Source of the DNA: Akkermansia muciniphila
Lineage (GTDB): Bacteria > Verrucomicrobiota > Verrucomicrobiia > Verrucomicrobiales > Akkermansiaceae
Length of the DNA: 64,000 nt
NCBI RefSeq assembly: GCF_900184965.1
Contig: NZ_FXYA01000214.1
Span: 1 to 64,000 of the forward strand
Reading direction: 5' to 3'
A program made the position numbers and the translations under genes. Position 1 is the stretch's first letter; each line of letters begins with the position of its first letter. The notes under the pieces are model-generated. The model did not search any database. It was not told the DNA's origin and worked only from the letters and a program-made list of their open reading frames with translations. Shown here piece after piece: positions 1-64,000 of the stretch.

Positions 1-1
1 G

Positions 2-241
2 CGCGCCTACGGGGAGCTGACCAACCGCGAAGGGGTGGTGCTGTCGCGCGCGTGGTGCGAAGCGGTGGTGCAGAGGGGGATCAACTACGTGGATCCGGTG
101 AACAGCCCGGAAACTCCTGCCCGGAAGGTCAACATGAAGAGCGGAGCGCTGGAGGATACGGAGCTGAGCGCCGTGAACAAGGCGTTTGGAAGAAAGTTCA
201 ATATCGTCTCCTTCCGCTGGCTGTCCCCGGAAGAAGTGTAG
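2..241 (+). CDS. C-terminal end of an unknown protein (cut by window edge)
   Basis: The frame is already open at the left edge and ends at TAG 239-241, giving about 79 C-terminal residues. No domain is recognised. The visible part is soluble-looking, with a Pro/Asn-rich turn (DPVNSPETPARK) and an ending FRWLSPEEV. An internal GTG at 35 exists, but the codons before it are also open, so this is treated as the tail of a longer gene. A hairpin 30 bases after the stop fits a terminator, so this gene probably ends its transcription unit. Function is not assignable from this fragment. Confidence 0.6.
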   Translation, partial: RAYGELTNREGVVLSRAWCEAVVQRGINYVDPVNSPETPARKVNMKSGALEDTELSAVNKAFGRKFNIVSFRWLSPEEV

Positions 242-270
242 CAAAGGGAGCGCGTTCCCATTCCGTTTCA

Positions 271-305
271 CGCCGCTTTTCCTTTCCCGGGAAAGCGGCG
301 CTTTT
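271..305 (+). terminator. rho-independent terminator after the first gene
   Basis: The arms CGCCGCTTT and AAAGCGGCG pair around a C/T-rich loop and are followed by CTTTTG. It lies 30 bases after the stop at 241 and ahead of a convergent minus-strand gene. Confidence 0.6.
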
Positions 306-525
306 GCGTCCGGAGAGCGGGGGAAGATATCAGGGCTGGATGAACGAAAGACGATTTTTCTCTGTTCCGGGGATAGTGGAGATACTCCCGTTTAACAAAG
401 ATGCCTCCTTAGGGATTTTTATCTCCGACTTCCCTGTTTTTCGCTTGCTCCTTCACTTCCTTTCACAGGAGGTTTGAAGGGAAACTGCGGCTTATAAATC
501 AGGCGGGGCGACGGCAGTCCCCCGT

Positions 526-2088
526 TCAGCGCACGGAGAGGCGGCGATTCCTGAAACAGAACCCGACGATAAAAGTAACCAGCGTTCCGATGGTCACGCG
601 CCACGGAAAGGCTATTTCCGGGATATATTGTTGCCAGCCTGAGGGCAGGGGGATGAGTCCCGTCAGTAAAGCGATGACAAGACATCCTGCCGCCATGGCA
701 ATGATGTTTCCCGAATCGTTTCCTCTGGTGCGGGTCAGCATTCCCAACAGGAAGATGCCAAGCAGGGAGCCATAGGTGTAGCCGAAGATGCCCAGGGCTA
801 TTTGGATGATGCGGATTTCCGGGTGATGAACCACATACCATGCCGTGACGGAGCCCACGAGGATGAGCAGCAGGGAGAACCCGGCCGTCCCCCAGCGCAC
901 GCACCGGAGCAGCTGCCGTTCCGTGGCTTCCGGTTTGAATATTCCCTGGTACCAGTCCCTGGTGGCGGTAGTAGCCAGGGAGTTTAGAGCCGTGGAAAGG
1001 GACCCCATGGCCGTAGCCAGCAGGCCGGCGATCAGCAGCCCGCGGATGCCGTTGGGCAGTTCATGGATGATGAAGTAGGGGAACACATGCAGCTGCGGCG
1101 TGTCTGCGGGGAGGTTTGACGGGTTGTATTGGTAGAAGACATAGAGAAGAATGCCCGTGAAGAGGAAAACGATGACGATGGGGAAGTCCAGCAAGCCGGA
1201 TACGATGACTGCACGCGTTCCCGCCCTGCTGTTTTTTGCCGCCAGCATGCGCTGCACCATGTCCTGGTCCGTGCCGTGCGTAGCCATGGTGATGAAGGTT
1301 GCTCCCAGGAAGGCTGCCCACACCGTGTATTCCTGGCCCAGCACGTGGGCGCATTGCTGGAGGAAGTCCAGCCCTTCTCCGGTTCCCCAGGAGAAGAATT
1401 TCCAGTCGTCCCCACCATTCATGGCGGCGGAGATGGAGCTCCACCCTCCGGGGATATGGGAAAACAGTACCCACAGGGCGGAGAGCATGGAGACTCCCAG
1501 CACGACGGCCTGAAGGACGTCCGTCCAGACGACGGCTTTCAATCCGCCGATCGCGGTGTAAATGGTCGTGGCGATGGAGATGGCAACCAGGGCGGCAATG
1601 TAGAGCAGGACAGTCTGGCTGGCGTCCGCCGTGGCGCCTGTCAGGAACTGGTAGGCGATGACCAGCAGAATGCCCGCGAAATAGAGCCTGGTTCCGCTGG
1701 CGAGCACCCGGCTGACCAGGAAGACCATGGAGGCCGTCCGCCGCGTCAGGAGCCCGAATCTTTTTTCCAGGTATTCATAGATGGAAACGACCTTGTAGTC
1801 ATAGTAGGGCTTGAGAAAGAGCCTGCCGACGATGATGCGGCCCAGGATGGTGCCGATGCAGAGCTGGGCGTACGTGAAGTTGCGGGTATGGTATCCTTCC
1901 CCGGGAGCTCCCAGGAAGGTGGCCGCGCTGATTTCCGCCGCCAGGATAGAGGCCAGAATAGCCCACCAGGGCAGGGAACGGTTGCCCAGGGCATAGTCTG
2001 TCAGGGAGTTTTGCCTTCGTCCCGCATAGATGCCTATGCAGAAGATAGCCAGAAAGTAGATGACGATGACGAAAAGGTCCGTGAGCAT
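526..2088 (-). CDS. sodium:solute symporter (SSS family)
   Basis: A 520-residue polytopic protein with about 13 hydrophobic segments starting right at the N-terminus, the usual size and layout of the SSS family (Na+-driven uptake of sugars, amino acids, sialic acid, proline or vitamins at the inner membrane). Family features include the early AAEISAATFLG stretch after TM2 and the HGTDQDMVQRMLA segment mid-protein, typical of SSS members. The substrate cannot be read from sequence; in a mucin feeder a sugar or sialic acid is plausible but is only inference. The gene stands alone: pyrG upstream ends with its own strong hairpin 15 bases before this start. Basic C-terminal tail (FRNRRLSVR). Confidence 0.88.
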   Translation of the reverse strand: MLTDLFVIVIYFLAIFCIGIYAGRRQNSLTDYALGNRSLPWWAILASILAAEISAATFLGAPGEGYHTRNFTYAQLCIGTILGRIIVGRLFLKPYYDYKVVSIYEYLEKRFGLLTRRTASMVFLVSRVLASGTRLYFAGILLVIAYQFLTGATADASQTVLLYIAALVAISIATTIYTAIGGLKAVVWTDVLQAVVLGVSMLSALWVLFSHIPGGWSSISAAMNGGDDWKFFSWGTGEGLDFLQQCAHVLGQEYTVWAAFLGATFITMATHGTDQDMVQRMLAAKNSRAGTRAVIVSGLLDFPIVIVFLFTGILLYVFYQYNPSNLPADTPQLHVFPYFIIHELPNGIRGLLIAGLLATAMGSLSTALNSLATTATRDWYQGIFKPEATERQLLRCVRWGTAGFSLLLILVGSVTAWYVVHHPEIRIIQIALGIFGYTYGSLLGIFLLGMLTRTRGNDSGNIIAMAAGCLVIALLTGLIPLPSGWQQYIPEIAFPWRVTIGTLVTFIVGFCFRNRRLSVR

Positions 2089-2102
2089 GCCTGGAAAGAG
2101 AA

Positions 2103-2136
2103 GGCCTTTTCCGGAATGGAGATTCCGGAAAAGGCC
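2103..2136 (-). terminator. strong hairpin terminator of pyrG
   Basis: A perfect 15-bp inverted repeat (GGCCTTTTCCGGAAT and ATTCCGGAAAAGGCC) with a 4-base loop sits between pyrG (stop at 2155) and the symporter start. Read on the minus strand it is followed by a pyrimidine-rich TTCTCTTTCC run. Confidence 0.75.
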
Positions 2137-2154
2137 CCGGGCTTGATGAAGGGA

Positions 2155-4522
<2,368 letters not shown>

Positions 4523-4542
4523 GGGAAAAGGAACCGCACCGA

Positions 4543-4571
4543 AAGGTAGCAACTCCCTTTGAATTAGTCCA
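4543..4571 (-). promoter_or_regulatory. candidate sigma70-type promoter of kdsB-pyrG
   Basis: On the minus strand TGGACT is 17 bases from TACCTT, which ends 20 bases before the preferred kdsB ATG. The same TACCTTTC -10 region occurs before the gene starting at 15682. Confidence 0.35.
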
Positions 4572-4620
4572 GCCTCAAGCATCAGGAACGCCTGTTTTTC
4601 CCGGGGAAGGAAAGGGGAGG

Positions 4621-6168
4621 TCAGGCGGAAATGGATGCCGTTGCGGCGGCCTGCCGTTTTTCCTGCGTTCTCCGGATCATGAGCGGCATGTATTCCTTGC
4701 GGACATGGAGGGATACGTAGAGCCCCTCCCTCTTGGCGCAGGAGTAGAGTACTTTAATGATGCCCAGGGATATGATGTCCATCGCAATGGTGATGCTTTC
4801 ACCAAAGATCAGGAAAAAAAAGATCGGTTTGGTGAAATAGACGGCGGAAACATACAGGATGCCGAGTTTGTATTGATGATTGCGGTAGATTTTACTGACG
4901 ATCCATGCGTAGGTCATGCCAACGACGGACAGGATGAGGTACAGGGAAATCCCGATGTAGCCGAGCGTTTGAATCGTGGAAATGGGGCCGCTGTGCCACT
5001 GACCGTTCCATGCAAAGGCGCTTTGGTCTTTGCTCAGGTTGTAGGCTTCTTCATAGACATTGGCTTTCACGATGCTGATATCCCGTGAAAAGCCGTCTCC
5101 GAATATTTTGTCCTGAATAAAGTGTTCACGGTCATCCAGAGCCCAGCTCCACATCTCAAAACGCCAGTTGACGGAGTCTTCGGCGTTTGCCTTGGCTTGC
5201 GCGCTGACGTCCAGGAAAGGAACGGCTGAAAGCGTACGTTGGATGCCGAAAGGCAGGGAATGAAGCATTCCCGCAGAGGAGAGCAGCAAAAGCAGAAGCG
5301 CTCCGAAGAAGGGAACCAGAAGGCAGAAGAACCATCTTTTGTAGATCAGGGAGATGGTGAAGAACAGCAACACAACCTGGGCCATGGCGGAGCGGAATCC
5401 GCTTAACAGGATGCCGACGGTTCCAAGAAGAAGCAGCGCCCCCCACCAGGGACGCTTGATCATCTGCCACACGGAGTAGTTGATGATGAGCAGTTGCAGC
5501 GCCAGGATAGAAATTCTGAGGAAAGATGAGTTCCGGGAATCTTCGGAGAGCGTGTCTGGAGAGCCCGCGTTTGCGGCAAGATCCGCCCCGGCGCTGTCCG
5601 GTGAAAGGAGATTCCGGGCAGTTGAGATGAGGGTAAAAACGATGGTCAGGAAAACGGCCCATTGAAGCACTTTGCCCAGTTCATGGCTGGTTGTTTTTAG
5701 CGAGGACAGGCAGAGATAGGCCAGGAGGGCCTGGAGGAAAAGGATATATCCCTTGCCTCCGTAGTAGTCTTCCAGCACATCCAGCCCCAGAGCAAAGGGG
5801 TGGCTCAGGAAGATGTAGCCCACGTGCATGAACAGCACGAGAACGACAGCGTCCAGAACAGGAGCGGAATTCCACGTCAAATTTGAACGCCTGAGCATGG
5901 CGTTCCACAAGTAAAAAGGAAGGGTTATTCCGTAAGCAAGGAGAGGGGCGTAGTCCCTTAAAGAGGGGATGGGCAGGAAAAGAATGGGTATCAACATCCA
6001 CAGATACCACACTTTCCCTTTCATCAGGAATAAGGCGGCCAGAACAAAAGGGGAGACAGCCAGAACGATGGAAAGGGGATCCCCGTCCGCCGACATGATG
6101 CCGCCTATGATGGCCAGAAGAATGGCAACGACTGAAACCAGTACAATTTTAAATAAGTTACCATTCAT
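4621..6168 (-). CDS. O-antigen ligase/polymerase-like membrane protein
   Basis: A 515-residue integral membrane protein with about 11-12 hydrophobic helices and one large periplasmic loop at roughly residues 325-400 holding NWRFEMWSWALDDREHF, GDGFSRD and a WHSGP/IQTLGYIG stretch. That layout (many helices, one long late loop rich in aromatic and His/Arg residues) is that of the Wzy/WaaL O-antigen polymerase-ligase superfamily, which transfers or polymerises surface sugars on lipid carriers in the periplasm. Its place just ahead of kdsB supports an LPS or polysaccharide role. Ligase versus polymerase cannot be told. It lies 53 bases past the tRNA-Ala gene on the same strand. Confidence 0.65.
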   Translation of the reverse strand: MNGNLFKIVLVSVVAILLAIIGGIMSADGDPLSIVLAVSPFVLAALFLMKGKVWYLWMLIPILFLPIPSLRDYAPLLAYGITLPFYLWNAMLRRSNLTWNSAPVLDAVVLVLFMHVGYIFLSHPFALGLDVLEDYYGGKGYILFLQALLAYLCLSSLKTTSHELGKVLQWAVFLTIVFTLISTARNLLSPDSAGADLAANAGSPDTLSEDSRNSSFLRISILALQLLIINYSVWQMIKRPWWGALLLLGTVGILLSGFRSAMAQVVLLFFTISLIYKRWFFCLLVPFFGALLLLLLSSAGMLHSLPFGIQRTLSAVPFLDVSAQAKANAEDSVNWRFEMWSWALDDREHFIQDKIFGDGFSRDISIVKANVYEEAYNLSKDQSAFAWNGQWHSGPISTIQTLGYIGISLYLILSVVGMTYAWIVSKIYRNHQYKLGILYVSAVYFTKPIFFFLIFGESITIAMDIISLGIIKVLYSCAKREGLYVSLHVRKEYMPLMIRRTQEKRQAAATASISA

Positions 6169-6220
6169 AGGGCTACCCGTTATTCCCGAATGAAAAACAG
6201 TGGCGGGAAAAAGAGATGGA

Positions 6221-6296
6221 TGGTGGAGTATAGGGGATTCGAACCCCTGACCTTCTCATTGCGAACGAGACGCTCTACCAACTGAGCTAATACCCC
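6221..6296 (-). tRNA. tRNA-Ala (anticodon CGC)
   Basis: A complete cloverleaf on the minus strand: 7-bp acceptor GGGGTAT/ATACTCC, D arm GCTC/GAGC, anticodon stem TCTCG/TGAGA with loop TTCGCAA (anticodon CGC, reads GCG), T arm AGGGG-TTCGAAT-CCCCT, discriminator A and an encoded CCA (6221-6223). The third acceptor pair is G:U, the classic G3:U70 identity element of alanine tRNA, which confirms the charging. Confidence 0.96.
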
Positions 6297-6314
6297 GTGG
6301 GAAATACCGGAAAG

Positions 6315-6343
6315 AATTTAATTCATCCCGCGTTTGAAAGCAA
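6315..6343 (-). promoter_or_regulatory. promoter of tRNA-Ala
   Basis: TTGCTT is separated by 17 bases from TAAATT, 18 bases upstream of the first tRNA base on the minus strand; spacing and position fit a sigma70-type promoter. Confidence 0.5.
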
Positions 6344-6529
6344 GCGGAATTCGTCAGGAAAGGCAAATAAGAGGGATGTTGCCGCCTTTCCCCGTTGCAT
6401 GCGGACGTTTCATGCCTGCCGGAAGCCGGCCGCTGGGAAGCCGTGTGCCCCCGGGAAATGTTCCGGATTAAGGGAAGGCGGGGGAGGGGGGCCGGTTTTT
6501 ACGAAGGTCCGTTTGCCGGAATTGGAGCG

Positions 6530-7603
6530 TCAGCGGACCTGCTTGTTTTTGATGCGGTTTCTGAGATGGGCTTCTTCAAAAAGACCGTCCATGTACAATT
6601 CCACGGCTTGAGCTTTTCTGAGGCTCCGGGCTGCATTCCTAAGAGCCGGGAGCGCTTCTTCATAGGATGGCGTTTTCCCTTTTTTGACAGGGGATGCTTC
6701 CACAAGATGCCACCCCCACCGGCTTTTGAGAAGCGCCGGCTTGTTGTCCGGAACGTCTGCCAAAGCCAGACCCAGGGTTTCCTTTGCGCGGGCGGGGTTG
6801 ATCCAGCCGAGTTCCCCGCCTGCGGGAGCGGAACGTTCGTCTTCACTGAATTCCCTGGCGAGCCGGGAGAAGGATTCTCCCGCCTCCAGCCGCGCCAGCA
6901 GCGTTTCCGCAGTTTGCCTGACCTGGGCTTCATCCCTGTGCAAGGTAGCCAGGAAGATGTGCCTGGTTTTCCGCAAATCAGGCGGGGTGAGCTGGTCCCG
7001 GATCAGATTGTAGCAGGTTTTCAGGTCTTCGCCGGACGGTTCCGCCGCCTGGGCGGTTGCCCGGTAGAGCTGTTCCGTCTGTTTGAGCCTGGCTGCTATT
7101 TTTTTTTGAAATTGTTCCTGCGTCAGTTTCTGGTCATGCAGGGTTTTCAGGTATTGTTCCGTGTTTCCGTCAAAACGGGACCGGATTTGTTCCACGGCGC
7201 GCGCCGCTTCCGCGTTGCGGTTGGGAAGCTGGAGGTCATTGACGCTGGTTTTCAGGCGCAGAAGGGAGGAGCCGATCAGGTCATATCTGGCCCGCGGAGC
7301 CAGATCGCCGGGGATGTCCGGTTCATGGGTAAGTTTGATCCCTCCGCCCATATCCAGCACGGGAGGCTGGCGCAGCAGTTTCAGTTCCGTAATCCTCCGG
7401 GAAAGCTGGTTGGCGGTGACAGGTTCTCCATACACTTCCGCTATCCGGGCGGAGGTGTCTCCTGGCGGCCCCGGCATCGGTTTCAGGTACGCGTCCATTC
7501 TGCCGGCCAAAAAGCCGTGCCAGACAAACAGGTCCCCCACCAGATAGAGCAGGAATGCTCCATAAATCACAAGCCTGAGCGTGAATTTTCCAGTGGGGGA
7601 CAT
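6530..7603 (-). CDS. membrane-anchored parvulin-type peptidyl-prolyl isomerase
   Basis: 357 residues with one N-terminal hydrophobic anchor (about residues 9-28, LVIYGAFLLYLVGDLFVW), so the bulk should face the periplasm. The C-terminal part (about 215-315) is a PpiC/SurA-like rotamase domain: RHIFLATLHRDEAQ, AGESFSRLAREFSED, GGELGWINPARA and SRWGWHLVEASP are standard parvulin blocks. Residues 50-210 look like a helical SurA-N-type chaperone region. It probably helps fold outer-membrane or secreted proteins. It is the last gene of a minus-strand run after two pilT-like genes (24-base gap), so it may serve pilus or envelope assembly; that link is inference. Confidence 0.85.
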   Translation of the reverse strand: MSPTGKFTLRLVIYGAFLLYLVGDLFVWHGFLAGRMDAYLKPMPGPPGDTSARIAEVYGEPVTANQLSRRITELKLLRQPPVLDMGGGIKLTHEPDIPGDLAPRARYDLIGSSLLRLKTSVNDLQLPNRNAEAARAVEQIRSRFDGNTEQYLKTLHDQKLTQEQFQKKIAARLKQTEQLYRATAQAAEPSGEDLKTCYNLIRDQLTPPDLRKTRHIFLATLHRDEAQVRQTAETLLARLEAGESFSRLAREFSEDERSAPAGGELGWINPARAKETLGLALADVPDNKPALLKSRWGWHLVEASPVKKGKTPSYEEALPALRNAARSLRKAQAVELYMDGLFEEAHLRNRIKNKQVR

Positions 7604-7627
7604 GGCAGGAGAAAGAGGGCAAAGAGC

Positions 7628-8722
7628 TTAGTTCCCGCCGCCGGCGTCTGCCAGACGGGCGGATTCCGGAGGAAGGAAGTTGCGGAATCTCTTCTTTTCA
7701 ATGCACTTCATGTAGGCTTCTTCCGGGGAGACGATGCCCTGCTGGAGTTTCTGCCAGATGGCGTCATCCATGAATTGCATGCCCATGGCCTTGCCGCCGA
7801 CGATGACGTCAGGGATTTTCTGCGTGGCGCCTTCACGGATGATGGCCGCCACGGCCGGCGTGGCAAAGAGAATTTCGTTGACGGCTACGCGTCCCGGTTT
7901 GTCGCTGCGCTTCATCAGGAGCTGCGCCACAACGCCGCGGAGGGAGCCCGCAAGCATGGTGCGCACCTGGGATTGCTGGTCAGACGGGAAGACGTCAATG
8001 ATACGGTCAATGGTTTTGCTGGCGTTGTTCGTGTGCAGGGTGCCGAATACCAGAAGACCGGTTTCAGCCGCCGTGAGCGCCAGGGAGATGGTTTCCAGGT
8101 CACGCATTTCACCCACCAGCACGATGTCGGAGTCTTCACGAAGGGAAGCCCGGAGGCCGTCTGCGAAGGAAGGCGTCTGGAGAGGCACTTCCCTCTGGGT
8201 GACGATGGATTTTTTATTGGGATGGACGAATTCAATAGGTTCTTCCACGGTGATGATGTGCCGCGCCTGGTTGCTATTGATGTAGTCGATGATGGCGGCC
8301 AGCGTGGTGGATTTACCGGAGCCGGTGGGGCCCGTGACCAGCACAAGGCCGGATCTCATGTGGGCGAATTCCTTGACGACCGTAGGCACGCCCAGTTCTT
8401 CCAGCGTGGCTATTTTGGTGGGAATAAGACGGAAAACAGCCCCCAGGCCGTGCTGCTGCTTGAAATAGTTGCAGCGGAAACGGGATGTTTCATCCATTTC
8501 ATAGGCAAAGTCCAGGTCCCCTTCTTCCAGATATTTCTGAAAGGCCTGGGGATCGCATATTTCCGCAAGGAGGTTTTTGAACGCCTGGCCTTCCAGGTTT
8601 TCGTCGGAAATGGCGGAGATGGTCCCGTTGACGCGGATTTTAGGAGGCTGGCCTTCGCTGAGGTGAAGGTCGGAGCCGCCCGCTTCTACGAGATATTTGA
8701 AGTATTGGTCGATGACTGCCAT
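7628..8722 (-). CDS. pilT: type IV pilus retraction ATPase (PilT/PilU family), second copy
   Basis: 364 residues, the normal PilT length. It has an N-terminal PAS-like beta domain (SDLHLSEGQPPKIRVNG), a canonical Walker A GPTGSGKST at 131-139, the Asp box, a Walker B/GEMRDLETI region, the His box GTLHTN, and the AIRNLIRE-like region AAIIREGATQKIPD followed by GMQFMDD. PilT hexamers hydrolyse ATP at the pilus base to depolymerise pilin for retraction. It starts 25 bases after the other PilT gene and shares an identical 44-bp stretch with it (8058-8101). Which copy acts as PilT and which as PilU is not decided here. Confidence 0.9.
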   Translation of the reverse strand: MAVIDQYFKYLVEAGGSDLHLSEGQPPKIRVNGTISAISDENLEGQAFKNLLAEICDPQAFQKYLEEGDLDFAYEMDETSRFRCNYFKQQHGLGAVFRLIPTKIATLEELGVPTVVKEFAHMRSGLVLVTGPTGSGKSTTLAAIIDYINSNQARHIITVEEPIEFVHPNKKSIVTQREVPLQTPSFADGLRASLREDSDIVLVGEMRDLETISLALTAAETGLLVFGTLHTNNASKTIDRIIDVFPSDQQSQVRTMLAGSLRGVVAQLLMKRSDKPGRVAVNEILFATPAVAAIIREGATQKIPDVIVGGKAMGMQFMDDAIWQKLQQGIVSPEEAYMKCIEKKRFRNFLPPESARLADAGGGN

Positions 8723-8747
8723 AACAGGAGTGTTTCAAAATTAAAGG

Positions 8748-9830
8748 TTACTTGATTCCCAGGAAGGATTTCATGATGGTTTTGTCTTCCGCGCGGAAGA
8801 TGCAGTCTTCCGTGGTGATGAGGCCCGCCTGGTGCAGGGCCCGGAGCGAGTCGTCCATCAGGATCATGCCCTGGGCTTTCCCGGTCTGAATGCAGCCGGG
8901 AATCATGAATGTCTTGCCTTCGCGGATGCAGTTGGCGATGGCGGGCGTATTAACCAGCATTTCAATGGCCAGAGCGCGGCCGTTGCCGTCCGCTCTGGGA
9001 ACCAGCTGCTGGGAGATGATGCCGCGCAGAGATTCGCTGACCATGATGCGGATCTGGTCGCGTTGCTCCACCGGGAAGACGTCCAGCACGCGGTCCACCG
9101 TACGGGCAGCGGAGCCCGTGTGCAGGGTGCCGAGCACCAGGTGGCCGGTTTCAGCCGCCGTGAGCGCCAGGGAGATGGTTTCCAGGTCGCGCATTTCCCC
9201 CACCATGATGACGTCAGGGTCTTCACGGAGGGCGCCGCGGAGCGCCCGGGCGAAGGATTCCGTGTGTTTATGCACTTCACGCTGGTTGACGTGGCAATTT
9301 TTGGAGGGAATCAGGTATTCGATGGGGTCTTCAAGCGTGATGATGTGGTCGTGGCGGTCCTGGTTGATGAAATCCACGATGGAGGCCAGCGTGGTGGATT
9401 TACCGGAACCTACGGAACCCGTGACTAAAATGAGGCCGTTGGTGTAGCGGGTGAGGGGCACCACGTATTCCGTCGGCAGGCCTATTTCCTCCATGGTGCG
9501 CACCCGCGTGTTGATGATGCGGAAGCAGATGTCATAACCCAGGCGCTGTTTAACCACGGATGCGCGGTAACGGCCAAAGTCATTGGCGTAGGCGAAGTCC
9601 ACGTCCCCCCGTTGCTGAAGGCGGTTCCATTCCGGGTCTTCCAGAAAGCCCCTCGCCAGCACTTCCGTGTCCTGGGGCGTGAGATTGGGCGCTTCCTCCC
9701 AGATGGGGAGAAGCTGGCCGAACCGGCGCCAGGTGGGACGGCTGTTGACGGCAAGGTGGATATCGGAACAGTCGTAATCCTGTCCAAGTTTGAGATATCC
9801 GTCGACGTGGGGCAAAATGTATTCGCTCAT
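8748..9830 (-). CDS. pilT: type IV pilus retraction ATPase (PilT/PilU family), first copy
   Basis: 360 residues with the full PilT set: SDIHLAVNSRPTWR N-terminal domain, Walker A in the variant form GSVGSGKST (138-146), GEMRDLETI, GTLHTG, and NCIREGKTFMIPG followed by GMILMDDSL. The first residues of the P-loop differ from the paralogue downstream (GPTGSGKST), as is common when a PilT/PilU pair diverges. It heads the three-gene run pilT-pilT-parvulin. No pilin or PilB/C/Q gene is in the window, so the rest of the pilus machine must be elsewhere. Confidence 0.9.
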   Translation of the reverse strand: MSEYILPHVDGYLKLGQDYDCSDIHLAVNSRPTWRRFGQLLPIWEEAPNLTPQDTEVLARGFLEDPEWNRLQQRGDVDFAYANDFGRYRASVVKQRLGYDICFRIINTRVRTMEEIGLPTEYVVPLTRYTNGLILVTGSVGSGKSTTLASIVDFINQDRHDHIITLEDPIEYLIPSKNCHVNQREVHKHTESFARALRGALREDPDVIMVGEMRDLETISLALTAAETGHLVLGTLHTGSAARTVDRVLDVFPVEQRDQIRIMVSESLRGIISQQLVPRADGNGRALAIEMLVNTPAIANCIREGKTFMIPGCIQTGKAQGMILMDDSLRALHQAGLITTEDCIFRAEDKTIMKSFLGIK

Positions 9831-10212
9831 GTTGTGAATGCAGCAAACTGATAAAGCTGCATACTAACGAAAACAGAGCTTTTTTGACCAGCAAAAAATA
9901 TTCGGGAACCGATTTCTGTAAAAGCGGCTTCGCGCCGTTCCGCGACAGATGCAGAATTTTGAGAAAGGGGGCGTTGCGGAAGATCCGCGGACGTTTGTTT
10001 CCGGGTAAAAGGAAGGAGGATGACACAGGGGAGCGGCGCGGGAGATTGGCTTTTCCCTCCGGGCCTGGTTTGGCGTTCCCTGGAAGACAGGGAGGGGGGG
10101 ACGGTTTTTCTTTAACGCCGCAGGGGAATGCCTCTGTTTTTTTGCGACGACGGCATTCCCGAACCTTTTTCAAGAGGCGGCAAAAAGCCGCTGTCTTAGC
10201 CGGAAAATCCTG
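9831..10212. other. intergenic stretch, no gene seen
   Basis: 382 bases between the first pilT gene and the end of the small membrane-protein operon. The part near 9840-9910 is AT-rich and should hold the pilT promoter, but no convincing -35/-10 pair was found. A 9-bp inverted repeat (GGGAATGCC at 10124-10132 and GGCATTCCC at 10152-10160) has a 19-base loop and no clear T-run, so it is only a weak terminator candidate. Confidence 0.5.
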
Positions 10213-10599
10213 TTATTTAAACAGGCTGAGGAATTTTTTGCCGGCCAGGCCGAGCCCCATTTTTTTCAGGGAAGGAAAAGCCAGGGTGATCAGGATTTCA
10301 ACGATGAAACGGAAGATGGAGGAATGAACCCAGCTTCCGGAAGCGGGCGGCTGTGGGGAAGGGACCGGATTTCTTCTTTTTTTTCCCGTAAACATGCGGA
10401 TAAGAAGAACGCCACCCACCGTACCGACAATAGAGCCGATCACAGGCAGGGACATGGCCTTTTTTTTCAATTTACGGAAGTGGTCGGCCTGCTGCTGCGT
10501 CTTTTGCACCAGGCTGTCCGCTTCATTAACGATATCCAGCCGGGAGGAAGCCACCCGCATCAGGAGTGCGAGCTTTTCTTGAGAGCCATTTGCAGACAT
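10213..10599 (-). CDS. small membrane protein, third gene of a YqjD/YqjE/YqjK-like operon
   Basis: 128 residues with a soluble, charged N-terminal helix (about 1-48, KLALLMRVASSRLDIVNEAD), a hydrophobic segment (about 50-70, LPVIGSIVGTVGGVLLIRMF), a basic Pro-rich linker and a second hydrophobic stretch near 100-115. No family match is certain. Its start overlaps the end of the previous gene by 40 bases, a sign of translational coupling. By position and size it corresponds to YqjK, the third member of the enterobacterial yqjDEK set; this is an argument from context, not from clear homology. Confidence 0.7.
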   Translation of the reverse strand: MSANGSQEKLALLMRVASSRLDIVNEADSLVQKTQQQADHFRKLKKKAMSLPVIGSIVGTVGGVLLIRMFTGKKRRNPVPSPQPPASGSWVHSSIFRFIVEILITLAFPSLKKMGLGLAGKKFLSLFK

Positions 10600-11006
10600 G
10601 ATAAATCCGTTTTAAGTTCTTCCGCCGTCGCAGGAGCGATAGGCGTTACATGGGTTCGGCTGAAAAGGATGAACGCCGCGGCGGCCGCCAGGAGATGAAG
10701 CCCCGTGGTGACGGCAAGCCCGGCGATGAATCCCCAGAAGTACGCCATGACCACGGTCAGCAGGCACCACAGAAAAAGATAGCCGAAGAAGGCCATGAAA
10801 GCCCCCATCAGGAGAAGGGCCGTTTTTTTGCCCAGCCGTTTGGACGCTTCCTTCAGTTCCAGTTTGAGCAGTGCGGCCAGGGCTTCCGCATGGGCCAGGG
10901 CTGCCGTCCCGGTTTCCCGGAGGGACCGGACCATGGCCATTCCTTCTTCCTTTTCCTCCACAAGGGGGGTGACGAAGGTTCGCTTGAGTTTGTCAATCAG
11001 TCCCAT
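10560..11006 (-). CDS. YqjE-like membrane protein (DUF1469/phage holin superfamily)
   Basis: 148 residues. An amphipathic N-terminal helix rich in Glu, Lys and Ala (TALAHAEALAALLKLELKEA) precedes two close transmembrane helices (about 65-90 and 93-117) and a short soluble tail. This is the standard layout of the YqjE/Holin-X type, small inner-membrane proteins that are chromosomal and usually not phage. It is preceded by a YqjD-like gene and overlaps the next gene. The role is unknown in any bacterium beyond links to stationary phase and membrane association of ribosomes for the YqjD partner. Confidence 0.7.
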   Translation of the reverse strand: MGLIDKLKRTFVTPLVEEKEEGMAMVRSLRETGTAALAHAEALAALLKLELKEASKRLGKKTALLLMGAFMAFFGYLFLWCLLTVVMAYFWGFIAGLAVTTGLHLLAAAAAFILFSRTHVTPIAPATAEELKTDLSCLQMALKKSSHS

Positions 11007-11072
11007 GGTTCGGTTTGATGAGGGGAGGACGCCATGCGCGCGGCGCGCATGGCGCGGAATGAAAGGAGAGGG

Positions 11073-11399
11073 TTAGCGACGGCGGATAAGCAGGCCGATG
11101 AGAAGGCCCACGCCCATGGCAATCAGCACGGACTGGGTGGGTTTTTCCTTCACGTATTCTTCACCCGCTTCGTGAAACTTCTTGGCCTTGTCACGGATGA
11201 CTTCTCCCTTTTCCTGGGCGTAGTCGCAGATGGTGCTGGCCTGTTCCGTAGCCGCCTTGCGGATTTGATTTACTTTAGCCGCGGCGAAAGCCCTGGCCTG
11301 CTGGAATCTGGTGACGGCAAGCTCGCGGGCGGAAGGGCAGGAGCAGGAGGTGTCATTTGCTGCTGCGGTCGTTTCAAGTTCGGTTTGGTTGTCTTGCAT
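11073..11399 (-). CDS. YqjD/ElaB-like (DUF883) membrane-anchored protein
   Basis: 108 residues: a hydrophilic helical body with Ala/Glu/Lys heptads (about 25-85) and a single C-terminal anchor ending SVLIAMGVGLLIGLLIRRR. A Gly-rich final helix closed by Arg residues is the signature of the ElaB/YgaM/YqjD family, whose E. coli members bind ribosomes at the inner membrane. A four-residue CSCP patch near residue 19 is unusual. It heads the three-gene operon and has its own promoter (11478-11505) and a hairpin in the leader. Confidence 0.75.
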   Translation of the reverse strand: MQDNQTELETTAAANDTSCSCPSARELAVTRFQQARAFAAAKVNQIRKAATEQASTICDYAQEKGEVIRDKAKKFHEAGEEYVKEKPTQSVLIAMGVGLLIGLLIRRR

Positions 11400-11434
11400 G
11401 GTTGATTAGAGTATTAAGGGTTGGTTTCTGTTGA

Positions 11435-11458
11435 AAAACATGTCGGCTTACATGTTTT
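11435..11458. repeat. perfect 9-bp inverted repeat in the leader of the YqjD-like gene
   Basis: AAAACATGT, six bases, ACATGTTTT. It lies 35 bases upstream of the ATG and downstream of the candidate -10 box, so it would be transcribed as a hairpin. It could act as an operator, an attenuator or RNA structure; both strands continue into T residues. Confidence 0.55.
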
Positions 11459-11477
11459 CGCCTCTCACATTGGAAAT

Positions 11478-11505
11478 TATTTAGCACGCTTCCCACTATT
11501 GGCAA
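11478..11505 (-). promoter_or_regulatory. promoter of the YqjD-like operon
   Basis: CTTGCCA with 16 bases to TAAATA on the minus strand, lying between the end of mlaD and the YqjD-like gene. It matches the CTTGCC -35 pattern seen at several other genes here. Confidence 0.45.
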
Positions 11506-11542
11506 GTGTGTAAAGCGGCTTCACCCGGAATTGTGCGGCCTG

Positions 11543-12547
11543 TCAGCGGCGGCTTCCTGAAAAACCGCCGCGGGGGTCCGGTTTGACTTGGGGTTCGTTA
11601 GGATTCCGGTACCGCAGAATGCCGTAATCCCTTAGGTTACGGATGAATTCCTGAGCGTTGGCCCGGAAGCGCGCGTCGTACATGAGCAATCCCAGAAAGC
11701 CCTGGTTTTTACGTGCGTCAGCCGTGATGGAGGAGATTTGTTCAGATGCTTTCCTCAGAGCGGCCAGCGTAGGGGGGATTGCCTTGACGGCGGGATCCAG
11801 AGTGTTGAGTTTTTCTTCAGCTCCGGCAATGAGTTTGCGGGCATCCCGGACGGTGTCTTTCATGGCCGCGACCGAGGAGCGCGTTTCTTCCATGAGGCCG
11901 GGGAGCTGTTCTCCCGTCCGGTTTATTTGAGACAGTACGCTGCCGAGGTTTTGGAGGTTCTCCCGGTTCAGGATGCCCTCATTGATCAGCCTGGTCGTCT
12001 GGGCCAGCCCTTTGGCCGCCTCTCCGATATTGAGGATGGCGTCGTCAATGTTGTCCGAATTTTTCTCGATTTGCTTGAGGATTTTCAGGATTTCCTCTGT
12101 GGCGCCCACGGCATTGTTTTTGATTTTGCTGAAATCGCTCTCCGGCTGACCGATGATGGTGGCATGGGGAAGGATGTATTCATGCGTGGGCTGGGCCGGA
12201 GGGACGATATCAATGTATTTGTCGCCCAGGATGTTCTGCATGTCCACCCGGAAGACGGACCCTTGCTGGATTTTCACGTCGCTCTGGATGCTGGCTTCTA
12301 GCATGACTTCATTGCCGGAAGGCAGGAGTTCAGGGGCTTTGGTGACTTTCCCCACCGTGACGCCGCCCAGGCGGATTTGGGAATCCTTGATGAGCCCCGC
12401 CGCATCTTTGAAAATGATGTTGATGGGGTAGGTTTGCTCTTTGGATGTTTTGATGTTGCCGAATCCCAGGATGACTCCGATAATCATCAGGATTCCGGCG
12501 ATCAGAAAGAGGCCTACCCATGTTTCCGGTTTAAGTTTCTGTTTCAT
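11543..12547 (-). CDS. mlaD: MlaD/MCE-family lipid transport protein
   Basis: 334 residues: an N-terminal transmembrane anchor (about 11-30, WVGLFLIAGILMIIGVILGF), then one MCE domain (about 40-140, FKDAAGLIKDSQIRLGG, VTVGKVTK, GDKYIDI), then a long helical region with regularly spaced hydrophobics and a basic tail. MlaD hexamers in the periplasm bind phospholipid and sit on the MlaE/MlaF core. It is the last of three genes with 18-base spacing. E. coli MlaD is about 183 residues; the long C-terminal helical part resembles the larger MCE proteins that form tunnels. Confidence 0.88.
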   Translation of the reverse strand: MKQKLKPETWVGLFLIAGILMIIGVILGFGNIKTSKEQTYPINIIFKDAAGLIKDSQIRLGGVTVGKVTKAPELLPSGNEVMLEASIQSDVKIQQGSVFRVDMQNILGDKYIDIVPPAQPTHEYILPHATIIGQPESDFSKIKNNAVGATEEILKILKQIEKNSDNIDDAILNIGEAAKGLAQTTRLINEGILNRENLQNLGSVLSQINRTGEQLPGLMEETRSSVAAMKDTVRDARKLIAGAEEKLNTLDPAVKAIPPTLAALRKASEQISSITADARKNQGFLGLLMYDARFRANAQEFIRNLRDYGILRYRNPNEPQVKPDPRGGFSGSRR

Positions 12548-12565
12548 GGCTCTGTGGCAAGATGG

Positions 12566-13384
12566 TTATTGTTTGCGTTCCCGTTCCGCCCGTTCCAGCA
12601 GAACCCGTTGGAAATTTTCATTTTTGCCGGACAGGGCAGCCCAGTTTTCCCCGGAGTCCCCATACAGGAACTTTTGCAGGATTTCGTCTTTGGAGTGCAG
12701 CAGTTCTTCCGGAGTTCCCGTCCAGTAAACCTCACCGTTTCTGAGATAGACGATTTTGTCCGCGATGCGGATCACGCTGGGCATGTCATGGGAGACAATG
12801 ACGGTGGTGATGCCTTTGTCCTTGCAGATCCGCCGGATGAGGAAGCTGATGCTGTCCGTGACGATGGGGTCCAGGCCCGCGGTGGGTTCGTCATAGAGCA
12901 GGCATTCCGGAGTGGTAATGATTGCCCTGGCTACGGCGACGCGCTTGATCATGCCGCCGGAGAGGCTGGCCGGCATTTTTTCCTGCTGTCCCAGCAGCCC
13001 TACGGAGTCCAAAGCGGCTGAGATGCGGGTGTCCAGTTCGTTTTCATCCCTGATCCCCGCCTCCTGCAGAGGGAAAGCTACGTTTTCTCCCACGCTTAGG
13101 GAGTCGAATAAGGCCCCCTGCTGGAACATGAATCCGATTTTGCTGCGGATTTGCTTTTTGATTTTTTCCGGCGCGCCGCTGATGCGCCTGCCGTCTATTT
13201 CCACATAACCGTCCAAGGGTTCCATCAGGCCGTCCAGATGTTTCAGAATGACGCTTTTCCCGGCTCCGGAGCCCCCTATTAAAGCCATCAGTTCTCCTTT
13301 GCCCACGTCAAAGCTTACGCCTTTCAGCACTTCCTGGGTGCCGAAGCTTTGTCTGAGCTGGTGGACGCGGATGAATGGCTGCAT
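12566..13384 (-). CDS. mlaF: MlaF-like ABC transporter ATPase
   Basis: 272 residues, a single ABC ATPase domain: Walker A GGSGAGKS near 37-44, Q-loop FMFQQGALFDSLSV (the GALFDS form is characteristic of MlaF), signature LSGGM, Walker B ECLLYDEPTAGLDP and switch SHDMPS. Together with MlaE and MlaD it moves phospholipids between inner and outer membrane to keep outer-membrane asymmetry. It sits between mlaE (15 bases) and mlaD (18 bases). No mlaA, mlaB or mlaC gene is nearby. Confidence 0.93.
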   Translation of the reverse strand: MQPFIRVHQLRQSFGTQEVLKGVSFDVGKGELMALIGGSGAGKSVILKHLDGLMEPLDGYVEIDGRRISGAPEKIKKQIRSKIGFMFQQGALFDSLSVGENVAFPLQEAGIRDENELDTRISAALDSVGLLGQQEKMPASLSGGMIKRVAVARAIITTPECLLYDEPTAGLDPIVTDSISFLIRRICKDKGITTVIVSHDMPSVIRIADKIVYLRNGEVYWTGTPEELLHSKDEILQKFLYGDSGENWAALSGKNENFQRVLLERAERERKQ

Positions 13385-13399
13385 GGCGGCGGGGAAAGG

Positions 13400-14200
13400 C
13401 TATCTCATGAATCCCATGGGGAAGAACGAGTTGAGGATCATGGTCAGGATAAAGTTGGCGATGAGCAGGGCCACGGAAGCGTACACCATGGCCTGCATGG
13501 TGGATTTGCCTACGCCCACGGCGCCGTTTGTAGTGTTCAGCCCCTCCCGGCAGGAGATGGTGGAAATGATGAGGCCGAAAGCAAGAGCCTTGACCAGGGC
13601 GACGATAATGTCCCCCATAGTGACAAATTTGCTCATGAAGTGCATCCAGTAGGCCTGGTCTACGTTAAAAGCGGTGACGCTGACGATGTATGCGGAGGCG
13701 ATGCCCACCAGAACGGCTTCCATCATCAGAATGGGCATGGAAATAAGCATGGCCTGTATCCGCGGCTTCACCAGGTAGTCTACCGGATCCACATTCATGG
13801 AGTTGAGGGCATCCACCTGTTCCGTGACTTTCATGGTGCCGATTTCCGCGGCCATGGCGGACCCGACGCGCCCCGCAAGCATCAGCCCGGTGATGACGGG
13901 CCCCAGCTCCCGGAACATGCCCACGGCGACGACGGCCCCGCCCATGGTTTCCATTCTCACCGTTTGAAGCTGGAACAGTGTCTGGGCTTCCAGCACCGCT
14001 CCGGTGAACGCGCCGGTGATGATGACCACCGGCTGGGATTGCACCCCGATTTTTGCAATTTGCTCCACAAGCACGCGCATCCGGAACTGACCGGACCACA
14101 TGCATGAAGCCACTTGGTAAAGCAGCAATCCGATTGACCCCAACCGGTCAACCAGCCTTAAAGCGGCGCGGCCGATCATGGTTGCTACATGGAATTGCAT
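13400..14200 (-). CDS. mlaE: MlaE-family lipid ABC transporter permease
   Basis: 266 residues, the usual MlaE length, with about 5-6 helices. Family blocks present: QFRMRVLVEQIAKIGVQS, VVIITGAFTGAVLE, RELGPVITGLMLAGRVGSA, AEIGTMKVTEQVDAL and the late GREGL-like SCREGLNTTNGAVGVG. It forms the inner-membrane core of the Mla/MCE transporter. First gene of mlaE-mlaF-mlaD on the minus strand; 75 bases separate it from the NadE-like gene upstream. Confidence 0.93.
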   Translation of the reverse strand: MQFHVATMIGRAALRLVDRLGSIGLLLYQVASCMWSGQFRMRVLVEQIAKIGVQSQPVVIITGAFTGAVLEAQTLFQLQTVRMETMGGAVVAVGMFRELGPVITGLMLAGRVGSAMAAEIGTMKVTEQVDALNSMNVDPVDYLVKPRIQAMLISMPILMMEAVLVGIASAYIVSVTAFNVDQAYWMHFMSKFVTMGDIIVALVKALAFGLIISTISCREGLNTTNGAVGVGKSTMQAMVYASVALLIANFILTMILNSFFPMGFMR

Positions 14201-14275
14201 GGCTTCTACTAATCATTTCTTCCGCTTCAAGAGCAAGCGCAATGTATGCCACGGGAGGAAAAGGAAGGTTCCGCG

Positions 14276-15682
14276 TCAGTCTGCCAGCCGATGGATATAA
14301 GGCGTTTCCTGCGTTCCGGGGATGGAGCGCAGCATGAGGCGGGGCGGCAGTTTCAGGCGCGTCCATTCGGATGCGCGGGCCTGCCGCTGCAAACGGCGTA
14401 TTTCCCTTTCCGATTCCGGGAACCGGTTCGCCAGCTCCGTGGCGGATTCATGTTTCCGGTGCAGACGGATGAGAAATCCGTCACGCATGGCGGCCTCCGG
14501 AGCCGGGGAAATGAAACCGGGGAACAGGTTTGCCAGTTCCGTCTCGTATAAATCCCCCAGCGGCATGAAATCCGCGGCTAAAGCGGCAGGAAGGAAGCGG
14601 GGCTCCGTCATGATATCCGTTCCCGTCAGAGAAGAGAGCGGCAGGGCTCCTTCTTCTTCCGCCCATTGGCGCATGAGCCATGCGGCCGTGGCTCTTTCGT
14701 CCAGCCCTTCGGTTTTGTTAGGGAGAGAAACCGTCCGTACGCCAATGCCAGCCGCGCCGGCGAAGGCTTGAACCTTTTCCCTTGTCTCTTCCGGAATGCC
14801 GGGCAGGGCGGGGATAAACCCCGTTATTGCCAGAGAGGGCCGCATTTCCTTCAATAGTTCCGCTAACAGAAGGGAAGCGGAATTTTCCAGCAAATTCAGG
14901 CAGACGGCCCCATACCCGCTTTTCAAAATGAAGTCTTCCATCCCTTTGCGGAGGGCGTGCCGGAGCTGTTTTTCCGGGGAGGGCAGGGGGGAGTCCGTTT
15001 CTGTGGAGTTTTCCGGTGAAATGACGGCGAAGTCCCGTTCAAAAAGACGCAGCCGTTTGAGAAGATGTCCGTTGCCGGACCATACGGAAGATGCGCCGGG
15101 CAGCAGAAACGGACCTTCTCCCCCGGCCAGGCGGGCCGTCAATACGGGGAGACCTGTTTTCCGCGCCGTACGGCGGGCTTCTGCCTCATCCTGTTCCAGC
15201 AGCCCCTCATGCCATGCATGGGCGGGCGTGCGGAGCAGCAGGCATGTGGAGGAAACGTGCGGCGGCGGAATTTCTTCCCGCGGGGCGATGGAGAAAACGG
15301 CTTCATCCTCCGTTCTCCGGATGCCAAAGACGGGGACGCGTTCGTTTCCATGCGGGGAGGGAGGGATAACGGCCTGCCGGGGAAAGGAAAGTCCGTTCCT
15401 CAACAGGTGGAATCGGATTCCTTCCGCGTCCGCCGCTCCCAGTAGCAGGGGGACGTCCGCTATTTCCCGTGCCAGGTAGGCCAGGGCCGCCCGGTGCTGG
15501 GCCCGGAAGCCGCTGCGCAAAGCCAGTTCACCGGTATGTACGCCGCTGAGGGCCAGCGGCGGACAGAGGACGAGCTCCGCGCCTGCGTCCAGGCAGGAGC
15601 GGTACAGTTCCACGATGGCTCTGAGGTTTCGGGGAAAGTGGCCGGGAATGGTTTCCGGTTGGATGAATCCTGTTTTCAGCAT
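14276..15682 (-). CDS. NAD-synthetase-like pseudoenzyme (NadE fold, both active sites lost)
   Basis: 468 residues that align end to end with glutamine-dependent NAD+ synthetase: an N-terminal nitrilase-like domain (about 1-230) and a C-terminal NAD-synthase-like domain (about 240-440). Shared landmarks are CPPLALSG, the ARKTGLPV...GGEG stretch, LTGTDIM and ADFMPLGDLYETELANL. The catalytic parts are gone. The nitrilase Glu of FPELALTG is Pro42. No Lys or ICED-type Cys is visible where expected (residues 125-140 read APREEIPPP). The synthase loop SGGxDS is replaced by LENSAS (265-270). A working NadE is usually 540 residues or more. It was probably kept for a binding or structural role. It reads as a clean open frame, so it is not a simple pseudogene. 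Confidence 0.75.
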   Translation of the reverse strand: MLKTGFIQPETIPGHFPRNLRAIVELYRSCLDAGAELVLCPPLALSGVHTGELALRSGFRAQHRAALAYLAREIADVPLLLGAADAEGIRFHLLRNGLSFPRQAVIPPSPHGNERVPVFGIRRTEDEAVFSIAPREEIPPPHVSSTCLLLRTPAHAWHEGLLEQDEAEARRTARKTGLPVLTARLAGGEGPFLLPGASSVWSGNGHLLKRLRLFERDFAVISPENSTETDSPLPSPEKQLRHALRKGMEDFILKSGYGAVCLNLLENSASLLLAELLKEMRPSLAITGFIPALPGIPEETREKVQAFAGAAGIGVRTVSLPNKTEGLDERATAAWLMRQWAEEEGALPLSSLTGTDIMTEPRFLPAALAADFMPLGDLYETELANLFPGFISPAPEAAMRDGFLIRLHRKHESATELANRFPESEREIRRLQRQARASEWTRLKLPPRLMLRSIPGTQETPYIHRLAD

Positions 15683-15690
15683 GCGACGGA

Positions 15691-15719
15691 AAGGTAGACT
15701 ATTACGGGGCGGCGGGCAA
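15691..15719 (-). promoter_or_regulatory. promoter of the NadE-like gene
   Basis: CTTGCCC with 17 bases to TACCTT on the minus strand. The -10 box ends only 8 bases before the ATG at 15682, which implies a leaderless or nearly leaderless message. Confidence 0.55.
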
Positions 15720-15859
15720 GCCGGGATGACCGGAGGTCCGCCCCCATGCCTTTACTCATGCAGTTTTTATTTCAAGGAGCTTGTCATTCACGGTCTTCAT
15801 GGTATGATCCCTGCCGATTGCGCGCCGTCCGTTCCCGGGCGCGGCTATTCGGAATACTT

Positions 15860-17710
15860 ATGAGGAAACAGTCAACAGAGGGGCAGGAATCCTCCATCCA
15901 GCGCGCCAGGGCATTGTGGCGCGAGTATCTTCTTCCTTATAGGGGCACGCTGGCGTGGGCTGTGGTCGGAGGCGTGGTGGCCGCTGTTGCCAGCGGTTTC
16001 GGCATTCCGGTGATTTTACAGGAGATGTTTCCCGTGATTTTTGACGGGAAACCGCTGCCCCCCTGGGCGGAACGCGTGCTCTTGTGGTATGTGAGCCCGG
16101 AAAACCTGCCCCTGGTGACGGTGTGGGCCACGGCGGCCATGCTCCCGCTGGTGGTGGTGGTGCGCGGCCTGTCATCTTTTGTCAATGTCTATTTGCTTTC
16201 CAAAATAGGGCTGGGAGTGCTGGAAACGTTGCGGCTCAAGGTTTACCGAAAGTATCAGGATTTGTCCCTGGCTTTTCACGACCGGCAGCAGAAGGGGGAC
16301 CTGTTGAGCCGCCTGATGCAGGATACCCAGTTTCTCCAGGGAGGCCTGGTGCAGATTGCCAATGACCTCATTATCCAGCCCCTGACTCTTTTGGCCGCGT
16401 TAGGGTTTCTGATTTACAGGGCTTCCGTCAGCCAGCAGTTTCTTATTCTGCTGGCGAATATGCTCCTGGTAGGCGTTTGCGTGATTCCCATTCGGTACAT
16501 CGGCAAGAAAATGCTTGCCCGCGCCCGGGTGGTGCAATCCAGCCAGGGGGATCTTTCCTCCACGCTTCAGGAGAATTTTTCTTCCCAGCGGGATATCCGG
16601 GCCTTTGAACTGGAACAGCAGCAGATAGGGCTGTTCAGAGACAGAATCCGCCGTTATATCCAGGCGTCTATCGGCGCGGTTAGGTGGCAGAGCTTGCTGA
16701 CCCCCTTGATTGAGTTCGTCAGCGCCATAGCCATGGCCGCCACCCTGCTGGTTGGCAATATGAACGGCATGAACATGGGGGATTTTGCCGCGCTGGCCAC
16801 GGCCATGTATCTTTGCTATGAGCCGGTCAAGAAGCTGGGTTCCGTCCATAACAAGGCGGAAACCCTTAATGCCGGTCTGGAACGCATCAACCACGTGCTG
16901 AATGCTCCGGATGACGTGCCCGAACCGGAAAATCCAAGAAGCCCGGAGGCATGGAAGGGGGAAGTGGAGTTCCGCAACGTTTGCTTCGGTTATCAGCAGG
17001 ACTCCCCCGTCATGAGGAACATTGATCTCCGCATTCCGGCCGGACAGGTGGTGGCCCTGGTCGGGCCCAGCGGAGCAGGGAAGACGACATTCATTAATTT
17101 GCTGTGCCGTTTTTATGATGTCCTTTCCGGCAGCGTGAAGGTGGACGGCATCGACGTGCGGGAGATGGGTAAAAAGGATCTTCTTTCCCACATAGCGCTG
17201 GTTTCCCAGTATCCCGTTCTGTTCCGCGGCTCCGTGGCGGACAATATTCGCATCGGCCGTCCGGACGCTTCCGACGCGGAAGTGGAAGAAGCCGGGCGCA
17301 TGTCCGCCGTGGACAGTTTTATCCATGAGACGGGGGAAGGGTATTCCCGCATGATCGGGGAAATGGGGGAAGGGCTTTCCGGCGGCCAGCGGCAGCGCGT
17401 TTCCCTGGCGAGGGCCTTTCTGAAAAACGCTCCCATCCTGGTGCTGGATGAAGCCACGGCTTCCCTGGATATGAAGAGCGAGGAACAGATTCAGAAGGAG
17501 ATTGAGAAACTGGCTTCCGGCCGCACGACGTTCATTATTGCCCACCGTTTCAGCACCATCCGGATGGCGGACCGCATTCTGGTGCTGGAGAAGGGAAGCG
17601 TGGTTGCGGACGGCACGCATGAAGAGCTGATGGCTTCTTCTCCCCTGTACCGGGAACTTTACAATAAGCAGCAGATGATTGCGGAGGAGGAAGGAGGCGC
17701 CTCATGTTAA
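15860..17710 (+). CDS. ABC exporter half-transporter (MsbA-like), first of a pair
   Basis: 616 residues from the ATG at 15860 (MRKQSTEG). The frame is open 38 codons further up, but that stretch runs into the divergent promoter region. An N-terminal six-helix exporter domain (about 30-330) includes DRQQKGDLLSRLMQD, and a C-terminal ABC ATPase follows with Walker A GPSGAGKTT, Q-loop LVSQYPVLF, signature LSGGQRQR, Walker B ILVLDEATASLD and switch IAHR. All ATPase motifs are intact. MsbA-type exporters flip lipid A-core or other lipids across the inner membrane. Its stop overlaps the start of a very similar gene by 7 bases, so the two may form a heterodimer. Confidence 0.88.
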   Translation: MRKQSTEGQESSIQRARALWREYLLPYRGTLAWAVVGGVVAAVASGFGIPVILQEMFPVIFDGKPLPPWAERVLLWYVSPENLPLVTVWATAAMLPLVVVVRGLSSFVNVYLLSKIGLGVLETLRLKVYRKYQDLSLAFHDRQQKGDLLSRLMQDTQFLQGGLVQIANDLIIQPLTLLAALGFLIYRASVSQQFLILLANMLLVGVCVIPIRYIGKKMLARARVVQSSQGDLSSTLQENFSSQRDIRAFELEQQQIGLFRDRIRRYIQASIGAVRWQSLLTPLIEFVSAIAMAATLLVGNMNGMNMGDFAALATAMYLCYEPVKKLGSVHNKAETLNAGLERINHVLNAPDDVPEPENPRSPEAWKGEVEFRNVCFGYQQDSPVMRNIDLRIPAGQVVALVGPSGAGKTTFINLLCRFYDVLSGSVKVDGIDVREMGKKDLLSHIALVSQYPVLFRGSVADNIRIGRPDASDAEVEEAGRMSAVDSFIHETGEGYSRMIGEMGEGLSGGQRQRVSLARAFLKNAPILVLDEATASLDMKSEEQIQKEIEKLASGRTTFIIAHRFSTIRMADRILVLEKGSVVADGTHEELMASSPLYRELYNKQQMIAEEEGGASC

Positions 17711-19488
17711 GACAGTTTTTTGAATATGCGCGGTATTTGAAGCCCGTGATGAAGCTGTTCATCGCCGCTCTGGCTGCCGGGGCCCTGGCAGCCGCCGCCA
17801 GCGGTTTCGGTTTTCCGCTGATGATTGCCAAAGTATTTCCGGTGGTATTCGACAATACACAGATTCCCCCGGAGCTCCAGGACATGATCGCCCGGCTGGT
17901 GGCCCCGGAACACATGCGCATGGCGGTGCTGCTGGCCGTATGCTCCCTGCTGCCTCTGGTCTTCGCCGTCCGGGGCATAGGCACGTTCTTCAACGTGTAC
18001 TGGATCAGCATCGTCAGCATGAAAGTGCTGGAGGCAATCCGGCTGGACGCCTTTTCCAAATTGCAGACGCTGCCCCTTTCCTTCATTGACCGTCAGAAAC
18101 GGGGGGACCTGATCAGCCGGCTTATCAATGACGCCGCCAACGTGCAGGGGGGGCTGGTGGTTGCGGCCAATGACATCATCAAGCAGCCCCTGACTCTGCT
18201 GACCGCCCTTGCCTTCCTGGTGTACAAGGTATTTGTTGATCCGAATACGGCTTTGGTCCTGATGAATCTGGGGCTGATTGCGCTGGCCATATGGCCCATC
18301 CGCTTTTTCGGCCGCCGCGTGATGAAGAAGTCCAAACAGGCTCAGGACGAACTGGGCAATATTACGGCCGCCGCCCAGGAGAATTTGGCCTCCCAGCGTG
18401 AAATCCGTTCCTACGGAATGCAGGAACAACAGGTAAAACTTTTCCTGGGGCTGATTCAGCGTTTTTTCAAAATCAATCTCAGAACGGTGAAGTACAGGCA
18501 CTTCCTGGTTCCCGTGCTGGAAATGGTGACGGCGCTGGGCCTGGGCGTTTTGCTGGTAAGGGGGCATGAAATGGGCATCACCAAGGCTGATTTCACTGCT
18601 TTGGCCGCCGCCCTGTTCATGTGTTACGACCCTCTCAAACGGCTGGGCGTGACGCTCACCAATTTGAAGAGCGCTTATGCCTCCCTGGAGCGCATCAATT
18701 ACCTCCTGAAAGAACCGGATACCATGCCGGAGGCCGTTGATCCCGTTCCTATGGGACGCGCCGCCGGCCGCCTGGATTATGACGGCGTTTCCTTTTCCTA
18801 TGATGGCGCCCGCAAGGTGCTGGACGGTATCAACGTGCATATCCGCCCCGGGGAAGTAGTGGGGCTGGTAGGGCCCAGCGGCGCCGGAAAGACGACATTT
18901 GCCAGCCTCCTTCCCAGGTTTTATGACGTTAGTTCCGGAGCCCTGCGCGTGGATGGCGTGGATGTGAGGGACGCTTCCCTGCATGATGTGCGTAAGAATA
19001 TCGCCTTCGTCTCCCAGCACCCCGTCCTGTTCCACGGCACCATTATGGAAAATATCCGTCTGGGACGTCAGGACGCTACGGATGATGAGGTGGTGGCCGC
19101 GGCGCGCGCCGCGGCTGCGGACGGTTTCATCATGGGTATGCCGGACGGCTATCAAACCATGCTTGGCGACGGAGGCAGCGGATTGTCCGGCGGCCAGCGG
19201 CAGCGCGTAGCGATTGCCCGCGCTTTCCTGAAGGATGCTCCCATCCTGATTCTGGATGAAGCCACCGCGTCCCTGGACGCGGAAAGCGAGGCCCTGATCC
19301 AGCAGGAACTGGACCGGCTGGTGGAGGGAAGGACGGCGCTTATTGTGGCCCACCGTTTCAGTTCCATCCGCGTGGCGACGCGCATTCTGGTGTTTGAGGG
19401 CGGGCGCATCGTCGGGGACGGTTCCCATGCAGAGCTTTATGCCTCTTGCCCGTTGTACCGGGAGCTGTATGACCGCCAGTCCCTCTAA
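17704..19488 (+). CDS. ABC exporter half-transporter (MsbA-like), second of a pair
   Basis: 594 residues with the same fusion layout as the preceding gene: six-helix exporter domain with DRQKRGDLISRLIND, then an ATPase with GPSGAGKTT, LSGGQRQR, ILILDEATASLD and VAHR. It starts at an ATG inside the last codons of the first gene (overlap 17704-17710), strong evidence of coupled translation and likely heterodimer formation. Both nucleotide-binding domains look catalytically complete, unlike the many heterodimers with one degenerate site. Cargo is unknown; lipid A or a related lipid is the default guess. Confidence 0.88.
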   Translation: MLRQFFEYARYLKPVMKLFIAALAAGALAAAASGFGFPLMIAKVFPVVFDNTQIPPELQDMIARLVAPEHMRMAVLLAVCSLLPLVFAVRGIGTFFNVYWISIVSMKVLEAIRLDAFSKLQTLPLSFIDRQKRGDLISRLINDAANVQGGLVVAANDIIKQPLTLLTALAFLVYKVFVDPNTALVLMNLGLIALAIWPIRFFGRRVMKKSKQAQDELGNITAAAQENLASQREIRSYGMQEQQVKLFLGLIQRFFKINLRTVKYRHFLVPVLEMVTALGLGVLLVRGHEMGITKADFTALAAALFMCYDPLKRLGVTLTNLKSAYASLERINYLLKEPDTMPEAVDPVPMGRAAGRLDYDGVSFSYDGARKVLDGINVHIRPGEVVGLVGPSGAGKTTFASLLPRFYDVSSGALRVDGVDVRDASLHDVRKNIAFVSQHPVLFHGTIMENIRLGRQDATDDEVVAAARAAAADGFIMGMPDGYQTMLGDGGSGLSGGQRQRVAIARAFLKDAPILILDEATASLDAESEALIQQELDRLVEGRTALIVAHRFSSIRVATRILVFEGGRIVGDGSHAELYASCPLYRELYDRQSL

Positions 19489-19591
19489 ATAGGAGGGGAT
19501 GGGGAGGAAAGCGTTTCCCGCGTCCGCGCCGGAATGAATATGGCGTTTTTTCTCAGGCCATGATGGAAAGAGCTATTGTCAAACAAGGGGC

Positions 19592-21553
19592 ATGATGTAC
19601 TATTTCGCCAGCATGAATATACTGGACGAATCCCTGATGAATGCCGTTAAAGAAGGGAAGCTTTTGGAGTCTTCCCGGACCAATATCCGCCTTCTGCTGG
19701 ATGGTACCAAATCCCCCATAGCGCGCGAGGCCGTAGAAGAATTGGCCGCCGCCGGGGAATGGCAGGAGTTGAACGACCGTTTTTACAAAACACTGGCCTT
19801 CGGAACGGGGGGGCTGCGGGGACGCACCATCGGCAGCATCGTCACCCGGGCGGAGCAGGGGAACGGCGGCGTGAACGGCCGCCCGGAATATCCCTGCGTG
19901 GGGACCGCCTGCATGAACTACTTCAATGTGGGGCGGGCCATGCGTGGTCTGATCATTTATGTGAACAAGCATGTGGAGGCTACGGACCCGGGCAGGAAGC
20001 CCCGCCTGGTCATCGGACACGACACGCGCCACTTTTCCCGTGACTTTGCCGAATTCTGCGCAAAAATCGGCACGGACCTGGGATGTGACATTTACCTGTT
20101 CGACAGCCCCCGCGCCACTCCTGAAATTTCCTTTGCCATCCGGGAGCTTCATGCGGATTCCGGCGTGGTGCTGACCGCCAGCCACAACCCCTCCCATGAC
20201 AACGGTTTCAAGGCTTACTTCAATGATGGAGCCCAGCTGGTGCCTCCGCATGACAAGGCCGTGATCAAGGAGGTCAATTCCCTGACTTCCGAAGAATATG
20301 AGCCGTTGCCGGAAGACCGACGCGGAACCCTTCATGTGCTGGATTCCTCCTTTGACCGCATTTACATGGACCGCTTGAAAACCGTGCTGCTCCGTCCGGA
20401 ACTTTTCAACAAGGGGGGAGCTAAAATCGTTTACTCCAACCTCCACGGGACGGGCGGCCATATCATCGTGCCTCTGTTGAAGGAACTGGGCTGCAACGTG
20501 CAGACCGTGGCGGCGCAGGATGTGCAGGACGGACGTTTCCCGACGGTTGCTTCCCCCAACCCGGAAAATCCGCCGGCTCTGGCCCTGGCTATTGAACAGG
20601 CGGATGCTTCCGGAGCAGACATCGTCATCGCCACGGACCCGGATGCGGACCGCATGGGGGTGGCCGTGCGCGGGGAAGACGGAAAGATGCACCTGCTGAC
20701 TGGCAACCAGATCGGCTCCCTGCTGGCGTGGTACCGCTGCATGAGCATGTCCGATCTTGGCATCATCAATGACTCCAACCGTTCCCGCGCCGTGATGGTG
20801 AAAACCTTTGTGACGACGGGGCTTCAGGACGCCATCGGCCACCACTTCGGTTATGAAGTGGTCAACGTCCTCACGGGGTTCAAGTATATTGCCCAGAAAC
20901 TCGGTAAATATGAACAGGCCATTCCGGCGGAAAAACGGGAGGGCTACCGCAAGATGAGTGAAGAACAGACACACGCCCTGCGTCTGGAATACAGCCGTTA
21001 CTTTGTCTTCGGCGGGGAGGAAAGCTACGGCTACCTGGCCCAGGACTTTGTGCGGGACAAGGACGCCAACTCCGCCGCCATCATCTTTGCGGAACTGGCC
21101 GCGTATGCGGAAAGCATAGGCAAGAGCCTTCTGGAACTGCTGCATGAACTCTTTGAGCAGTTCGGTGTATATTTGGAAATGGGAAAATCGCTGGTTATGG
21201 AAGGCGCGGACGGCGCGGCCAGAATCGCCGCCCTCGCCGCTTCCTATTCCTCCAATCCTCCCACGGAAGTGGACGGCGTAGCCGTCAGCGGCATCCGGGA
21301 CTTTTCCAAGGGCGACATGGTGGATGCGGAAGGCGATCCCATTCCGGCGGAAAAAATGATTTTCGTAGATCTGGCGGACGGCCGCAGTTTTGCGGTGCGC
21401 CCCTCCGGAACGGAACCCAAGATTAAATACTACCTCTTCGGGCACGGGAAACCGGGCGCTCCTGTGAAGGAAGCATTGGCGAAAGTCCAGGCTTCCCTGG
21501 ATTCCCTGTGGACGGCCGTGGAAAAAGATGCCCACAGCCGTTCCAATGGCTAA
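19592..21553 (+). CDS. phosphoglucomutase/phosphomannomutase (alpha-D-phosphohexomutase)
   Basis: 653 residues of the PGM2-like phosphohexomutase group, interconverting hexose 1- and 6-phosphates for glycolysis and cell-wall sugars. It carries the phosphoserine loop TASHNPSHDNGFKAYF, the Mg2+ loop DPDADRMG, the sugar loop GGEESYGY and the phosphate-binding RPSGTEPKIKYY near the C-terminus. Two ATGs lie at 19592 and 19595 after AAGGGG (19585-19590), a close but usable ribosome-binding site; a third Met at 19613 is also possible. A strong terminator follows. Confidence 0.93.
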   Translation: MMYYFASMNILDESLMNAVKEGKLLESSRTNIRLLLDGTKSPIAREAVEELAAAGEWQELNDRFYKTLAFGTGGLRGRTIGSIVTRAEQGNGGVNGRPEYPCVGTACMNYFNVGRAMRGLIIYVNKHVEATDPGRKPRLVIGHDTRHFSRDFAEFCAKIGTDLGCDIYLFDSPRATPEISFAIRELHADSGVVLTASHNPSHDNGFKAYFNDGAQLVPPHDKAVIKEVNSLTSEEYEPLPEDRRGTLHVLDSSFDRIYMDRLKTVLLRPELFNKGGAKIVYSNLHGTGGHIIVPLLKELGCNVQTVAAQDVQDGRFPTVASPNPENPPALALAIEQADASGADIVIATDPDADRMGVAVRGEDGKMHLLTGNQIGSLLAWYRCMSMSDLGIINDSNRSRAVMVKTFVTTGLQDAIGHHFGYEVVNVLTGFKYIAQKLGKYEQAIPAEKREGYRKMSEEQTHALRLEYSRYFVFGGEESYGYLAQDFVRDKDANSAAIIFAELAAYAESIGKSLLELLHELFEQFGVYLEMGKSLVMEGADGAARIAALAASYSSNPPTEVDGVAVSGIRDFSKGDMVDAEGDPIPAEKMIFVDLADGRSFAVRPSGTEPKIKYYLFGHGKPGAPVKEALAKVQASLDSLWTAVEKDAHSRSNG

Positions 21554-21567
21554 ATATTGCTGATTTC

Positions 21568-21612
21568 TTTCCCCCGTCTACCATGTAATGTGGACGGGGG
21601 AAATTTATTTTC
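21568..21612 (+). terminator. rho-independent terminator of the phosphohexomutase gene
   Basis: Perfect 11-bp stem TTTCCCCCGTC / GACGGGGGAAA with a 14-base loop, followed by TTTATTTTC, 15 bases after the stop. Confidence 0.8.
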
Positions 21613-21650
21613 TTGCCAAGGAGGCGGGAATTCCGCAGTTTATAATTCTC

Positions 21651-22193
21651 ATGACATTTGCGGCCCACAAAACTCTCTCTGTGGCTGGCGCCCTTTTGGC
21701 CGGCCTTTTTCTCTCTTCCTGCTCCTCCCAGCAACAAGTTGAAGCTCCTGCGCGTCTTCCCGCCTACCACTTTGTGCCCGGCAAGACGGCCGTGCTTCAT
21801 AACGGGAAAGCCATTCCCCCCAGAAATGCCCCTTCGCAGGTCAAGCGCGCCATTGCGGCGGCCAATTCCCTGGTCAACAAGCCGTACCGGCTGGGCGGGG
21901 GGCACAGGAGGCATCATGATACCCATTATGACTGTTCCGGCAGCACTTCCTTTGTGCTGAAGGAAGCCGGTCTGCTTACGTCCACCCGCCATTCCAGGCT
22001 TTTCCTGAATTACGGGCAGAAAGGCGCCGGGGACTGGATTTCCATTTATGCCAAGAATGGACACGTCTTCATGGTCATCTGCGGCCTCCGGTTTGACACT
22101 ACGGGAAGCGGGCGCCGCGGCGAAGGCCCCCGCTGGAGAGTGGACGGCCGCAATACCAGGCACTTCCTGGTGCGCCATCCCACAGGCCTTTGA
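21651..22193 (+). CDS. NlpC/P60-like cysteine peptidase lipoprotein
   Basis: 180 residues from ATG 21651. A lipoprotein signal (TFAAHKTLSVAGALLAGLFLSSC, lipobox LSSC) places it at a membrane. The body has the NlpC/P60 layout: NKPYRLGGG, the nucleophile motif YDCSGSTSFVLKEAG, and a later NGHVFMVICG with the general-base His. Such enzymes cut peptide stems of peptidoglycan. The upstream open codons overlap the terminator and lack a signal, so the Met22 start is preferred. It lies directly before ftsA, fitting a wall-remodelling role at division; that link is inference. Peptidase activity is likely, but specificity is unknown. Confidence 0.75.
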   Translation: MTFAAHKTLSVAGALLAGLFLSSCSSQQQVEAPARLPAYHFVPGKTAVLHNGKAIPPRNAPSQVKRAIAAANSLVNKPYRLGGGHRRHHDTHYDCSGSTSFVLKEAGLLTSTRHSRLFLNYGQKGAGDWISIYAKNGHVFMVICGLRFDTTGSGRRGEGPRWRVDGRNTRHFLVRHPTGL

Positions 22194-22248
22194 ACCGGGG
22201 CGGCGCGGAGGAAAACCGCGTTTTCTGCGTATGTTCGCGCAGGCTTTC

Positions 22249-22277
22249 TTGAATAATGGAAAGTAATGTGCTATCAG
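22249..22277 (+). promoter_or_regulatory. candidate promoter of ftsA-ftsZ
   Basis: TTGAAT with 17 bases to TATCAG, 31 bases ahead of the ftsA ATG at 22309. Confidence 0.4.
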
Positions 22278-22308
22278 GTGCGAGGACGTTGATAGTTCCT
22301 TGATTTTC

Positions 22309-23520
22309 ATGGCTAAGACAAAAATTCACGTAGGGCTTGAGATAGGGACAAGCAAGACTTGCATGGTCGTGGGCGAAGTGAAGCCCGATGCGACCGTGAC
22401 AATCATCGGCGTGGGTGAGGTTCCTAGCGAGGGCGTGGTTCGCGGAGAGATTGAAGACACTTCCAAGGTCATCCAGTGCATTTACGATGCCTGGAATATG
22501 GCCCAGGACCATGCGGACGTGGATATCATGACCGTCTATCTGTCCGTGACGGGGGCTCATATTGTGGGGCAGAACAACCGGGGAACGTTCCGTCTTCCCC
22601 CGGATGAAAGCATTATTTCCCAGGAGCATATGGACGAGGTGACGGAAATCGCCCGGGACGTCGCCCTGGGGCCGGAACAATTCGTTCTGCACCGAGTGCC
22701 CGGTCTCTTTTCCGTGGACGGGCAGGAAAACCTGACCAATCCCGCCGGCTTGACAGGAAGAACCCTGGACATTGACTGCCATATCATCCACGGAATCAAA
22801 TCCCGCATTACCAACTCTTTCCGTTGCGTGCGGGAAGTCCCGCTGGATATTGCGGATGTGGTTTTCGCCCCCATTGCCACGGCCCAGTTTGTGCTTAACA
22901 GGCAGGTCAAGCAGGCAGGCGCCCTGCTTATTGACATGGGTGCGGGCACGACGGACTATGTGCTTTACCTGGACGGCCAGCTTGTGGCCTCCGGATGCGT
23001 GCCGCTGGGCGGAGACCACATTTCCAACGACATCACGCTGATGACCGGCATCCCTCTGGCCCAGGCGGAACTGCTCAAGAAGACGGAAGGGGACGCCAAC
23101 AGCTTTTCCGGGAAAACCAACGAGATGGTGCGCGTGCGTGGAGACGGGCATATGAAGGATGCCGCCATCGAACGCAACGTGCTGAATGAAATCATCCGTT
23201 CCCGACTGCTGGAAATTTTCAATCTGGTCAAATCCTCCCTGCCCAAGGACACCTTCAAGGGCAACCGCTGCCACGGCGTTTACCTGTGCGGGGGCGCCAG
23301 CCTGATGCGCGGCGTGGGGGAACTGGCCTCCCACGTGTTCGGCGTGGCCATCAGCCGGCCTACGCTGGTTAAAAACGGAGCGCCTTCCTACCTGGATGAT
23401 CCGCGCTACTGCACGGCCATAGGCCTGATACGGTATGCCCAGATTCTGGATGCCGAGCTGCCGCAGCAGCGCAGCTGGCTGGGACGGATGCTGGGCTTCT
23501 TCGGAAAGAAGAACTCCTGA
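22309..23520 (+). CDS. ftsA: cell division protein FtsA
   Basis: 403 residues of the actin-like FtsA family, which tethers FtsZ filaments to the membrane. The nucleotide-binding blocks are visible: phosphate 1 HVGLEIGTSKT, phosphate 2 DMGAGTTDYVLY and the adenosine region LCGGASLMRGVGELA. The C-terminus ends in an amphipathic basic segment (SWLGRMLGFFGKK) that fits the membrane-targeting helix. ATG 22309 is preferred over an in-frame TTG at 22300 because MAKTKIHVGLEIG gives the normal N-terminus. It is followed by ftsZ after 25 bases. Other dcw genes (ddl, ftsQ, mur) are not adjacent. Confidence 0.94.
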   Translation: MAKTKIHVGLEIGTSKTCMVVGEVKPDATVTIIGVGEVPSEGVVRGEIEDTSKVIQCIYDAWNMAQDHADVDIMTVYLSVTGAHIVGQNNRGTFRLPPDESIISQEHMDEVTEIARDVALGPEQFVLHRVPGLFSVDGQENLTNPAGLTGRTLDIDCHIIHGIKSRITNSFRCVREVPLDIADVVFAPIATAQFVLNRQVKQAGALLIDMGAGTTDYVLYLDGQLVASGCVPLGGDHISNDITLMTGIPLAQAELLKKTEGDANSFSGKTNEMVRVRGDGHMKDAAIERNVLNEIIRSRLLEIFNLVKSSLPKDTFKGNRCHGVYLCGGASLMRGVGELASHVFGVAISRPTLVKNGAPSYLDDPRYCTAIGLIRYAQILDAELPQQRSWLGRMLGFFGKKNS

Positions 23521-23545
23521 TCAACCTTTATCCAAATTAACAACC

Positions 23546-24991
23546 ATGCTGGAAATTTCTCCCCAGGGGCCGTCCGGCCTGCCCGGAAAAATCTGCCTGT
23601 GCGGCATTGGGGCCGCGGGAACCAAGGTAATGGAGGAAGTGCTGCTGCTGGCTCCCCAGCCAGTTTCCGTTTGCGCCATGAATCTTGATGCCCGGCTATT
23701 GAACGCCTCAGCCGTTCCGTGCAAGGTCCATTTGGGCGCCAGGCTTACCAGGGGGCTCGGTTCCGGCGGAGACGCCTCCGTAGGAACCCAGGCAGCCTGT
23801 GAAAGCGAATCTTCCATTCTCCGTGCTTTGGAAGGCAGCGCGTTGACTGTTCTTGTCGCCGGGCTGGGAGGGGGAACGGGGTCCGGCGTAGCTCCGGAAG
23901 CGGCCCGCCTGGCCAAAGAACAGGGGGCTTATGTCGTCAGCGTTGTCATCCGTCCCTTCAGGTTTGAAGGGGAACGGCGCGCTGCCCAGGCGGATGAAGC
24001 TTTGGCCCGGCTTGCCCTGTATTCCGACATGGTGCTGCGGTTTGATAATGACGCCATGGAAAGCCTCATAGACCCTGACAAGGGGGTGCTGGAAGCCTTT
24101 TCCGTGGTTAATGCCCTTATTGCCCGCGCCGTGCTTATTGTGCCGTCTCTGTTGAATTCTTCCGGAACCCTGCTTCGGGTGGGGCTGGACGACCTGCTCA
24201 GCGTAGCCGGAACGGGAAAAGGGATTTGCTCTTTTGGCGTGGGTGAAGCGTCTGCGGATGCGTCCGTGGCGGATATATTGGACCAGGTCCGTCATTCACC
24301 GCTTTTTCTGGAAAAACGTTTGGGAGAAGTGGACGATGTCCTGGTTCTGGTGCGCGGCGGGGGGGCCCTGACGCTGCAGCGTCTGGAAGACCTGGTGGAC
24401 GGTGTGGCGGAAATCCTGGGAAGGGGAGTGCGCCTCCACATCGGCGCTTCCGTGGCGCAGCAGCCGGAAGACCGCCTGTCCCTGACCGTGCTGGGCGTCG
24501 TGCCTGTGGTAGAGCCGTCTGTTTCCCCGTCTGTTGCGTTTCAGCGGGAGGCGGAGCCGCAGACAGTGCTTGTGCCGGAGGAAAAATCTTTCCTCGGAGA
24601 GGGAAAAACTATTATTCAGCCCGCGCCTCCTGCCCCGGTTGACGAACCGGAACGGCATCCGGAGCCGGACCTTTCCGTCCCCGTCCCCAGGAGGGATGAA
24701 CGTGAATTGGAAGAGGAACTGGTGCCTGTAAGGCCTGTCTCCGATATGCCGGATGCGCAGGAAACGCTTCTGGAATCCGCGCCTGTTGCGCAAAGTTCTG
24801 AAATGGAGGCGGAGTTGGAATCAGACATGATGCCTGATATTAAGGAACTGGAAGAGGGCTTGCCTCCGGAGGAAGGGGAAGAAGAGCGTGCGGGCCACGG
24901 CCTTTTTGCCCGTGTGCGTCCTCTCATTCTGGACGGGGAAGACCTGGATCTGCCTCCCGCTCTGCGGAAAAGGAAACCGGATCCGAGCTGA
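23546..24991 (+). CDS. ftsZ: divergent cell division protein FtsZ
   Basis: 481 residues. The tubulin-type GTPase core (about 15-320) keeps GGGTGSG at 108-114, GLGSGG at 70-75 and RPFRFEG, but the first glycine loop is GIGAAG, and the T7 catalytic loop reads RVGLDD (211-216). Relative to the canonical NxDxxD this loses the Asn and first Asp and keeps the last Asp. Residues 325-465 form an acidic, Pro/Glu-rich linker, and the tail DLDLPPALRKRK closely matches the conserved FtsA-binding peptide (DIPAFLRK-like). It is 25 bases after ftsA and shares one base with the next gene (TGATG). Start ATG 23546 avoids the overlap with ftsA. Divergence of verrucomicrobial FtsZ is known in general. Confidence 0.88.
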   Translation: MLEISPQGPSGLPGKICLCGIGAAGTKVMEEVLLLAPQPVSVCAMNLDARLLNASAVPCKVHLGARLTRGLGSGGDASVGTQAACESESSILRALEGSALTVLVAGLGGGTGSGVAPEAARLAKEQGAYVVSVVIRPFRFEGERRAAQADEALARLALYSDMVLRFDNDAMESLIDPDKGVLEAFSVVNALIARAVLIVPSLLNSSGTLLRVGLDDLLSVAGTGKGICSFGVGEASADASVADILDQVRHSPLFLEKRLGEVDDVLVLVRGGGALTLQRLEDLVDGVAEILGRGVRLHIGASVAQQPEDRLSLTVLGVVPVVEPSVSPSVAFQREAEPQTVLVPEEKSFLGEGKTIIQPAPPAPVDEPERHPEPDLSVPVPRRDERELEEELVPVRPVSDMPDAQETLLESAPVAQSSEMEAELESDMMPDIKELEEGLPPEEGEEERAGHGLFARVRPLILDGEDLDLPPALRKRKPDPS

Positions 24992-26379
24992 TGATGTCCC
25001 CCCGCACGTCCAGGGTGTGGTTTTGGGCGCTGACCGCAGCCGCCTTATTATATACGGTGCTGCTCAGCTGGTGGAGTCCTCTCACTTCTGACACGTATCA
25101 TCATGCCCTGACGGGCATGGAGCACTGCTTCTCTTCCAGCATGGTTTGGGAACGCTGCGTAGCCTCCTACATGACCTGGAATCCCAGAATCGGGGAATAC
25201 CTGGCCTTTGCCGTAGCGACGGCGGGGAAATGGCTCTTCATGCTGATCAACCCCTTTGTGCAGGTCGGCCTTGCGCTGATGATGTTTTATCTGGCTTCCG
25301 GGCGCAGGGTGGATCCCCGTTCCTGGCCGGACGTGCGGCTGTTCGGATTGGGGCTTCTCCTGCTGTTCACGTGCACGGCCCGGCCCGGCGTCACGATTTA
25401 CTGGCTCTCCGGCGCCACCAACTATTCCTGGGGCGCCGCCGTCTGGCTGGGCTTTCTGTGTCTGTACCGCGGTTTGCTGGAAGACGCGGAATCCGGGAGA
25501 AAAGGGGATGCCGGAAAGAACAATGGCTGGGGAAAGTTTGCCGCTGCGGCTGTTCTGGGATTTCCGGCGGGCATGACCAATGAAAACAATATTCCGGGAA
25601 CCTGGCTGTTGCTGGGAGCCTTGTTCGTCTTTGTCCGCCTGGTGCGGAAAGAAAAACTTCCCCTGTGGTTTTATGCGGGCCTTGCGTCTCAGGTGGCAGG
25701 TTCCCTGTGCATGCTGCTTGCGCCCGGCATTTCCGCGCGGATGCATTCCGCCACTCCTGGCTGCGCGGAGCCCCTTTCCGGTTTTTGGAGCAGATGGGAA
25801 GCTCTGCCTTCGCTCCTGCTCCGGATGCATGAATACCTGGCTCTTCCGGCAGTGCTGGGTGTGGCGGCTGCCTGGGTTCTCTGGAAAAATTTCCGCAGAG
25901 ACCGGAACTCTTTCCAGACATGGAAAATTTCCCTTGGAATAGCGGCGGCATATATTCTGGCGTCTTATGCCATGGCTCTTTCTTTCGCCGCCGCCGTCAT
26001 TCCGGCGGATCATGCCATGTTCTCCGCCACCTTGCTGTTCGGCATTGGCGTGCTGGTCCTTCTTCGTATGTGGTACGGCATTCCCAATGCCGTGCCCCGG
26101 CCGCAGATAACTGTGGCCGTTTTTCTGGCGTTGTCCGGAATATGCGTTTTTTCAACTCTTCATGATCATCTGCTTTTGTTCCGGCAGCATGAAAAGCGCG
26201 TCCGCCTGATTCTGGAGCAGAAAATGGCCGGCATGCAGGAAATCATTGTTCCTCCCCTCTCTCCTCCCTCCCCGTGGTGCTCTTTCATTTTCTGGGTGGA
26301 CCTGTCTCAAAACCCGGAAGACTACGTCAACAGGGGCGCGGCAATGTATTATGGCGTGAAGAGCATCAGAATCTTGTAG
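24991..26379 (+). CDS. polytopic membrane protein, DUF6056-like
   Basis: 462 residues with about 11 hydrophobic helices. The first periplasmic loop (SDTYHHALTGME ... MTWNPRIGEYL) and the WLSGATNYSWG motif resemble the DUF6056 family, membrane proteins with a glycosyltransferase-like layout often found near surface-polysaccharide genes. The ATG overlaps the ftsZ stop by one base, so it is translationally coupled to a division gene. A direct role in division is not known; the coupling may only be operon economy. Confidence 0.6.
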   Translation: MMSPRTSRVWFWALTAAALLYTVLLSWWSPLTSDTYHHALTGMEHCFSSSMVWERCVASYMTWNPRIGEYLAFAVATAGKWLFMLINPFVQVGLALMMFYLASGRRVDPRSWPDVRLFGLGLLLLFTCTARPGVTIYWLSGATNYSWGAAVWLGFLCLYRGLLEDAESGRKGDAGKNNGWGKFAAAAVLGFPAGMTNENNIPGTWLLLGALFVFVRLVRKEKLPLWFYAGLASQVAGSLCMLLAPGISARMHSATPGCAEPLSGFWSRWEALPSLLLRMHEYLALPAVLGVAAAWVLWKNFRRDRNSFQTWKISLGIAAAYILASYAMALSFAAAVIPADHAMFSATLLFGIGVLVLLRMWYGIPNAVPRPQITVAVFLALSGICVFSTLHDHLLLFRQHEKRVRLILEQKMAGMQEIIVPPLSPPSPWCSFIFWVDLSQNPEDYVNRGAAMYYGVKSIRIL

Positions 26380-27150
26380 CAGGCAAAGGCTGCGGGATGT
26401 TAGAGCTTTTTGCTATGAAATAATGGGAAATGGCAATGGGATATCATCTGCGTCTGATGATGACTGTTGTTAACAATATAAAAAATCCTTTTAATAGGTT
26501 GCATGGTTTTCCTGTGCGGTTGTTGTCGCAGACGTGGAACATGCCCGTTTTCCTCAGTCGTGGGACTGGATATGTTTATGGCGCATCCATGATGGAGAAG
26601 GGGGAGAGGGAACGGAACGTCTTGACGGCCGCGAAATCATGGAAGTTCGGTGCCATTTCAGTTTTTCGGCATTTTACAGGCAGGACATCTGGGGGCCGCA
26701 GCGATGCCATCTCGTGACGATTTCCAAATTCGGCTGCTGTGTGGATCGGGATACCGTAATGAAGACAGCAATGACAATGGTAAGTATTATTTGGAAAAGA
26801 GATTGGAGCCTGCGCTTGTGGAGATGCTGGTTCGTTTTTCTCCAAGGCAGGCTGGTGAAGTGGTCAAATATCTTAAAAAGGCCGGGTACGCTGATCAGGA
26901 AATCGGAGACCTGATTGACCGGACTGTAGGCCGCGATGGAAAAACGGAGTTTTTATATAAGGGCGGCCGGGGGCGCCAGCACGATAGAAAGATCAAGTCC
27001 CGTGGCTCCGGGCATATGAAATAACATGGAGGATTGGGAACTTCCCGGAAATTTCATTGTTTCGCCAGGGACGCCAGGGGGGCATGGCAGACGGGAACAG
27101 GCAGATTCCGGGATGCCGCGTTATGGAAGAAACAGGGGAAGCTGTATGTT
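26380..27150 (+). pseudogene. probable decayed coding region, frame-shifted
   Basis: 771 bases with no intact gene of recognised type. One frame reads protein-like from about 26534 to 26760 (e.g. FSFSAFYRQDIWGPQRCHLV). Another frame reads well from about 26770 to the TAA at 27022-27024 (e.g. EMLVRFSPRQAGEVVKYLKK, then DLIDRTVGRDGKTEF). This pattern suggests a single gene split by a frameshift near 26760, or a short intact gene of 124 codons starting at a GTG (26650). The upstream part (26430-26520) is more AT-rich than its neighbours. No family is recognised, so the call is tentative. Confidence 0.35.
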
Positions 27151-28134
27151 CTAATCCATGGGAATTGCGTAGGAGTTCAATTTGTGGAACTCTCCGCTTT
27201 GGGGGCCTTCGTCGGTAATGCCGTTGTTGGGGGCGGCGTAGGTGTCCAGGGTCATGGAATCCGGGTAAATGGTCAGGATATAGTAGGCCGTAATGCCGGA
27301 GCGGTATTGCAGGGTTTTTACTCGGGATTTTGCCGGAGGCAAAAAGGGAATGGGGAGCACCTTGTTTCCCGCGGGGGCGCAGATCAGGGAGGTAAGGGTG
27401 TTTTTTCCGTCTGGGGAGGTAATTATATACAGGTCATGGGCGTGCAGGTGCCCGGTGACGACGAAGCGCACTCCGGCATCCCGGAGATTGCAGTAAAAGA
27501 TATTTTGCTGTTCCGCCGCGCTGTCATTGTAACGGCCCCACAGGCATTCCCGGAATTGCATGGGCGTCTGCAGGGTGCGGTGGGTGAAAACCAGGCAGTG
27601 CCGCGGAACGGTGTTGGCCTTGCTTCTGTTGCGTTTGACCCATGCGCTGAAGTCCACGAGCTGGTCAGGAGTAAGGTCAATATCCATGAAATACAGGGAA
27701 GCGTTTTTATGGCGGATGCCGTAGTTCAGTTTTCTGGTGGCCAGCCCTTGGACGCCCTGCCTCCGCGTAGGCAGGAAGAGTTCCCGGAATTGTTCCGCCC
27801 GGAAAGGAAGGGAGTCATGATTGCCGCGCACGGCGTAAAAGGGGATGCCTTTTTCCCTCAGAATGTTGTTGAGTTCCTTGCGTTTGGACAGACCCTTGAC
27901 GGGGGCGCTTCCTTCAATATCCGCCATGTCCCCTACCTGGACGACCATGTCCACGTTGTGTTTCAGGATTTCCCCATAGAGGGTTTTGATGAAGTTGACT
28001 GCTACTCCCTCGCTTCCTTCCATGCGCTTGGGGGAGTCGTGCGTATCGCCGATGATCGCGATTTTCCATGGGGCTGTATCTTCCGCCAGTGCCGGCTGAA
28101 GCAGGAACATGAGAAATAACGCAAGATATTTCAT
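27151..28134 (-). CDS. secreted calcineurin-like metallophosphoesterase
   Basis: 327 residues with a signal peptide (KYLALFLMFLLQPALA, cleavage after Ala). The metal-binding set of the calcineurin-like family is complete: IGDTHD, VGDMAD, GNHD, a mid-protein His (CLVFTHRTL) and GHLHAHD. It should be a periplasmic phosphoesterase with a di-metal site. Substrate is unknown; nucleotides, lipid-linked phosphates and others are possible. It sits alone, with the polyamine gene upstream ending in its own terminator. Confidence 0.88.
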   Translation of the reverse strand: MKYLALFLMFLLQPALAEDTAPWKIAIIGDTHDSPKRMEGSEGVAVNFIKTLYGEILKHNVDMVVQVGDMADIEGSAPVKGLSKRKELNNILREKGIPFYAVRGNHDSLPFRAEQFRELFLPTRRQGVQGLATRKLNYGIRHKNASLYFMDIDLTPDQLVDFSAWVKRNRSKANTVPRHCLVFTHRTLQTPMQFRECLWGRYNDSAAEQQNIFYCNLRDAGVRFVVTGHLHAHDLYIITSPDGKNTLTSLICAPAGNKVLPIPFLPPAKSRVKTLQYRSGITAYYILTIYPDSMTLDTYAAPNNGITDEGPQSGEFHKLNSYAIPMD

Positions 28135-28278
28135 GGCACTGGATTTTTACAACCTGCCTGCTCTTCCCGCCAGAAAATTATGACTAAGGCGGAAAGATGC
28201 CGTCCGGGGCTTTTTCTTTTGCCCGGAGGCAGGCGTTGACGTGCTGTCCTGGGGAATTCTGTTCCCCGCTGAAAACGG

Positions 28279-28314
28279 AAAAGCCGGACATTGGAAATTC
28301 AATGTCCGGCTTTG
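28279..28314 (-). terminator. terminator after carboxynorspermidine dehydrogenase
   Basis: Perfect 13-bp stem AAGCCGGACATTG / CAATGTCCGGCTT with a 6-base loop. Read on the minus strand it continues into TTTTCC; on the plus strand it also ends in T, so it may work both ways. Confidence 0.75.
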
Positions 28315-28340
28315 ATGATGCCTATAACGCTGGCTGAAAT

Positions 28341-29570
28341 TTATTGCTGGTTGACCTTCAGTATTTTGGCCTGTTCTTCCGTGAGCTCAACGCAGTGCCA
28401 GGGGAGGCCGCGCTTGTTAAGTTCGTCCATGAAGGGGTCCGGATCATTTTGTTCCATATTGAAGACTCCCGCGCCAGTCCATTTGCCCGTAAGGATCATT
28501 TCCGCGCCGATCATGGCCGGAACCCCGGTGGTATAGGAAATGGCCTGGGAACCTACTTCTTCAAAACATTGTTCATGGTCGCAAATGTTGTAAATGTACA
28601 CAGCCTTGAATTGGCCGTCCTTGATTCCGGTGATGACGTTGCCGATGCAGGTTTTTCCCCTGGTCGTCTTGCCCAGGTCCCCGGGGTCCGGCAGTACGGC
28701 CTTGAGGAATTGCAGCGGGATGATTTCAACTCCGTTGTACATGACCGGGTCAATGCGGGTCATGCCCACGTTCTGAAGCACTTCCAGGTGCTTGAGGTAG
28801 TTCGGTGAGAAGGACATCCAGAATTGAGCCCGGCGGATGGTGGGGATGTGCTTGACCAGGCTTTCCATTTCTTCATGGTACATGCGGTAGATTTCATAGG
28901 TGCCCACTTCCTGCGGACAGGCGAAACTCCGGTGCATGCTCATGGGGGCGGTTTCCCGGAAGGCTCCGTCTTCCCAGTGGCGGCAGGGCGCCGTTACTTC
29001 CCGGATGTTGATTTCCGGGTTGAAGTTGGTGGCGAAAGCCTTGCCATGATTGCCGCCATTGACGTCAATGATGTCCAGCGTATGGATTTCGTCAAAGTGA
29101 TGCTTGAGGGCCCATGCCGTAAAGACATTGGTGACGCCGGGGTCAAAGCCGGAACCCAGCAGGGCGAAAAGCCCGGCGTTGCGGAATTGCTCCTGGTACG
29201 CCCATTGCCAGGAGTATTCGAATTTGGCTACGTCACGGGGTTCATAGTTGGCGGTATCCAGGTAGTTGACTCCGGTTTCCAGGCAGGCTTCCATCAGGGT
29301 GAGGTCCTGGTAGGGCAGGGCCACGTTGATCAGCAGCTGCGGCTTGATTTCCCGGATGAGGGCCACGGTGGCGGGCACGTCGTCCGCATCTACGGAATGG
29401 GTAGTGATGCTGACGCCCGTTCTGGAGCGTACGTCCTCCGCAACGGCATCGCATTTGCTTTTCGTGCGGGAGGCCAGATGAATGCTTTGAAAAATGTCCG
29501 GCAGCTGGGCGCATTTATTGGCTACTACATGTCCAACGCCGCCTGCTCCAATGATTAAAACCGTATTCAT
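28341..29570 (-). CDS. carboxynorspermidine dehydrogenase/synthase (saccharopine dehydrogenase family)
   Basis: 409 residues from ATG 29570 (MNTVLIIGAGGVGHVVANKC). The frame extends 55 codons further upstream, but the Rossmann motif GAGGVGHV then would not sit at the N-terminus. It belongs to the Lys9/saccharopine-dehydrogenase-like group that condenses aspartate semialdehyde with a diamine and reduces the product with NADPH (alternative spermidine or norspermidine route). Landmarks are LINVALPYQDLTLMEACLETG, DTANYEP, LGSGFDPGVTNVF and IIDVNGGNHG. Carboxynorspermidine decarboxylase is not adjacent. Agmatine deiminase at 63423 would supply the putrescine branch. Confidence 0.85.
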   Translation of the reverse strand: MNTVLIIGAGGVGHVVANKCAQLPDIFQSIHLASRTKSKCDAVAEDVRSRTGVSITTHSVDADDVPATVALIREIKPQLLINVALPYQDLTLMEACLETGVNYLDTANYEPRDVAKFEYSWQWAYQEQFRNAGLFALLGSGFDPGVTNVFTAWALKHHFDEIHTLDIIDVNGGNHGKAFATNFNPEINIREVTAPCRHWEDGAFRETAPMSMHRSFACPQEVGTYEIYRMYHEEMESLVKHIPTIRRAQFWMSFSPNYLKHLEVLQNVGMTRIDPVMYNGVEIIPLQFLKAVLPDPGDLGKTTRGKTCIGNVITGIKDGQFKAVYIYNICDHEQCFEEVGSQAISYTTGVPAMIGAEMILTGKWTGAGVFNMEQNDPDPFMDELNKRGLPWHCVELTEEQAKILKVNQQ

Positions 29571-29739
29571 GATAGGTTCAGTACATAAGTGAAAACAGGC
29601 TGAAAGGCAACCCCTGATTTTGTGCGACAATACCCTTTTCCCTTCGGTTCGGCCCGGCTGTGACTTTGGTTTCCGGAAAGCATTTTTCCCCGGGAAATGC
29701 TTTCCGTCTGGAATTTTCCAAAAATTATTGAACAAGGGA

Positions 29740-29768
29740 TTGACGCGAGCTGTCCGATTTTACAATAT
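29740..29768 (+). promoter_or_regulatory. promoter with overlapping palindrome, secreted thioredoxin gene
   Basis: TTGACG (29740-29745) lies 15 bases from TACAAT and 17 bases from CAATAT. The inverted repeat TACAAT-n5-ATTGTA (29761-29777) covers the -10 box and reaches to 3 bases before the ATG at 29781, so it could be an operator. Confidence 0.45.
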
Positions 29769-29780
29769 CAAATTGTAGAT

Positions 29781-30746
29781 ATGATTAGACAAATTCTGCC
29801 AGTAGTTGTTGCCGCCTGCGTCGCTCCCTGTTTTGCCGCGGAAGGGTGGATTACCGATATGGATGCCGCCAAAAAACAGGCCGCCGAACAGAAAAAGGAT
29901 TTAATGATCGAGTTCACCGGTTCCGACTGGTGCCCTCCCTGCATGCAGCTCCGCGCCAACGTATTCAGCAAGCCGGACTTCCAGAAGGAAGCGCAGAAAA
30001 ATTTCGTTCTGGTGGAGCTGGATTATCCGCGCGGCAAGGAACAGTCCAAGGAAATGAAAGCCGCCAATGAAAAACTTGCCCAGCAGTACGGCGTGCGGGG
30101 ATTCCCGACCGTTGTGTTTGCGGACGCTTCCGGCAAGCCTTTTGGGGGATTTGTCGGGGGGCGTTCCGGGGATGATGTGATGAAAGCCATGCAGGATGCC
30201 CTGAAGAACAAGGAAGCGCTGAGCGCCGCGGAAGCGAATGTCGCCAAGGCTGCTACGGATGAAGCGAAGGTTGCCGCTCTGATGGAAGTGCTCAAGCTGG
30301 CTCCTCAGGAATATGTGGACAATTTTTATGGTGACGTGAAAGCGGAAATCAAGAAGCTGGACAAAGAGGACAAGTCCGGCTTGAAAGCCGCAGACGCCCA
30401 TGCTGACCTGCTTAAAAAGGAACAGAAGGACGTGCAGAATTATCTTGCCGGCAAGCTGACGGACAAGACGACGCCTGCGGAAGCTCTTCAGGTGGTTAAG
30501 GCGTATCCCGACCGTGACAAGCTTCTGCCGGAAACACAGCAGCAGTTGCTGATGATGGAGTTCGGAACCTATCTGAATTCCACCGGTGATGTGGACGGCG
30601 CCGTTTTGATTCTGGATAAGGTGGCCGAATTGAAGCCGGGAACGGAAGTCGGGATGCAGGCCCCTCGCATCAAGGCCGGCGTTCTTGCCAACAAGGATAA
30701 GATCAAGGCCCAGATTGACGCCGCCAAAAAAGCGCAGAGCAAATAA
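29781..30746 (+). CDS. secreted thioredoxin-fold protein
   Basis: 321 residues from ATG 29781. A signal peptide (IRQILPVVVAACVAPCFA) is followed by a thioredoxin domain (about 20-135) with the active site DWCPPC, preceded by EFTGS, and the cis-Pro region GVRGFPTVVFAD. The rest (about 140-321) is a Lys/Ala/Glu-rich helical region with no recognised family, ending in KKAQSK. The CxxC layout and the signal point to a periplasmic thiol oxidoreductase of the thioredoxin_7/DsbD-gamma-like type. It stands alone between a palindrome-bearing promoter and a strong terminator. Partner proteins are unknown. Confidence 0.85.
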   Translation: MIRQILPVVVAACVAPCFAAEGWITDMDAAKKQAAEQKKDLMIEFTGSDWCPPCMQLRANVFSKPDFQKEAQKNFVLVELDYPRGKEQSKEMKAANEKLAQQYGVRGFPTVVFADASGKPFGGFVGGRSGDDVMKAMQDALKNKEALSAAEANVAKAATDEAKVAALMEVLKLAPQEYVDNFYGDVKAEIKKLDKEDKSGLKAADAHADLLKKEQKDVQNYLAGKLTDKTTPAEALQVVKAYPDRDKLLPETQQQLLMMEFGTYLNSTGDVDGAVLILDKVAELKPGTEVGMQAPRIKAGVLANKDKIKAQIDAAKKAQSK

Positions 30747-30785
30747 TTAAAGCTGCTTTTTCCTTTCCCCTGATTTGGGAATCGG

Positions 30786-30820
30786 CCCCGCAACGGTTTT
30801 CTGCCGTTGCGGGGTTTTTG
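30786..30820 (+). terminator. rho-independent terminator of the thioredoxin gene
   Basis: Perfect 11-bp stem CCCCGCAACGG / CCGTTGCGGGG, 7-base loop, then TTTTTG; 40 bases after the stop. Confidence 0.9.
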
Positions 30821-31072
30821 CTTTCCCTCTGTTTCTCCGGTTACTCAAAAGGGATGACGGAAAGGAGGCATGGTGGCTTATGAAGGCCGCTGTTTTCCTG
30901 CGGCGCGTGTTGCCGGCGCATCCTGCTGCGGGAGTGATGAAAGGCAGGATTCGCTGCCGCTTCCGTCAGGTCGGGTATATGGGCTAAGCAAGAGTGTCGT
31001 GTGGCGGCAACACTCTTCTCCGGCATTAAAAATCCGGTCCAGGAGAGAGTGCGGGAATAGCATGCTGTTGGG
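30821..31072. other. intergenic stretch between convergent genes
   Basis: No gene supported. A stem AAGAGTGT / ACACTCTT (30990-31017, 12-base loop) could end the fucosidase message on the minus strand but lacks a strong T-run. Confidence 0.45.
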
Positions 31073-33208
31073 TTATTGAAGTTTGATGACGGTGTCCAAC
31101 CTGTCCCAGGTGACACCCTCGGGCAAAGTGATTTTGTACTGGTTTCCTTCCTTTTCAAGCCTGACGGCTTTTCCGTTTCCGATGCCGTCCACAATGAGGG
31201 TCGCTCTCGTGAATTTTTCCCCGATATCTTTGATGAACAGGGGGGTATTTCCCTTTAGCTCTTTTCCTTGTCGGGCAATCAGCGGGCTGACGTGAAGATA
31301 AACGGTTTTTTTGCCGTTGTGATCCGCCCTGTAGCAGCTGCCTCCCCATGGCTGGTCCCTGTAGGGGCCTCCGCGGGTGTTGTAAATAGCCTCCCTGTAG
31401 AGAGCAATCCATTTTCCCATGGACAGGAAAGTCTCAGCCTGTTTCGGATCAAATGTTCCCAGTGGAGTGGGGCCGATGTTGTAAAGCAGGTTGCCGTCCT
31501 TGACAATGTTATTGATCAGGAATCTGATAGAGGTTTCGACGGGCTTGGGTATTGCCTTGGATGTGTAGGACCAGTTGCCCGTCCAGCGGGTGCCGGGGAT
31601 ATCCGCTACGGTCATGCAGCTTTCCCAGGGCGTTTGGGTATTGAAGGGGCCTAGCTTGCATTCCGGCGTCAGGAAATCCCCTTTCAGGTCGTCGGGCAGC
31701 GGTTCCTTATTGCCTCCGCGGGTGCTGTTCATGCGGTTGTTGATCAGAATGTCCGGCTGGTACTGCTTGATGCGGCGCATCATGGTGCGGGGATCCCACT
31801 GGTTGAGGGAGCTATTGCCCAGGCTGTCGAACCAGAGCACATCCACCTGGCCGTAGCGGGTGAGCAGTTCGCTGACCTGGCCGAAGTAGTATTCCAGATA
31901 GCGGTAGTGCTGGTCGGTCAGGTAGTAGGGATTGTACCAGTCTCGTCCAGAATAATAAAATCCCAGTCTGAGCCCGGCCGCATGAACTGCCGCCGCGAAT
32001 TGTTCCACGATGTCTTTGCCGTAGGGAGTGGCGGCAATGGTGAACGTGTCGTAGTCGGAGGGGAAGTTAGAGAAGCCGTCGTGGTGCTTGGTGGTCAGCA
32101 CGGCATATTCCATACCGCTTTTTTTGGCGACGGACATCCATTTTCTGGGGTCATATTGCTTGGGGGTGAAGCGGCGGTGGGCGGAGTCGTACTCAAAGTC
32201 TACAGTATTTTTATAGCCGCTGGCGCTGTCTTTGGGACGCGCAGCATTGCGTTCCCAGCTTATTTCCCGTTCCAGCAGGGAAGAAGGGTTCCAGTGAACA
32301 AACAAGCCGAATTTGGCATCCCGAAACCATTTTAACTGTTTATTATCGGCCTTGAAATCGAAGAGTCCGTTGACGGCTTCATTAATCAGGTCACGGTCTT
32401 CTACTGGAGAGAAGATGTCTTTTTCAGGAGAGAGAATCACCAGCCCTTCCGCCATGGGCTGCATGCGAAAGTTTGGTACGGGAGATTTTACCTTGTCTCC
32501 CAGCCAGAGGTTGAGTTGCAGAACCCTGGCCACATTATTTATTTCATAAGCTTTCTGTCCGGCAGCTTCTTCCATGATTTCATCGGGCAGTTCCCTGTTG
32601 AAAACGGCCTGTACAAAGGGTTGGCTGATATAGATTTTCCCGTTTTCCCGGAAAGGTCTGATATCTTCGGGCAGAGGGATTCGTTTATTTCCGGCCATCG
32701 CGCAGGGAGCTCCATGCAGCTTGTCCGTATTTACGGTAAAGTATACGGCGTTTCGGAGTTTTTCAGATAGTTCTTTTTGAAGCTCGTCCACATTTTCCCG
32801 GTAGCTCCTGCCGGGATGGAAACGGTTATTGATGCTTTCCGCCTGTTTTTCCGTGATGACCGGGCCGATCCACTGGCTGGCAGCCGCGTCTTTGGTTCCG
32901 CAGCCCACAATAATCCGGAAATATTTTCCTGCATCCTTGTCCGTCAGGGTGTAGGATTCCGCATCACGGCCCTGCTGAACCACTACGGTTTTTCCGTCCC
33001 GGACATCTGCTTTTTCCCACCGGATTACGGGATTGGCGGATTCTCCGTCAGGCGCGCTGTAACGGCTTTCCAGCGTAGTTCCGACTATTTCTTCACCATT
33101 AATATAAGGTCTGAGCCACGAGGCGGTGACGGCATTTCCTGCCTGAATGGAGATTATCCCCACGAGTACGGTCAAGATACGGGATGTTCGGTGTTTGAAT
33201 TTAAACAT
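31073..33208 (-). CDS. secreted multidomain alpha-L-fucosidase (GH29)
   Basis: 711 residues. Signal peptide (about 1-28, ending GNAVTA), an Ig-like domain (about 30-110, INGEEIVGTTLESRY ... YTLTDKDAGKYFRIIVG), a region (about 165-240, RIPLPEDIRPFRENGKIYIS) resembling the copper-amine-oxidase-N-like fold of secreted proteins, then the GH29 barrel (about 290-600): WFRDAKFGLFVHW, LTTKHHDGFSNF, and the nucleophile Asp461 in VLWFDSLGN. A C-terminal beta domain follows. It removes alpha-L-fucose from mucin or host glycans, releasing fucose outside the inner membrane. Bases are somewhat less GC-rich than the neighbours. The acid/base residue cannot be named from sequence alone. Confidence 0.9.
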   Translation of the reverse strand: MFKFKHRTSRILTVLVGIISIQAGNAVTASWLRPYINGEEIVGTTLESRYSAPDGESANPVIRWEKADVRDGKTVVVQQGRDAESYTLTDKDAGKYFRIIVGCGTKDAAASQWIGPVITEKQAESINNRFHPGRSYRENVDELQKELSEKLRNAVYFTVNTDKLHGAPCAMAGNKRIPLPEDIRPFRENGKIYISQPFVQAVFNRELPDEIMEEAAGQKAYEINNVARVLQLNLWLGDKVKSPVPNFRMQPMAEGLVILSPEKDIFSPVEDRDLINEAVNGLFDFKADNKQLKWFRDAKFGLFVHWNPSSLLEREISWERNAARPKDSASGYKNTVDFEYDSAHRRFTPKQYDPRKWMSVAKKSGMEYAVLTTKHHDGFSNFPSDYDTFTIAATPYGKDIVEQFAAAVHAAGLRLGFYYSGRDWYNPYYLTDQHYRYLEYYFGQVSELLTRYGQVDVLWFDSLGNSSLNQWDPRTMMRRIKQYQPDILINNRMNSTRGGNKEPLPDDLKGDFLTPECKLGPFNTQTPWESCMTVADIPGTRWTGNWSYTSKAIPKPVETSIRFLINNIVKDGNLLYNIGPTPLGTFDPKQAETFLSMGKWIALYREAIYNTRGGPYRDQPWGGSCYRADHNGKKTVYLHVSPLIARQGKELKGNTPLFIKDIGEKFTRATLIVDGIGNGKAVRLEKEGNQYKITLPEGVTWDRLDTVIKLQ

Positions 33209-33493
33209 GGGAAAGATTTAGAGGAGGAATAACCGGGGGAACAGGATAAACCCCCCCCGTTTTATAAAAGACCAACAAGGAAGAGGGGCTTCTTTCTTTC
33301 CGTGAAATTTTATGTGTATGATGATCGTACGAAAGAAAATATATTGTTAAGCCGCAGAACTGAGAGCCGGGCGGGATAAAGGTTCCGGGGGACCTTCCGC
33401 TCCTGGTCGGGCGCTCCGGCCGTTGTGGATTTGCCGCCGTATTTCTTGACGTGAAGCCTTGCGCATGGGAAGGAAACCTGACAGAATCCCGCC

Positions 33494-35353
33494 ATGCGCC
33501 TGTTCATGATGTTCTGTGTGATGCTTTTGCTCGCCGGATGCGATACGCGCTCCAGCGTGGAACGGGCGCAGGAGGCTGGGGTGCTCATCGTGGGCAATAA
33601 TGCGGAGCCCCAGAGTTTTGACCCTCACATCGCCACTTCCGTTTCCGATTTCAAGATGATCAATGCCGTCATGGAGGGGCTGCTGCGCGGGGATTCCAGG
33701 GATGACTCCGTTTTTCATCCCGCTGTGGCGGAGTCGTGGACGCACAGTCCGGAGGCGGACAAGTGGCGTTTTGCCCTGCGGAAGGGAACCGTGTGGAGCG
33801 ACGGCGTTCCTGTGACGGCTCATGATTTCGTGTATGCCTATCATCGCCTGCTTCATCCGGGGTTTGGCGGGAGGTACGCGGACATGCTTTATCCGCTGAA
33901 GAATGCGGAAGCCTATAACCGGAACAGGCGCAGCTTGCTGCTGTGCGGTCCCGGTTCCCGGCTGGCCGGGGAAGAGGGGTTGGATGAGAAAGTGTTGGCC
34001 GGGGTGGATTGGGAGAGGCTGGACGGCATGGGAGCCGGTGAGCTGGAGGCTCTGCGGGATGCTCCTTCCCTGATGGAGTGGCCGGCCGGGATGCCGGAGG
34101 AAGGAGCGCGGAAGATTGCGGCGCGGATGTTGGAGGATGTCCGGGCCGGAAAGCCGGATTTATGGGAGGAAGCCCGCGTGGGCGTGCGCGCCGCGGATGA
34201 TTATACCCTGGAGATGGAGCTGCGTTCCCCGATGCCCCAGCTTCCCCTGCTGCTGCTTCACTGCACCTGGTTCCCGGTTCCCCGCCATGCCGTGGAAGCC
34301 CGCGGAGGCATGCTGGACAGGACGGGGGGATGGACGCGGCCCGGAGCGGCCGTAGGGAACGGCCCTTTTCTCATGGCGGAGCACCGGTTCAATGATTATG
34401 TGGAGGTGCGCCGCAATCCCCGATACCGGAACGCTTCCGCCGTCCGGCTGAATGGAGTCCGTTTTCTTCCTACCGTGAACGGCTTTACGGAAACCCGCAT
34501 GTTTTTCAACGGCAAGCTTCATGTCACCAACAACGTGCCTCCGGAGATGACGGCTTACGCCCGGGAGCGCGGAGGGGATGATTTTTGCCAGGATGATTAT
34601 TACGTGACTATTTTTTACCGTCTGAATACGTCGCGTGCGCCTCTGGATGACGCCCGGGTCAGGCGGGCCCTTTCCCTGGCGGTAGACCGGGAGGCCCTGG
34701 TGCGGGATGTGGTGTGCGGCGGCGGCCAGCCGTGCTTCGGCTTTACGCCGGACGGCGCCGGATACAAGACGCCGCATGGGGTGGAGTTCAATCCGGAGAA
34801 AGCGCGTTCCCTGCTGGCCCAGGCCGGTTTTCCCGGCGGGAAGGGGTTTCCCCGGCTGGAGCTGATGACTACATCCCGCGAAGTTCAGAAGACGATGGCG
34901 GAAGCCATCCAGGGCATGTGGAAAAAGCATCTGGGGATTCATGTGGATATCCGTTCCTGTGAGTGGACGGCCTACAAGTTCGCGCAGAATTCCATGCAGT
35001 ATGATTTTAGTTCCTCCTCATGGTCCGGGGATTATCTGGACCCTTCCAGTTTTCTGGATTTGTGGGGTTCCGCCTCCGGGAACAATAATACGGGCTGGTT
35101 TCATCCGGAGTATGAACGCCTGCTGGCGGAGAGCCGCGCTACGGGAGACCAGGAGAAGCGCATGGCCCTGCTGGCCCGTGCGGAAGCGCTGATGCTTTCC
35201 GAATCCCCGGTGATTCCCCTGTATTGGGCCAAACGGTCCTATTTGAAGAGGCCGGAGGTGCGTGGGTGGCGTCCCCTGCTGCTGGACAACCATTTGTTTG
35301 AGGATATCAGCCTGGACGCCGACCGGGAACATGGGAAGGAGGCCGCGCCTTGA
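33494..35353 (+). CDS. oppA: peptide ABC transporter substrate-binding lipoprotein (OppA type)
   Basis: 619 residues with a lipoprotein signal (RLFMMFCVMLLLAGC, lipidated Cys16). The body is family 5 solute-binding: NNAEPQSFDPHIATS, TAHDFVYAYHRLLHP, VRRALSLAVDREALV, and a late NNTGWFHPEYERLLAESR. It captures oligopeptides and delivers them to the OppB/OppC permease encoded directly after it. Its stop overlaps the TTG start of oppB by 3 bases. An internal insertion around residues 150-225 (GPGSRLAGEEGLDE) is longer than in classical OppA. No ATPase (oppD/F) gene follows here; it may be elsewhere. Confidence 0.9.
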   Translation: MRLFMMFCVMLLLAGCDTRSSVERAQEAGVLIVGNNAEPQSFDPHIATSVSDFKMINAVMEGLLRGDSRDDSVFHPAVAESWTHSPEADKWRFALRKGTVWSDGVPVTAHDFVYAYHRLLHPGFGGRYADMLYPLKNAEAYNRNRRSLLLCGPGSRLAGEEGLDEKVLAGVDWERLDGMGAGELEALRDAPSLMEWPAGMPEEGARKIAARMLEDVRAGKPDLWEEARVGVRAADDYTLEMELRSPMPQLPLLLLHCTWFPVPRHAVEARGGMLDRTGGWTRPGAAVGNGPFLMAEHRFNDYVEVRRNPRYRNASAVRLNGVRFLPTVNGFTETRMFFNGKLHVTNNVPPEMTAYARERGGDDFCQDDYYVTIFYRLNTSRAPLDDARVRRALSLAVDREALVRDVVCGGGQPCFGFTPDGAGYKTPHGVEFNPEKARSLLAQAGFPGGKGFPRLELMTTSREVQKTMAEAIQGMWKKHLGIHVDIRSCEWTAYKFAQNSMQYDFSSSSWSGDYLDPSSFLDLWGSASGNNNTGWFHPEYERLLAESRATGDQEKRMALLARAEALMLSESPVIPLYWAKRSYLKRPEVRGWRPLLLDNHLFEDISLDADREHGKEAAP

Positions 35354-36273
35354 CCAGGATGATTCTGAAACGCCTGGGGCAGGGGCTTCTGGTCCTGCTG
35401 GTGCTGGAGACCGTGACGTTTTTCCTGATACGCCTGTTGCCGGGGCACCCCTTCATGGGGGAAAAGAAGCTGCCGGAGCATGTCCTCCAGCAGCTTCAGG
35501 CCAGTTACGGGCTGGATCAGCCCTCCCTGGTTCAATACGGGCGTTACTGGTGGAACATGCTGGCGCATGGCGACCTGGGACCGTCTTTGGTGAAGGAAGG
35601 CGTCAGCGTGGCGGATATGATCGGCCAGTCATTTCCTGTTTCCCTCCAGCTTGGCGTCATAGGCATGGCTATTTCCATTCTGGCGGGGATTCCCGCCGGA
35701 ATCGTGGCGGCTCTGTACAAGAACCGGTGGATGGACTGGTGGGTGATGCTGGTTTCCATGGCCGGCATCTGCATTCCCGCCTTTGTCGTGGCTCCGGTGC
35801 TGGGCGTGGCTCTGGGCATGCATGTGCCCGGCTTGAGTGTAGCCGGATGGGATTCTCCCGGTTGCGTGGTGCTCCCGGCTTTGACGCTGGGTCTGGTGAA
35901 TGCCGCATATCTGGCGCGCCTGACGCGCGGCGGCATGCTTGAAGTGCTGGGGCAGGATTTCATCCGGACGGCTCGGGCCAAGGGGGCGGGGCCTTTCCGT
36001 ACGGTTTGGAAGCACGCTTTGCGAGGCGGCCTGATTCCGGCCCTTTCCTATCTGGGGCCTGCTTTTGCCGCCATGATTACCGGTTCCTTTGTGGTGGAGA
36101 CCTGCTTCCAGGTTCCCGGCATGGGCCAGCATTTCGTGAACGCGACAACGGACCGGGATTATTTTCTCATCCAGGGCCTTGTTTTGTTTTACGGTATTCT
36201 GATCGTCGCGGCCAATCTGGGTGTGGACCTGGTGCAAATGGCCGTCAACCCGAGATTGAGAAAGGAATCATGA
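35350..36273 (+). CDS. oppB: oligopeptide ABC transporter permease OppB
   Basis: 307 residues, six-helix DppB/OppB-type permease: RLGQGLLVLLVLETVTFFLIRLLPGHPF, the EAA-type loop DFIRTARAKGAGPFRTVWKHALR and the final VVAANLGVDLVQMAVNPRLR. The start is TTG at 35350: a strong AAGGAGG (35336-35342) stands 7 bases before it, while the ATG at 35359 would be 16 bases away. Stop and next start overlap as ATGA. Confidence 0.93.
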   Translation: MTRMILKRLGQGLLVLLVLETVTFFLIRLLPGHPFMGEKKLPEHVLQQLQASYGLDQPSLVQYGRYWWNMLAHGDLGPSLVKEGVSVADMIGQSFPVSLQLGVIGMAISILAGIPAGIVAALYKNRWMDWWVMLVSMAGICIPAFVVAPVLGVALGMHVPGLSVAGWDSPGCVVLPALTLGLVNAAYLARLTRGGMLEVLGQDFIRTARAKGAGPFRTVWKHALRGGLIPALSYLGPAFAAMITGSFVVETCFQVPGMGQHFVNATTDRDYFLIQGLVLFYGILIVAANLGVDLVQMAVNPRLRKES

Positions 36274-37226
36274 GAAAAAGAGGATGGAACAGGACGGAGG
36301 AACAGGGTTCCTCCCTGTGGAAGGACGCCTTTCTGCGTCTTTCCCGCAACCGGGCGGCCATGTTTTCCCTGCTGGCGCTGGCGCTGATTGCGGCGGCCTG
36401 TTTTCTGGGGCCCCTGCTGCCGTGGCTTCCGCATCCTAATGTGCAGGATTTGTCCCGGATTGCGGAAAGTCCTTCCTGGGGGCATTGGTTCGGCACGGAC
36501 CAGCTTGGGCGGGACCTGCTGGCGCGCGTGTTGTACGGCGGCCGCATTTCCCTGCTGGTGGGCGTGGTCGCCACGGGCGTTTCCCTGGTGATCGGCGTGG
36601 CGTACGGACTGGTTTCCGGTTATGCCGGAGGTAGGCTGGACGCCCTGATGATGCGCCTGGTGGATGTGCTTTTTGCCCTGCCGTTCATTGTGCTGGTGAT
36701 TATTTTTTCCCTGTCCGTGGAGGAGCCGGCCCGGAGGCTGACGCAGTGGGTTTCCGGCATGACGGGCTGGTCTGTGGAAATGGTGAGCCCCATGACCGGG
36801 CTGATTCCCCTGTTCATCGCCATCGGCGCTTTGGGCTGGCTGACGCTGGCGCGCATTGTCCGCACGCAGACGATGGAGCTGAAAGGGCAGGAGTTCGTGG
36901 AAGCCGCCCGCTCCCTGGGCATTGGTCACATGAAAATTCTGTTCCGCCATATTGCTCCGAATTTGTTCGGAACCGTCATCGTGTACACGACGCTGGCCGT
37001 TCCCGGCATCATGCTGCTGGAAGCCGTTCTGTCCTTTCTGGGGCTGGGCGTGAAGGCTCCCAATTCCTCATGGGGAACGCTGATTAAGGAAGGTGCGGAC
37101 CGCATGGAGGTTAGTCCGGAATTGCTTCTGTTCCCGGCGCTCCTGTTTTCAGTTACCCTGCTGGCGCTGAATTTCCTGGGGGACGGACTGCGGGACGCCC
37201 TGGATCCCAAGTCCTCCAGGGATTGA
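36270..37226 (+). CDS. oppC: oligopeptide ABC transporter permease OppC
   Basis: 318 residues, DppC/OppC-type permease with an N-terminal cytoplasmic basic stretch, helix RAAMFSLLALALIAAACF, the periplasmic HWFGTDQLGRDLLARVLYG motif, and the EAA loop ELKGQEFVEAARSLGIGHMK near residue 210. Starts at ATG 36270 inside the oppB stop (ATGA overlap); AAAGGA is close upstream. With OppA and OppB it forms the import complex; the missing ATPases would have to come from another locus. Confidence 0.93.
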   Translation: MRKRGWNRTEEQGSSLWKDAFLRLSRNRAAMFSLLALALIAAACFLGPLLPWLPHPNVQDLSRIAESPSWGHWFGTDQLGRDLLARVLYGGRISLLVGVVATGVSLVIGVAYGLVSGYAGGRLDALMMRLVDVLFALPFIVLVIIFSLSVEEPARRLTQWVSGMTGWSVEMVSPMTGLIPLFIAIGALGWLTLARIVRTQTMELKGQEFVEAARSLGIGHMKILFRHIAPNLFGTVIVYTTLAVPGIMLLEAVLSFLGLGVKAPNSSWGTLIKEGADRMEVSPELLLFPALLFSVTLLALNFLGDGLRDALDPKSSRD

Positions 37227-37244
37227 TATTTTTAAGTAAAAATC

Positions 37245-37607
37245 ATGAAGATTGCGTTAACGATTTCCATGCTGGTGGTCTCCAACGTTTTTATGACGTG
37301 GGCGTGGTACGGCCATCTGAAGAAGGGTTCCGGGGCGGATGACAAGCCCCTGCTGATGATTATTTTGATGAGCTGGGGATTGGCGTTTTTTGAATATTGC
37401 TTCATGATTCCCGCCAACCGCCTGGGCAGTGCGGGCGGGCTTAACGTGGCCCAGCTCAAGATTATGCAGGAGGTGATTACCCTGTGCGTGTTTATTCCTT
37501 TCGCCCTGTTCTACATCGGAGAAAAATGGAAGTGGGATTACCTGTGGGCGTTTTTATGTGTATTGGGGGCCGTTTTCTTCGTTAACAGGGAGCGTTTGCT
37601 CGGGTGA
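37245..37607 (+). CDS. DMT-superfamily small membrane protein (DUF486)
   Basis: 120 residues with four predicted helices and the family landmarks MTWAWYGHLK, EYCFMIPANRLG and GGLNVAQLKIMQEVITL, typical of DUF486, a four-helix protein in the drug/metabolite transporter clan. Function unknown. It starts 18 bases after oppC and might be co-transcribed. Confidence 0.8.
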   Translation: MKIALTISMLVVSNVFMTWAWYGHLKKGSGADDKPLLMIILMSWGLAFFEYCFMIPANRLGSAGGLNVAQLKIMQEVITLCVFIPFALFYIGEKWKWDYLWAFLCVLGAVFFVNRERLLG

Positions 37608-37660
37608 CAGACTTTTTCCGTTCGCATTCCCGTCGCCGGGCTGTCTTACCATGAAGAAAG

Positions 37661-37891
37661 ATGAAGATGAACATAATTCCTGTTTTTGCCGCGGCGGCCT
37701 CAATCGTTCTGGCCGCAGGCTGCCACCACCGCCACCACGAGCATGATTATTACCGTTCCGGGCCGCCGCGCCATGATCATCATGATCGTGACGGATGGAA
37801 TCACGGGCGGACAAGGCCGGTTCCCAAGCCGCGCCCGCATTACATAACCGCCAACCACGCTTCCTATCCCCGCCTGTACCAGCTTCTGTAG
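37661..37891 (+). CDS. small His-rich lipoprotein
   Basis: 76 residues. MKMNIIPVFAAAASIVLAAGC is a lipoprotein signal with lipobox LAAGC. The mature part carries 11 His among about 55 residues (HHRHHEHDYY, HDHHDRDGWNH), then a basic Pro-rich end. Such His clusters usually bind Zn2+, Ni2+ or Cu2+; a metal-buffering surface lipoprotein is a reasonable inference. No family recognised. It sits 53 bases after DUF486 and ahead of tyrS, with no link evident. Confidence 0.6.
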   Translation: MKMNIIPVFAAAASIVLAAGCHHRHHEHDYYRSGPPRHDHHDRDGWNHGRTRPVPKPRPHYITANHASYPRLYQLL

Positions 37892-38155
37892 AGTTTGCGG
37901 GGAGCTTTCGCAGCAGGAAGGAGACCGGGTATCATTCTTGTGATATGGAACAGGCGGGAGGGCCGCGCGGGGAAAAATCCTTCACCGGGGTGTCGTTTAT
38001 TCCGCTCTCCGGGGTGGAATCCGCTCCTGTTCTTCCGTTCCTTTTTCCTCCTGTCGGGACCGGTGGCGGGAACTCCCTGATCGCGTTCGATGAGCCGTGC
38101 ACAGGATATAGGCTTGAAAAGGCGCGGCGCCCCCGGCACTCTATGCGCCAGATCA

Positions 38156-39337
38156 ATGACTATAGATGAGCAATTAGACATATTGATGGGCGGTACCGCC
38201 GTCGTGATCAGCCGCGAAGAGCTGAAGGAGCGCCTCAAGCTGGGCCGCCCCCTGCGCGTGAAGCTGGGCGTGGACCCTACTGCTCCGGACATCCATTTGG
38301 GCCATACCGTGGCTATTGAGAAATTGCGCCAGTTCCAGGAACTTGGCCACCAGGCTGTTTTGCTCATCGGGGATTTCACCGCCACGATCGGCGACCCCTC
38401 CGGACGTTCCGTGACCCGCCCCCCCCTTTCCCGTGAACAGGTGCTGGAGAATGCGGAGACATATACCAAGCAGGCGTTCAAGATTCTGGACCGTGACAAA
38501 ACGGAGATCGTGTACAATGGGGACTGGTTCCGCAAGATGACGTATGAGGAAGTGCTGAGGCTTAATTCCCGCGTGACCATGCAGCAGATGCTGGCCCGGG
38601 AGGATTTCAAGGCCCGTGTGGAGAGCGGCAGGGAGGTACGTCTGCATGAGATGCAGTATCCGATTATGCAGGGCTGGGATTCCGTGGAAATCCGCGCGGA
38701 TGTGGAATTGGGCGGGACGGACCAGCTTTTCAACATTCTGGTGGGCCGCGACCTTCAGAAGGAGGAAGGCATGCTGCCGCAGATCGCCATGACGATGCCT
38801 CTTCTGGAAGGTCTGGACGGCGTGCGGAAGATGTCCAAGTCCTACGGGAATTACGTGGGCGTGGATGAGGCGCCGGAGATGATGTTCGGCAAGATGATGA
38901 GCGCCAGTGACGAACTGATGGACCGCTATTATCTGGTGCTGCTTGGCGAGAAGCGGGACATGGGATTGCATCCGATGGAAGCCAAAAAGCTCCTGGCCTG
39001 GAAAATCACGGCCCGCTATCATGATTCCGCCGCTGCGGATGCCGCGCGTTCTGACTGGGAAACCCGTTTTTCCAAGAGGGATCTGGCCGCCGCGGATTTG
39101 CCGGAAGTGGAGATTGCCGTCCTGCCTGCCGGCATGAATGCCCTGGCTCTGGTCTCCTTCCTGTTTGAAAACGTTTTCCAGGTGAAAAAATCCAATGGTG
39201 TTCTCCGCAAGGAGCATTTCGCGCCCGGCGCCATCCAGTTGAATGATGTGAAAATGACAGATCCCTCCGCCGTTTTGGAACTGGCTCCGGGCAGCGTCCT
39301 GCGCCTGAGCAAGAAGCATGCTGTGCGTTTCAAATAG
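38156..39337 (+). CDS. tyrS: tyrosyl-tRNA synthetase
   Basis: 393 residues from ATG 38156 (MTIDEQLDILMGG). The frame runs 22 codons further upstream without conservation. Class I synthetase with HLGH at 47-50 and KMSKS at about 225-229, the TyrRS substrate pocket region IVYNGDWFRKM and a C-terminal S4-like RNA-binding domain (about 330-390). It belongs to the shorter TyrS2/TyrZ-like type. Attaches tyrosine to tRNA-Tyr. No T-box was seen upstream. Confidence 0.95.
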   Translation: MTIDEQLDILMGGTAVVISREELKERLKLGRPLRVKLGVDPTAPDIHLGHTVAIEKLRQFQELGHQAVLLIGDFTATIGDPSGRSVTRPPLSREQVLENAETYTKQAFKILDRDKTEIVYNGDWFRKMTYEEVLRLNSRVTMQQMLAREDFKARVESGREVRLHEMQYPIMQGWDSVEIRADVELGGTDQLFNILVGRDLQKEEGMLPQIAMTMPLLEGLDGVRKMSKSYGNYVGVDEAPEMMFGKMMSASDELMDRYYLVLLGEKRDMGLHPMEAKKLLAWKITARYHDSAAADAARSDWETRFSKRDLAAADLPEVEIAVLPAGMNALALVSFLFENVFQVKKSNGVLRKEHFAPGAIQLNDVKMTDPSAVLELAPGSVLRLSKKHAVRFK

Positions 39338-39373
39338 AACGCCGGAGGCGGCATTTACCTTTTTCCCTTTTCC

Positions 39374-40354
39374 ATGCCGGGATTCCTTGCCAAATTGGAT
39401 CGCTTCACTATCGGCCTCATCGTCAGTGTGGGCGCGGGGATTCTGGTTCCCTGTTCCGGAGTATGGGATACAGTGTTCAGCCGCCTGAGCGATGCAGCCA
39501 TCATTCTGCTTTTTTTCCTGTACGGGGCCAAGCTTTCCCGCCGTTCCGTATGGGAAGGGTTGATGCACTGGCACCTTCAGGGGCTGGTGGCTGCGAGCAC
39601 CTTTGTCATTTTCCCCCTGCTGGGCATGGTCAGCATGCCCTTGTGGAGTCGTGTGCTGGGGCCGGATTTGTGCATGGGCATGCTGTACGTGTGCATGCTG
39701 CCTTCCACCGTGCAGTCCAGCATAGCGTTCACTTCCATGGCGGGCGGCAATGTGGCCGCGGCCATTTGCTCCGCCTCCGTTTCCAGCCTGCTGGGGGTGT
39801 TCCTCACCCCCTTGCTGGTGGGGCTGGTGTGGTCCCGCGGAGGGGAAAGAGGCGTGGATTTTTCCACTTTCCTGAACATCTGCTATATTATTCTGGTGCC
39901 TTTTGTGGCCGGCCAGTTCGCCCAGCGCTGGATCGGCAAATGGGTGGTCGCGCACCGGAACCTTACTTCCTGGACAGACCACAGCACCATCTGGCTGGTT
40001 ATTTACACGGCGTTCAGCCATGCGATGATTAACGGCGTATGGAAAAATCTGCCCTGGCTTTCCCTGGTGGAGGTCCTGGCTTTTTGCGGCCTCCTTCTGG
40101 CCGCGGCCCTGTGGCTGACGGCTTTCCTTTCCCGCAGGCTTCATTTTTCCCGCGAGGATCGCATTGCGATTATTTTCTGCGGCTCCAAAAAGAGCCTGGC
40201 TACCGGCATTCCGATGATGAACGTGATTTTTGCCGGAGCCCCCATCGGACTGCTGGTGATTCCCATCATGGTGTTCCACCAGCTCCAGTTAATGGTCTGC
40301 TCCTTCTTGGCCCGGAAGTGGGCGAAGGATGTGGGAAAAGGGGAACAACTTTAA
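39374..40354 (+). CDS. bile acid:sodium symporter-like transporter (SBF/CPA family)
   Basis: 326 residues with about nine to ten helices. The YfeH/SBF-like family is recognised by DRFTIGLIVSVGAGILVP at the start, LLFFLYGAKLSRRSVWEGL and the conserved LPSTVQSSIAFTSMAGGNVAAAICSASVSS stretch. These are Na+-coupled carriers of organic anions; substrate unknown. It starts 36 bases after tyrS and ends 25 bases before a convergent gene. Confidence 0.85.
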   Translation: MPGFLAKLDRFTIGLIVSVGAGILVPCSGVWDTVFSRLSDAAIILLFFLYGAKLSRRSVWEGLMHWHLQGLVAASTFVIFPLLGMVSMPLWSRVLGPDLCMGMLYVCMLPSTVQSSIAFTSMAGGNVAAAICSASVSSLLGVFLTPLLVGLVWSRGGERGVDFSTFLNICYIILVPFVAGQFAQRWIGKWVVAHRNLTSWTDHSTIWLVIYTAFSHAMINGVWKNLPWLSLVEVLAFCGLLLAAALWLTAFLSRRLHFSREDRIAIIFCGSKKSLATGIPMMNVIFAGAPIGLLVIPIMVFHQLQLMVCSFLARKWAKDVGKGEQL

Positions 40355-40378
40355 GAGGGCCTTTGTCTGCCCGCCTTC

Positions 40379-40735
40379 TCAATGTCCGGTCAGGCGCAGG
40401 ACGCCGTCGTATTGCATGTCCCGGCCCGGAACAATGATGTGGCTGCCGCAGGAAGGAATTTTTGCGGTAACGGGTTTATTGCGGAACTGGGTCAAAAACC
40501 GCTGGAAGGATTCCATATCTTCCGGGATGATTGTTACTTCCGTATAGGCGGGGTTGGAAGGCGCATGCGTGATTTCCACCCGGAAGGAGCCTGCGATGTT
40601 GCCGTCCGGCGCATAGAATTCCAGTGATTCTTCCGTAGAGGCGGGATGCATGAAGAACAGGAAAAACATGATGCCCAGGGCCGCCAGGGTGACGACAGTC
40701 AACGGAATATTTTTTCTGAGGGGACTGATATGCAT
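40379..40735 (-). CDS. small membrane-anchored protein of unknown function
   Basis: 118 residues with one N-terminal helix (about 10-30, IPLTVVTLAALGIMFFLFFM) and a soluble outer domain (about 35-118) rich in beta-type residues, with a single Cys (IPSCGSHII) near residue 95. No family recognised. Stands alone between a convergent SBF transporter and a divergent SHD1-domain gene. Confidence 0.6.
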   Translation of the reverse strand: MHISPLRKNIPLTVVTLAALGIMFFLFFMHPASTEESLEFYAPDGNIAGSFRVEITHAPSNPAYTEVTIIPEDMESFQRFLTQFRNKPVTAKIPSCGSHIIVPGRDMQYDGVLRLTGH

Positions 40736-40922
40736 GCTTTCTTTTCCTTCCTTCCCTAAGATTATGGGTTTTGCCGGAGCGTGTCAACCCCTCCGGGGGA
40801 CAGGCTGCGGAGGATTCCTTTCCCATATTCTTTTCAAGGAACAGGTTCCGGAAGAGAGGGGGATGGAAAAAGGGTTGCGTCTGCGGGACAATGTGATAGC
40901 TTGTGCGGGCAAAGGGAACCCT

Positions 40923-42137
40923 ATGACCGTACCTGTAAAGATACTGTCCGTATTGGCGGGGCTGAGCCTGGCTGGAAGCGCCCGGGCGCGTATTTGGACG
41001 AATGACCGGGGCGCTACCGTCGTAGCCGTGCTGGTGGCCGTCCGTGATGCGGAGGTGGATTTGAAGCTTCAGGACGGGCGCGTGGTGGTTGTTCCCCGGA
41101 ATATTTTTTCCGGAGCCGATCAGGAATATATTCTGGAATGGGCAAAGTCTGACGGGACGCTTCCGGATACGGATGCAGGGGCGGAGAACCCTCCTGCGCA
41201 GGGAGATTCCGGCAGCCGATACGTTCCTCTGGAGCCGAATTGGGATGTTCCCTGGCCGGAGAGGGTGGCCGTTCCCGGTTTCCTGCTGGTGAAAACCGTA
41301 CAGGAGACGGAGGAATTGAGCGTGTATGAAACGGATCATTTCATTATAGAGTCTCCCGGAAAGCTGCCGGAAGCGGAGCGTATGGCCCTGGCCCGGCGCT
41401 TTGAAACCGTTCTGTCTGCCCTGGCGTCTGTTCCGTTGAATCTGGCGGTGGCCCGCCGGCCTTCCCGCAAGTATCTGGTGAGGGTATGTTTCCGGGAAGA
41501 GGATTTCAACGGGGCGCCGGGCTTGCGGAACGGGCATCTCAAGTTTTCCCCTACCAGTTTTACGGCCCTGTTGTTGCGCGATAAAAAGGGAAGGCTGCTG
41601 AAACCGGATGAACTGGATCCGCGCTTTGCCGTCACGCACTGGGCGGCGCAGTCCATGGATTGGGACCACTGGCTGGTGGACGGCTTTTCCGCGTACATGG
41701 CTTTTCTTCCCATGGAGAAGGAAGCGCTGGTACTCCGGAAGATTCCGGAAAGGCTGGCCACGAGGGTTCCGCGCGCCGTCCGCACGGGCAGAGAGGCTTT
41801 GCCGGCCCTGGCGGACATGCTGGACAGGGATGCCGCGCATTCCGCCGCGGAGCATGGCGTTCCCACCAGGGAAGGAAAGCTTCAGTATTGGGCCGATTTG
41901 TTATGGATGGTTTACTGGAGCCATCTGGAAGGGAACGGAAAGGCGGAGCGCCTCAGAAGCTATTTGAAGGTCCGTGATGCGGAGGGCGGCGGGAAGGCGC
42001 GTGCTGTTTTGCTGGATGGCAAAACTCCGGAAGAGGTACAGGGGGAAATGGCGGCCGCCTGGAAAAAAATGGGATTGAGGCTGAGATTTTCTCAGCCGGC
42101 TTCTGCTGCCGCGGACGGGAAGTCCGCGGAAAAATGA
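40923..42137 (+). CDS. SHD1-domain protein with a degenerate gluzincin-like domain
   Basis: 404 residues from ATG 40923. Signal peptide (TVPVKILSVLAGLSLAGSARA) then an SHD1 (SLA1-homology) domain, RIWTNDRGATVVAVLVAV ... GRVVVVPRNIFSGADQEYI, common in planctomycete and verrucomicrobial secreted proteins. The C-terminal half has the layout of a peptidase-MA/gluzincin domain, but the zinc site is broken: where HExxH is expected it reads H239-W-A-A-Q243, and the following WLNEGLAEY-type motif is WLVDGFSAY with Asp253. It is likely a non-catalytic relative. The frame reads on upstream without a good start. Confidence 0.65.
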   Translation: MTVPVKILSVLAGLSLAGSARARIWTNDRGATVVAVLVAVRDAEVDLKLQDGRVVVVPRNIFSGADQEYILEWAKSDGTLPDTDAGAENPPAQGDSGSRYVPLEPNWDVPWPERVAVPGFLLVKTVQETEELSVYETDHFIIESPGKLPEAERMALARRFETVLSALASVPLNLAVARRPSRKYLVRVCFREEDFNGAPGLRNGHLKFSPTSFTALLLRDKKGRLLKPDELDPRFAVTHWAAQSMDWDHWLVDGFSAYMAFLPMEKEALVLRKIPERLATRVPRAVRTGREALPALADMLDRDAAHSAAEHGVPTREGKLQYWADLLWMVYWSHLEGNGKAERLRSYLKVRDAEGGGKARAVLLDGKTPEEVQGEMAAAWKKMGLRLRFSQPASAAADGKSAEK

Positions 42138-42187
42138 CGGGAAAGGAAGGGAAAAAAACTGCCGGGCAGATGCGGGAAACCTGCGGT

Positions 42188-44386
42188 TCAAATGGTGCCG
42201 TTGAGTTTTCTCCCTATCCAGAACAGGGTAAGCAGAAGGAGAAGGGTGAAGAGCGTATACGGGCTGCACCAGAGCAGGATGCGCGTTTCCATGGGCGGCG
42301 GCACCGGGAGATCCCTGATTTCCTTAATGAGCCGCTGTATTTCCTCAGCTTTCACCATGCGCCCGCGTGTGATGGAGGCCATTTCCTCCATGAGCGCGGT
42401 ATTGACGGGGCTGCCGATTTTTTCCAGCGTTTCACTCATGGTGATGACGGAAAGCGTAACGGATTTATCCGGTTCCGCAGAAGATGAAGCGGTGAGTTTC
42501 CAGGTGCCGGGGCGGTTGATTTTGACGGAGGCGGTAAAGGAGCCCCATGTATGGTCCATCGTGTCCATTTGCACGCGGCTGGAGCTCCCTTCCGGAGCCG
42601 TAATGTCCAGGAAAACCTCTCCATTCTGGAGGGGGGCCCCCAGTTTGTCGGAAACCATGGCGGTGACGGTCAGCGTGTCTCCCGGCCGGGGGCGTTCCGG
42701 GGTGGGAATCAGACGTATTCTTTCCCCGGCGGCCATGTTGCGCTGGTAACTCATCCAGCGGGCTACCTGGCTCCAGAAACGGTAATGGTACTTGTCCTCC
42801 ACCCCGCGCCGCCATCGCCAGGCGGAATCCGTGCCCATGAAGAGGACTTTCCCGTGGCCGTAAGACTGGGTGACAATAAGGGGAATGCGGCCATAGGCAT
42901 TCTTATCCGCCGCATGCACGGCCAGGACAGTGCTTCCCGCTTTGGGCCGTTCCACGGGGGCGTACCAGTTGAAACCCGGCAGGTTGCGCCATACTTCTTC
43001 GTTTTCATCCTCCGTATCCGCCAGCATGGTGAGCAGGGAGCCGCGGCCTTCCGGCGTCAGGATGAGAGGGGAGGGTGAGGGCTGGGTTGTCCCCTCCGGT
43101 TTGGCGTTGAGGAATGTAACGGGTATCAGGTCTCCCAGCTCGGATTTCAGGAGTTCCATTTGCCTGCCCTGATAGCCGGGAAGGAAGACGATGCCGCAGG
43201 CCTGGTTTTTTACCATGCCTTTGAGCAGGGAGGCCTGTTCTGCCGTCAAACCTTTGGAGCCCAGCCCCACATCGCCGATGAAGATGACGTCATACCGGGC
43301 CAGGTCTTCCATCTTATCCGGGAATTTGACCAGGTACCCGGGGCCTTCCCCCATTTCTTCCAGTCCCGGATGAAAGAGCAGGGTATGCACGTCCACGCCG
43401 GGATCCCGGTACAGGGCGTTCCGGATGAAGCGGTATTCCCAGCGCGGCAGGGTGTCGATGACCAGCGCTTTGATGGATTCCCTCCTGCCGGAGATGCTGA
43501 AGGAGGAGGCGTTATTATTGTGCATCCGTTCCTGGGGCTGGACGGGGAGTTTGAGTTCCAGCGTTTCCGCCCCTTCTTTTTCTATTTTCCACAGAACGGC
43601 GTCGGACACCTCCCCCTGGGCCGGAATAGTGACCGTACGGGTGACGGTTTTTCCTGTATCCCTGGAAGTCATGGCAAGCGTGGCGCGCGTTTCCTTGCCC
43701 AGCGTGCTTTTAATGGTGAAGGGTATTTGCACTGTTTCCCCGATGATGCCGTAGGTGGGGGCTTTCACGTCCTGGAGGGCCAGGTCCGGCAGGGGGGATG
43801 GGCTGCCTGCGGGAATGATGAACAGGGGGACGCCCCTGGTGCGCATGCGCTGGGCCTGCGTCAGCACGGAGGATGAGGCGTTGTGGCTGCCGTCCGTGAA
43901 CATGATGACCGCCCGGAGATTGTCGGAGGATTGCATGGCGTCCTCCAGCGGTTTGGCCAGGTCTGTACCGGCCATGGCGTAATCCGGGGAGTCCGGAGAG
44001 GGAGATACGCTGAAGGTAGCGTATTCCACTACATGCGTGTCGTTAAGGGATTCCGTACTGTTGCCCTTGAGCAGTTCCTGCACGTAGGCCGTGCGTGTGA
44101 CGACATGCTGGGGGGATATTTCCACATCCTGCGTTTCCATGGAGCCGGAGCGGTCCTCCAGAATGGAAACCTTGGGTTTTTCCTGCGGGGCGGAGGTGAT
44201 GACCCATTCCGGCTGGAAGAGCAGGAAGCAGATGAAGCCAAGGATTGCCAGGCGAAGGATTTCCAGTTTGAATGTCAGCGGCCGGCGGTTGCGTTTGCAG
44301 GCGATATGGCTTATCCAGATGCCGGCCGCCATAACCAGGACGGTCAGGATGACGCTTGATGCGGTAGGGTGGAGGCTCAGGTTCAT
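42188..44386 (-). CDS. membrane-anchored VWA protein with a glutamine-amidotransferase-like domain
   Basis: 732 residues from ATG 44386. Two N-terminal helices (SVILTVLVMAAGIWISHIACK and the next LAILGFICFLLF), then a VWA domain with MIDAS motif EDRSGSMET and FTDGSHNASS, then a GATase1-like domain (about 320-560: IDTLPRWEYRFIRNALYRD, YDVIFIGDVGLGSKGL, GIVFLPGYQG), a beta domain, and a C-terminal helix (about 709-727) ending GRKLNGTI. This is the usual layout of the VWA/BatA-type partner often paired with a BatA gene. The ATG overlaps the upstream stop as ATGA, so it is coupled to the BatA gene. Function of the pair is unknown (aerotolerance or MoxR-linked complexes in other bacteria). Confidence 0.8.
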   Translation of the reverse strand: MNLSLHPTASSVILTVLVMAAGIWISHIACKRNRRPLTFKLEILRLAILGFICFLLFQPEWVITSAPQEKPKVSILEDRSGSMETQDVEISPQHVVTRTAYVQELLKGNSTESLNDTHVVEYATFSVSPSPDSPDYAMAGTDLAKPLEDAMQSSDNLRAVIMFTDGSHNASSSVLTQAQRMRTRGVPLFIIPAGSPSPLPDLALQDVKAPTYGIIGETVQIPFTIKSTLGKETRATLAMTSRDTGKTVTRTVTIPAQGEVSDAVLWKIEKEGAETLELKLPVQPQERMHNNNASSFSISGRRESIKALVIDTLPRWEYRFIRNALYRDPGVDVHTLLFHPGLEEMGEGPGYLVKFPDKMEDLARYDVIFIGDVGLGSKGLTAEQASLLKGMVKNQACGIVFLPGYQGRQMELLKSELGDLIPVTFLNAKPEGTTQPSPSPLILTPEGRGSLLTMLADTEDENEEVWRNLPGFNWYAPVERPKAGSTVLAVHAADKNAYGRIPLIVTQSYGHGKVLFMGTDSAWRWRRGVEDKYHYRFWSQVARWMSYQRNMAAGERIRLIPTPERPRPGDTLTVTAMVSDKLGAPLQNGEVFLDITAPEGSSSRVQMDTMDHTWGSFTASVKINRPGTWKLTASSSAEPDKSVTLSVITMSETLEKIGSPVNTALMEEMASITRGRMVKAEEIQRLIKEIRDLPVPPPMETRILLWCSPYTLFTLLLLLTLFWIGRKLNGTI

Positions 44387-46365
44387 GGGCGGGTGGTGGG
44401 GGAGGGGCGTTTGGACGTCTGCCCGGGCAGGCACAGGAGGGCTTCCAGCAGCAGGCAGGCGAGGGAGAAGAACAGGAAGAGCTTCCATGCTTCCTGCACC
44501 AGGGAGGGGGCTCCCGCCGCACTCTGCATGGAATTGATGGAAGCTTCCGGCAGAAGGAGGCGGAGTTTTTCATCCGTAATCTGGTCAGGCATGTCTTCCG
44601 TCCAGGGGCGGTTCACGGCGTAGGTCTGCGCTCCCAGGCGGTACACGCCCGCCGTATCGGCCGGAGAGCCGGAGGGGCGGCTCCCCTGGGCATTATCCAG
44701 GCGCACGGGGGTGTCTGTGGCGGATTGCGGCAGGGAGGCGTCATTCACCCGGAGGGAAATGGAGGTGGAAAAGCGTTCCGCCCCCCGGTCCGCCATACGC
44801 TGGAGCAGGGGGAGCAGCAGGTGGCCGTCCGCCAGGTTGGACCAGGAATATCTGGGCAGCGTCCCCAGGAACAGGGCGGAACCTGTCCCGGCCCTGACCT
44901 GGGCCAGGGCGCAGGAGCCGTCATCCCAGGAGGCCAGGGAACGGTATTTGCCCAGCAGGGGCTTCCTGCGCACGGCGCGGAGCCGGTTGGCGGGGATGGG
45001 CGTTTGATCGGAACCGTCGCGGAGGAATCCCCTTTGCCGGTCCCACGTTTCCAGACGGTAGTATTGTTCGGGCGCAGCCGTCTCCGTGGCGCCCCAGGAA
45101 ACGCCCAGGAAGGAATGCCGTGTTCCGTGTTCCGTGTCGTCAGGCAGGAAGAGGACTATTCCTCCTTCTTCAATGAAGGTCTGGAGTTTTTTCTCCATTT
45201 CCGCGCGCGGAGGCGGCCCATGCCAGACGACCATGGACTGGGTGGCCAGATGAGACTGAGCCTCCCGCGTATTGCCGGGCATCGTGGCTTTCCTGTTGGT
45301 AAGGCCGGGAGGGGCGGACATCAGGGAAAGGGTTTTCCCCACTTCTCCCGAAGGGCCGAAAATCAGGATGTTGGCGAGAGGCCTGGGGGCGAAGGTGAAG
45401 AAGGAAATGTCATCCCTGGTGAAGTCGTCATGAGGCAGCGCAACGAAGCCGAAGCCGGATTCCTTGCCCTGCGGCAGGGGAATCTCTTTCCGGATGGAGG
45501 CGCTTTCCCCTGCCAGTTGCAGCGTGGAGGAGGCGGATGAGTTGTCCACGGAGAGTTGCACCGGCACATTCTCCGGCTGGTTGGGGTTGAACCCCTGGCG
45601 CAGCACTTCCAGGTCCAGCACCAGTTTTCCGTTGTTCACCTGAGCCTGACGGACTCTGATGCCGCGGTTGCTTGCCGGCCTGTCGCGGAGGGCCATGATG
45701 CGGACGGAGGGGGGCAGAGGCAGAGCGGCCAGCCTCTGGCGCACACCGGGCCAGAGTGGGGAGTCCGGCTTCCAGGAAGAGGCCTGCATGTCCGAGGCAA
45801 TCCAGATTTCCGTCTTTCCGGAGCCGGATTCTTCCAGGTACGGGATGGCTTTTTGCAGAAGTGCCGGAATATCTGCGCCGCCATCCGTCGTCTTGCTTAC
45901 AGTCAGGTCCGTCAGGGCTTCCGGAGCGGGAATCTGGGTAACGGTTCCGGTGGCGGAATCAAGCAGGGAAAGGCGGCAGTGGCCGAGCTGCGCGAAAGTG
46001 GATTCCACCAGAGGGGGGATGGCATCCCGCAGGGAGCTGGTTTTGTCCGGACGGGCATCCATGGAGGCGGAACGATCCAGAACCAGCAGGACTTCGTTCA
46101 AGCCGGAGCTCCCCCAGCCGAAGAAGCTTCCAAGCAGGGGCCGCGCAAAAGCCGTTACCAGTGCAGCTGCGGCCATCACGCGCAGCGCCAGAATCAGGTA
46201 GTGCAGCAGTTTTTTCGTTCCGCGTGTTTCCCTGGCCGCCCGAAGCAGAAATTCCATGGCCGCCCAGGGGATAGAACGATGCCGCCACCGGTTGACCAGG
46301 TGGATGATGATGGGAATGGAGGCTGCAAAGAGAGCCCACAGCAGCCAGGGAGAGTTGAAGGACAT
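44383..46365 (-). CDS. BatA N-terminal plus VWA domain membrane protein
   Basis: 660 residues. The BatA/aerotolerance-regulator N-terminal domain (about 1-85: SPWLLWALFAASIPIIIHLVNRWRHR, then a second helix LHYLILALRVMAAAALVTAFARP) is followed by a VWA domain with VLLVLDRSASMDAR and further beta domains, then a C-terminal helix (FFSLACLLLEALLCLPG). It should be an inner-membrane protein with the VWA part outside the helices. Start 38 bases after the M28 gene. No MoxR ATPase gene is nearby, unlike classical bat operons. Confidence 0.82.
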   Translation of the reverse strand: MSFNSPWLLWALFAASIPIIIHLVNRWRHRSIPWAAMEFLLRAARETRGTKKLLHYLILALRVMAAAALVTAFARPLLGSFFGWGSSGLNEVLLVLDRSASMDARPDKTSSLRDAIPPLVESTFAQLGHCRLSLLDSATGTVTQIPAPEALTDLTVSKTTDGGADIPALLQKAIPYLEESGSGKTEIWIASDMQASSWKPDSPLWPGVRQRLAALPLPPSVRIMALRDRPASNRGIRVRQAQVNNGKLVLDLEVLRQGFNPNQPENVPVQLSVDNSSASSTLQLAGESASIRKEIPLPQGKESGFGFVALPHDDFTRDDISFFTFAPRPLANILIFGPSGEVGKTLSLMSAPPGLTNRKATMPGNTREAQSHLATQSMVVWHGPPPRAEMEKKLQTFIEEGGIVLFLPDDTEHGTRHSFLGVSWGATETAAPEQYYRLETWDRQRGFLRDGSDQTPIPANRLRAVRRKPLLGKYRSLASWDDGSCALAQVRAGTGSALFLGTLPRYSWSNLADGHLLLPLLQRMADRGAERFSTSISLRVNDASLPQSATDTPVRLDNAQGSRPSGSPADTAGVYRLGAQTYAVNRPWTEDMPDQITDEKLRLLLPEASINSMQSAAGAPSLVQEAWKLFLFFSLACLLLEALLCLPGQTSKRPSPTTRP

Positions 46366-46403
46366 GGCGGGATAGGGATAATTGGAGGGTCAGAGCTGTC
46401 TGG

Positions 46404-47348
46404 TCAGGTGGCGGGCTGGTCAGGCAGCAGTTGCCGGAGGATATGAAGGGTCATTTCCCCGGTTTGCTGGAAGGATTTTTCTCCCAGAATGCCGATGTTG
46501 TCTTTGGAAGTGTGCCACCAGTTGCCGTCCTGGAAGTCGTCAATCAGGTTCAGCGTATCCACGCCGCGTTCCATGAAGGGAACGTGGTCATCCAGGATGG
46601 CATAGCCGGATACCCCCCATTCCTCCGTGGAATAACCCAGGTCACGGATGGCGCGGGAATAAACCCGGTACATGGATTGGGGCGTCATGGCCGGGATGCG
46701 TATCTTTTTACCCTGCCGCCCCACCATGTCCAGATTAATCATCCATTTGGGGAGCGGCTGTTGCATGGCGGAGGCGTAATGCCTGGAACCGTACAGCCCG
46801 TCGTCGCTGTCCATATGTTCCGCAAAACTTTCTTCCCCGTCAAAAAACACAAGCTCCAAATTTCCGGCGCGTGCGGGTTCTCCGGACAGAATGCGGGCTG
46901 TTTCCAGAATGGCCGCAGCTCCCGAGGCCCCGTCATTGGCTCCGGTGAATCCGTCAATGCCCTGCTTGGTGTCAATGTGGCAGGTCAGCAGACCCCGCAC
47001 CGGATCCAGGAAATTGGGCGTCTTGCCAAAACGGGCCCTCAGGTTGACGAAGCGGACGGGACCCTGGGGCGTTTCCTTCTCAAAAGCCTGTTCCCGGCAG
47101 GTCCAGCCGTATTTGGCCAGTTCCTCCTTCAGGTAGTCCATCTGCCTGCGGTAGCCGGGGGTGCCTGAAGCGCGGTTCCCCATTTCCGTTATCCGCGCGG
47201 CGTGGAACAGAGCATTTCCTCCATTGAAACAGTCCGTCTGCCGGATCTGCGCGGGAATGGTTTCCGCGCCGGGCAGGGGCGTTTTTACGGGATTTTCGCA
47301 CTGCATCAGCAGGGCCGTAAACAGGATAAGTCCGATGCGGGGCGTCAT
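46404..47348 (-). CDS. M28-family glutaminyl-peptide cyclotransferase-like protein
   Basis: 314 residues with an N-terminal hydrophobic signal that may be a lipoprotein signal (ILFTALLMQC, an imperfect lipobox). The body follows animal-type glutaminyl cyclase: TCHIDTK, GANDGASG (zinc Asp), LVFFDGEESF (catalytic and zinc Glu), DGLYGSRHYA, ILDDHVPFMERGV and WWHTSKDN (zinc His). These match the single-zinc glutaminyl cyclase set rather than a di-zinc aminopeptidase. It would form N-terminal pyroglutamate on secreted proteins or peptides. It lies between parB and the BatA gene. Confidence 0.8.
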   Translation of the reverse strand: MTPRIGLILFTALLMQCENPVKTPLPGAETIPAQIRQTDCFNGGNALFHAARITEMGNRASGTPGYRRQMDYLKEELAKYGWTCREQAFEKETPQGPVRFVNLRARFGKTPNFLDPVRGLLTCHIDTKQGIDGFTGANDGASGAAAILETARILSGEPARAGNLELVFFDGEESFAEHMDSDDGLYGSRHYASAMQQPLPKWMINLDMVGRQGKKIRIPAMTPQSMYRVYSRAIRDLGYSTEEWGVSGYAILDDHVPFMERGVDTLNLIDDFQDGNWWHTSKDNIGILGEKSFQQTGEMTLHILRQLLPDQPAT

Positions 47349-47368
47349 GAAAAAAGGGGGAAGGAAAT

Positions 47369-48253
47369 TTACTTGAAATCAGGCCATTCGTCCTGGCCCA
47401 GAAGCTCAAGAATGCGGATGAATTCCGCTTTGCTGGAGAAGGTGATTTCGATGGAACCTCGGCTACCCTGGCCGGAGATGTTCACCGGAGTTCCGAATTG
47501 TTTGGCGAGAATGCCGGAAATTTTTTTGTACTGAGGGGAGGACGGCTTTTTAGCGGGAGCCGGCTCCGGCGGGTTGAGCATCTTCTGAATGGCTTTTTCC
47601 GTCTGGCGGACGGTGTAGCCCTTGTTGACGATGTCGCGCCCAAGCTGGATTTGCTGATCCTTGTTTTTAAGAGAGAGAAGCACCTTGGCATGCCCTACGC
47701 TGATAAAGGTATTGCCCAGCATGTCCTGAACCGGCTGGGGCAAATCGAGCAGCCGCATGCTGTTGGCCACGGCGGCGCGGGATTTGCCTACGCGTTTGGC
47801 GATGTCTCCCTGTTTCATGCGGAACTCCGTTTTCAGGCGCATGTAGCCGGCGGCTTCTTCCAGCGGGCTGAGGTTTTCCCGCTGGAGGTTTTCAATCAGG
47901 GCCAGTTCCAGCACGTCCTTGTCGGAAGCCTCCCGGATGATGGCGGGCACGGTGGACAGCCCCAGGATGCCGGAGGCGCGCCAGCGCCTTTCTCCGGCAA
48001 TCAGTTCATATTTGCCGCTTTGCGTTTCACGGACGATCAGAGGCTGGATAATGCCGTGTTCCTTGATGGAATCTACAAGTTCCGCCAGCTGCTCCGGCGT
48101 GAAGATGGCGCGCGGCTGCAGGGAGCTGGGAATAATGGCGGCATGGGATAGCTGATGCACAACGTCTCCCGCCTGGGGAGCCGCCAAGGATTCACGAGAC
48201 AGATTTTGATTGATAAGGGCGTCAAAGCCTTTCCCCAGAGCCGGTTTTGCCAT
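47369..48253 (-). CDS. parB: chromosome partitioning protein ParB
   Basis: 294 residues from ATG 48253. ParB/Spo0J layout: N-terminal ALGKGFDALI, the CTPase core with ELIAGERRWRA, ENLQRENLSPLEEA, the HTH VGKSRAAVANSMRLLDLP, then a dimerisation tail after a Pro/Lys-rich linker (about 226-245). The upstream 13 open codons are not conserved and a promoter sits just before the chosen start. parA is not adjacent here, which is unusual. No parS-like site was found in the window. Confidence 0.92.
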   Translation of the reverse strand: MAKPALGKGFDALINQNLSRESLAAPQAGDVVHQLSHAAIIPSSLQPRAIFTPEQLAELVDSIKEHGIIQPLIVRETQSGKYELIAGERRWRASGILGLSTVPAIIREASDKDVLELALIENLQRENLSPLEEAAGYMRLKTEFRMKQGDIAKRVGKSRAAVANSMRLLDLPQPVQDMLGNTFISVGHAKVLLSLKNKDQQIQLGRDIVNKGYTVRQTEKAIQKMLNPPEPAPAKKPSSPQYKKISGILAKQFGTPVNISGQGSRGSIEITFSSKAEFIRILELLGQDEWPDFK

Positions 48254-48263
48254 AGCAGGGAAG

Positions 48264-48292
48264 AGACTAGCATGAACCGGTTCCGTTTTCAA
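48264..48292 (-). promoter_or_regulatory. promoter of parB
   Basis: TTGAAA with 17 bases to TAGTCT on the minus strand. The -10 box ends 10 bases before the ParB ATG at 48253, giving a very short leader and supporting that start. Confidence 0.5.
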
Positions 48293-48473
48293 CAGGGTAT
48301 TTTATTATCCGCGGCGGAAATTCCGGCGTTTGCATCTGGCGGAATATTTCCTGTTCCCGGACGTGTCAGGCGTGTTGCTCCCGTCCCTGGGGGAGGGCAA
48401 GGATGGTTTGTGTCCGGGAGCGGCCTGATGCCGTTGGGCCGGCCCCATTCCGGCAAAGGCCCGTTTCCGGGAA

Positions 48474-48602
48474 ATGAACAAAAAAATGAACAAAATGAAT
48501 AGCAATCAACAGTCCGGCCGTGACGCCGTTTTCTCCCGCGGAGTCGTTGCGGCGCAATACGCGCGAGAATTCCTGGAACCTCTCACCCCCTCTTTCAAAT
48601 GA
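48474..48602 (+). CDS. 42-codon small gene coupled to the next one
   Basis: Starts MNKKMNKMNSNQQSGRDAVF and ends ...PLTPSFK with TGA at 48600-48602. Its stop overlaps the ATG of the next gene as ATGA, a clear sign of coupled translation. Too short for a family call. Several in-frame Mets (48474, 48486, 48495) leave the start uncertain. Confidence 0.5.
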   Translation: MNKKMNKMNSNQQSGRDAVFSRGVVAAQYAREFLEPLTPSFK

Positions 48603-48925
48603 AACTCAATTTGACGGAAGAACAAAAGAAAGCAGCTCTGGAAGCAGGAAAACAGGGCATGAAAGACGCTTATGAAAAAAGCGGAACCCGCCCCGGACTG
48701 ACCTGGTGGGAACGGCTCTTGTGGGTGGTTCTGGCCGGAGCGGCTTATGCGGCGTCCTCCCTCCTCTCCGGCTGCGGGCATACCGTAGACGTGACTGCGG
48801 AGCGGGCACGGATATGCGGGGACGGCTCCTGCCTGGTGCTGGAACCGGGGTATCTGTCCTACTTCCAGAAACAGCCGAAAACGGAGATCCCTCCGGTTAT
48901 CTGGAAAGTCCGGCAGGGCAAGTGA
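48599..48925 (+). CDS. small membrane protein of a phage-like module
   Basis: 108 residues: a charged N-terminal helix (EEQKKAALEAGKQGMKDAYE), one hydrophobic segment (about 38-58, RLLWVVLAGAAYAASSLLSGC) ending in a Cys that could be a lipobox (LLSGC), and a short periplasmic part with two Cys (ARICGDGSC). The size and layout resemble accessory lysis proteins or small phage-encoded lipoproteins, without a firm match. It overlaps the 42-codon gene and lies in a strip of unknown small genes beside tRNA-Thr. Confidence 0.55.
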   Translation: MKLNLTEEQKKAALEAGKQGMKDAYEKSGTRPGLTWWERLLWVVLAGAAYAASSLLSGCGHTVDVTAERARICGDGSCLVLEPGYLSYFQKQPKTEIPPVIWKVRQGK

Positions 48926-49040
48926 CTAGGCGCCGTCCAATCTTTTGCCCCGGCGTTTTCAGGAAAAACGGCTTTTCAGGAGCCGTTCCGGGGGGATCAA
49001 TTCAGCGCCCAGGGCGGATGTGATGGCATAAAATCTGGTT

Positions 49041-49424
49041 ATGAACGCTTTATTTGCCGCCGCCTCCTATTATTTGGCTGCAGGCCGGAAGGTGGAGGAA
49101 ATGGAGGAGGACGGACGCTTCCAGGATGTCTATATCCGTACTCCCAAACTTGTCCTGATGGCGCGCAGGGTGGATTCCTCCGCGCCTTTCGGAAAGATTG
49201 TCGATGTCCGATTCCGGTTTGAACCGGGCCGGTGTGATGCCTGGCATCTCCATTTCCTGGCGGGAGATGTACGGGAGTTGCTGGCTTATGAACGGGAGAT
49301 TCTTTCCCTGCCCTGGATTCTGACCCAGCATGGCAAGCGGGGGGACGGTAGATTGGTAAAATTGCCTGCTTCCCGGTTCTGCCGTCTGCTGGGAGCGTTT
49401 GTGGGAGGCGGGGCGTTTTCCTGA
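49041..49424 (+). CDS. unknown small soluble protein
   Basis: 127 residues, no family recognised. Mixed alpha/beta composition, e.g. RTPKLVLMARRVD and DAWHLHFLAGDVRELL. Ends 17 bases before a strong terminator and could be co-transcribed with the two small genes upstream (gap 115 bases). Only the frame, the context and the terminator support it. Confidence 0.5.
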   Translation: MNALFAAASYYLAAGRKVEEMEEDGRFQDVYIRTPKLVLMARRVDSSAPFGKIVDVRFRFEPGRCDAWHLHFLAGDVRELLAYEREILSLPWILTQHGKRGDGRLVKLPASRFCRLLGAFVGGGAFS

Positions 49425-49441
49425 TCCTGTTGATGAAAAGG

Positions 49442-49477
49442 AAGCCTCCGTGCGGATGTCCGCACGGAGGCTTTTCC
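49442..49477. terminator. bidirectional terminator between convergent genes
   Basis: Perfect 14-bp stem AAGCCTCCGTGCGG / CCGCACGGAGGCTT with loop ATGT, ending in TTTT on the plus strand. It separates the plus-strand gene ending at 49424 from the minus-strand gene ending at 49566. Confidence 0.85.
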
Positions 49478-49565
49478 TTGCCCGGATGTCATGGAAGCAG
49501 GTTGCCGCAACGATGGTTGAATTCTCCTGCCCTCCTTTTCCGTGAGTTTTTTTTGCAGGTTCCCC

Positions 49566-50147
49566 CTAAACCAGGGATTGTGCGAACCGGTACGCCTCAT
49601 TGCTGCGGTTCATCCAGCCTGTGCCGAACACGGGAAACTGTTTGCAAGAATGGTAAAATGACTTGCGCTGTTCATGGAGAGTGGAAAGAAACGCGGACTC
49701 TCCAGTCCGGGCGAGAACGGTTTGCAGCATCTGACGGGTTTGTTTTCCCGGAATCCCGTCCACCGTGAGACCGGCTCCGTGGACATTCAGAGCGCGCTGC
49801 AAAATCTTCCCGGTATTCCTGCTCCCGGAATTGAAAAAATGATCCCGCAGGATGAATTCAACGCCAGGATAAGCGTCGGAACCCAGCCAGGAACGCACGG
49901 CGGCGGTGTTATCCAGGACATACTGGAGACAACCTTCCCAGGCCTCTTCACGTTTCCCGGCATCCAGCAGGGCCTTCAATCTGTTAAACGCGGCCGGTTC
50001 AATGCCGTCGCAAATGCCGCAAATCTCCCACTTGCCGCCCCTGTCGGCGGCGGGAAGGCGGGAAACGCGCAGGGAATCCGGCCCGGTGACGCGGGCGTCT
50101 TCCAGGCGCAGGGTGGCCGCAGCCATGGTTCTTTCTGTAGTGTTCAT
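49566..50147 (-). CDS. GH108-type peptidoglycan-binding protein without its catalytic part (phage endolysin relative)
   Basis: 193 residues. The C-terminal half (about 95-193) matches the peptidoglycan domain attached to GH108/secretion-activator lysozymes: ILRDHFFNSGSRNTGKILQRA, VDGIPGKQTRQMLQ, HEQRKSFYHSC, GTGWMNRSNEAYRFA. The N-terminal half has only fragments (ADRGGKWEICGI) of the GH108 catalytic domain, and the usual EGGY catalytic motif is not visible. A cell-wall-binding remnant of a phage or tailocin lysin is the best reading. No signal peptide. Confidence 0.55.
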   Translation of the reverse strand: MNTTERTMAAATLRLEDARVTGPDSLRVSRLPAADRGGKWEICGICDGIEPAAFNRLKALLDAGKREEAWEGCLQYVLDNTAAVRSWLGSDAYPGVEFILRDHFFNSGSRNTGKILQRALNVHGAGLTVDGIPGKQTRQMLQTVLARTGESAFLSTLHEQRKSFYHSCKQFPVFGTGWMNRSNEAYRFAQSLV

Positions 50148-50164
50148 TGGGTCGAATCATGGTT

Positions 50165-50362
50165 TCAGTTGGGCGGAACGACAATAAAGGCGTATTCAAG
50201 GGGGAAAACGGCTTCCTGAGGCAGCGTTGTTGCCAACGGAACCTCCTTACCGCTCCAAAAGTGGAGTGACCCTTCGCTGCTGGAAGCTGACGGATATGGC
50301 CGTGAGTGGAATGGTTCTCTTGCCAGATGTTGCATCTGCTTTATTTCCGTCGGCTGCTGCAT
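50165..50362 (-). CDS. possible small gene upstream of the lysin-like gene
   Basis: 65 codons from ATG 50362, ending 17 bases before the start of the lysin-like gene and on the same strand. Composition is plausible (EVPLATTLPQEAVFPLEYAF) but no family is recognised, so it may be spurious. The 340 bases between the lysin-like gene and tRNA-Thr hold nothing else except the tRNA terminator hairpin. Confidence 0.3.
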   Translation of the reverse strand: MQQPTEIKQMQHLAREPFHSRPYPSASSSEGSLHFWSGKEVPLATTLPQEAVFPLEYAFIVVPPN

Positions 50363-50452
50363 TCCGCTGGAAATATTAACGAATAATGAACGTTAAAAAG
50401 CGGCACGCCGGAATTCGCGGGAACGGGCAATGACGCCCGCCTGACAACAAGC

Positions 50453-50483
50453 AACCCGCTCAAGGGTTGACCTTGAGCGGGTT
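50453..50483 (-). terminator. terminator after tRNA-Thr
   Basis: Perfect 13-bp stem AACCCGCTCAAGG / CCTTGAGCGGGTT with a 5-base loop, 4 bases past the CCA end of the tRNA on the minus strand. The following T-content is modest. Confidence 0.6.
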
Positions 50484-50487
50484 ATGA

Positions 50488-50562
50488 TGGAGCCGCTTGT
50501 CAGATTTGAACTGACGACCGTCCGCTTACAAGGCGGGTGCTCTACCACTGAGCTAAAGCGGC
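50488..50562 (-). tRNA. tRNA-Thr (anticodon UGU)
   Basis: Complete cloverleaf on the minus strand: acceptor GCCGCTT/AAGCGGC, D arm GCTC/GAGC, anticodon loop CTTGTAA (anticodon TGT, reads ACA), T arm GTCAG-TTCAAAT-CTGAC, discriminator T and encoded CCA (50488-50490). The phage-like genes lie on its 3' side, the usual integration side for tRNA-targeting elements. Confidence 0.95.
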
Positions 50563-50580
50563 ATGGTAATGAGGTGCCCA

Positions 50581-50609
50581 TATCTACAGAAGATGGCCCG
50601 TTGTGGCAA
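50581..50609 (-). promoter_or_regulatory. promoter of tRNA-Thr
   Basis: CTTGCCA with 17 bases to TAGATA on the minus strand, 18 bases before the first tRNA base. Confidence 0.55.
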
Positions 50610-50663
50610 GCCGAAAATGGATCGGCAGGCATGGATGCCTCCATTTTAGCGATTCACAATGCT

Positions 50664-52799
50664 TCAGGAGTCAAACAGGGAGCCCTGTTCCAGCGGCGGA
50701 TCGGCTGGCGGTTCCTCCAAATGGGGGGCTGTTTCCGTATGCAGCGTTTCCGTGGAGGGGGGGCTTTCCGGGCGTTCCGCTGTTGCGGAAGGAGCGGTTG
50801 TTTGTTCCTCCGTTTCCTCATTTCCGGATCTGGGCGGAGGCATGATGCGGGAGACGCGTTCCACAGGATGCCTGGTAATGATATTTCCCTGGGCTCCGCG
50901 GTTCTTGATTCTCAGGTCCGCGAAGTGGAAGGGCCTGATCAGGTTACGGAGTTTCAGAACGGCTTTCAGGTAAACGTTTACGCTTATCTGGGAACTGTTT
51001 TCTTCCGTTTCATGCACGGAGAAATGGAAGATGCGCGTTCCCTTCGCGCCCCGGGTGAGCGGATATTCCTTGTCCCTGGTGAACCCTCCTATGCGGAAGC
51101 GCTTGGCGTACACGGGGCCGTCTTTTCCGTCCCGGTAGATCAGGTTGAACACGGGGTCATCCCCTTTTTTGATGACGGAAATATAAAGGGGATTTTTACC
51201 GGCGAAAAATTTGTCCTGAATCCGCACGATTTTGAGCACCCCTGCATTGTCAATGATCAACACGTCATCCAGCGTAGAGCATTTGCAGACGGGATTCCCC
51301 TTCTTGACGCCGTAGCCGGCGAAGCCTTCTTCATCAATATACAACGTTTCATTGGCCACGGCCACCTGCGCGCGGTTTACGGAACCGAAGGAGGAAATTT
51401 CCGTTTTCCGCGGATAGGCGGCGCCGTATTTTTTACGCAGGGCTTCAAACCAGCGGATAGTGAATTTGGTAAGCTGGTTGAGGTTCTTCTGCGTTTGTTC
51501 GATGTCATCTTCAAGCTGGCGGATGTGCTGGTCCGCCTTGAAGGCGTCAAATTTGGAAATGCGCTTGATTTTAATTTCCGTCAGCCTCACCAGGTCATCC
51601 CTGGTAATGGGCGCGCGCAGTTGGGATGCAAACGGCTGCAATTCCCGGTCAATGGTGCCGAGCACGTCTTCCCACGTTTCAGAATCTTCAATGGAGAGGT
51701 AGATGCGGTTTTCAATGAATATTTTTTCCAGGCTTGCCTGGTGCCACGCCTCGTTCAGTTCCCTGAGGCGTATTTCCTGCTCCTGGCGCAGGATTTCCTT
51801 GGTGGAGTCCGTGTTGTAGCGCAGGATGTCGCTGACGCACATGAACCTGGGTTTTTCCTCCACAATGACGCAGGCATTCGGGGAGATGCTGACTTCACAG
51901 GCGGAGAAGGCGAACAGGGCTTTCCTCGTCTGCTCCGGGTCCGTCCCGGCCGGGAGATGGACCAGAATGTCCACATGCTGGGCCGTATTGTCCTCAATGC
52001 GGGCGATTTTAATTTTTCCCTTTTCCGCAGCGGAGACAATGGAATCAATTAAAATTTCCGTGGTGACGCCGAACGGGATTTCCGTGATGCGGAGAAGTTT
52101 TTTCGATTCCGTAAGGATGCGCGCCCTGATGCGGACGCGGCCCGTACCGCGTTCCCCGTCACGGTAATTGGTGGCGTCCATCACGCCTCCGGTCGGGAAG
52201 TCCGGCAGAAGCTGGAAGGGCTGGCCGCGCAGGTAGGCGATGGAGGCTTCAATCAGTTCATTGAAATTGTGGGGGAGAATTTTACTGGAAAGACCCACAG
52301 CGATGCCTTCCGCCCCTTGAGCGAGAAGGAGGGGGAATTTGACGGGGAGGCTGACCGGTTCCTTGTTCCTGCCGTCGTAGGAAAGCTGCCATTCCGTGAC
52401 TTTGGGGCTGAATACTACGTCACGCGCAAAGGAGGTGAAGCGGGCTTCAATATAGCGGGAGGCCGCTGCGGGGTCGCCTGTCAGAATATTGCCCCAGTTT
52501 CCCTGCGTGTCGATAAGCAGCCCTTTTTGTCCCAGACCCACCAGCGCGTCTGCAATGGAACGGTCGCCGTGCGGGTGGAATTTCATCGTGTCTCCCACGA
52601 TGTTAGCCACTTTATTATAACGCCCGTCGTCCAGGCGGTCCATGGCGTGCAGAATACGGCGCTGCACAGGTTTAAACCCGTCATTAATCTTGGGTACGGC
52701 CCGTTCCAGAATGACGTACGAGGCGTAATCCAGAAAGTAGTCGGCATACATGCCTTCCACAGACTGACTCGCGGGAACGATGTGGGCGGGTTGAGTCAC
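50664..52799 (-). CDS. parC: topoisomerase IV/gyrase A-type subunit
   Basis: 711 residues. N-terminal breakage-reunion domain: FLDYASYVILERAVPKINDGF, KFHPHGD at 74-79, and the catalytic Tyr116 in AASRYIEARF. A shorter beta-propeller follows (FGSVNRAQVAV, CKCSTLDDVLIIDNAG) and then an acidic Pro/Glu-rich tail. It fits the ParC/GyrA-like form typical of Bacteroidetes (QGNWGNILTGD, GRNKEPVSLPVKFPLLLAQG). It passes one duplex through another with a ParE/GyrB partner, whose gene is not here. The residue at the quinolone-binding Ser position is Arg80; Asp84 is kept. The start is GTG at 52799, or ATG at Met17 (52751). Confidence 0.88.
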   Translation of the reverse strand: MTQPAHIVPASQSVEGMYADYFLDYASYVILERAVPKINDGFKPVQRRILHAMDRLDDGRYNKVANIVGDTMKFHPHGDRSIADALVGLGQKGLLIDTQGNWGNILTGDPAAASRYIEARFTSFARDVVFSPKVTEWQLSYDGRNKEPVSLPVKFPLLLAQGAEGIAVGLSSKILPHNFNELIEASIAYLRGQPFQLLPDFPTGGVMDATNYRDGERGTGRVRIRARILTESKKLLRITEIPFGVTTEILIDSIVSAAEKGKIKIARIEDNTAQHVDILVHLPAGTDPEQTRKALFAFSACEVSISPNACVIVEEKPRFMCVSDILRYNTDSTKEILRQEQEIRLRELNEAWHQASLEKIFIENRIYLSIEDSETWEDVLGTIDRELQPFASQLRAPITRDDLVRLTEIKIKRISKFDAFKADQHIRQLEDDIEQTQKNLNQLTKFTIRWFEALRKKYGAAYPRKTEISSFGSVNRAQVAVANETLYIDEEGFAGYGVKKGNPVCKCSTLDDVLIIDNAGVLKIVRIQDKFFAGKNPLYISVIKKGDDPVFNLIYRDGKDGPVYAKRFRIGGFTRDKEYPLTRGAKGTRIFHFSVHETEENSSQISVNVYLKAVLKLRNLIRPFHFADLRIKNRGAQGNIITRHPVERVSRIMPPPRSGNEETEEQTTAPSATAERPESPPSTETLHTETAPHLEEPPADPPLEQGSLFDS

Positions 52800-52807
52800 A
52801 ACGGCGG

Positions 52808-52836
52808 ATATTAAAGGAATTGTTCCGGGGGGGCAA
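52808..52836 (-). promoter_or_regulatory. promoter of the topoisomerase gene
   Basis: CTTGCCC with 17 bases to TAATAT on the minus strand. The -10 box ends 8 bases before the GTG at 52799, so the mRNA would be leaderless if GTG is the start, or have a leader of about 50 bases if Met17 is. Confidence 0.6.
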
Positions 52837-52856
52837 GCGCGATCTCCATAAAGAAA

Positions 52857-52892
52857 ATAACCGGCTTCCCGTTTTGGGGAAAGCCGGTTTTC
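52857..52892 (-). terminator. terminator of the small HTH gene
   Basis: Stem AACCGGCTTcCC / GGGGAAAGCCGGTT (one bulged A) at about 52859-52888, with TTATTTTC on the minus strand and TTTTCC on the plus strand, 26 bases past the HTH gene stop. Confidence 0.65.
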
Positions 52893-52917
52893 CGGAGAAA
52901 GAAAGCGGTAAAAGCAA

Positions 52918-53298
52918 TCAGGCCTGCTTGGCAGTCAGCCTGTTTCTGAGTTCCTCCGCTTCAGCGCGCAGGGTGTCGAGTTTGGCTGTCTGGGCTTCAA
53001 GTTCGGCGATTTCTTCCAGAACGGCCGCCAGGCGGCGCAGGTCGGCGGGCTGGGCGGCTGCGAGAGGCTGCGCTTTGGGAGCGGCTGTATTTTTGGTGCC
53101 GGGTTTACGGCCGCGCTTGACCTTGGATGCCTTCATCCAGCTTGAGATGGTCACCGTGCTGATGCCGAACCGTTCGGAGGCTTCTTTCTGGGCGCCCCTT
53201 TTGTTTTGAGTCTTCCGTTCAGCAATGAAATCAAGAACGGATTGTTTTTCTTCGGGCGTGTAGCGCCTCCTGTTTTTGGTACTGTCGTTGGAATTCAT
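52918..53298 (-). CDS. small DNA-binding HTH protein with coiled coil
   Basis: 126 residues. An N-terminal helix-turn-helix of the transposase-8/resolvase type (RRYTPEEKQSVLDFIAE, ASERFGISTVTISSWMK) is followed by a short basic AT-hook-like patch (VKRGRKPG at about 60-67), a low-complexity Ala/Pro linker and a C-terminal Leu/Glu coiled coil (about 88-122, with EEIAELEAQTAKLDTL) for dimerisation. It looks like a chromosomal DNA-binding protein, not a transposase, since there is no catalytic domain. Role unknown; it has its own promoter and terminator. Confidence 0.7.
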   Translation of the reverse strand: MNSNDSTKNRRRYTPEEKQSVLDFIAERKTQNKRGAQKEASERFGISTVTISSWMKASKVKRGRKPGTKNTAAPKAQPLAAAQPADLRRLAAVLEEIAELEAQTAKLDTLRAEAEELRNRLTAKQA

Positions 53299-53318
53299 GA
53301 TGTTGACGAGTGATTATT

Positions 53319-53347
53319 TACTTAACCAATTATTTTTGGTCTGGCAA
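53319..53347 (-). promoter_or_regulatory. promoter of the small HTH gene
   Basis: CTTGCCA with 17 bases to TAAGTA on the minus strand, 20 bases before the ATG at 53298, in an AT-rich stretch. Confidence 0.5.
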
Positions 53348-53611
53348 GAAAAAAGTATATATATTTTAATATCTTTTAAGAGGATGTTTAAATGACGGGC
53401 GCATGTTGTTGAAGTTCTGTCGCGTTCTCTTTACTTTATCCATGATTTTTATTGCTAACGGATTGATTTTTTGATGATTTTGCAGGAAAAATTGAGGGAT
53501 ATTTAAACGCATTTCCATGTTATATCCCGGGTGAAGCCTTTTCCGCAATTTTCCTGTTGATCCGGATGCGGCCGCTGTTCACGCGCCCGTTCTCCAGCCG
53601 GGATTTTGAGG
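53348..53611. other. AT-rich intergenic stretch, no gene seen
   Basis: Together with the promoters on either side, 368 bases (53299-53666) separate the divergent HTH and large membrane-protein genes. 53350-53530 is clearly AT-rich compared with the rest of the window. A 60-codon minus-strand frame here has no recognisable features and is not called. Confidence 0.5.
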
Positions 53612-53640
53612 TTGCAGGGAGAAGCGGAATCGTATAAAAT
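53612..53640 (+). promoter_or_regulatory. promoter of the large one-TM protein gene
   Basis: TTGCAG with 17 bases to TAAAAT; the -10 box ends 26 bases before the ATG at 53667. Confidence 0.5.
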
Positions 53641-53666
53641 CATCCCAATTTCCCAGCCATTTTATC

Positions 53667-55979
53667 ATGATGACCGATCAGACAGGAACTCCGTCTTCGC
53701 CAGAACCTCCCAAGCTGCGGCGCCGTTTGGTAACGGCAGCCCCCGCAGCTGGGCCCAAGGTAAAATTTGTTTCTCCCGCCGCGGAAGGCGTGGAGGTTGT
53801 CAAGCCGCGTTTTCTCACTCCTGAGTTGCAGGCCAAGCTGGCTCAGGAACAGGAGGAAGCCGCCCGCCGTGCAGCGGAACAGGCGGAGGCGGACAGGATT
53901 GCTGCGGAAAAAGCGGCCGCCGAGCAGGAGGCCGCCCGTATCGCCGCAGAAAAGGAGGCGGCAAGAATAGCTGCCGAGGAGGAAGCCGCCAGAATCAGGG
54001 CGGAACAGGAGGCTGCCGAAGCCGCGCGCATTGCCGCGGAAAAGGAAGCAGCCCGTATAGCCGCTGAAGAGGAAAGAGCGCGCCTTGCGGCGGAACAGGA
54101 GAAAAAGGAAGCCGCTTCCGCCCCCTTGCCTGATCCGTCCGTGGATGCCCAGATTCAGGATGCCCTCGCCAAGGTGGCGGAGGCCCAGAAAGCCCTGGCA
54201 GAGGCCCAGGCCGCTGCCCTGGCCCAGGCCGCAGGGGTAGCGCCCGCAGCTGTGCAGACTCCGGAACCGTCTGTTCCGGAACCCGCTCCAGCGGGCACCG
54301 CTCCCAAACTGAAAGTTTTCAAAACGGCCGCCGCTCCCGCTGCGGCGGAGAAACCGCCAGTAGCCGCTCCGGAAAGCACCGTTCCCAAGCTGAAAGTGTT
54401 GAAAACCCCTGTGGGGGCCGCTCCCGCTTCTTCCGTGTCTCCCGCCGCGATTCCCCAGCCTGTCAATACCGCAGAAGTTTCCCCAGCCGCCGACGCCCCT
54501 CTGGCGGGCGACGGCGGTATTCAGCCTCCCGCCGGAACGGAATCCGCACGGGATATGGCCGATTCCGTGGATAAATCCAGATCCCTGCTGCGGGGTGTTA
54601 TTTATGGGGTATGCGCCCTGGTTGTCATCGCTGCCGGCGTAGGAATTTATGCATGGAGCACCAACAGCAAGAAAGAAAAGGTGGAAGGAGAGAACGCCCG
54701 ACTGAATGCGCTGGTAGTGGAAGGCGGGAAACTGGGCCGCAGCCGTCTGTTTGATTCCAAGAATCTCAGCCGCGTTCCGGATGTGAAAGTCGTTCCCGAT
54801 GCCGAGGATGCCGCTTTGCTGCTCGCCAATGTGAGGGGAGTCAAGGGCAACAGGGAAAACTGGCCCGGAGCCGCCCACCTGGTTTCCATCATGGCCCAGA
54901 TGGATGACAATATTGCCCGTCAGGTGGTGGAAGACATGAAAAAAAATGTCGGCAGGTACAGCAAGGAAAAATATTCCATGATGGTGACCCTCTTGGCCAA
55001 GTCTTCCAGCCCCGCCATGCGCGATATGCTGAAAGACCTGTACGCTTCCATCAGCAACAGCAAGAACAAGAAGATCCAGGACAAGCAGGCCGTAGTGCTC
55101 AAGTACATGCGCTTTGCCATGAAGCTGGACGACCTTGACGACGTTATGGAAATCCTTCAGAAGAAGGATGCTTCCCCGGATTTGATTTCCTCCGCTTTCC
55201 GTACGGCCCGCTACCTGATTGACGGAGCTCCTCCGGCCAAGCGCAAGGCTCTTTCCTCCAAACTGCTCCAGCATCAGAAAAACATGCCGGAGGAAAATGT
55301 TAAAATGCTCTACAAGCTGCTGGCCCGCACCGGGGATCCCAAGGTGCTGGACATGATGGAACAGAGCTATAAGGAGGATCCCAAAAAGGCGCTTGCCATC
55401 ATTACGGCCTGGGGGGACTGGAATACGGATGACGCCGTGCCGTACCTGTTCAAGGCATGGAAAGACGAATCCCTGCATGAACGGGTGCGTTCTCAGGCTC
55501 ATGATTCCATTCTCCGCGTACTTTCCGTGGACCGTGACCGGGATGACAACGCCACGCTCAAGTTGTTTGATCCCCTTATTGCGGATGCCAAAACGAGCGA
55601 ACGCCGCCAGTTTCTGGTTTCCGCATTCAAGAGGCTCAGCAACCGCCCGTACGTGATTCGCCTGCTGGGCCGCATCAAGCAGACGGCGGAAGACCAGAGA
55701 AACGCGGTGGAACCAAAATTCCAGGCTGCGGAGGAAGCTTTGTTCAAGGCGGAGGACAAGTTCAAGGCCAACCCCGGCGATGCTGCCGCCAAGGCTGATT
55801 ATGAGGCCAAGGAAAAGATTTATAATGAGTTGTCCAGCCAGAAAACCGGGGAAGACAAGGTGATTACGGCGGTGGAAAAGGCTCTGGAAAAGGTCAAGAA
55901 GACGCCTGTTCCCGCCAAGAAGGCCGCTTCTGTCGAGGACAGGGAAGATGACGAGTCTTCCGTGATTAAGACCATTTAA
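53667..55979 (+). CDS. large one-TM protein with Ala/Glu repeat stalk and PKLKV motifs
   Basis: 770 residues. A short basic N-terminus (PPKLRRRLV), an Ala/Glu/Lys coiled stalk (about 50-150) built from repeats such as EAARIAAEKEAARIAAEEE, a Pro/Ala-rich region with two PKLKV(F/L)KT motifs (about 213 and 235), one transmembrane helix (about 311-330, LLRGVIYGVCALVVIAAGVGIYAW) and a soluble C-terminal part (330-770) of helical repeats without recognised family. The stalk side should be cytoplasmic (no signal peptide, basic start) and the repeat domain periplasmic. Start ATG at 53667 or 53670. Unknown function; the architecture suggests a structural or scaffold role. A strong terminator follows. 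Confidence 0.65.
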   Translation: MMTDQTGTPSSPEPPKLRRRLVTAAPAAGPKVKFVSPAAEGVEVVKPRFLTPELQAKLAQEQEEAARRAAEQAEADRIAAEKAAAEQEAARIAAEKEAARIAAEEEAARIRAEQEAAEAARIAAEKEAARIAAEEERARLAAEQEKKEAASAPLPDPSVDAQIQDALAKVAEAQKALAEAQAAALAQAAGVAPAAVQTPEPSVPEPAPAGTAPKLKVFKTAAAPAAAEKPPVAAPESTVPKLKVLKTPVGAAPASSVSPAAIPQPVNTAEVSPAADAPLAGDGGIQPPAGTESARDMADSVDKSRSLLRGVIYGVCALVVIAAGVGIYAWSTNSKKEKVEGENARLNALVVEGGKLGRSRLFDSKNLSRVPDVKVVPDAEDAALLLANVRGVKGNRENWPGAAHLVSIMAQMDDNIARQVVEDMKKNVGRYSKEKYSMMVTLLAKSSSPAMRDMLKDLYASISNSKNKKIQDKQAVVLKYMRFAMKLDDLDDVMEILQKKDASPDLISSAFRTARYLIDGAPPAKRKALSSKLLQHQKNMPEENVKMLYKLLARTGDPKVLDMMEQSYKEDPKKALAIITAWGDWNTDDAVPYLFKAWKDESLHERVRSQAHDSILRVLSVDRDRDDNATLKLFDPLIADAKTSERRQFLVSAFKRLSNRPYVIRLLGRIKQTAEDQRNAVEPKFQAAEEALFKAEDKFKANPGDAAAKADYEAKEKIYNELSSQKTGEDKVITAVEKALEKVKKTPVPAKKAASVEDREDDESSVIKTI

Positions 55980-56002
55980 GAGGTTTTATCAATCGCATCC
56001 GC

Positions 56003-56037
56003 AAACCGGAGGGAAAATAATCCCTCCGGTTTTTTTA
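56003..56037 (+). terminator. rho-independent terminator after the large one-TM protein gene
   Basis: Perfect 12-bp stem AAACCGGAGGGA / TCCCTCCGGTTT, 6-base loop, then TTTT; 23 bases after the stop. Confidence 0.88.
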
Positions 56038-56460
56038 TGTGTGGAAGTGATAACCGTGATGATGAAAGAGGGCAGTATGGTTGAAATAGGGTGAATTAGG
56101 GGTTAAAGAGTCTGAAAGCTGGCAGCGGCAGGAGATGACGAGGCCAACCATCAACAGGACAGGGGGGGAGGCAAGCCTCCAATGTCAATCCAGCCCCCAA
56201 AGGCGGCCACGTTATCTTCCACATTGAGGACGCTGCCACGGACAGGAAAGAATACGGTACGGTGATTGACGGAGAAGGACCCGGGGAAAGGCCGGCTATG
56301 CTATGGGATGAAATGAATACCGTCCTTCCGGCCCGCGGAGGAGTGCGGGGGGCTGCCTGAGGGATTCCCGGGGAGAAACGGAAAAGGATACCCGGGCGAC
56401 TTGTAAAAACAGGGAAGGTTCCAGCGGCGCGTCCTGCTCCCGGTTTTTTATGGCTGGCCC
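56038..56460. other. intergenic stretch, possible gene remnant
   Basis: No complete gene. A plus-strand frame from about 56139 to 56358 reads protein-like (GGHVIFHIEDAATDRKEYGT, then VIDGEGPGERP), but it starts after a stop and has no ATG or GTG at a sensible place, so it may be a decayed fragment. The rest shows nothing recognisable. Confidence 0.35.
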
Positions 56461-57711
56461 TTACAGAAGGAGCCCTGTCTGGTAGATCAGCGTGGCCGTT
56501 GCAAAACCCAGGAGGGTCAATCCGCCGAATTGCGCCAGAGCGAACCACCAGGTGCCCGCTTCCCTTTTGGCGACGGTAACGGTGCCGATGCAGGGCAGGG
56601 CGATCAGGCAGAATATCATGATGCTGATGCCCTGGAGAGGGGTGTAGCTGGCTTTAAGGCGGGCGTTCAATGTCTGCTGGGCCGCCGGGCCCGAATTTCC
56701 GTCTTCCACCGCATAGAGGATGCCCATCTGGGTGACGAAGATTTCCTTGGCGGCAAAGGCTCCCACCAGGGCGGAATTGATTTTCCAGTCAAATCCGGCC
56801 ACCTGCGTGACGGGTTCCATCCAATGGCCTATTTGTCCGGCGTAGGAACGTTCCATGGCCGCTGCGTTTGTCGGCGCCGTGTCTTCTTCCGGTCTGGGGT
56901 AGGTGTTCAGGAACCACAGGATGATGGAGGCCCCAAGGATGAAGGTGCCCGCTTTCCGGACATACATGAAGGCCCGCGACCACATCAGGATGCCCACCTT
57001 CCGCAGGGAGGGGAGGCGCAGGCGTTTCATGTGGTGGAGGGAATCCCTCTGGGGCGCCTTGAAAAGCGTGTTTTTCAGAAGCCGGGCGCAGCACAGCGCC
57101 AGCAGGACGCCGCTGGCGTAAATCCCGAACAGAACGGGGGCCTGCAGGCGGGAGGGAAACAGGGCGGAGACGAACATCATGTAGATCGGCAGGCGGCCCG
57201 CACAGCTCATCATGGGCAGCACGGCGATGGTGACCAGACGGTCGCTGCGCGTTTCAATTCTCCTGGTGGACAGGATGGCGGGAACCGAACAGCCGAATCC
57301 CAGCAGGAGGGGGGCAAAGCTGCTGCCGTTCAATCCCATGATTTTCATGATGCGGCTCATCAGGCGGGAAACCCTCATCATATATCCGCTGTTTTCCAAC
57401 ACAGTAATGGCCCCGAAGAGGAGAACCACGTTGGGCAGAAAGGCCAGTACTCCGCCCACGCCGCCTACCACGCCTTCCCCCAGCAGGGATTGCAGGCGGG
57501 GCCACGGTTCCAGCATGCGGCAGGCCCAGACGCTGAACAGCTGGGTGCCCGTCTGGATGAGCCTGACCAGCGGATCCCCGATAGCGAAGCTCAGAAAGAA
57601 AATAATATAAACAATGCCCAGGAAAATAAGGGACCCCCATATTCTGTGCATCAGGACGGCATCCAGTCTGGTTCTCCACAGGTTTTCCTTTGCCTCTGTT
57701 TCCCGTTCCAT
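56461..57711 (-). CDS. FeoB-like ferrous iron permease half, G domain absent
   Basis: 416 residues covering only the membrane part of FeoB (full FeoB is about 700-770). Gate motifs are present: GFGCSVPAI at 138-146 and a later PCIGTVTVAKRE near the end. Other family blocks are GGVLAFLPNVVLLFGAITVLE, MSCAGRLPIY and ALVGAFAAKEIFVTQMGIL. The N-terminal GTPase domain (GxxNxGKS, NxxD, DxxG) and the helical spacer are missing, and no gene for them is adjacent. This is either a split-FeoB membrane subunit or a related transporter of the nucleoside/metal gate fold. Its promoter carries a palindrome in the spacer. Iron as substrate is inferred from family. Confidence 0.75.
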   Translation of the reverse strand: MERETEAKENLWRTRLDAVLMHRIWGSLIFLGIVYIIFFLSFAIGDPLVRLIQTGTQLFSVWACRMLEPWPRLQSLLGEGVVGGVGGVLAFLPNVVLLFGAITVLENSGYMMRVSRLMSRIMKIMGLNGSSFAPLLLGFGCSVPAILSTRRIETRSDRLVTIAVLPMMSCAGRLPIYMMFVSALFPSRLQAPVLFGIYASGVLLALCCARLLKNTLFKAPQRDSLHHMKRLRLPSLRKVGILMWSRAFMYVRKAGTFILGASIILWFLNTYPRPEEDTAPTNAAAMERSYAGQIGHWMEPVTQVAGFDWKINSALVGAFAAKEIFVTQMGILYAVEDGNSGPAAQQTLNARLKASYTPLQGISIMIFCLIALPCIGTVTVAKREAGTWWFALAQFGGLTLLGFATATLIYQTGLLL

Positions 57712-57728
57712 AACGTTTACCGGAACGT

Positions 57729-57757
57729 AACTTAAAATCTGTCAATTTGACAGGCAA
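57729..57757 (-). promoter_or_regulatory. FeoB-like gene promoter with operator-like palindrome
   Basis: CTTGCCT with 17 bases to TAAGTT on the minus strand. The perfect palindrome CTGTCAA-T-TTGACAG (57739-57753) lies inside the spacer and touches the -35 box, ideal for repression. The -10 box ends 17 bases before the ATG at 57711. The palindrome is not a classic Fur or DtxR box. Confidence 0.6.
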
Positions 57758-57863
57758 GTCTAAAAGCCCGGTTTTGCGGAAAGAGGTATGGGGTCCGGCA
57801 GTCTGTTTTAGAGATGGAGCGCTGACGTATTGAGCCGGATGGTTTCAGAGGTGTTGCCTCTTT

Positions 57864-58352
57864 TCAGCGGCGCAAGGCCGCCAGGCCCTGGATGAAAAGG
57901 ATGGCCGCAGAGCAGCCGAAGACCATGGAGGGCAGGAATTGAAGCATATACAGCGGATCTGTGGAACCGTTCCCGTAGGAGGGGAAGATAAAGGCCAGAA
58001 TCAACGCGATCAGGGACAGCCCCCACGCCAGCCATGATGCAGCGGGAATCCGGCCTCCGGGGGCCGCGGGTGGCAGCTGCGGCAGACGTTCCTGCCGGAT
58101 GCCGCGCTCGTCAGTATCGCGTCCGGAGAAGGACGGCCGCTTTTTCTTGACGGGAGGCAGGGAGGACTGCGTTTTCATGGCGTTTTCCGGTTTGCGGCCG
58201 GATAGTGAAGAGGGGGCTTCCCCGAAGGGAAGCCCCGTTGTGACGTGAATCAGAACGCCGCACGCCGTGCAGCGCATGCCGGTTTTGGCGTTCAGCCCGG
58301 CCGGGTAGGTGTACCCGTGGCCGCATTGGGAGCATGTGGCGGATTCTCTCAT
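57864..58352 (-). CDS. zinc-ribbon protein with two TM helices
   Basis: 162 residues from ATG 58352. The N-terminal zinc ribbon CSQCGHGYTYP ... CTACGVLIHV has two Cys pairs. A hydrophilic Ser/Pro/Arg-rich linker (about 45-105) precedes two hydrophobic helices (about 105-125 and 136-158), and the tail ends LAALRR. Such proteins are common in PVC bacteria and poorly known. It starts 19 bases after the sulfatase stop on the same strand, so it is probably co-transcribed. Confidence 0.65.
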   Translation of the reverse strand: MRESATCSQCGHGYTYPAGLNAKTGMRCTACGVLIHVTTGLPFGEAPSSLSGRKPENAMKTQSSLPPVKKKRPSFSGRDTDERGIRQERLPQLPPAAPGGRIPAASWLAWGLSLIALILAFIFPSYGNGSTDPLYMLQFLPSMVFGCSAAILFIQGLAALRR

Positions 58353-58371
58353 GGTCTGGCTCGGATAGATG

Positions 58372-59952
58372 TTAGTCGTCCAAGGGGAGCAGATCCTCCC
58401 GGTCAGCCTTGGTTTCGGGTCTCTGGCGGATTTCCTCAAGCTTGGCTTTCATCTGCTCGCAAATGTCCGGATGCCGGGCGGCTACGTTGTCAAGTTCCTT
58501 CGGGTCTTTTTCCAGGTCAAAGAGGCTTCCTCCTTCCGGGGACTTGCTCATTTTCGCGGAGGCCCCGTTGATGCCGTCGCGGATGGCAACGCCGGCGGGA
58601 ATGAACTTCCATTTGCCGTGGCGGATCGCCAACGCTTTGCCGGTGCTGTTGATGACGTGGTAGTCACGGCCCTTGGCGGATTTGCCCAGAAGGGCGGGCA
58701 TCACGTTTTCAGAGTCACGGAAGGAATTGGCCTTGCCGGGGGCCAGCAGTTGTTCCAGGGAAGCTCCCAGATCCATCTGGTTGAGCAGGGCTTTGCTTGT
58801 GGTTCCGGGGGAGACCACGCCGGGCCATTTGACGATGAACGGAATACGGGAACCTCCTTCCAGAATGCTGTATTTGCCTGCGCGGAAGGGGCCGGCGGGG
58901 GAATGGGCGGCATTGTCCCGGACGGCGAAATCCCTGTAGCCGTCATCCAGCACGGGGCCGTTGTCGCTGGAGAAGATCACCAGGGCGTCTTTTTCCAGAC
59001 CGGCCTGTTGCAGAGCGTCCGTGATGCGGCGCACGCAGTCGTCCAGTTCCACGGTCACGTCACCGCGCACGCCGTGCCGGCTTTTGCCTACAAAGCGTTT
59101 TTCCGGGCAGCGCGGCACGTGGATGTCATGCGTGGCGAACATCAGGAAAAACGGTTCCTTGGCTTTGGCGCTCTTCTGGATGTATTCAATGGCTTTATCC
59201 GTAATTACATCGGCGTTTTCCTCATCCTTCCACAAGGCGCTTTTGCCTCCCTTCATGAAGCCGATGCGTCCAATTCCGTTGATAATGGCCTGATTATGCC
59301 CGTGGCTCCACATGAGTTTGAGCTGGTCCTTATTGTCCTTGCCATTGGGAAGCCCGGGGAAGTTGTGCTTGTAGGATACTTCAATGGGGTCGTTCGGGTC
59401 CAGATTGCGGACATTGCCGTTTTCCAGAATCACGCAGGGAACGCGGTCGCCCGTAGCGGCGAAGATAAAGCTTTCGTCAAATCCGATTTCGTTCGGGCTG
59501 GGAGAGATATGCCTGTTCCAGTCAATTTTCTTCCCCTTTTCCCCCAGGCCCAGGTGCCATTTGCCCACCATGTAGGTTTTGTAGCCGTGGGATTGGAGCA
59601 TCCTGGGCAGGGTGGGTTTCTTGGTATCGATAATGAGGGCGGCGTCTCCCGGCAGGATGCCCGTGCCTTCCTTGCGCCACGGGTATTCCCCGGTGAACAG
59701 GGCATAGCGGGAAGGGGTGCAGACGGATGTGGTGGAATAGGCGTCCGTGAAGCGGCAGCCCTGCTCGGCAAGCCTGTCGATAGAGGGGGTGGGAATCCCT
59801 TTGGCTCCATAGCAGCCTACGTCTCCGTAGCCAAGGTCGTCAGCGTAAATCATGACGATGGCCCTGGGAGGCTTGACCTTGGGCGTGACTGCGGCCGGGC
59901 AGGCCGCCGCCGCTGCCAGGGCAAGCATCAGGTGTAATGCGGGTTTATTCAT
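58372..59952 (-). CDS. secreted sulfatase (formylglycine type)
   Basis: 526 residues with a signal peptide (HLMLALAAAAACPAA). Type I sulfatase fold: metal motif IYADDLGYGDVG, the modification motif C78-T-P-S-R (Cys-type, so it needs a formylglycine-generating enzyme), then LQSHGYKTYMVGKWHLG, HDIHVP and FSSDNGPVLDDGY, completing the active site. It acts outside the inner membrane on sulfate esters, in a mucin feeder probably O-sulfated mucin sugars. The zinc-ribbon gene follows closely; the AI-2E-type gene upstream ends 58 bases away. Confidence 0.92.
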   Translation of the reverse strand: MNKPALHLMLALAAAAACPAAVTPKVKPPRAIVMIYADDLGYGDVGCYGAKGIPTPSIDRLAEQGCRFTDAYSTTSVCTPSRYALFTGEYPWRKEGTGILPGDAALIIDTKKPTLPRMLQSHGYKTYMVGKWHLGLGEKGKKIDWNRHISPSPNEIGFDESFIFAATGDRVPCVILENGNVRNLDPNDPIEVSYKHNFPGLPNGKDNKDQLKLMWSHGHNQAIINGIGRIGFMKGGKSALWKDEENADVITDKAIEYIQKSAKAKEPFFLMFATHDIHVPRCPEKRFVGKSRHGVRGDVTVELDDCVRRITDALQQAGLEKDALVIFSSDNGPVLDDGYRDFAVRDNAAHSPAGPFRAGKYSILEGGSRIPFIVKWPGVVSPGTTSKALLNQMDLGASLEQLLAPGKANSFRDSENVMPALLGKSAKGRDYHVINSTGKALAIRHGKWKFIPAGVAIRDGINGASAKMSKSPEGGSLFDLEKDPKELDNVAARHPDICEQMKAKLEEIRQRPETKADREDLLPLDD

Positions 59953-60010
59953 GTTGCCAGGTGTGTGTGATGATATTTTCTGGAAAAGACGATTGGAAGG
60001 ATGCGGCTGT

Positions 60011-61321
60011 TCAGGCGCGGGCCGGACTTTCGGGATTGTCCGGAGGCTGTTCGCCGGGCTGTTCCGGCGGAAGCACGGGTTCCGTCATGGGGCGCATGCT
60101 GGCATTCTGCCAGATGTACCGCTTGTAGAGGACCTTGATGGCTGCCGTCAGGGGGACAGCCAGCAGGGCGCCGACCAGGCCGCCCAGAATGAGCGTCCAG
60201 ATCAGCACGGAAAACATGACCGTGAGCGGGTGGAGTTCTACGGAATCCCCCACGATTTTCGGCTGAATGACCCATCCGTCAAATTGGTTGACGGCCAGGA
60301 AGATGCCGGAAACAATCAGCACGTGCTGGAAATCTCCCCATGTGAACCAGGCCAGCAGCACCGCAGGGATAAAGGCGGTGATAATGCCCAGGTAGGGAAC
60401 AATGCCCAGCACGCAGACCGCGGCGCCGATGGTGATGGCGTATGGCAGACCGAGCAGTTTCAGGCAGATGGCGATCAGAATGCCTTCAATGATGCTCACC
60501 AGCATCTGTCCGCGGAAGAAGGAAATCAGGTAGCCGTTGATTTCCTCCATGGTCTCCACCACGTCTTTTCTGAATTTGGAGACTTTCAGGGGCAGGATGC
60601 TGGGCCATTTTTCTTTGATTTTGTCCGCCTCCAGCAGAAAATAAAAAGCGAAGATAGGCGTGATCAGGATACTGACCATGATTCCTATGGTGCTGTACAG
60701 GGCTCGCCCTCCGGAAGTGAGCCAGCTCATCAGCTTGTCCTGGTAAAAGGAGGAGTTGATGGTCATGTAGGCTCCCAGTTTTTCCCGGGCGGTCCGGGCG
60801 TTTCTCAGGTCATGGATTTCCGCCTCCGTATAATGGCTGGTATTCAGTTCCCGCAGACTGGTTCTGTAAACACTGTCAATGGTGCGGGAAATGAAAGGTA
60901 TTTCAATGGTGGAGTCAATTAGTTCGGAGGTTTTGTTCCATAGCTCCATCCGGTTGTCGATCAGTTCGTCCGTTTGCCTGATCAGGGGAGGAAGAATCGT
61001 GGCTCCAAAGCCTACCAGGACAGCCAGAGCCGCAAACATGACCGTGACTACGGCCCAGGAGCGGGAGAATCTGAAATGCACCAGCCAGGAAACGATGGGT
61101 TCCAGCAGATACGCCACGACGGCGGCAATCAGGATGGGCAGGAGCACCGGTTCCAGGAACCCCAGAACTTCCACTACTTCAAAAATGACGAAAGCCGCGA
61201 TGCACAGCATCACCAGAATGGAGGCGCCTGTCAGGGCATGCCAGCAGGTTTTTTTCTGGAAGGGGGAAGGAATGGCGGGGACGGCGGAAGGCTGGGTATT
61301 CTGGTGTTGCGTGTTGTTCAT
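60011..61321 (-). CDS. AI-2E-type transporter (PerM/TqsA family)
   Basis: 436 residues with the typical layout of this family: paired helices near the N-terminus (ASILVMLCIAAFVIFEVV, then LPILIAAVVAYLLEPIVSWLV), a long soluble middle with RYTEAE-like charged helices, then four or five helices ending with DGWVIQPKIVGDSVELHPLTVM (the conserved late motif) and LGGLVGALLAVPLTAAIKVLY. Originally linked to AI-2 export in E. coli TqsA; many members are of unknown function. The tail is Pro/Glu-rich. It follows the aspartic-protease-like gene by 36 bases. Confidence 0.85.
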   Translation of the reverse strand: MNNTQHQNTQPSAVPAIPSPFQKKTCWHALTGASILVMLCIAAFVIFEVVEVLGFLEPVLLPILIAAVVAYLLEPIVSWLVHFRFSRSWAVVTVMFAALAVLVGFGATILPPLIRQTDELIDNRMELWNKTSELIDSTIEIPFISRTIDSVYRTSLRELNTSHYTEAEIHDLRNARTAREKLGAYMTINSSFYQDKLMSWLTSGGRALYSTIGIMVSILITPIFAFYFLLEADKIKEKWPSILPLKVSKFRKDVVETMEEINGYLISFFRGQMLVSIIEGILIAICLKLLGLPYAITIGAAVCVLGIVPYLGIITAFIPAVLLAWFTWGDFQHVLIVSGIFLAVNQFDGWVIQPKIVGDSVELHPLTVMFSVLIWTLILGGLVGALLAVPLTAAIKVLYKRYIWQNASMRPMTEPVLPPEQPGEQPPDNPESPARA

Positions 61322-61357
61322 GCCGGTGTGGAGAAAGGGCTGGTTGGCTGGTCTGGC

Positions 61358-62677
61358 TCAGGCAGCGGAGGCTTTGTCCGTTTTCCCGTCAGGTGCGGGA
61401 GCGGCTTCATCCGGAGTTTCTCCGGCAGTAGCCGGGGGCTGCTGGCCGTCTGCGGGTGGCTGGGTTTGTTCTTTTTTTTCCTGCTGCCTGACGTGTTTTT
61501 CGAATTCCTGTTCCGTAATGGCCTGGGGCGTGGGGTAATAGTCCCCTGCGGGGGGGGCGGCCGGAACTTCCCATTGGATGCGCACCAGCCTGTTCCTGCG
61601 CTGGACCACCACGCTGGCCTGGGCCCCCCGCTGGGTGGTAACGTATTCTACGAGGTCCGGATAGGGATTCTTTCTTCCATTAATGGAAATAAGCACGTCC
61701 CCCGTTCTGAGGCCGGCGTCCCATGCGGGCGACCATTCAGCCACGTAAGCTTTCATGGGGCCGTTCCCGTTGCGGTCCTGGATGAAGGTTCCTCCCATCA
61801 GGTTGAAGGAGGCGGGGGCGGGCATCCGGTGGCTGGTGGAGCTGAAATAAAGGGCGTTCCCCGGGCCGTCCAGCCAGAACTGGCGTGCGGCCAGAGCGCC
61901 GTAGCCCAGGATAATGTCGATGTCATCGGGGATACCCATTACTTCCGGGTTGGCGAAGCTTTCGCAGAGCAGGATGTTTTTTAATTCCAGGGGGCCCAGC
62001 TGAAAGGAGCTTACATGCATGCATTCATGGGCGTAAAAGCCGCCGGCGGCGGGGCTGTAGCCGGAATAGACGCTGACGAACGCGTCCGGGTAGGCCTGCT
62101 TAATGGCGTTCCAGCGTTTTTTGGAGATATAGACGGCGTGGGGGGCTCCCGTATCCAGAATGATGCGTCTTCCGTGCTTGTCCGCGATTTGCGGGTAGTC
62201 GGACCCGGGGATCAGGGAAAGCTTGTTCCAGTTTTTTATCCTGGAGGGAAGTTTATTGAAAAAACGGTGGGAGCGTTTGGGGTAGTTGATGTTCCACACA
62301 TATTTCCGTATGCATTCCCAGCCCAGCAAACCGTCATACGGAGCCTGGTCCGCCATCACCACATCCTGTTTCCGGGAAATGGGTTCTTCGTCATCTTTCA
62401 GGGAAACGGGCACGTTGGCCGTGCGCATGGCTCCCCTGCCGCGAAGGCGGGCGCCGATGGATTCCACTGCGGGGGAGAAAAGCAGGGACGTCTGGACTGC
62501 TCCCGTGTCCACGCCCATCATTAATTGCGTTCCGGAACTCCACGCCAGCGCCACGGGGGTGCCGTCCAGGGGATTGGCCGCGTCAATGGGCGGGGAACTG
62601 CTGTCCTGGATAGGCCGGTGCGATACGCAGGAAACGCACAGCATGGTTGCCAGAAGCATGATGGAGGAACGGAACAT
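61358..62677 (-). CDS. lipoprotein with two DTG retropepsin-like motifs and a PDZ domain
   Basis: 439 residues. Lipoprotein signal (SSIMLLATMLCVSC), then two aspartic-protease-like halves, each with its own DTGA: D57 in MGVDTGAVQT and D176 in IILDTGAPHA. A PDZ domain at about 300-370 (AYVAEWSPAWDAGLRTGDVLISING) and a Gln/Pro/Ala-rich tail follow. Bacterial retropepsin-like proteins normally carry one DTG and dimerise; two in one chain resemble the bilobed pepsin layout. A surface or periplasmic protease or a peptide-binding lipoprotein is inferred. It heads a two-gene unit with the AI-2E-type gene. Confidence 0.7.
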   Translation of the reverse strand: MFRSSIMLLATMLCVSCVSHRPIQDSSSPPIDAANPLDGTPVALAWSSGTQLMMGVDTGAVQTSLLFSPAVESIGARLRGRGAMRTANVPVSLKDDEEPISRKQDVVMADQAPYDGLLGWECIRKYVWNINYPKRSHRFFNKLPSRIKNWNKLSLIPGSDYPQIADKHGRRIILDTGAPHAVYISKKRWNAIKQAYPDAFVSVYSGYSPAAGGFYAHECMHVSSFQLGPLELKNILLCESFANPEVMGIPDDIDIILGYGALAARQFWLDGPGNALYFSSTSHRMPAPASFNLMGGTFIQDRNGNGPMKAYVAEWSPAWDAGLRTGDVLISINGRKNPYPDLVEYVTTQRGAQASVVVQRRNRLVRIQWEVPAAPPAGDYYPTPQAITEQEFEKHVRQQEKKEQTQPPADGQQPPATAGETPDEAAPAPDGKTDKASAA

Positions 62678-62688
62678 AAAGTATTCCG

Positions 62689-62717
62689 TTCATAACAAAC
62701 GGACCAGAAGCTGGCAA
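62689..62717 (-). promoter_or_regulatory. promoter of the two-DTG lipoprotein gene
   Basis: CTTGCCA with 17 bases to TATGAA on the minus strand, 11 bases before the ATG at 62677. Confidence 0.5.
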
Positions 62718-63010
62718 GGTTTCCTTCCTGCTTACAGGGCTTTTTGACGGCATCAGCATGTGAAATCTGCCGCCAGCCGGAGAGCATCCCGTGCAAAAGC
62801 CATGATATTCAGGATGCGGGCGCGTGCGTTTTTTAAGGTTTTGTAACATGGCTGGGCGTTTTTCCGTCTGCGGCGTCTGGTGTTTCAGCTCCTGCGGAGG
62901 TGCGGCCGCCTTCGTTTTCCCATGCTTTCCCTGAGGGAGGTTCTGAAGCCGGCGCGTTCCCAAAAATCTTGATTTTCACAGGGAGCCGTATAGGGTAGCG
63001 GCGAGCCGCT
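62718..63010. other. divergent intergenic region
   Basis: With the promoter on the left, about 333 bases separate the divergent two-DTG lipoprotein and Minf_1886 genes. On the right side TTGATT is 16 bases from TAGGGT (62969-62996), a weak promoter for the Minf_1886 gene. It is followed at once by the inverted repeat AGCGGC-GA-GCCGCT (62997-63010), which runs directly into the ATG at 63011 and may fold in the leader. Nothing else is recognised. Confidence 0.45.
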
Positions 63011-63406
63011 ATGACCGCCCCTACGTTTGAAGATGCCGTGAGCCGTATTGTACGGAAGGATCCCCGTTTTGCGGAACGGGCGTATTCCTTTCTGAAAGAT
63101 GCGCTGGATTTTACCATGCAGCGTGTTGAAGAGCGGGAAAACGGCTCTCAGAGGCATGTCAGCGGACAGGAACTGCTGGAAGGGTTCCGGGATTACGCTC
63201 TCGCCCAGTTCGGGCCTATGGCTTCCACCGTGATGAAGGAATGGGGGATTAGGAACGGAAAGAATGTGGGGGAAATGGTTTTTTTACTGATTGAGGAAGA
63301 CGTTTTTTCCAAACAGCCGGAGGACTCTCTGGATGATTTCAAGGGGTTCATGAATTTCCGCAGAGCTTTTGAAGAGCCTTATGAATTTCAGGACCAGCCC
63401 AGTTAA
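63011..63406 (+). CDS. Minf_1886-family protein (PVC-group conserved)
   Basis: 131 residues with the family pattern known from Planctomycetes/Verrucomicrobia: FEDAVSRIVRKDPRFAERAYSF, RHVSGQELLEGFRDYALAQFGPMASTVMKEWG, NVGEMVFLLIE, DSLDDFKGF. Function unknown; soluble, no signal. Useful as a marker of a PVC genome. It lies 16 bases before agmatine deiminase and is probably co-transcribed with it. Confidence 0.8.
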   Translation: MTAPTFEDAVSRIVRKDPRFAERAYSFLKDALDFTMQRVEERENGSQRHVSGQELLEGFRDYALAQFGPMASTVMKEWGIRNGKNVGEMVFLLIEEDVFSKQPEDSLDDFKGFMNFRRAFEEPYEFQDQPS

Positions 63407-63422
63407 ACCGCCCGATACCGCC

Positions 63423-64000
63423 ATGAACAAGGAACCCTATGTACGCTGGCCCGCTGAATGGGAGCCCCAGGATGCTGTCTGGCTGTCCTGGCCCCACCGC
63501 AGGGATTTGTGGCAAGGAGGGCTGGATGAATTGCAGAGGACTTATGGGAGCGTGGCCGCTGCCATTGTCCCGCATGCCCTTGTGTGCGTGAATGCCGCGG
63601 CGCCCCTTCATCCCGGCATCAGGCGGGCGATGCAGGCTGCCGGAGTGCGGGAGGAGCAATTCCGCCTGTTCGACCACCCGACCAACGACGTGTGGTGCCG
63701 GGACCACGGCCCCGTTTTCGTTCAGGATGTGAAGGACGGTTCCCTGATGCTGGCGGATTGGCAATTTAATGCATGGGGCGGCAAATTTGCTCCGTGGGAT
63801 CTGGACAACGGAGTTCCCTCCCTGATTGGAGCGGCGCTGGGGCTTCCCTTGCGCAGTTCTTCCATGATTCTGGAAGGGGGGGCGATTGAGGGCAATGGGG
63901 ACGGCTTGCTGGTGACGACGGAGTCCGTGCTGCTGAATCCCAACCGCAATCCGGATTGGAGCCGGGCCATGATTGAAGAGGAATTGAGGCGCATGCTGGG
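63423..64000 (+). CDS. aguA: agmatine deiminase, N-terminal part (cut by window edge)
   Basis: 192 full codons visible from ATG 63423 (MNKEPYVRWPAEWEPQDAVW). The agmatine deiminase/PAD-like family is clear: WLSWPHRRDLW near the start, PTNDVWCRDHGPVF, QFNAWGGKFAPWDLDN and LEGGAIEGNGDG. It hydrolyses agmatine to N-carbamoylputrescine and ammonia, one step of the agmatine to putrescine route. With carboxynorspermidine dehydrogenase at 28341-29570 it indicates the alternative polyamine pathway. The catalytic Cys near the C-terminus lies beyond the window. Confidence 0.9.
   Translation, partial: MNKEPYVRWPAEWEPQDAVWLSWPHRRDLWQGGLDELQRTYGSVAAAIVPHALVCVNAAAPLHPGIRRAMQAAGVREEQFRLFDHPTNDVWCRDHGPVFVQDVKDGSLMLADWQFNAWGGKFAPWDLDNGVPSLIGAALGLPLRSSSMILEGGAIEGNGDGLLVTTESVLLNPNRNPDWSRAMIEEELRRML

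Follow-up and report, generated by a model that had tools for sequence, protein, structure and literature searches.

A NAD synthetase-derived gene of Akkermansia that lacks both active sites and is probably maintained as a noncatalytic protein

The window analyzed here, a stretch of 64,000 nucleotides of Akkermansia muciniphila (positions 1 to 64,000 of contig NZ_FXYA01000214.1, assembly GCF_900184965.1), contains a gene whose product, judging from its sequence, derives from the glutamine-dependent NAD synthetase of the dimeric type 2 (NadE2). This protein is very probably a pseudoenzyme, and the best explanation that we can offer for it, which we consider reasonably likely, is that of a maintained NadE2 derivative without catalytic function that serves as a binding or scaffold protein, probably as a dimer. 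The loss of the sites, the retention of the gene, the selection acting on it, and the residues that have become fixed in it speak together for a maintained pseudoenzyme and not for a decaying gene.

The gene and its predicted protein

The open reading frame, on the minus strand, has 468 codons and zero internal stops, and is thus as intact as a first-pass annotation of the window had reported. Its features are the following.

14276..15682, minus strand: gene of 468 amino acids plus stop, very probably coding for a NadE2-derived pseudoenzyme (open reading frame, profile and structure-sequence searches, structure model)
15428..15682, minus strand: codons 1 to 85, N-terminal part of the nitrilase fold and the best-conserved stretch across the genus, with G5, Q8, N19, R21, R28, C30, E73, and P78 (alignment)
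15557..15559, minus strand: Pro42 codon, aligned with the catalytic Glu of the nitrilase site (alignment)
15212..15214, minus strand: Trp157 codon, in the strand that carries SPF in intact enzymes; Trp in 65/65 genus rows, Phe or Tyr in 16/16 intact relatives (alignment)
14873..14890, minus strand: codons 265 to 270, LENSAS, where intact enzymes have the synthetase P-loop SGGxDS (alignment)
14279..14302, minus strand: codons 461 to 468, conserved C-terminal tail with the consensus P..HRLND (alignment; model pLDDT below 50 at residues 462 to 468)

At the level of sequence, the resemblance to NadE is weak and patchy. The window protein scores 49.4 bits (E value of 2.3e-13) against the NCBIfam family NF010588, far under the cut-off of 479 bits (an intact relative reaches 687.1 bits), and it matches the Burkholderia thailandensis enzyme 4f4h in two patches (E value of 8.5e-15), while a Pfam scan gave nothing at an E value of 0.001 or better, with CN_hydrolase appearing only below the threshold. 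Separate genus matches that lie inside residues 1 to 89 show 41 to 56% identity. The alignment with NadE over the whole length that the first-pass annotation described therefore holds only in patches by sequence, and it is the structure model that secures it from end to end. This model, for which the window protein was aligned with 37 proteins drawn from 39 records, is confident (mean pLDDT of 86.3, pTM of 0.85). Foldseek matched it to the entire two-domain enzyme 3n05 (E value of 1.3e-25), VIA-align superposed 456 residues on the same structure with a Z score of 30.0 and an rmsd of 3.1, and the predicted structure joins a nitrilase and a synthetase domain in a single chain that has the NadE fold. 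NF010588, 4f4h, and the predicted fold all support the derivation from NadE that had been proposed.

The passages of PMC7196632 cited here divide the two-domain NadE enzymes into an octameric type 1 and a dimeric type 2 and place the B. thailandensis enzyme in type 2, which is also the kind to which the closest relatives of the window protein belong (NF010588, 4f4h). The NadE1 enzymes (Mycobacterium tuberculosis 3dla/6ofc, NF002730) share a superfamily with the window protein, but here NadE1 is a separate gene of 644 amino acids and not the ancestral kind of the window gene. The ammonia-dependent NadE enzymes (2e18, 3p52) have a P..LY motif that is also present in A. glycaniphila and in the window protein; however, they are active and consist of a single domain, and the two-domain 3n05 also has P...Y at that place.

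Loss of the catalytic residues

The catalytic triad of the nitrilase (glutaminase) domain, Glu-Lys-Cys, is visible in the intact relatives, and SGGxDS, GNKSE, and KPPSAEL are the loops of the NAD synthetase site. In the window protein, Pro42 occupies the position of the nitrilase Glu, residues 4 to 174 contain no Lys, Cys occurs only at positions 30, 40, 147, and 261 (the one at 147 is not conserved among relatives), LENSAS (residues 265 to 270) replaces SGGxDS, and the KPPSAEL loop is deleted. Pro42, the missing Lys and Cys partners, and LENSAS had all been read in this way in the first-pass annotation, whose conclusion that both catalytic centers are lost holds for the window protein and across the genus rows apart from that of A. 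glycaniphila.

The rows compared were 67 from the genus and 19 from other genera (after three duplicate loci were dropped), to which 3 more were added later to give 22 from other genera. With A. glycaniphila excluded, the nitrilase Glu, Lys, and Cys were found at their own columns in 0, 0, and 0 of the 66 genus rows, and the patterns SGG.[DE]S, K.LLP, and [CS]ED[IVL]W, at any position, again in 0, 0, and 0 (one of the 66 rows, that of G018, ends at a contig edge ahead of the synthetase loop). In the 22 rows from other genera, the three columns are filled in 20, 20, and 18 cases and the three patterns are present in 16, 20, and 18. Looser patterns do occur in genus rows (PE[LMH][AS]L in 1, SAEL in 4, and S.G..S in 5), with every match off-site. 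Within six columns of the old site, Lys is present in 9 and Cys in 17 of the 66 genus rows, never together with Glu. Apart from that of A. glycaniphila, the genus rows have no SGGxDS or NKSE loop, what remains of KPPSAEL is at most a shortened loop, and we found no conserved replacement of the P-loop among them. Displaced catalytic residues, which had been named as a reason to abandon the pseudoenzyme reading, are not visible in the window protein, and we reject them there, as neither a Lys nor a conserved Cys lies near its former active site.

Compared with NadE2 (4f4h, NF010588), the window protein keeps the order of the two domains, the fold, and conserved N- and C-terminal residues, but it lacks the triad and the SGGxDS, GNKSE, and KPPSAEL loops, has 468 amino acids versus approximately 545, and falls below the family cut-off. 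Triad, loops, and cut-off are thus three tested features of an active type 2 NadE that are wanting in it, and we have filed it as a NadE2-derived pseudoenzyme.

Retention and selection in the genus

Relatives of the gene were recovered in 67/76 Akkermansia genomes. A profile re-search of the remaining nine gave no match, which indicates that some genomes do without the gene. Complete single frames with a stop codon account for 65 of the 67 relatives, the others being that of G018, cut by the end of the contig, and that of G046, which is split. Pseudogenization in most strains, which would have spoken against a retained protein, was not seen, as the split frame is 1 among 67; the gene is kept, as the first-pass annotation had supposed, with an intact frame in nearly all the relatives found. 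The G046 relative (L072:3033-4617) runs over two overlapping frames, the result of an assembly error or of a frameshift. Most full-length matches from beyond the A. muciniphila group have 27 to 35% identity.

The dN/dS comparison, proposed in the first-pass annotation, points to purifying selection: 17 pairs of dead genes gave values of 0.08 to 0.55, of which 16 did not exceed 0.41. The corresponding values are 0.04 and 0.065 for two pairs of intact NadE2 and 0.016 to 0.064 for 8 pairs of the neighboring mlaE, so the dead gene is under looser constraint than either. Among the decayed copies, the selection tests covered those of Akkermansia. An excess of silent changes over the whole gene was significant by Fisher's test in 13/13 pairs (P from 4e-5 to 2e-72), although the pairs share branches and are not independent. 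For the synthetase half, the excess was significant in all 13 pairs, and 3 of the 21 regional tests within the A. muciniphila group were nonsignificant, all of them in the nitrilase half. In neutral simulations, 20% change introduced a mean of 7.4 stops and left 0/500 runs stop-free, and 30% change left 1/500. Neither the frame damage nor the neutral evolution of a pseudogene was found, dN/dS being below 1, and the gene combines the loss of catalytic residues in a descendant of an active enzyme with an intact frame under purifying selection, as a pseudoenzyme does.

Several residues have become characteristic of the genus. R21 is present in 65/65 genus rows, where 16/16 intact relatives have K; P374 in 64/65, where 16/16 intact relatives have V; and Y379 in 59/65. 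Other residues are common to the genus rows and the intact enzymes (G5, Q8, R28, E73, P78, G196, S198, E425, R433, and P461). Fixed residues, both old and new, beside variable catalytic positions are the pattern that a retained noncatalytic protein should show.

A half-dead copy in A. glycaniphila

The copy of A. glycaniphila strain Pyt (G002, NZ_LIGX01000021.1; gene at L112:4004-5590, the same as L058) has lost the nitrilase triad and keeps SGGVDS, TGNKSE, and KAPSAEL intact. It scores 422.4 bits against NF010588, also under the cut-off, and it has the genus-specific R21, W157, P374, Y379, and P446. Since an upstream sigma-54 activator gene is common to this copy and to the dead copies of G003, G045, G057, G058, and G061, we regard it as the positional orthologue. 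The half-dead form, together with the shared genus-specific residues, indicates that the glutaminase was likely lost first and the synthetase later. No NadE1 was found in A. glycaniphila, where the other PF02540 matches are weak (22 to 25 bits, covering part of the domain). Because the single NAD synthetase found there lacks the glutaminase triad, NAD synthesis in this species may depend on free ammonia.

How many times the synthetase site was lost depends on the position of A. glycaniphila. The NadE2 gene tree puts it outside all the dead copies and prefers a single loss after a basal split of this species, but both marker trees reject such a placement as sister to all the others (rpoB, P = 2.6e-6; gyrB, P = 8.9e-5). 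The rpoB tree groups A. glycaniphila with the non-muciniphila clade, whereas in the gyrB tree it lies next to A. muciniphila, and a place in the non-muciniphila clade is rejected (P = 1.6e-5). The part of PMC10540074 cited here reports an 87-gene tree with A. glycaniphila in clade B, apart from A. muciniphila. The NadE2 data themselves do not reject the rpoB-like, clade-B arrangement (P = 0.12) or a broad gyrB-like one (P = 0.077), although the exact gyrB arrangement is rejected (P = 0.003). Taken together, these results make two or more losses of the synthetase site likely, short of proof. The G002 assembly contains two gyrB copies with equal scores (C1 and C18; L173 and L190) and has a contamination estimate of 6%.

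NadE1, PII, and decayed copies in other genera

The real NadE that the first-pass annotation had thought possible elsewhere turned up in the search for canonical nadE genes. It is a separate intact protein of 644 amino acids, encoded on another contig (G000:C2:240286-242217, P0002), which scores 817.8 bits against the NF002730 cut-off of 473 and has intact PEL, K..LP, CED, and SGGxDS motifs; we take it as the type 1 kind, NadE1. At least a partial NadE1 is present in 64 of the 66 genus genomes that carry the dead gene. Completeness is 76 and 79% for the two genomes with no match, and G072, counted among the 64, contributes a piece of only 50 residues. NadE1 without a dead NadE2 relative was seen in 8 genus genomes. 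The NadE1 matches of G011, G059, G064, G065, G066, and G030 are reported with one or two in-frame stop codons. In G071, a genus genome that is 97% complete, neither type of NadE was found, which could reflect an assembly gap or another supply of NAD. Ten genomes (G021, G043, G026, G031, G014, G033, G016, G032, G018, and G028) have a third, short NadE-like frame of 259 to 272 amino acids with the synthetase domain only, probably of the ammonia-dependent type (the G031 copy scores 164.4 bits against PF02540).

Among the 22 type 2 copies read from other genera, 17, from 9 of the 15 other genera, look active, that is, they have Glu, Lys, and Cys in place and SGGxDS (TGGVDS in G113). Reading covered only some of the 15 genera, and g8 and g15 gave no match to type 2 NadE. 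Decay was nevertheless not confined to Akkermansia.

L196, L197, L198, L088, and L075 (genera g9 and g14): type 2 NadE genes with open frames, decayed to varying degrees, each accompanied by a type 1-like NadE

In g9, both sites are dead in G083; in G105 and G141, the Glu and Lys of the nitrilase site remain, with Cys changed to Gly and NGS or NGN loops; and G147 keeps the nitrilase triad, with an SGGIGS loop. In g14, both sites are dead in G088. Each of these five genomes has a type 1-like frame of 655 to 681 amino acids, approximately 30% identical to that of the window's genome. The G083 and G105 copies occupy the gene order of the intact g9 copies, and G113, also from g9, has an active-looking NadE2 and no type 1 match. 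A rule by which NadE1 always kills NadE2 is rejected, as 4 of the 17 active-looking rows from other genera (G093, G151, G190, and G206) have an intact NadE2 and a type 1-like frame together.

Type 2 NadE has been tied to nitrogen sensing through PII, a dissociable NadE2 subunit that binds the enzyme and relieves its inhibition by NAD+ (PMC7196632, in the passages cited here). The PII (GlnB/GlnK) domain was found in 0/76 Akkermansia genomes. In the family, it is present in 95/117 genomes and in 15/16 genera, Akkermansia being the genus without it; each of the 15 other genera sampled has PII in at least one genome, and a match is also missing in some individual genomes of those genera, such as G101, which has an intact NadE2. 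The idea that the window gene persists as a PII-binding remnant is therefore rejected for the genus. The PII-NadE2 complex, as those passages present it, offers a likeness in that a noncatalytic protein tunes a NAD synthetase, but PII regulates an active NadE2, whereas in Akkermansia no PII is found and NadE2 is dead.

Genomic neighborhood

Two further features flank the gene in the window.

11543..14200, minus strand: mlaE, an ABC ATPase gene (mlaF-like), and mlaD, with the mlaE start 75 bases past the stop codon of the gene (annotation)
15693..15727, minus strand: upstream block containing CTTG (ATCCCGGCTTG.CCG), a candidate promoter (conservation)

The gene and an ABC exporter gene are divergently oriented in the A. 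muciniphila group, where mlaE follows the gene on the same strand in 12/12 genomes, as it also does in G011. The distance from the last sense codon to mlaE is 62 to 81 bases, except in G046 with its split frame, and cotranscription with mlaE, the mlaF-like gene, and mlaD is possible in this group. For the other genus relatives examined, the fetched flanks (1.5 to 3 kb) contain no mla gene, with the exception of G011. Within 1.5 to 3 kb, the A. muciniphila group has other neighbors than most of the genus, so that no partner gene is constant over that distance, and mlaEFD is rejected as a general reason for the retention of the gene.

The upstream block is identical at all but one base in the 11/11 sequences of the A. 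muciniphila group that were compared (G046 excluded). The CTTGCC promoter claimed for the gene was borne out to the extent that CTTG lies in this conserved block; a sigma-70 scan of the gene's strand found no site. On the plus strand, at 15746-19488, the window has two tandem ABC exporter genes with a 7-base overlap (17704-17710) that possibly form a heterodimeric exporter. Downstream of mlaD, at 10560-11399 on the minus strand, are genes for small membrane proteins of the DUF883 type and like those of holin superfamily III.

Possible function and alternative explanations

The first-pass annotation had offered a regulator, a scaffold, or a nucleotide sensor as the role of the protein. A nucleotide sensor at the old site now appears unlikely because the ATP and NaAD loops (SGGxDS, NKSE, and KPPSAEL) are gone or shortened everywhere in the genus except in A. 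glycaniphila. A binding or scaffold role of some kind seems to us reasonably probable. In the scheme that we propose, the glutaminase site would have died on the way to Akkermansia, with R21, W157, and P374 becoming fixed and Y379 nearly so. A. glycaniphila would retain this half-dead form as the sole NAD synthetase found in it, while in the other lineages NadE1 would cover catalysis and the synthetase site would have died too, probably more than once. What was left, a noncatalytic and probably dimeric protein, would act via the face of the nitrilase fold (residues 1 to 85 and W157) and the C-terminal helix and tail; given the absence of the ATP and NaAD loops, it is on the N-terminal nitrilase part, the remodeled strand of W157, and this C-terminal region that we place the likely working face. 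The first candidate for a partner would be a protein of NAD metabolism, either NadE1 or the NaAD-making enzyme. A role tied to NAD metabolism is plausible from the descent of the protein and its co-occurrence with NadE1, and we put it forward with considerable doubt. It is also a tentative suggestion of ours that NadE2 in Akkermansiaceae has a second job that is independent of catalysis. Where the type 1 enzyme took over (Akkermansia, g9, and g14), the active sites would have been shed and yet the folded binding protein kept, in Akkermansia alongside a loss of PII; A. glycaniphila would represent a half-dead intermediate with a sole, ammonia-fed NAD synthetase.

The dead NadE2 could instead be a subunit or regulator of NadE1 itself, binding the working enzyme to tune or stabilize it as PII does for NadE2. 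It does co-occur with NadE1 in 64/66 dead-gene genomes of the genus, a type 1-like frame is found in 5/5 genomes of other genera with a decayed copy, and Akkermansia has no PII (0/76), the subunit that plays this part elsewhere according to the passages of PMC7196632 cited here. The same passages, however, give type 1 as an octamer and type 2 as a dimer, 8 genus genomes have NadE1 without the dead gene, and the co-occurrence would also be expected if NadE1 merely permits the loss, so that we consider this explanation unlikely. Rather more doubtful is a slowly decaying relic that lost its use once NadE1 took over, with the residual constraint only avoiding harmful misfolding or polar effects downstream. 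The relaxed dN/dS relative to mlaE and intact NadE2, the 9/76 genomes where the gene was not found, the split frame of G046, and the fast divergence between clades (27 to 35% identity for most full-length matches that do not belong to the A. muciniphila group) would all fit such a relic. They have to be set against 65/67 complete single frames among relatives that, when distant, share only about 30% identity, the fixation in 64 to 65 of 65 rows of residues missing from the intact enzymes, the strong silent excess, and the confident fold.

Two other possibilities seem very improbable to us. The gene could be kept as a leader for the expression of the lipid-transport operon mlaEFD, with the protein itself unimportant, and the constant position of mlaE in the A. 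muciniphila group (12/12 genomes, and G011) agrees with this; but the protein is also kept where mla is not adjacent, and purifying selection on it was seen there, with dN/dS mostly as low or lower. Similarly, the protein could still be an enzyme that works with displaced catalytic residues or by new chemistry, given that the fold is kept, that the nitrilase domain contains R21 and W157, which could be part of a remodeled pocket, and that 17/66 genus rows have a Cys no more than six columns from the old one. Against an enzyme stand the stretch from residue 4 to 174 without Lys and the lack of a conserved Cys near the old site in the window protein, the absence of Glu and Lys from their own columns in 66/66 rows, and a P-loop with no conserved replacement.

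NAD synthetase is essential in many bacteria. If the protein is the maintained, noncatalytic NadE2 derivative that we favor, a NadE dead at both sites in most of the genus and a half-dead form in a cultured species would make the path from enzyme to nonenzyme testable in gut bacteria that can be grown. Under this reading, A. glycaniphila should rely on free ammonia alone to make NAD, and NadE2 should have a function that can be separated from catalysis. We found no published description of a dead NadE in the open-access literature, and the portion of PMC3376133, on the NAD synthetase family, that is cited here has no mention of Akkermansia, Verrucomicrob-, inactive, or paralog. PF02540 matches 34 of the 38 family members (A. 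glycaniphila included among the 38) at an E value of 0.001 or better, and a "NAD synthase" name transferred from such Pfam matches would be wrong for relatives of this kind.
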